From Bacillota bacterium (GTDB lineage: Bacteria > Bacillota > Sulfobacillia > Sulfobacillales > Sulfobacillaceae): 10,401 bases of DNA. Position 1 is the first letter of the stretch. Each line of letters opens with the position of its first letter. Below the pieces are notes generated by a model. The model ran no database searches. It worked only from the letters and a program-made list of their open reading frames with translations, and was not told the origin of the DNA. The stretch covers positions 1-10,401 of the forward strand of contig JAMCTO010000046.1 in assembly GCA_023381095.1 (NCBI GenBank), read 5' to 3'. This document shows, piece after piece, positions 1 through 10,401 of the stretch. The translations under genes were made by a program, and so were the position numbers.

Positions 1-19
1 TCATGGGGGTTGGCCATGA
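1..19 (+). CDS. Possible 3' end of an upstream gene (partial)
   Basis: One reading frame runs in from the left edge and stops at a TGA at 17-19. That TGA overlaps the ATG at 16 of the next gene (ATGA). Such overlap is typical of translationally coupled genes in an operon and fits the tight packing of the following genes. Only about five codons are visible, so nothing can be said about the product, and a chance stop cannot be excluded. Confidence 0.3.
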
Positions 20-378
20 CCGATCACATTGACTGGGTGGCCATTCAAGAGCGGGTTTCCCGGATTTTGGATCAAGGCATGGCCGTGGCTTGTGAGTGTA
101 TTGCCCGTTATCGCCAGGATGTTGAGCGGGTGGCGCAGACGTTGCTAGCACAGGAAACGATACTCTGGGATGCGATGCAAGATCTTTGGAAGCACATTCC
201 TCAAGGACAGTTGCCATCTTTCCCTGATCCCAATGCCTGGACGTATTATAAGCCGCATACTAGTGCGATTTCTTCTGGCATTATTCATGCCTCTCTTACC
301 GCAGTCAAGAAGAAAGGTCGTATGGAAAAGAGGAAAGGGATGGGCACAGAGAGAATACGTCAAAGGTCGATCGTTTAG
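16..378 (+). CDS. Hypothetical protein, probably frameshifted near its C-terminus
   Basis: The function is not recognised. The intact frame from the ATG at 16 gives 120 residues; a TTG at 10 is an alternative start. The first 90 or so residues look like a soluble, helical, mildly acidic protein with heptad-like stretches. From about codon 96 the frame turns into a Lys/Arg/Met-rich tail. A second frame, open from 264, reads instead as a charged tail containing KVDRLEQFLQFEEEFRE and stops at a TAA at 414-416, overlapping the next start at 409. That arrangement matches the overlapping genes around it, so I infer a one-base loss between about 264 and 310, either a mutation or a sequence error. 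The corrected protein would be about 133 residues. No known domain or catalytic motif is visible. Confidence 0.5.
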   Translation: MTDHIDWVAIQERVSRILDQGMAVACECIARYRQDVERVAQTLLAQETILWDAMQDLWKHIPQGQLPSFPDPNAWTYYKPHTSAISSGIIHASLTAVKKKGRMEKRKGMGTERIRQRSIV

Positions 379-408
379 AACAATTCCTACAATTTGAGGA
401 AGAGTTTC

Positions 409-876
409 GTGAGTAATAGAGTGGGTACTGTCGAATGGGATGTGTTGTCGGTGGACGTAGGTCAGAGTTGGATCGGGCCAGCCCGGACTTTTGTTCGGCC
501 GCGGTTAACGATGACTACGTCCACGCACTATGGGCTGGAGACAGACATTGTGGTATGGGCAGCGAGGCCCGGCATGGTATGGGAGCACCGTCACGATCGA
601 GGTTATGTTGAGACGGTGGTATTTTCGTCGACGGGCCGATTGGCCGCATGGACTCCGATTTATATCGCGGGCCAACGCATTCCAATCGAGAAGCGGCATT
701 TGGTCATCCAAGCGGTTAGTCCTAGCGGGGATGCCGGAGATCGGTTGGAGGTGCGACAGGGTATCGCACCCGTCAAGGATTCCGAAACAATGGGACGCAA
801 CGCCTATGACCTGCCGTTTATCGAATATACCCTGTTGTTTGGCTGGAATGGACTCCAGCCGCTGCCGGCAGAGTAA
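409..876 (+). CDS. Hypothetical protein, 155 residues
   Basis: The product is not recognised. I prefer the GTG at 409 as the start because a purine-rich GAGGAAGAG lies just upstream at 396-404; a TTG at 394 is also in frame but would overlap that site. The protein has no visible signal peptide, membrane segment, cysteine or nucleotide-binding motif. It is rich in Val, Trp, Arg and Gly and in alternating hydrophobic residues, suggesting a beta-rich fold. The start overlaps the probable corrected end of the preceding gene (TAA 414-416), and the next ATG follows six bases after its own stop, so the three genes are probably cotranscribed. The frame is intact, unlike its two neighbours. Confidence 0.6.
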   Translation: MSNRVGTVEWDVLSVDVGQSWIGPARTFVRPRLTMTTSTHYGLETDIVVWAARPGMVWEHRHDRGYVETVVFSSTGRLAAWTPIYIAGQRIPIEKRHLVIQAVSPSGDAGDRLEVRQGIAPVKDSETMGRNAYDLPFIEYTLLFGWNGLQPLPAE

Positions 877-882
877 CGGCTG

Positions 883-1281
883 ATGTCAGGCGAAAACCCA
901 AGGGAGAGAATAGTCTCTCTTAGCGGTCACTGGGCTTTGACGCAGTGCCTGGGGACTGATGTTCCGATGCAGGTTGAAGGCCGCCCTTATGTGGTGTGGG
1001 CCACTTTGACAGGTAATGAGTCGGTGGGCACTGAGCTCAACGAGCTAGGGCGTGCGTATCCGGACGTGGCCCGACTCCAATGGGAAGACGCTGTCGTGTC
1101 TCTTGCCAAAATACGACTGACTAGGTTCCATTGGGCAGAGATTATGCGGGGCAAAGCGAGACGAGGGGGGGGGCAATGCCTCTCCGTTAGACGCAGAAGA
1201 CGCGTCTGTCACCCATGCAGCGGTCAACAACGACTCAGAGGGAGAATCGGAAGCAGACCAGTACCCAGAAAGGTCTTCTGA
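883..1281 (+). CDS. Hypothetical protein, frame broken at a G9 run; probable extension to 1411
   Basis: The function is not recognised. The intact frame gives 132 residues. After a run of nine G at 1165-1173 the composition flips to Arg/Cys-rich (RRRRR, CHPC), which looks out of frame. Dropping one G puts translation into a frame that reads a Ser/Asp/Glu-rich acidic tail from 1172 (for example NNDSEGESEADQ, SSEESEDK) and stops at 1409-1411, giving about 175 residues. The last roughly 30 residues of that frame are hydrophobic and may themselves lie beyond the true end. The first 90 residues include a Trp/Val-rich part and a helical part. The ribosome binding site is weak. The start lies six bases after the preceding stop, suggesting coupling. 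Confidence 0.5.
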   Translation: MSGENPRERIVSLSGHWALTQCLGTDVPMQVEGRPYVVWATLTGNESVGTELNELGRAYPDVARLQWEDAVVSLAKIRLTRFHWAEIMRGKARRGGGQCLSVRRRRRVCHPCSGQQRLRGRIGSRPVPRKVF

Positions 1282-1518
1282 AGAGAGCGAGGACAAGACT
1301 GTCATGCAAGAGGGGGCCTATTGGGGAACTGTCGTAATCTGGTTCTTAAATTTTGTGTCTCTCTATTCCCATAATGTACGATCAAGCTTAGTACGGGTTT
1401 GTAATTTTTGAACTTTAACGTAGGCCATTTAGGACGGAAAAAGAATAACCTTCCAAGGCTATTCTCCAGAGCAATTCCCTGATAATCGAGTAAAAAAGTT
1501 CCTCTGGGTTTTCGCACG

Positions 1519-3423
1519 GTGAGAGGCGATGATGGAACATTGCAGACACCGTGGGCAGACTTTGTTCTAAATCGCTTGCGTTCACGCGTCTCTACGCACG
1601 AAGCCCGAGATATGTTGGAAACAATTGCACACGCTCAACGCGAGGCCGTTTTTCTACCATGGCACACCCCGCTCGTTATTGAAGGCGGACCGGGTACTGG
1701 AAAAACTGAAGTTGGGATTTTGCGATTAGTACGCGCACTGGGTGATCCCGAAGCCACGACTAAGTACCGATCGGTATTATGGTTAGTGCCTTCACAAACT
1801 TTTGAAAGTTATTTTACTCCGATGATCGCTCGGGAATTTGGTGCTACTGCCTTCCATACGATGACGCCTAGTCAGTGGCTACAACAACAAGCAGGCCTAA
1901 AACTGTCCGACTTGCATACTCAAGCCGCCCCAATGCGCCATACCCAGGAATGGATGCAATGGATTGCTGAAGCGATCACCGCATGGCGAAATGCGGAAGC
2001 TTCGCGCTTAGTGCAAAAACTGCCACGGAAACGTGAGGCTAAAGAAAAAGATACACAAAGACGGTGGCAATTAGAAATCCCAGATGATATCCTCATACAA
2101 GCCATCCAAGACGCCGCTCACGAATCGCCAGCACAGTGGAAGCAACGAGTGTTTGATGCACTGAACCGACGTATCCAAGCCGTTATCCAGCAAGAGCCTA
2201 TCACAACAAAACATTCGGCCGCATCGGAACAAAAGGTTAGGCGCACGACGGCTGTCAGTACCATAATCTCTCGTTTAGCTAGCGAATGGACCGTGCAATG
2301 GAATGCTCAAGCACTGTATGAAGGACAATTACAGTTGTGGGATCCCCACGCTGTACTGACACCGGATGATTTACCGGCTTTGGTGTGGCTAACTGCCCAG
2401 GGACCCAGCTCTGTGAAGCCCAAGATTCCTGCCGATGTGGTGATTATTGACGAAGGCGAGTTAATTACTCCAGCGTTAGCGGTCGCGCTCCGAGCCTATT
2501 ATAACGCAGCAGCATGGACAGTCATCGGAGATCGTGATCAGTTATCCGACGTACGACCTGCCAATAGCTCGTGGGCAACACTCTTTGACGACACCACGCC
2601 CCCCACCATCGTAACGTTAGAGACCAACTACCGTTCCACACCAGCGATTATTCGATTGCTGAATGCCTTGCGCAGTCGTTGGCGAGCCGACGCTTCCCCA
2701 TGGAAAGCACTGGACTGGGACGACACTCCCGTCACAGGTTGGCTGCATTCCGACCAGTCATCCCAAGTCCAAGCAGTGGTCGAATGGGCTAGAAATCACC
2801 ATATTGCTAATGAAACCGCACTACTTGTCGCCCCGAACTCCGCTCTAGCGCAAACGTGGGCAGACCAACTGGCTCAAGTTGCAGTACCAATAACAGACCT
2901 TACGCATGGCGATCCGTGGCAGCCCCACACTATCGGCATCAGTGTTCCTGGACACATTCATGGGTTGGAATGTGACCATGTCTGGATAGTAGACGCTGAT
3001 TCGGTAAACTATCCCAAATCATCGGCATCGACAGGCTCCCAAACCGCCATTTTGACGAATACGCCCGAATATCTACCAGCCCGCCGATTATACATGGCCG
3101 CAAGCCGGGCCATGCGTACACTGACCGTCAGTGCCGTCAAAGAGACCAGCGAATGGCTTCACCTGTCGGACTCTGGCATTGCGTGGACTTTGTATTGGCC
3201 TCAATTAGAAGGATGGACATGTCTACCTGAAGCCGCTAGCAAAATCGGCATAGCCGAATCGATCTTGGCCAAATGGGTTTCGTCCAAGGCGTGGCCAAGC
3301 CAAAGACGTGGGGCATGGGTTTTTGTGCCGACTTCCATGGTAGACGCGTATAGCACCACTACGATGGCCACTAAGCAACCCTCTGAATCCGAGTCCATGA
3401 TCGGAGAGACTGATGGAGTATGA
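1519..3423 (+). CDS. HelD/UvrD-like superfamily 1 ATPase with C-terminal helix-turn-helix
   Basis: The protein has 634 residues. Superfamily 1 motifs appear in order: Walker A GGPGTGKT (56-63), motif II DEGE (311-314), motif III GDRDQ (337-341), motif IV NYRS (370-373), motif V GLECD (482-486) and motif VI LYMAASRA (524-531). The segment before Walker A (STHEARDMLETIAHAQRE) and the one after it (VPSQTFESYFTPM) recall HelD, the RNA polymerase recycling ATPase, more than UvrD. HelD usually has a long N-terminal coiled-coil arm; here only about 55 residues precede Walker A. Residues 566-613 (LPEAASKIGIAESILAKWV and following) resemble an excisionase/MerR-type helix-turn-helix, an unusual addition. 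Motif II ends in Glu where superfamily 1 usually has Gln. The GTG start has no convincing ribosome binding site, and a stop lies in frame at 1483. The role is inferred: a DNA-targeted translocase or transcription-related motor. Confidence 0.85.
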   Translation: MRGDDGTLQTPWADFVLNRLRSRVSTHEARDMLETIAHAQREAVFLPWHTPLVIEGGPGTGKTEVGILRLVRALGDPEATTKYRSVLWLVPSQTFESYFTPMIAREFGATAFHTMTPSQWLQQQAGLKLSDLHTQAAPMRHTQEWMQWIAEAITAWRNAEASRLVQKLPRKREAKEKDTQRRWQLEIPDDILIQAIQDAAHESPAQWKQRVFDALNRRIQAVIQQEPITTKHSAASEQKVRRTTAVSTIISRLASEWTVQWNAQALYEGQLQLWDPHAVLTPDDLPALVWLTAQGPSSVKPKIPADVVIIDEGELITPALAVALRAYYNAAAWTVIGDRDQLSDVRPANSSWATLFDDTTPPTIVTLETNYRSTPAIIRLLNALRSRWRADASPWKALDWDDTPVTGWLHSDQSSQVQAVVEWARNHHIANETALLVAPNSALAQTWADQLAQVAVPITDLTHGDPWQPHTIGISVPGHIHGLECDHVWIVDADSVNYPKSSASTGSQTAILTNTPEYLPARRLYMAASRAMRTLTVSAVKETSEWLHLSDSGIAWTLYWPQLEGWTCLPEAASKIGIAESILAKWVSSKAWPSQRRGAWVFVPTSMVDAYSTTTMATKQPSESESMIGETDGV

Positions 3424-3449
3424 CAACGAAGGCCAGGATCGTTGACGAT

Positions 3450-3505
3450 GGGCCCAGTCTAGGGAACCGCAAGGCTTGAGGTTTTGGTTCCTTGGGCGTA
3501 GGCCC
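3450..3505 (+). repeat. Imperfect hairpin downstream of the helicase-like gene
   Basis: AGGGAACC at 3461-3468 pairs with GGTTCCTT at 3486-3493 (seven Watson-Crick pairs and one G-T). An outer GGGCC at 3450-3454 pairs with GGCCC at 3501-3505, across an internal loop of six and seven bases. No T-tract follows the structure, so it is not a standard intrinsic terminator. It may still act as a 3' end structure for the upstream gene. Confidence 0.45.
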
Positions 3506-3581
3506 TCGTAATCTTTGCACACCGCTGACAAATCGGGTGCGGAGCGCTTTCGCCCTAATCGAACAGGCACCGTTGACGGCA

Positions 3582-3606
3582 GACCCCGGAATTGTTTCCT
3601 GGGGTC
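3582..3606 (+). repeat. Strong hairpin, 10-bp stem with one bulge
   Basis: GACCCC and GGAA (3582-3591) pair with TTCC and GGGGTC (3596-3606), with a TTGT loop and a single bulged T at 3600. There is no T-tract after it. The structure lies in the gene-free stretch with other inverted repeats. Its function is unknown. Confidence 0.45.
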
Positions 3607-3746
3607 CGTGGTGCCGTGCGGCGCTGGCTCCATACCTGCGCCGAACACCGATCTTTGGGGAGGACGTCCACGCCCCTCTCCCTGCTTCATTGTCCTGCCG
3701 GACTCCACAGCACATCATGAGGTCATCCGTTAGGCGGATCATGCCC

Positions 3747-3884
3747 TTAAAGATTGAGCCCCAAATACACTGCATCGCGGTCTTCCCGGCGAATCCCGAT
3801 ATATGCCAACGTCGTCCCGGAACTGCTGTGATTCAAGATCTGCTGGATAATGACTAAATCCACGCCTGAGGTGTACGCGTGGTA
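3747..3884 (-). pseudogene. C-terminal remnant of a tyrosine recombinase (phage integrase family)
   Basis: The minus strand from 3884 down to a TAA at 3749-3747 reads YHAYTSGVDL, then IIQQILNHSSSGTTLAYIGI, then a short tail ending YLGLNL. This is the classic end of the catalytic domain: the LGHSS-like box with its histidine (codon 3828-3830) and the nucleophilic tyrosine in AYIGI (3801-3803). The arginine box that should lie just upstream (a TLRKTFGYHAY-like sequence in this family) is degenerate, the frame has no start codon and runs back only to a stop near 3986, and the rest of an integrase of about 300 residues is missing. It is therefore inactive. It marks the region as once mobile and may be the integrase of a lost plasmid, phage or integrative element. 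Confidence 0.75.
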
Positions 3885-4257
3885 TCGGGGTTCCTGTAGC
3901 AACCGCCCCGACAACCGGAATAAGCTTGAACCCGTTGCCCCACAACGAATCCCAGGAATGGCTATAGAAACTCAGGGATGCGGAATCGGCGATCACCTGC
4001 CGCCAGTTGGGGTCTTTAGATAACGTCAACAACCTATCTATAACCGCACTTCTGGTCGATAGACGACTTATTCCGATTTTTGGTTCCAATGATACAGAAA
4101 CCCCATTATCCCGCGCGACGGAATGCGACAGTCCATTTGCAGGACCAAACTACTAAGGATCCACGGTGTTGATACAAAAATTCTCCTATTCACGGCGAAT
4201 TCTTGAATCAGGCAATAAATGCCCTGGGATGGTTTTGTTGAGTTCCTGTCGATGGTG
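3885..4257. other. Gene-free region between recombinase remnant and cytochrome gene
   Basis: No coding region can be supported here. A minus-strand frame of 116 codons (4089-3739) overlaps the recombinase remnant out of frame and has no family resemblance. A further minus frame (4274-4068) begins inside the cytochrome gene. No clear terminator for the convergent cytochrome gene and no tRNA were seen. The sequence is probably decayed mobile-element DNA. Confidence 0.35.
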
Positions 4258-4716
4258 CTACTTGCTTTCCGCAATGTGCCAAACGTACGCAGTCACATCC
4301 CGGGATTGTTGATGGCTCAAGGAACCCGGTGCGTTCGCAGGCATCTGTTCCAGAATGAAGGTACGGAGACTGATTTCTGTCTGGAAGCTGCTGGCGACCC
4401 CACTGGGCGCTTCCAACCGTGGGGCGGTTTGGGTTCCAACACCGTTGACTCCGTGGCAAACGGCACACTTGCGACTAAAAAGAGTTTGACCTCGGGCAAT
4501 GGCTTTGGTGTCCACGGCGATTTTGGTGGCGCTGGTAACTTTCTTGTTTTTAGCGTGGTTAGGCTGCTTGGACAGTAAGGGATTTTTGGTATTGTTGACG
4601 GTAACGACTTGGCTAGGCGATTTATGGTGTGTGGGTTGTCTCGCCATGCCACCGCACCCTGCAATCCAAAGGGCGGACCCTACAAGTCCCCCGGCCAGTT
4701 TAATGCTATTGGTCAT
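4258..4716 (-). CDS. Lipoprotein cytochrome c, class I type
   Basis: This is a small membrane-anchored electron carrier of 152 residues. The ATG at 4716 is chosen because GGGAGGA lies seven bases upstream (4724-4730) and it places a signal sequence at the N-terminus; the upstream ATG at 4758 would bury that signal. The lipobox WIAGC predicts lipidation at Cys21. A Lys/Thr/Asn-rich linker (about 22-70) is followed by a heme-binding CAVCH (84-88) and a likely axial Met125 in EQMPANAPGSLS. The protein should sit on the outer face of the cytoplasmic membrane and pass electrons in a respiratory chain; the partner is not shown. The heme domain closely resembles that of the cytochrome at 9222-9578, so the two are paralogues. 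It is transcribed away from the membrane-protein gene at 4909. Confidence 0.9.
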   Translation of the reverse strand: MTNSIKLAGGLVGSALWIAGCGGMARQPTHHKSPSQVVTVNNTKNPLLSKQPNHAKNKKVTSATKIAVDTKAIARGQTLFSRKCAVCHGVNGVGTQTAPRLEAPSGVASSFQTEISLRTFILEQMPANAPGSLSHQQSRDVTAYVWHIAESK

Positions 4717-4758
4717 GAGAATTTCCTCCCTGGCTTTAACCATGTTGGGTTTTATCAT

Positions 4759-4908
4759 GCCCTGGTCCGACGTGGCTATACCGATGCGATATCGATGTAT
4801 AGTTTTTTCCGATATCAGTCATATTGAAGATGACATAAATCCTTCCTTGGCGAGAGTCTGACCCGCAATGGGATTATAGGTGCCAACTAAATTCTTTTAA
4901 GGAGTTGA
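4759..4908. promoter_or_regulatory. Divergent intergenic region with candidate promoter and palindromes
   Basis: This 150-bp stretch separates two divergent genes, so it should hold both promoters. On the minus strand a TATACA (complement of 4796-4801) and a TATAAT (complement of 4873-4878) are possible -10 elements, each without a good -35. The 8-bp palindrome CGATATCG lies at 4787-4794, and a second GATATC at 4811-4816 may be part of an operator. All of these are weak, pattern-based guesses. Confidence 0.3.
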
Positions 4909-5301
4909 ATGGTGGTGAACTGGAGAGGAGCGATTACCCGAACTATTGTGTCCTTTCTTGCCATTTGGGCTTTGAAAGACTCACTTCGTGTCGTTCCTCC
5001 AGTTACTTACGGGGGAATGGCGATTGTTGCGGTCTTGATTGGCGTCATTGGCTATTTGGGTGATGAGGTGTTCGGTGGGTACTTGTCAGCGTATGGAAGA
5101 GGACTGATTGGCTTTGTCGCGGCAGGCGGTGTCTGTAGTGTCTATTTCTCATTTTTCTATGCGCCTAATATGCCCGTCTACCATTACGGGTATCTGTGGA
5201 GCGGTGCAATCGCGGTGGCGGTAGGCCTAGTTGTAGGAATTGCTGACGGTGTTTTGGCCTTTTATATTGATCCCCGGCAGCGGGTACGAGACAAGGATTG
5301 A
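4909..5301 (+). CDS. Four-helix membrane protein, possibly DUF2512/YndM-like
   Basis: This 130-residue protein has about four hydrophobic segments, roughly residues 9-22, 32-52, 62-84 and 94-120, followed by a charged tail (DPRQRVRDKD). AAGGAG at 4899-4904 precedes the start. The spacing is short for ATG 4909 (four bases) and more usual for the in-frame GTG codons at 4912 or 4915, so the true N-terminus may be one or two residues shorter. The size, helix layout and an IGYLGDE segment recall the small DUF2512 membrane proteins of Bacillus, but the likeness is faint. No catalytic residues are evident. The gene stands alone between a divergent cytochrome gene and a separately promoted crotonase gene. 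Confidence 0.75.
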   Translation: MVVNWRGAITRTIVSFLAIWALKDSLRVVPPVTYGGMAIVAVLIGVIGYLGDEVFGGYLSAYGRGLIGFVAAGGVCSVYFSFFYAPNMPVYHYGYLWSGAIAVAVGLVVGIADGVLAFYIDPRQRVRDKD

Positions 5302-5378
5302 AGGCAATTTGCTTCGGTGGAAATTGATAGTATCCGCTTATGGTGCCGTTAATAGGGGCGTCCGCATAAAATCCGCGG

Positions 5379-5384
5379 TATAAT
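5379..5384 (+). promoter_or_regulatory. Candidate -10 element for the crotonase-family gene
   Basis: A perfect TATAAT lies 34 bases before the ATG at 5419. No good -35 hexamer is found at the right spacing (5355-5361 is GC-rich), and no extended TG precedes it, so the promoter may be weak or depend on an activator. Confidence 0.45.
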
Positions 5385-5418
5385 CATCCATATAAACATT
5401 TTCAGCGGAGGGTCATCA

Positions 5419-6081
5419 ATGCGGATTGCTTGCGTCCAGCACCCTTACTGCACAGAAGTGATATTAAACTACCCCCAGGGGCGTAATGCACTAGATACGG
5501 ATGGGTGGCATGCCTTGGCGGAGACAGTGCGCGGGGTTGATAGGACGTTGCCGTTGATGTTCCGGGGGGAAGGAGACCATTTTTGTGCAGGGTTCGATCT
5601 CAAACAATGGAAAACCCTAGATGTGAACCAACGGAGGGACGCCTTACAGGTCATGGAGACGGCGCTAAATCAGGTTCTCGACCATCCGCATTTGACTATA
5701 TCCCGGTTGACTGGAGCGGTGTGGGGCGGTGGGCTGGCGCTGGCTCTCGTCACTGACTGGCGTCAGGCTAGATTGCCGATGACCATCGGACTACCCATGA
5801 TCCGAATGGGGGTGACACCCCCGAACTCGGTGCAAAAGACACTGCGGTTATTGCTAGGGACACGGAAAACAAAATGGCTATTGTGGCGGGGACATCCTAT
5901 CGATGGCAAGGAACTCCGCCAAACAGATTTGGTCGATGATTGGGTACCCGATGGGCCTTGGGGATCCATAGAGTCTGATGCTGCCGATTTAGTGACCAAT
6001 CAAAGCTTTTTTAAGACAGTGCGAGCCGGACGCCCCGAGAAATTTTTGCACGACCACTATCGAGTAGAGAGCGAATCATAG
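5419..6081 (+). CDS. Short crotonase (enoyl-CoA hydratase/isomerase) family protein without catalytic glutamates
   Basis: The protein has 220 residues, shorter than the usual 255-260. GGAGGG at 5407-5412 supports the ATG at 5419. Crotonase features are clear: the NALD segment (23-26), the first oxyanion-hole segment CAGFDL (56-61) and the second, GAVWGGGLALA (99-109). By eye the two hydratase glutamates are missing. The one in the GGGCELA-type motif aligns with Ala107, and the one in the PEV/PEI motif aligns with Met127. Ordinary hydratase chemistry is therefore unlikely, and another acyl-CoA reaction or a non-catalytic role is possible. The C-terminal region is also shortened. No fatty-acid or CoA genes lie beside it. 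Family confidence is high; substrate is unknown. Confidence 0.85.
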   Translation: MRIACVQHPYCTEVILNYPQGRNALDTDGWHALAETVRGVDRTLPLMFRGEGDHFCAGFDLKQWKTLDVNQRRDALQVMETALNQVLDHPHLTISRLTGAVWGGGLALALVTDWRQARLPMTIGLPMIRMGVTPPNSVQKTLRLLLGTRKTKWLLWRGHPIDGKELRQTDLVDDWVPDGPWGSIESDAADLVTNQSFFKTVRAGRPEKFLHDHYRVESES

Positions 6082-6375
6082 CAGAAATTCTACTGTTCAC
6101 CTCCCGTTTTAGACAATTGAGGGAAAAATGTACTGGAACGCGGTTTGGTTTCGTAAAATAGAGCAAACGATTCCCAGAAAATTAGCTCTATTGGGTGATG
6201 CCAAATAGTGCGTTGTCCCTGATAATTGTGAGAAAATTTCATGAAGTAATTCTTGGCAAACGGTTTACTCCCATAGCAAATTCCAGCACATGGTGAAGTG
6301 AGGGGAATATAGGCGTCCCCCTATGAAGTGATCTATTTGCCAAGATTGTGAAATGAGGATCAAAGTTGAGAAAGG
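6082..6375 (+). promoter_or_regulatory. Leader and probable control region of the prk-rpe-cbbX unit
   Basis: This AT-richer, 294-bp gap holds no gene. It contains an 8-bp inverted repeat (AATAGAGC 6157-6164 / GCTCTATT 6185-6192, 20-base loop) and a 10-bp perfect inverted repeat listed separately. A GGGGA/TCCCC and an overlapping ATAGG/CCTAT pair (about 6302-6325) could form alternative hairpins. No strong -35/-10 pair was found; TTGGCA at 6254-6258 and neighbours give no good partner. An activator-dependent promoter, as is common for cbb operons, would fit, but that is inference. Confidence 0.45.
6251..6345. repeat. 10-bp perfect inverted repeat upstream of prk
   Basis: TCTTGGCAAA at 6251-6260 is exactly complementary to TTTGCCAAGA at 6336-6345, with 75 bases between the arms. 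Each arm contains a near-palindromic TTG-N-CAA core, so the arms could be two operator half-sites or two full operators for a looping regulator. They could also close a large leader-RNA domain. CAAATAG at 6202-6208 also pairs with CTATTTG at 6333-6339. Confidence 0.5.
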
Positions 6376-7329
6376 ATGGTCGAGATGGTGGCAAGGCGTC
6401 GGGTGACGATGGTAGGAATTTCGGGAGATAGCGGTGCGGGGAAATCCACCTATGCCGAAGCATTACGGGAAATATTAGGACCCGAACGGGTTTCGGTAAT
6501 CTCTCTAGACGACTATCATTCGCTGGATCGTAATGAACGCAATATGATTGGGGTGACGGCGCTTAATCCATGGAAGGCGAACAATCTTGGCTTGTTGGTC
6601 GATCATGTCTGGGCATTGCGCAATGGCCATACCATTGTTAAACCGACCTACGACCATACTACGGGGATGTTCGGCCCTCCCGAAGAGGTGCGGCCACGCG
6701 ATTTTATTATTTTAGAAGGCTTACACACCCTATATTTGGCGCGTCTTCGAGAAGCCTTGGACTTGAGCGTATATTTTGACACCCATGATGATTTACGGGT
6801 GCAGTGGAAAGTGCGTCGCGACTCAGGGGCTCGAGGGTATACACCTGAAGAGGTTTTGGCCGAGATTGAGCGTCGACGTCCTGATGTAGAACGTTTTATC
6901 GAACCTCAAAAGGCATTTGCTGATATTGTGATTCATTATATGCCGGACTACGAAACAATCCCTTCGTTGGAGAATCCAGAGCCAGTACGGGTTTTGTTTG
7001 CGGAAAGATTGCGCCGAAACAAACGGCGCCTAGTTAAATGGTTGGCGTTGGGCGGTCACTTGGGTCTAATTAAGGCCGATCATCACCACGATACTATTGT
7101 AGGCGAAGAGATGGAGATTGCGACCTTATCAGGGTCCACCCAGCAATCTGCATTGCATTCACTAGTCGAGATGGTATCTGACCGCCATTTGCTAGGAGAT
7201 GAAGTGAAAAGTCACCTTGATGCGCTGCATTATGATCCCGTTAGCGTATCGCGTATACTAGTGGCAAGTATGATTGCGTTTTTAGACCACAGTTTTCGTC
7301 GCGAAGAGTTGATGATTGAGCAACTCTAG
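6376..7329 (+). CDS. prk: Phosphoribulokinase, cyanobacterial-type (class II)
   Basis: PRK phosphorylates ribulose-5-phosphate with ATP to give ribulose-1,5-bisphosphate, the substrate of Rubisco, in the cytoplasm. The P-loop GISGDSGAGKST is at residues 14-25 (numbered from ATG 6376). SLDDYHSLDR (43-52) holds the catalytic Asp, and PTYDHTTG, LEGLHTLY and WKVRRDS follow in the order seen in cyanobacterial and plant enzymes. Where the redox-regulated plant enzyme has GCGKS, this one has GAGKS, so thioredoxin control through that cysteine is absent. The length of 317 fits class II. The in-frame ATG at 6385 has a better ribosome binding site (AAAGGA at 6371-6376, eight bases away) and may be the true start. 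It is the first gene of a unit with rpe and cbbX. Confidence 0.96.
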   Translation: MVEMVARRRVTMVGISGDSGAGKSTYAEALREILGPERVSVISLDDYHSLDRNERNMIGVTALNPWKANNLGLLVDHVWALRNGHTIVKPTYDHTTGMFGPPEEVRPRDFIILEGLHTLYLARLREALDLSVYFDTHDDLRVQWKVRRDSGARGYTPEEVLAEIERRRPDVERFIEPQKAFADIVIHYMPDYETIPSLENPEPVRVLFAERLRRNKRRLVKWLALGGHLGLIKADHHHDTIVGEEMEIATLSGSTQQSALHSLVEMVSDRHLLGDEVKSHLDALHYDPVSVSRILVASMIAFLDHSFRREELMIEQL

Positions 7330-7337
7330 ACTAGAGT
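7323..7337. repeat. 15-bp palindrome over the prk stop codon
   Basis: ACTCTAG-A-CTAGAGT is a perfect odd palindrome that includes the TAG stop of prk (7327-7329). It is too tight for a stable hairpin and has no T-tract. It could be a protein-binding site or chance. Confidence 0.35.
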
Positions 7338-7378
7338 AGCTAAACTTTGCAGGAAAGGAGCTGTTTGGAGGCGACCCA

Positions 7379-7474
7379 GTGACTATGGCGTTTCTGAACA
7401 GGCGTGGCAATGGAATCTTTGCGGTTAATTGCGCCCTCTATCTTATCGGCGAACTTCGCGAAATTGGGCGATGA
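7379..7474 (+). other. Short overlapping reading frame with the best ribosome binding site before rpe
   Basis: A 31-codon frame begins at GTG 7379 (or ATG 7385) after GGAGG at 7367-7371, an ideal seven-base spacing. It stops at 7472-7474 inside rpe, in a different frame. A still smaller frame (TTG 7365 to TGA 7380-7382) overlaps its GTG. It may be a leader that couples rpe to translation, or a sign of an indel at the rpe start. The peptide has no recognisable features. Confidence 0.3.
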
Positions 7475-8093
7475 GGTAACAGAGGTGGTCGGTTATGGAG
7501 CCGATTGGATTCACGTAGATGTGATGGACGGTCAATTTGTGCCGAACATTACGATGGGGCCAATTGTTGTCGAGTGGCTAAAAACGGTTACTCCTACACC
7601 GTTAGACGTGCATTTGATGATCGTGGCGCCGGAAGCCTATATTCCGGACTTTATCAAGGCAGGCGCTAGCAGCATATCGTTTCATGCGGAAGCAACTCCT
7701 CATATTCACCGGACATTACAGGTCATTCGAGAAGCCAATGTACGGGCAGGGGTGGCCTTGAATCCCTCAACACCTCTCAATGTGCTGGAGTATATCTTGG
7801 ACGATTTGGACTTTGTTTTAATAATGACCGTGAACCCAGGGTTTGGCGGACAAAAATTTATTCCCGCCACAGTACCAAAAGTCCAGAAACTTCGAGAATG
7901 GCTCGATGCGACTGGTCATGCTGAGGTGCTGATTGAGGTGGACGGTGGTATTAATGTAACAACCGCCGGTGTGATGAGCGAAGCTGGTGCCAACGCATTT
8001 GTGGCGGGAAGTGCCATCTTCGGCGTACACAACCGCCAGATCATAATCAAGCAAATGCGGCAAGCAATTGACACCGCTGCACCACGGCTATAA
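7404..8093 (+). CDS. rpe: Ribulose-phosphate 3-epimerase
   Basis: Rpe interconverts D-ribulose-5-phosphate and D-xylulose-5-phosphate in the Calvin cycle and the pentose phosphate pathway. The 229-residue TIM barrel shows the family motifs in order: IAPSILSANF (9-18), the metal-binding WIHVDVMDG with His37 and Asp39, VHLMI with His70, VNPGFGGQKF, and VDGGIN with catalytic Asp180. Length is normal (about 220-230). The start is uncertain: GTG 7404 and ATG 7410 are both in frame, with only AGG at 7400-7402 as a binding site, while the stronger GGAGG further upstream points into another frame. Lying between prk and cbbX, it probably serves to regenerate ribulose-5-phosphate during CO2 fixation. 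Confidence 0.96.
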   Translation: MAMESLRLIAPSILSANFAKLGDEVTEVVGYGADWIHVDVMDGQFVPNITMGPIVVEWLKTVTPTPLDVHLMIVAPEAYIPDFIKAGASSISFHAEATPHIHRTLQVIREANVRAGVALNPSTPLNVLEYILDDLDFVLIMTVNPGFGGQKFIPATVPKVQKLREWLDATGHAEVLIEVDGGINVTTAGVMSEAGANAFVAGSAIFGVHNRQIIIKQMRQAIDTAAPRL

Positions 8094-8100
8094 CCGATGG

Positions 8101-8115
8101 CCCATTCATAATGGG
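8101..8115 (+). repeat. Small hairpin in the rpe-cbbX gap
   Basis: CCCATT (8101-8106) and AATGGG (8110-8115) form a 6-bp stem with a three-base CAT loop just before the cbbX start. There is no T-tract. It could affect RNA stability or access to the cbbX ribosome binding region (GGGGCGTGAG, 8122-8131). Confidence 0.35.
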
Positions 8116-8133
8116 GACGATGGGGCGTGAGCA

Positions 8134-9033
8134 ATGACAGACGAACTATATCGAGTTGAAGACACTGTAGACTTTGATCAAGCACTCAACGAATCTCATG
8201 TGTTGGAGATACTGGCACAATTGGATCAAGACTTGGTGGGTCTTTATCCGGTAAAAACCCGAATTCGCGAAATTGCTGCGCTATTATTGGTTGATCAATT
8301 GCGGCGACGGCTAAATTTGTCGGCGGAACCGCCATCATTGCATATGTCTTTTACCGGAAACCCTGGCACCGGAAAAACCACAGTAGCTATGCGCATGGCA
8401 GAGATATTGCACCGTTTGGGGTACTCGCGCAAGGGACATCTGGTAGCCGTGACTCGCGATGACTTAGTAGGGCAGTACATTGGACATACAGCGCCGAAGA
8501 CAAAAGAAGTGCTTAAGCGTGCGATGGGCGGAGTATTGTTCATTGATGAGGCCTACTATCTATATCGTCAGGAAAATGAGCGGGATTACGGCCAAGAAAC
8601 CATCGAAATCCTTCTTCAGGTGATGGAAAATCAACGCGACGATTTAGTGGTTATTTTAGCAGGATACAAAGATCGCATGGAGCAGTTTTTTAAATCAAAT
8701 CCAGGAATCCGGTCACGAATTGCCCATCATGTCGATTTTCCGGATTATGGCGAAGATGAGCTGTTGGCCATTGGGGAACTCATGCTGGCACAGCAACATT
8801 ATGAATTAAGTGCCGAGGCCAAGGATGCCTTAGGCCAGTATATAGCGAGGCGGCGGCAACAGCCAGACTTTGCCAACGCTCGGAGTATACGCAATGCTTT
8901 AGACCGTGCGCGTTTGCGTCAGGCCAATCGGCTATTTGCCAAGGGCGGGCAGGTTTCCCGAAAAGAATTAATGACATTGGAACCGGAAGATTTCTTCACG
9001 AGCCGGGTTTTTCAGATGCCGATGACTCACTAA
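8134..9033 (+). CDS. cbbX: CbbX, AAA+ activase of red-type Rubisco
   Basis: CbbX is a hexameric AAA+ ATPase that remodels inhibited red-type form I Rubisco by pulling on the C-terminus of its large subunit, releasing bound sugar phosphates. The 299-residue length fits the family. Walker A GNPGTGKT is at 75-82, the pore-loop segment [11 protein letters not shown] begins at 115, Walker [13 protein letters not shown] has Asp138-Glu139, [19 protein letters not shown] follows, and the arginine-finger region [15 protein letters not shown] starts at 191. These stretches are almost those of proteobacterial CbbX, which separates it from SpoVK, the sporulation relative. It is the third gene of the prk-rpe unit and is followed by a strong terminator. 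Rubisco genes are not in the window and should exist elsewhere in the genome. Confidence 0.96.
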
Positions 9034-9080
9034 GTGGCAGAGCCTACTCTAAGGTCCATTGACCGATACAGAATCGGGGA

Positions 9081-9116
9081 AATGCCTGCACAGGGTACCT
9101 GTGCGGGCGTTGTTTT
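9081..9116 (+). terminator. Strong intrinsic terminator after cbbX
   Basis: GCCTGCACAGG (9084-9094) pairs with CCTGTGCGGGC (9098-9108) around a GTA loop, eleven pairs with one G-T. The stem can extend to AAT/GTT on the outside (9081-9083 with 9109-9111). The T-rich GTTGTTTT (9109-9116) follows. It lies 48 bases after the cbbX stop and separates the Calvin-cycle unit from the next cytochrome gene. Confidence 0.85.
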
Positions 9117-9221
9117 CGTGGGAAAAATTCAGCGCGAGGATATTCGGGGAGCTTGTGATAAGATGGGCAGCAAAGCATTTGCTTGCCTTAAGATTTGCTT
9201 ACGAAAGGTGGAGAACAACGA

Positions 9222-9578
9222 ATGAAGGCGTGGTTGGTGGGTTTAGGACTGTTACCGTTGCTCTTGGCGGGATGCGGACAGGCATCTTCAAACGGTGCGA
9301 CAAATTCTACGGTGCAATATGATGCGGCATTGGTATCCCAAGGGCGGACACTGTTCTCGACGACTTGTTACGTATGCCATGGGAAAAATGGACAGGGCAA
9401 TACCGGACCTGCACTATGGGGACCCAACTCATCCGTTCAAGGCTTTTCCCAGTTCAGTGATTTAGAGCAGTTCATTCAAGCGAATATGCCGCAAAATAAT
9501 CCTGGATCATTGTCACCGACACAAGCCCTGGCTGCAGCCTCATTTTTATGGAAACAAAATCATCGCCACGGCAGCTAA
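9222..9578 (+). CDS. Small lipoprotein cytochrome c, class I type
   Basis: This 118-residue electron carrier is chosen from ATG 9222, which has AAGGTGGAG at 9205-9213 in the right place; the upstream TTG at 9195 would lie before the binding site. The signal peptide ends in LLAGC, predicting lipidation at Cys18. The heme motif CYVCH is at 49-53, and the likely axial Met89 is in NMPQNNPGSLS. The heme domain shares the GxTLFSxxCxVCHGxNGxG pattern and the MPxNxPGSLS motif with the protein at 4258-4716 but has a much shorter linker. It probably works on the outer face of the cytoplasmic membrane. The terminator upstream means it needs its own promoter; a TAAGAT at 9159-9164 is a weak -10 candidate. 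Confidence 0.9.
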   Translation: MKAWLVGLGLLPLLLAGCGQASSNGATNSTVQYDAALVSQGRTLFSTTCYVCHGKNGQGNTGPALWGPNSSVQGFSQFSDLEQFIQANMPQNNPGSLSPTQALAAASFLWKQNHRHGS

Positions 9579-9620
9579 ATTTTGCGCAGTGCAATGGAGA
9601 CATAGACGTACTCGCCGTCA

Positions 9621-9649
9621 TTGACAGAGAGGTTCTCGTGTGCTAAAAT
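9621..9649 (+). promoter_or_regulatory. Near-consensus housekeeping promoter for rpmG-secE-nusG
   Basis: TTGACA (9621-9626), a 17-base spacer, then TAAAAT (9644-9649) preceded by an extended TGC (9641-9643). This is an almost ideal sigma-A promoter 30 bases before the rpmG start at 9679. It probably drives the translation/secretion cluster. Confidence 0.85.
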
Positions 9650-9678
9650 CCTTCCGCATGACGGGAGGTTAACGACAC

Positions 9679-9828
9679 ATGCGGACGATCATTACATTGG
9701 CCTGTGGCGAGTGCAAGCGTCGCAACTACACGACCACAAAAAACAAGAAGAATGACCCAAATCGGTTGGAACGTCGAAAATATTGTCGGTGGTGCCGAAC
9801 CCATACAATGCATCGCGAAACGCGATAA
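9679..9828 (+). CDS. rpmG: Ribosomal protein L33 (bL33), zinc-ribbon form
   Basis: This 49-residue basic protein of the large ribosomal subunit has the usual L33 length and the core [16 protein letters not shown]. Two cysteine pairs, CGEC near residues 9-12 and CRWC near 37-40, form the zinc ribbon of the zinc-binding version; many genomes also have a cysteine-free copy. GGGAGG at 9663-9668 lies ten bases before the ATG at 9679. It is followed 22 bases later by secE and then nusG, the standard bacterial order, and it is the first gene after the strong promoter at 9621. Confidence 0.95.
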
Positions 9829-9850
9829 CCATTGTTGAACGCAAGCGGAA

Positions 9851-10078
9851 ATGGGGACGAGGATGGAAGCCAAGGGAAGTACCACTCTATCCAGTGGAGC
9901 AAAGTCCCGTAAGTACCTGCGGGAAGTCCGGTCAGAGCTGAAAAAGGTGGTTTGGCCAACGCCGAAACAGACACTGTCATACACAGGGTTTGTTGTCGGG
10001 TTTTCCTTACTTGTGGCTCTTATCATTGCCGGTCTTGACGCAATCTTCAACCTAGGGCTCAACCTGTTTATCCGCTGA
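9851..10078 (+). CDS. secE: Preprotein translocase subunit SecE
   Basis: SecE is an essential membrane part of the SecYEG channel and stabilises SecY. The 75-residue protein is the short single-helix form. An N-terminal charged region leads into the family signature VRSELKKVVWPTPKQT (residues 26-41), then one membrane segment (about 46-70). The start is either ATG 9851 or the in-frame ATG 9863, which has GGGGA at 9853-9857 just ahead; both give sensible proteins. It lies between rpmG and nusG as in most bacteria. Confidence 0.95.
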   Translation: MGTRMEAKGSTTLSSGAKSRKYLREVRSELKKVVWPTPKQTLSYTGFVVGFSLLVALIIAGLDAIFNLGLNLFIR

Positions 10079-10092
10079 TAGAATCGCCTCGA

Positions 10093-10114
10093 CGCCAGAA
10101 TGGCGAATTTTTTT
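10093..10114 (+). terminator. Weak terminator-like hairpin between secE and nusG
   Basis: CGCCA (10093-10097) and TGGCG (10101-10105) form a 5-bp stem with a GAA loop, followed by AA and seven T (10108-10114). The T-tract is good but the stem is short, so it may act as a partial attenuator lowering nusG expression relative to secE. Confidence 0.5.
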
Positions 10115-10134
10115 GTGGGAAGGCGGCTTGAAGC

Positions 10135-10401
10135 GTGGAAAAGGGCTGGTTTGTGATTCATACCTACTCCGGGTACGAAAATAAGGTGAAAGCCAATCTG
10201 GAGCATAGGGTGGAGTCAATGGGAATGGAAGACAAGATCTTCCGGATCATGGTTCCCATGGAAGAAGAACTTGAAGTCAAAGACGGGAAAAAGAAACTTG
10301 TTAAAAAGAAGGTCTTCCCGGGCTATGTCATGGTCGAAATGATTATGACAGATGATTCCTGGTATGTGGTAAGAAACACACCAGGGGTTACTGGGTTTGT
10401 T
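10135..10401 (+). CDS. nusG: Transcription elongation/antitermination factor NusG (5' part, runs off the window)
   Basis: NusG binds RNA polymerase and modulates pausing, termination and coupling to the ribosome. The 89 visible codons cover the start of the NGN domain: [20 protein letters not shown] at residues 4-23, then [15 protein letters not shown] and [11 protein letters not shown], and the NTPGVTGFV segment at the edge. The GTG start at 10135 has AAGGCGG (10120-10126) eight bases upstream. The KOW domain lies outside the window. It is downstream of secE, as usual. Confidence 0.95.

What the first reader, a model, noticed from the sequence alone, without database searches (positions are those of the whole stretch)
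1519..3423. HelD-like ATPase without the N-terminal arm but with an added DNA-binding helix-turn-helix
The motor core matches HelD/UvrD superfamily 1 enzymes. Only about 55 residues precede Walker A, so the coiled-coil arm that HelD inserts into RNA polymerase appears to be missing. Residues 566-613 instead resemble an excisionase/MerR helix-turn-helix. The combination could mean a motor targeted to a DNA site, a new element-encoded transcription or defence factor, or a replication helper. The core motifs are visible; the role is inference.
Basis: partly seen in the sequence, partly recalled or inferred. Interest (0 to 1): 0.7.

Follow-up and report, generated by a model that had tools for sequence, protein, structure and literature searches.

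The report
HelD-type motor missing its arm
A bacterial gene encodes a very diverged relative of HelD, a motor that normally plugs into RNA polymerase through an N-terminal arm, but this copy has no arm and carries an extra tail that may bind DNA; it is a single example so far, and what it does is not known.

Summary
The ORF is real (1519-3423, 634 aa; two in-frame stops just upstream). Its motor is HelD-type: a profile of 38 HelD rows scores 187.5 bits in one stretch (residues 11-548), a PcrA profile 9.9. It lacks the UvrD/PcrA 2B insert (motif IV to V 111 residues, against 276-283 in 8 PcrA rows). The first 156 profile positions (the secondary-channel arm region) have no counterpart, and no arm is encoded elsewhere in the window. 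All 80 HelD loci examined (the 80 kept of 294) match an arm profile. So the 'armless' half holds. The helix-turn-helix is only suggestive: no library match is significant; in profile alignment to local HTH_17 domains the tail's score is reached by 0 of 500 shuffles and 0 of 800 real windows, but in plain hmmsearch by 22 of 2000 shuffles. No armless relative was found. The gene sits beside remnants of a tyrosine recombinase and a transposase. Best reading: a HelD-derived NTPase that no longer enters the polymerase's secondary channel; targeting by its tail is inference. New variant of a known kind, resting on one sequence from a 64%-complete genome.

The parts
1519..3423 (+). 634-aa HelD-type SF1 motor protein, GTG start
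   Evidence: ORF; HelD profile 187.5 bits, PcrA profile 9.9 bits
1549..1683 (+). residues 11-55: counterpart of the HelD linker between arm and Walker A
   Evidence: HelD profile match starts at query residue 11, profile position 157 of 700
1684..1707 (+). Walker A, GGPGTGKT, residues 56-63
1888..2418 (+). residues 124-300: mostly helical insert at the place of the HelD clamp arm / UvrD 1B; too diverged to decide which
   Evidence: AlphaFold; HelD profile on this piece alone 5.0 bits, reached by 15 of 500 shuffles
2449..2460 (+). motif II, DEGE (Q at the fourth place in at least 95% of 37 HelD rows)
2527..2541 (+). motif III, GDRDQ, residues 337-341
2626..2640 (+). motif IV, NYRST, residues 370-374
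2962..2976 (+). motif V, GLECD, residues 482-486; 111 residues after motif IV, so no room for a 2B domain
3103..3111 (+). motif VI, SRA, residues 529-531
3163..3420 (+). residues 549-634: C-terminal extension beyond the end of the HelD profile match
   Evidence: profile match ends at query residue 548, profile position 684 of 700
3214..3357 (+). residues 566-613: possible HTH_17/MerR-like winged helix-turn-helix (suggestive only)
   Evidence: hhalign score reached by 0/500 shuffles and 0/800 windows; hmmsearch score reached by 22/2000 shuffles; no library hit; low-confidence model

Best explanation
It is a strongly diverged HelD-family NTPase motor (domains 1A and 2A, no 2B) that lacks the whole N-terminal secondary-channel arm region and has a C-terminal extension of 86 residues. 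Shown: the motor type, kept nucleotide-binding motifs, absence of the arm, presence of the extension. Inferred: it hydrolyses NTP but cannot anchor in the RNA polymerase secondary channel. It is instead brought to its target by the tail (possibly a MerR/excisionase-like winged helix that binds DNA) and/or the 124-300 insert, where it would push protein or transcription complexes off DNA. It is an accessory gene in a stretch shaped by mobile elements, not a housekeeping factor of the genus.
For: HelD profile (38 rows, 37 different, gathered by likeness to this protein) 187.5 bits in one stretch, against 9.9 for PcrA and 7.9 for the best of 200 shuffles; with the closest HelD group left out 161.0 (best shuffle 9.0). 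Motif IV-V spacing 111, against 79-138 in the 20 of 38 HelD rows in which the patterns found both motifs and 276-283 in 8 of 8 PcrA rows. Of 45 columns shared by at least 95% of 37 HelD rows from residue 12 to 548, the query keeps 30 (12 changed, 3 gapped), among them G56, G59, G61, K62, T63, D311, E312, D338, Q341, R372, G482, E484 and R530. The only PDB sequence hits under E 0.01 are two HelD sequences; Foldseek ranks 1-7 are HelD. No arm in any frame of the window; in-frame stops upstream. 80 of 80 HelD loci match an arm profile, weakest E 4e-13; the best window frame has 1.5 bits (six of the nine arms in that profile come from these loci). In B. subtilis a laboratory HelD without this domain no longer protected polymerase from rifampicin in vitro (PMC12802891, one section read), so loss of the arm should change function. 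Integrase and transposase remnants lie next door.
Confidence: 0.45

Rival explanations
1. A relic: an acquired HelD gene whose 5' part was deleted and which now makes a useless or decaying protein; the C-terminal extension is chance read-out.
For: The neighbourhood holds broken mobile-element genes; motif II has an unusual glutamate; the tail is modelled at pLDDT 32-49; no relative with this layout was found.
Against: 634 codons are open, and the nucleotide-binding residues listed above are kept although the highest identity in the tree alignment is 23%. So much divergence with kept motifs speaks for long selection (inference).
Confidence: 0.2
2. It is a HelD variant that still acts on RNA polymerase through the insert at 124-300 alone, with the tail replacing the arm as anchor.
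For: The insert sits where HelD has the clamp arm; Foldseek alignments with HelD run over 590-628 columns; among the families compared here HelD is the one with this motor layout.
Against: The insert alone scores 5.0 bits, reached by 15 of 500 shuffles; in the M. smegmatis structure the N-terminal domain contributes largely to the contact with polymerase (PMC7749160, passages).
Confidence: 0.2
3. It is a true SF1 DNA helicase of the UvrD/PcrA or Gabija GajB kind.
For: PADLOC GajB models at E down to 3e-7; Pfam AAA_30 and AAA_19 above cut-off; RecD2 at 29.1 bits in NCBIfam; UvrD at the top by Z.
Against: No room for a 2B domain; PcrA profile 9.9 bits; GajB hits cover pieces of at most about 145 residues; the three upstream ORFs match no PADLOC model.
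Confidence: 0.1

Closest known systems
HelD RNA polymerase recycling motor (classes I-III; B. subtilis 6WVK, M. smegmatis 6YXU)
   Same: 1A/2A motor, conserved Q40, motifs I-VI, HelD-type linker before Walker A, a long insert between Walker A and motif II, no 2B domain
   Different: no secondary-channel arm region; C-terminal extension of 86 residues; motif II DEGE; at most 23% identity in the tree alignment
HelD-delta-N, a laboratory truncation of B. subtilis HelD (PMC12802891)
   Same: motor without the N-terminal domain
   Different: this one is natural, very diverged, and has an added C-terminal tail
Armed HelD proteins of one other family (f33) in the same class (L034, L035, L036, L038-L041)
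   Same: nearest in sequence and tree (96/97 support, but long branches meet); DEGQ in motif II in the five rows seen
   Different: 212 residues before Walker A in 7 of 7; no comparable tail in the five rows
UvrD/PcrA/Rep and GajB
   Same: SF1A motor fold
   Different: PcrA carries a 2B insert; GajB works with GajA (recalled), which was not found here
HTH_17 (excisionase/MerR-like) DNA-binding domains
   Same: in-register profile alignment over tail residues 16-56
   Different: no significant library match; 24% identity to the profile's lead sequence

Membership tests
HelD | HelD-type SF1 motor (1A and 2A) recognised by profile | tested here: met
   187.5 bits, one stretch, residues 11-548; NCBIfam HelD/HelR models rank first but far below their cut-offs
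HelD | no 2B domain between motifs IV and V | tested here: met
   111 residues, against 79-138 in 20 HelD rows and 276-283 in 8 PcrA rows
HelD | N-terminal secondary-channel arm | tested here: not met
   55 residues before Walker A; no arm by tblastn of 9 HelD arms or by arm profile in the whole window; 80 of 80 HelD loci match the arm profile
HelD | DWR motif in the N-terminal domain (called absolutely conserved in PMC8655204, section 3.3) | tested here: not met
   absent; MAFFT lays W12 on the motif's Trp, but the profile places residues 10-11 onward in the linker. Some armed rows here also depart from DWR (HW, PW, NW, KW)
HelD | clamp arm inserted in 1A | tested here: inconclusive
   a mostly helical insert of about 177 residues is there but scores 5.0 bits, reached by 15 of 500 shuffles
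HelD | binds RNA polymerase and clears nucleic acid from it | not testable with these tools
   needs purified protein
UvrD/PcrA helicase | 2B domain and significant PcrA profile match | tested here: not met
Gabija (GajB) | adjacent GajA nuclease | tested here: not met
   the three ORFs upstream match no PADLOC model and none of the nine other ORFs scanned with Pfam looks like a nuclease; the contig ends 1.5 kb upstream
HTH_17 / MerR-type DNA-binding domain | significant profile match | tested here: inconclusive
   no library hit; hhalign probability 29.7, score reached by 0/500 shuffles and 0/800 windows; hmmsearch 2.9 bits, reached by 22/2000 shuffles

The most novel reading that the evidence does not exclude
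A natural fourth architecture of HelD: the arm that enters RNA polymerase is traded for a MerR/excisionase-like DNA-binding tail, so that the motor is aimed at a DNA site. There it would clear stalled or foreign transcription complexes from one place on a mobile element instead of from any polymerase.
Probability: 0.15. Interest if true: 0.65.

Novelty: new variant of a known kind. Interest (0 to 1): 0.42.

Why it matters
The three described classes of HelD all have the N-terminal arm (PMC8655204, section read). A natural motor without it would separate the NTPase engine from its polymerase plug, and would let one test what the engine does by itself and whether HelD motors have been re-aimed to DNA. 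With one sequence, the value is that of a lead.

Tried and rejected
Arm encoded elsewhere: rejected (tblastn of 9 arms on the window, 27 hits, best E 0.085; arm profile on the three upstream ORFs, best E 0.21; arm profile on 213 window frames, best 1.5 bits). Longer N-terminus by another start: rejected, in-frame stops at 1480-1485. Phage or plasmid gene: no match in phages or plasmids, in viral contigs by the protein or by alignment A1, in plasmids by DNA 1-5400, or for ORF 394-876 and ORF 10-378 (viral contigs and plasmids only). Close relatives in genome contigs by the protein alone: none. Armless relatives: none seen. In some searches (61, 154 and 398 genomes, overlapping sets; at E 1e-8), 21 matching loci were inspected; of the rest, G130:C49 has its Walker A at residue 243 of the frame, while G109:C127 and G130:C68 are cut by the contig edge and cannot be judged. 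Tail searched alone in 61 genomes: apart from itself nothing at E 0.001 or better, best 0.012; one such hit checked in Pfam gave nothing. Single-sequence AlphaFold: useless, pLDDT 34. W12 as a trace of the DWR tryptophan: dropped, because MAFFT and the profile disagree. Rfam: nothing in the window. Promoter- and terminator-like sites in 1-4300: 3 and 5, no more than in shuffles (3.6 and 4.0). Tree: the query joins the f33 HelD group (96/97), but its branch is 3.34 long and the program warns that long branches meet.

Full report
What was checked. The ORF at 1519-3423 is 634 codons long, starts with GTG and is preceded in frame by TGA TAA at 1480-1485.

Motor type. NCBIfam ranks HelR/HelD models first (36.2, 35.7 and 34.2 bits, far under their cut-offs of 750-1100), then RecD2 (29.1); PcrA has 18.2. 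Pfam gives AAA_30 and AAA_19 above cut-off and UvrD_C below it. In the PDB by sequence, two HelD sequences are the only hits better than E 0.01. A profile made here from 38 HelD rows (two of them identical) scores the protein 187.5 bits in one stretch, profile 157-684 of 700 to residues 11-548; without the nearest group of seven it is 161.0; a profile of 8 PcrA rows gives 9.9; the best of 200 shuffles is 7.9 and 9.0 for the two HelD profiles. The HelD rows were gathered by likeness to this protein, which favours them, but the gap to PcrA is large. Between motifs IV and V there are 111 residues. In the 20 of 38 HelD rows in which the patterns found both motifs the spacing is 79-138; in 8 of 8 PcrA rows it is 276-283, so there is no room for a 2B domain. 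Of 45 columns shared by at least 95% of 37 HelD rows from residue 12 to 548, 30 are kept, 12 changed and 3 gapped; the changes include Q314E in motif II, K481H beside motif V and T529S in motif VI. HelD is reported to lack the 1B and 2B domains of UvrD (PMC8655204, introduction read).

The arm. Published HelD proteins have an N-terminal domain that enters the secondary channel of RNA polymerase (the first 203 residues in B. subtilis, PMC7749167, passages; residues 1-144 in M. smegmatis, PMC7749160, passages), with a DWR motif called absolutely conserved (PMC8655204, section 3.3 read). Here 55 residues precede Walker A, and the HelD profile has no counterpart for its first 156 positions. In one search, 294 stretches of genome contigs encoded a relative and the best 80 were kept. 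Counted from the first ATG or GTG of the open frame, 79 of the 80 have 148 or more residues before Walker A; the last, L132, has 81, with arm sequence in another frame just upstream. A profile of nine arms (six of them from these loci) finds an arm in 80 of 80 loci, the weakest at E 4e-13, and nothing above 1.5 bits in 213 frames of the window. In the closest group, 7 of 7 rows have 212 residues before Walker A. Three rows (L006, L070, L203) show only 81-92 because the script took the first ATG; longer frames were seen for L070 and L006, L203 was not followed up (its open frame is 806 codons).

The tail. The profile match ends at residue 548. The last 75-79 residues were tested alone. Libraries: Pfam HTH_3 E 0.15, NCBIfam IS66 TnpA E 0.054, PHROGs DNA-binding protein E 0.36, PDB nothing. 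None is significant. Against a profile of 19 HTH_17 domains taken from related genomes, hmmsearch gives 2.9 bits, reached by 22 of 2000 shuffles, whereas hhalign gives score 20.9, probability 29.7, in register over 41 columns, above all 500 shuffles (best 18.9) and all 800 windows from HelD and PcrA proteins (best 17.7). AlphaFold puts helix 570-575, helix 580-587, strand 600-602 and helix 605-615 there, at pLDDT 32-49. I rate a real HTH at about even odds.

Relatives. Beyond the gene itself, 7 of 60 other genomes and 22 of 153 others (sets overlap) have a match at E 0.001, the best at E 4e-25 with 26% identity. The 21 loci inspected have open frames of 647-850 codons with a Walker A at residue 169-353; two further matches are cut by contig edges. 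In 397 other phylum genomes (E 1e-8) only one already known hit returned. With the B. subtilis HelD model at E 1e-20, 0 of 5 genomes of the genus (own included) have a HelD; the same search also missed HelD-like genes that one search had found in G012 and G025, so absence is not proved. PcrA-type matches are present in 9 of 9 genomes, at 821-885 bits, under the model's cut-off of 911. The tree joins the query to the f33 HelD group (96/97) on a branch of 3.34.

Surroundings. Window 4258-6138 and 6266-8432 are collinear with contig C165 of a same-genus genome (G003; 81% and 85% identity). The helicase and the DNA upstream of 4258 are not there, apart from a 57-base match elsewhere on that contig; a set of genes that reads as a terminal oxidase lies there instead (that reading is recalled from the translations, not searched). 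The stretch 3424-4250 is a mosaic of repeats with matches in 17 of 40 other genomes. Its minus strand at about 3753-3879 is the end of a tyrosine recombinase (open relatives in L163 and L165 match Pfam Phage_integrase at E 4e-28 and 2e-27), and 3558-3664 the end of a DDE transposase (relative in L168: DDE_3 and HTH_23; the name IS630-like is recalled). Upstream, ORF 394-876 has one relative in 60 other genomes (G032, 31% identity); no helicase lies beside it within the 1.9 kb to the contig end on one side or on the other side. ORF 883-1281 has no match better than E 0.002. The place is variable and shaped by mobile elements; that the helicase came with one of them is inference.

Function. Shown: a HelD-type motor with kept nucleotide-binding motifs and no arm. 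Inferred: it works without the secondary-channel plug. In B. subtilis, a HelD made without its N-terminal domain no longer protected polymerase from rifampicin in vitro (PMC12802891, one section read), so such a protein cannot be assumed to do what HelD does. The likeliest role is a motor brought to DNA or protein by its tail and insert; a decaying relic is the main rival.

In print. Searches of the held library for HelD with helix-turn-helix, secondary channel arm, plasmid, UvrD-like, clamp arm and DWR listed no paper whose title or start of abstract describes a natural armless HelD or a HelD with a C-terminal HTH. The lists were capped (15 of 145, 15 of 77 and 10 of 46 papers), and apart from four papers seen in part (PMC8655204, PMC7749167, PMC7749160, PMC12802891) I saw only the listings. 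In PMC8655204 the terms 'truncat', 'lack', 'HTH' and 'helix-turn-helix' do not occur.

Noticed in passing
3753-3879 (-): 3' end of a tyrosine recombinase gene, broken upstream; many copies at 71-92% identity in related genomes.
   Followed up: partly
3558-3664: Remnant of the end of a DDE transposase (IS630-like, recalled); a further copy in the own genome (C296) and several in the genus.
   Followed up: partly
3886-4120: Further dispersed repeats (query 463-697), including a piece of about 38 bases at mostly 85-92% identity in many genomes; not identified.
   Followed up: no
883-1411 (+): A run of nine G at 1165-1173 precedes a second open frame (1181-1411) that reads as an acidic tail; ORF 883 may be split by a frameshift or a sequencing slip. 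Only described.
   Followed up: no
1-378 (+): Frame open at the contig edge that resembles the C-terminus of an FtsH-type M41 protease (Pfam E 9e-4, under the cut-off).
   Followed up: partly
394-876 (+): 160-aa protein of no known family with one relative, 31% identical, in another genus (L033:1873-2370).
   Followed up: partly
2449-2460 (+): Motif II reads DEGE; five rows of the nearest HelD group have DEGQ, and Q is kept in at least 95% of 37 HelD rows.
   Followed up: partly
L002, L034, L061, L068 (arm region): The DWR motif, called absolutely conserved in print, reads PW, HW, NW or KW in some armed HelD rows here.
   Followed up: no
6376-9033 (+): Phosphoribulokinase-family gene, a gene that reads as ribulose-phosphate epimerase (recalled, not searched) and an AAA gene that reads as CbbX (recalled name) in a row, largely collinear in G003; a secE-like ORF (recalled) at 9851-10078.
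   Followed up: no
4258-4758 (-) and 9195-9578 (+): Two small cytochrome c-like proteins with lipoprotein-like starts (the latter recalled).
   Followed up: no
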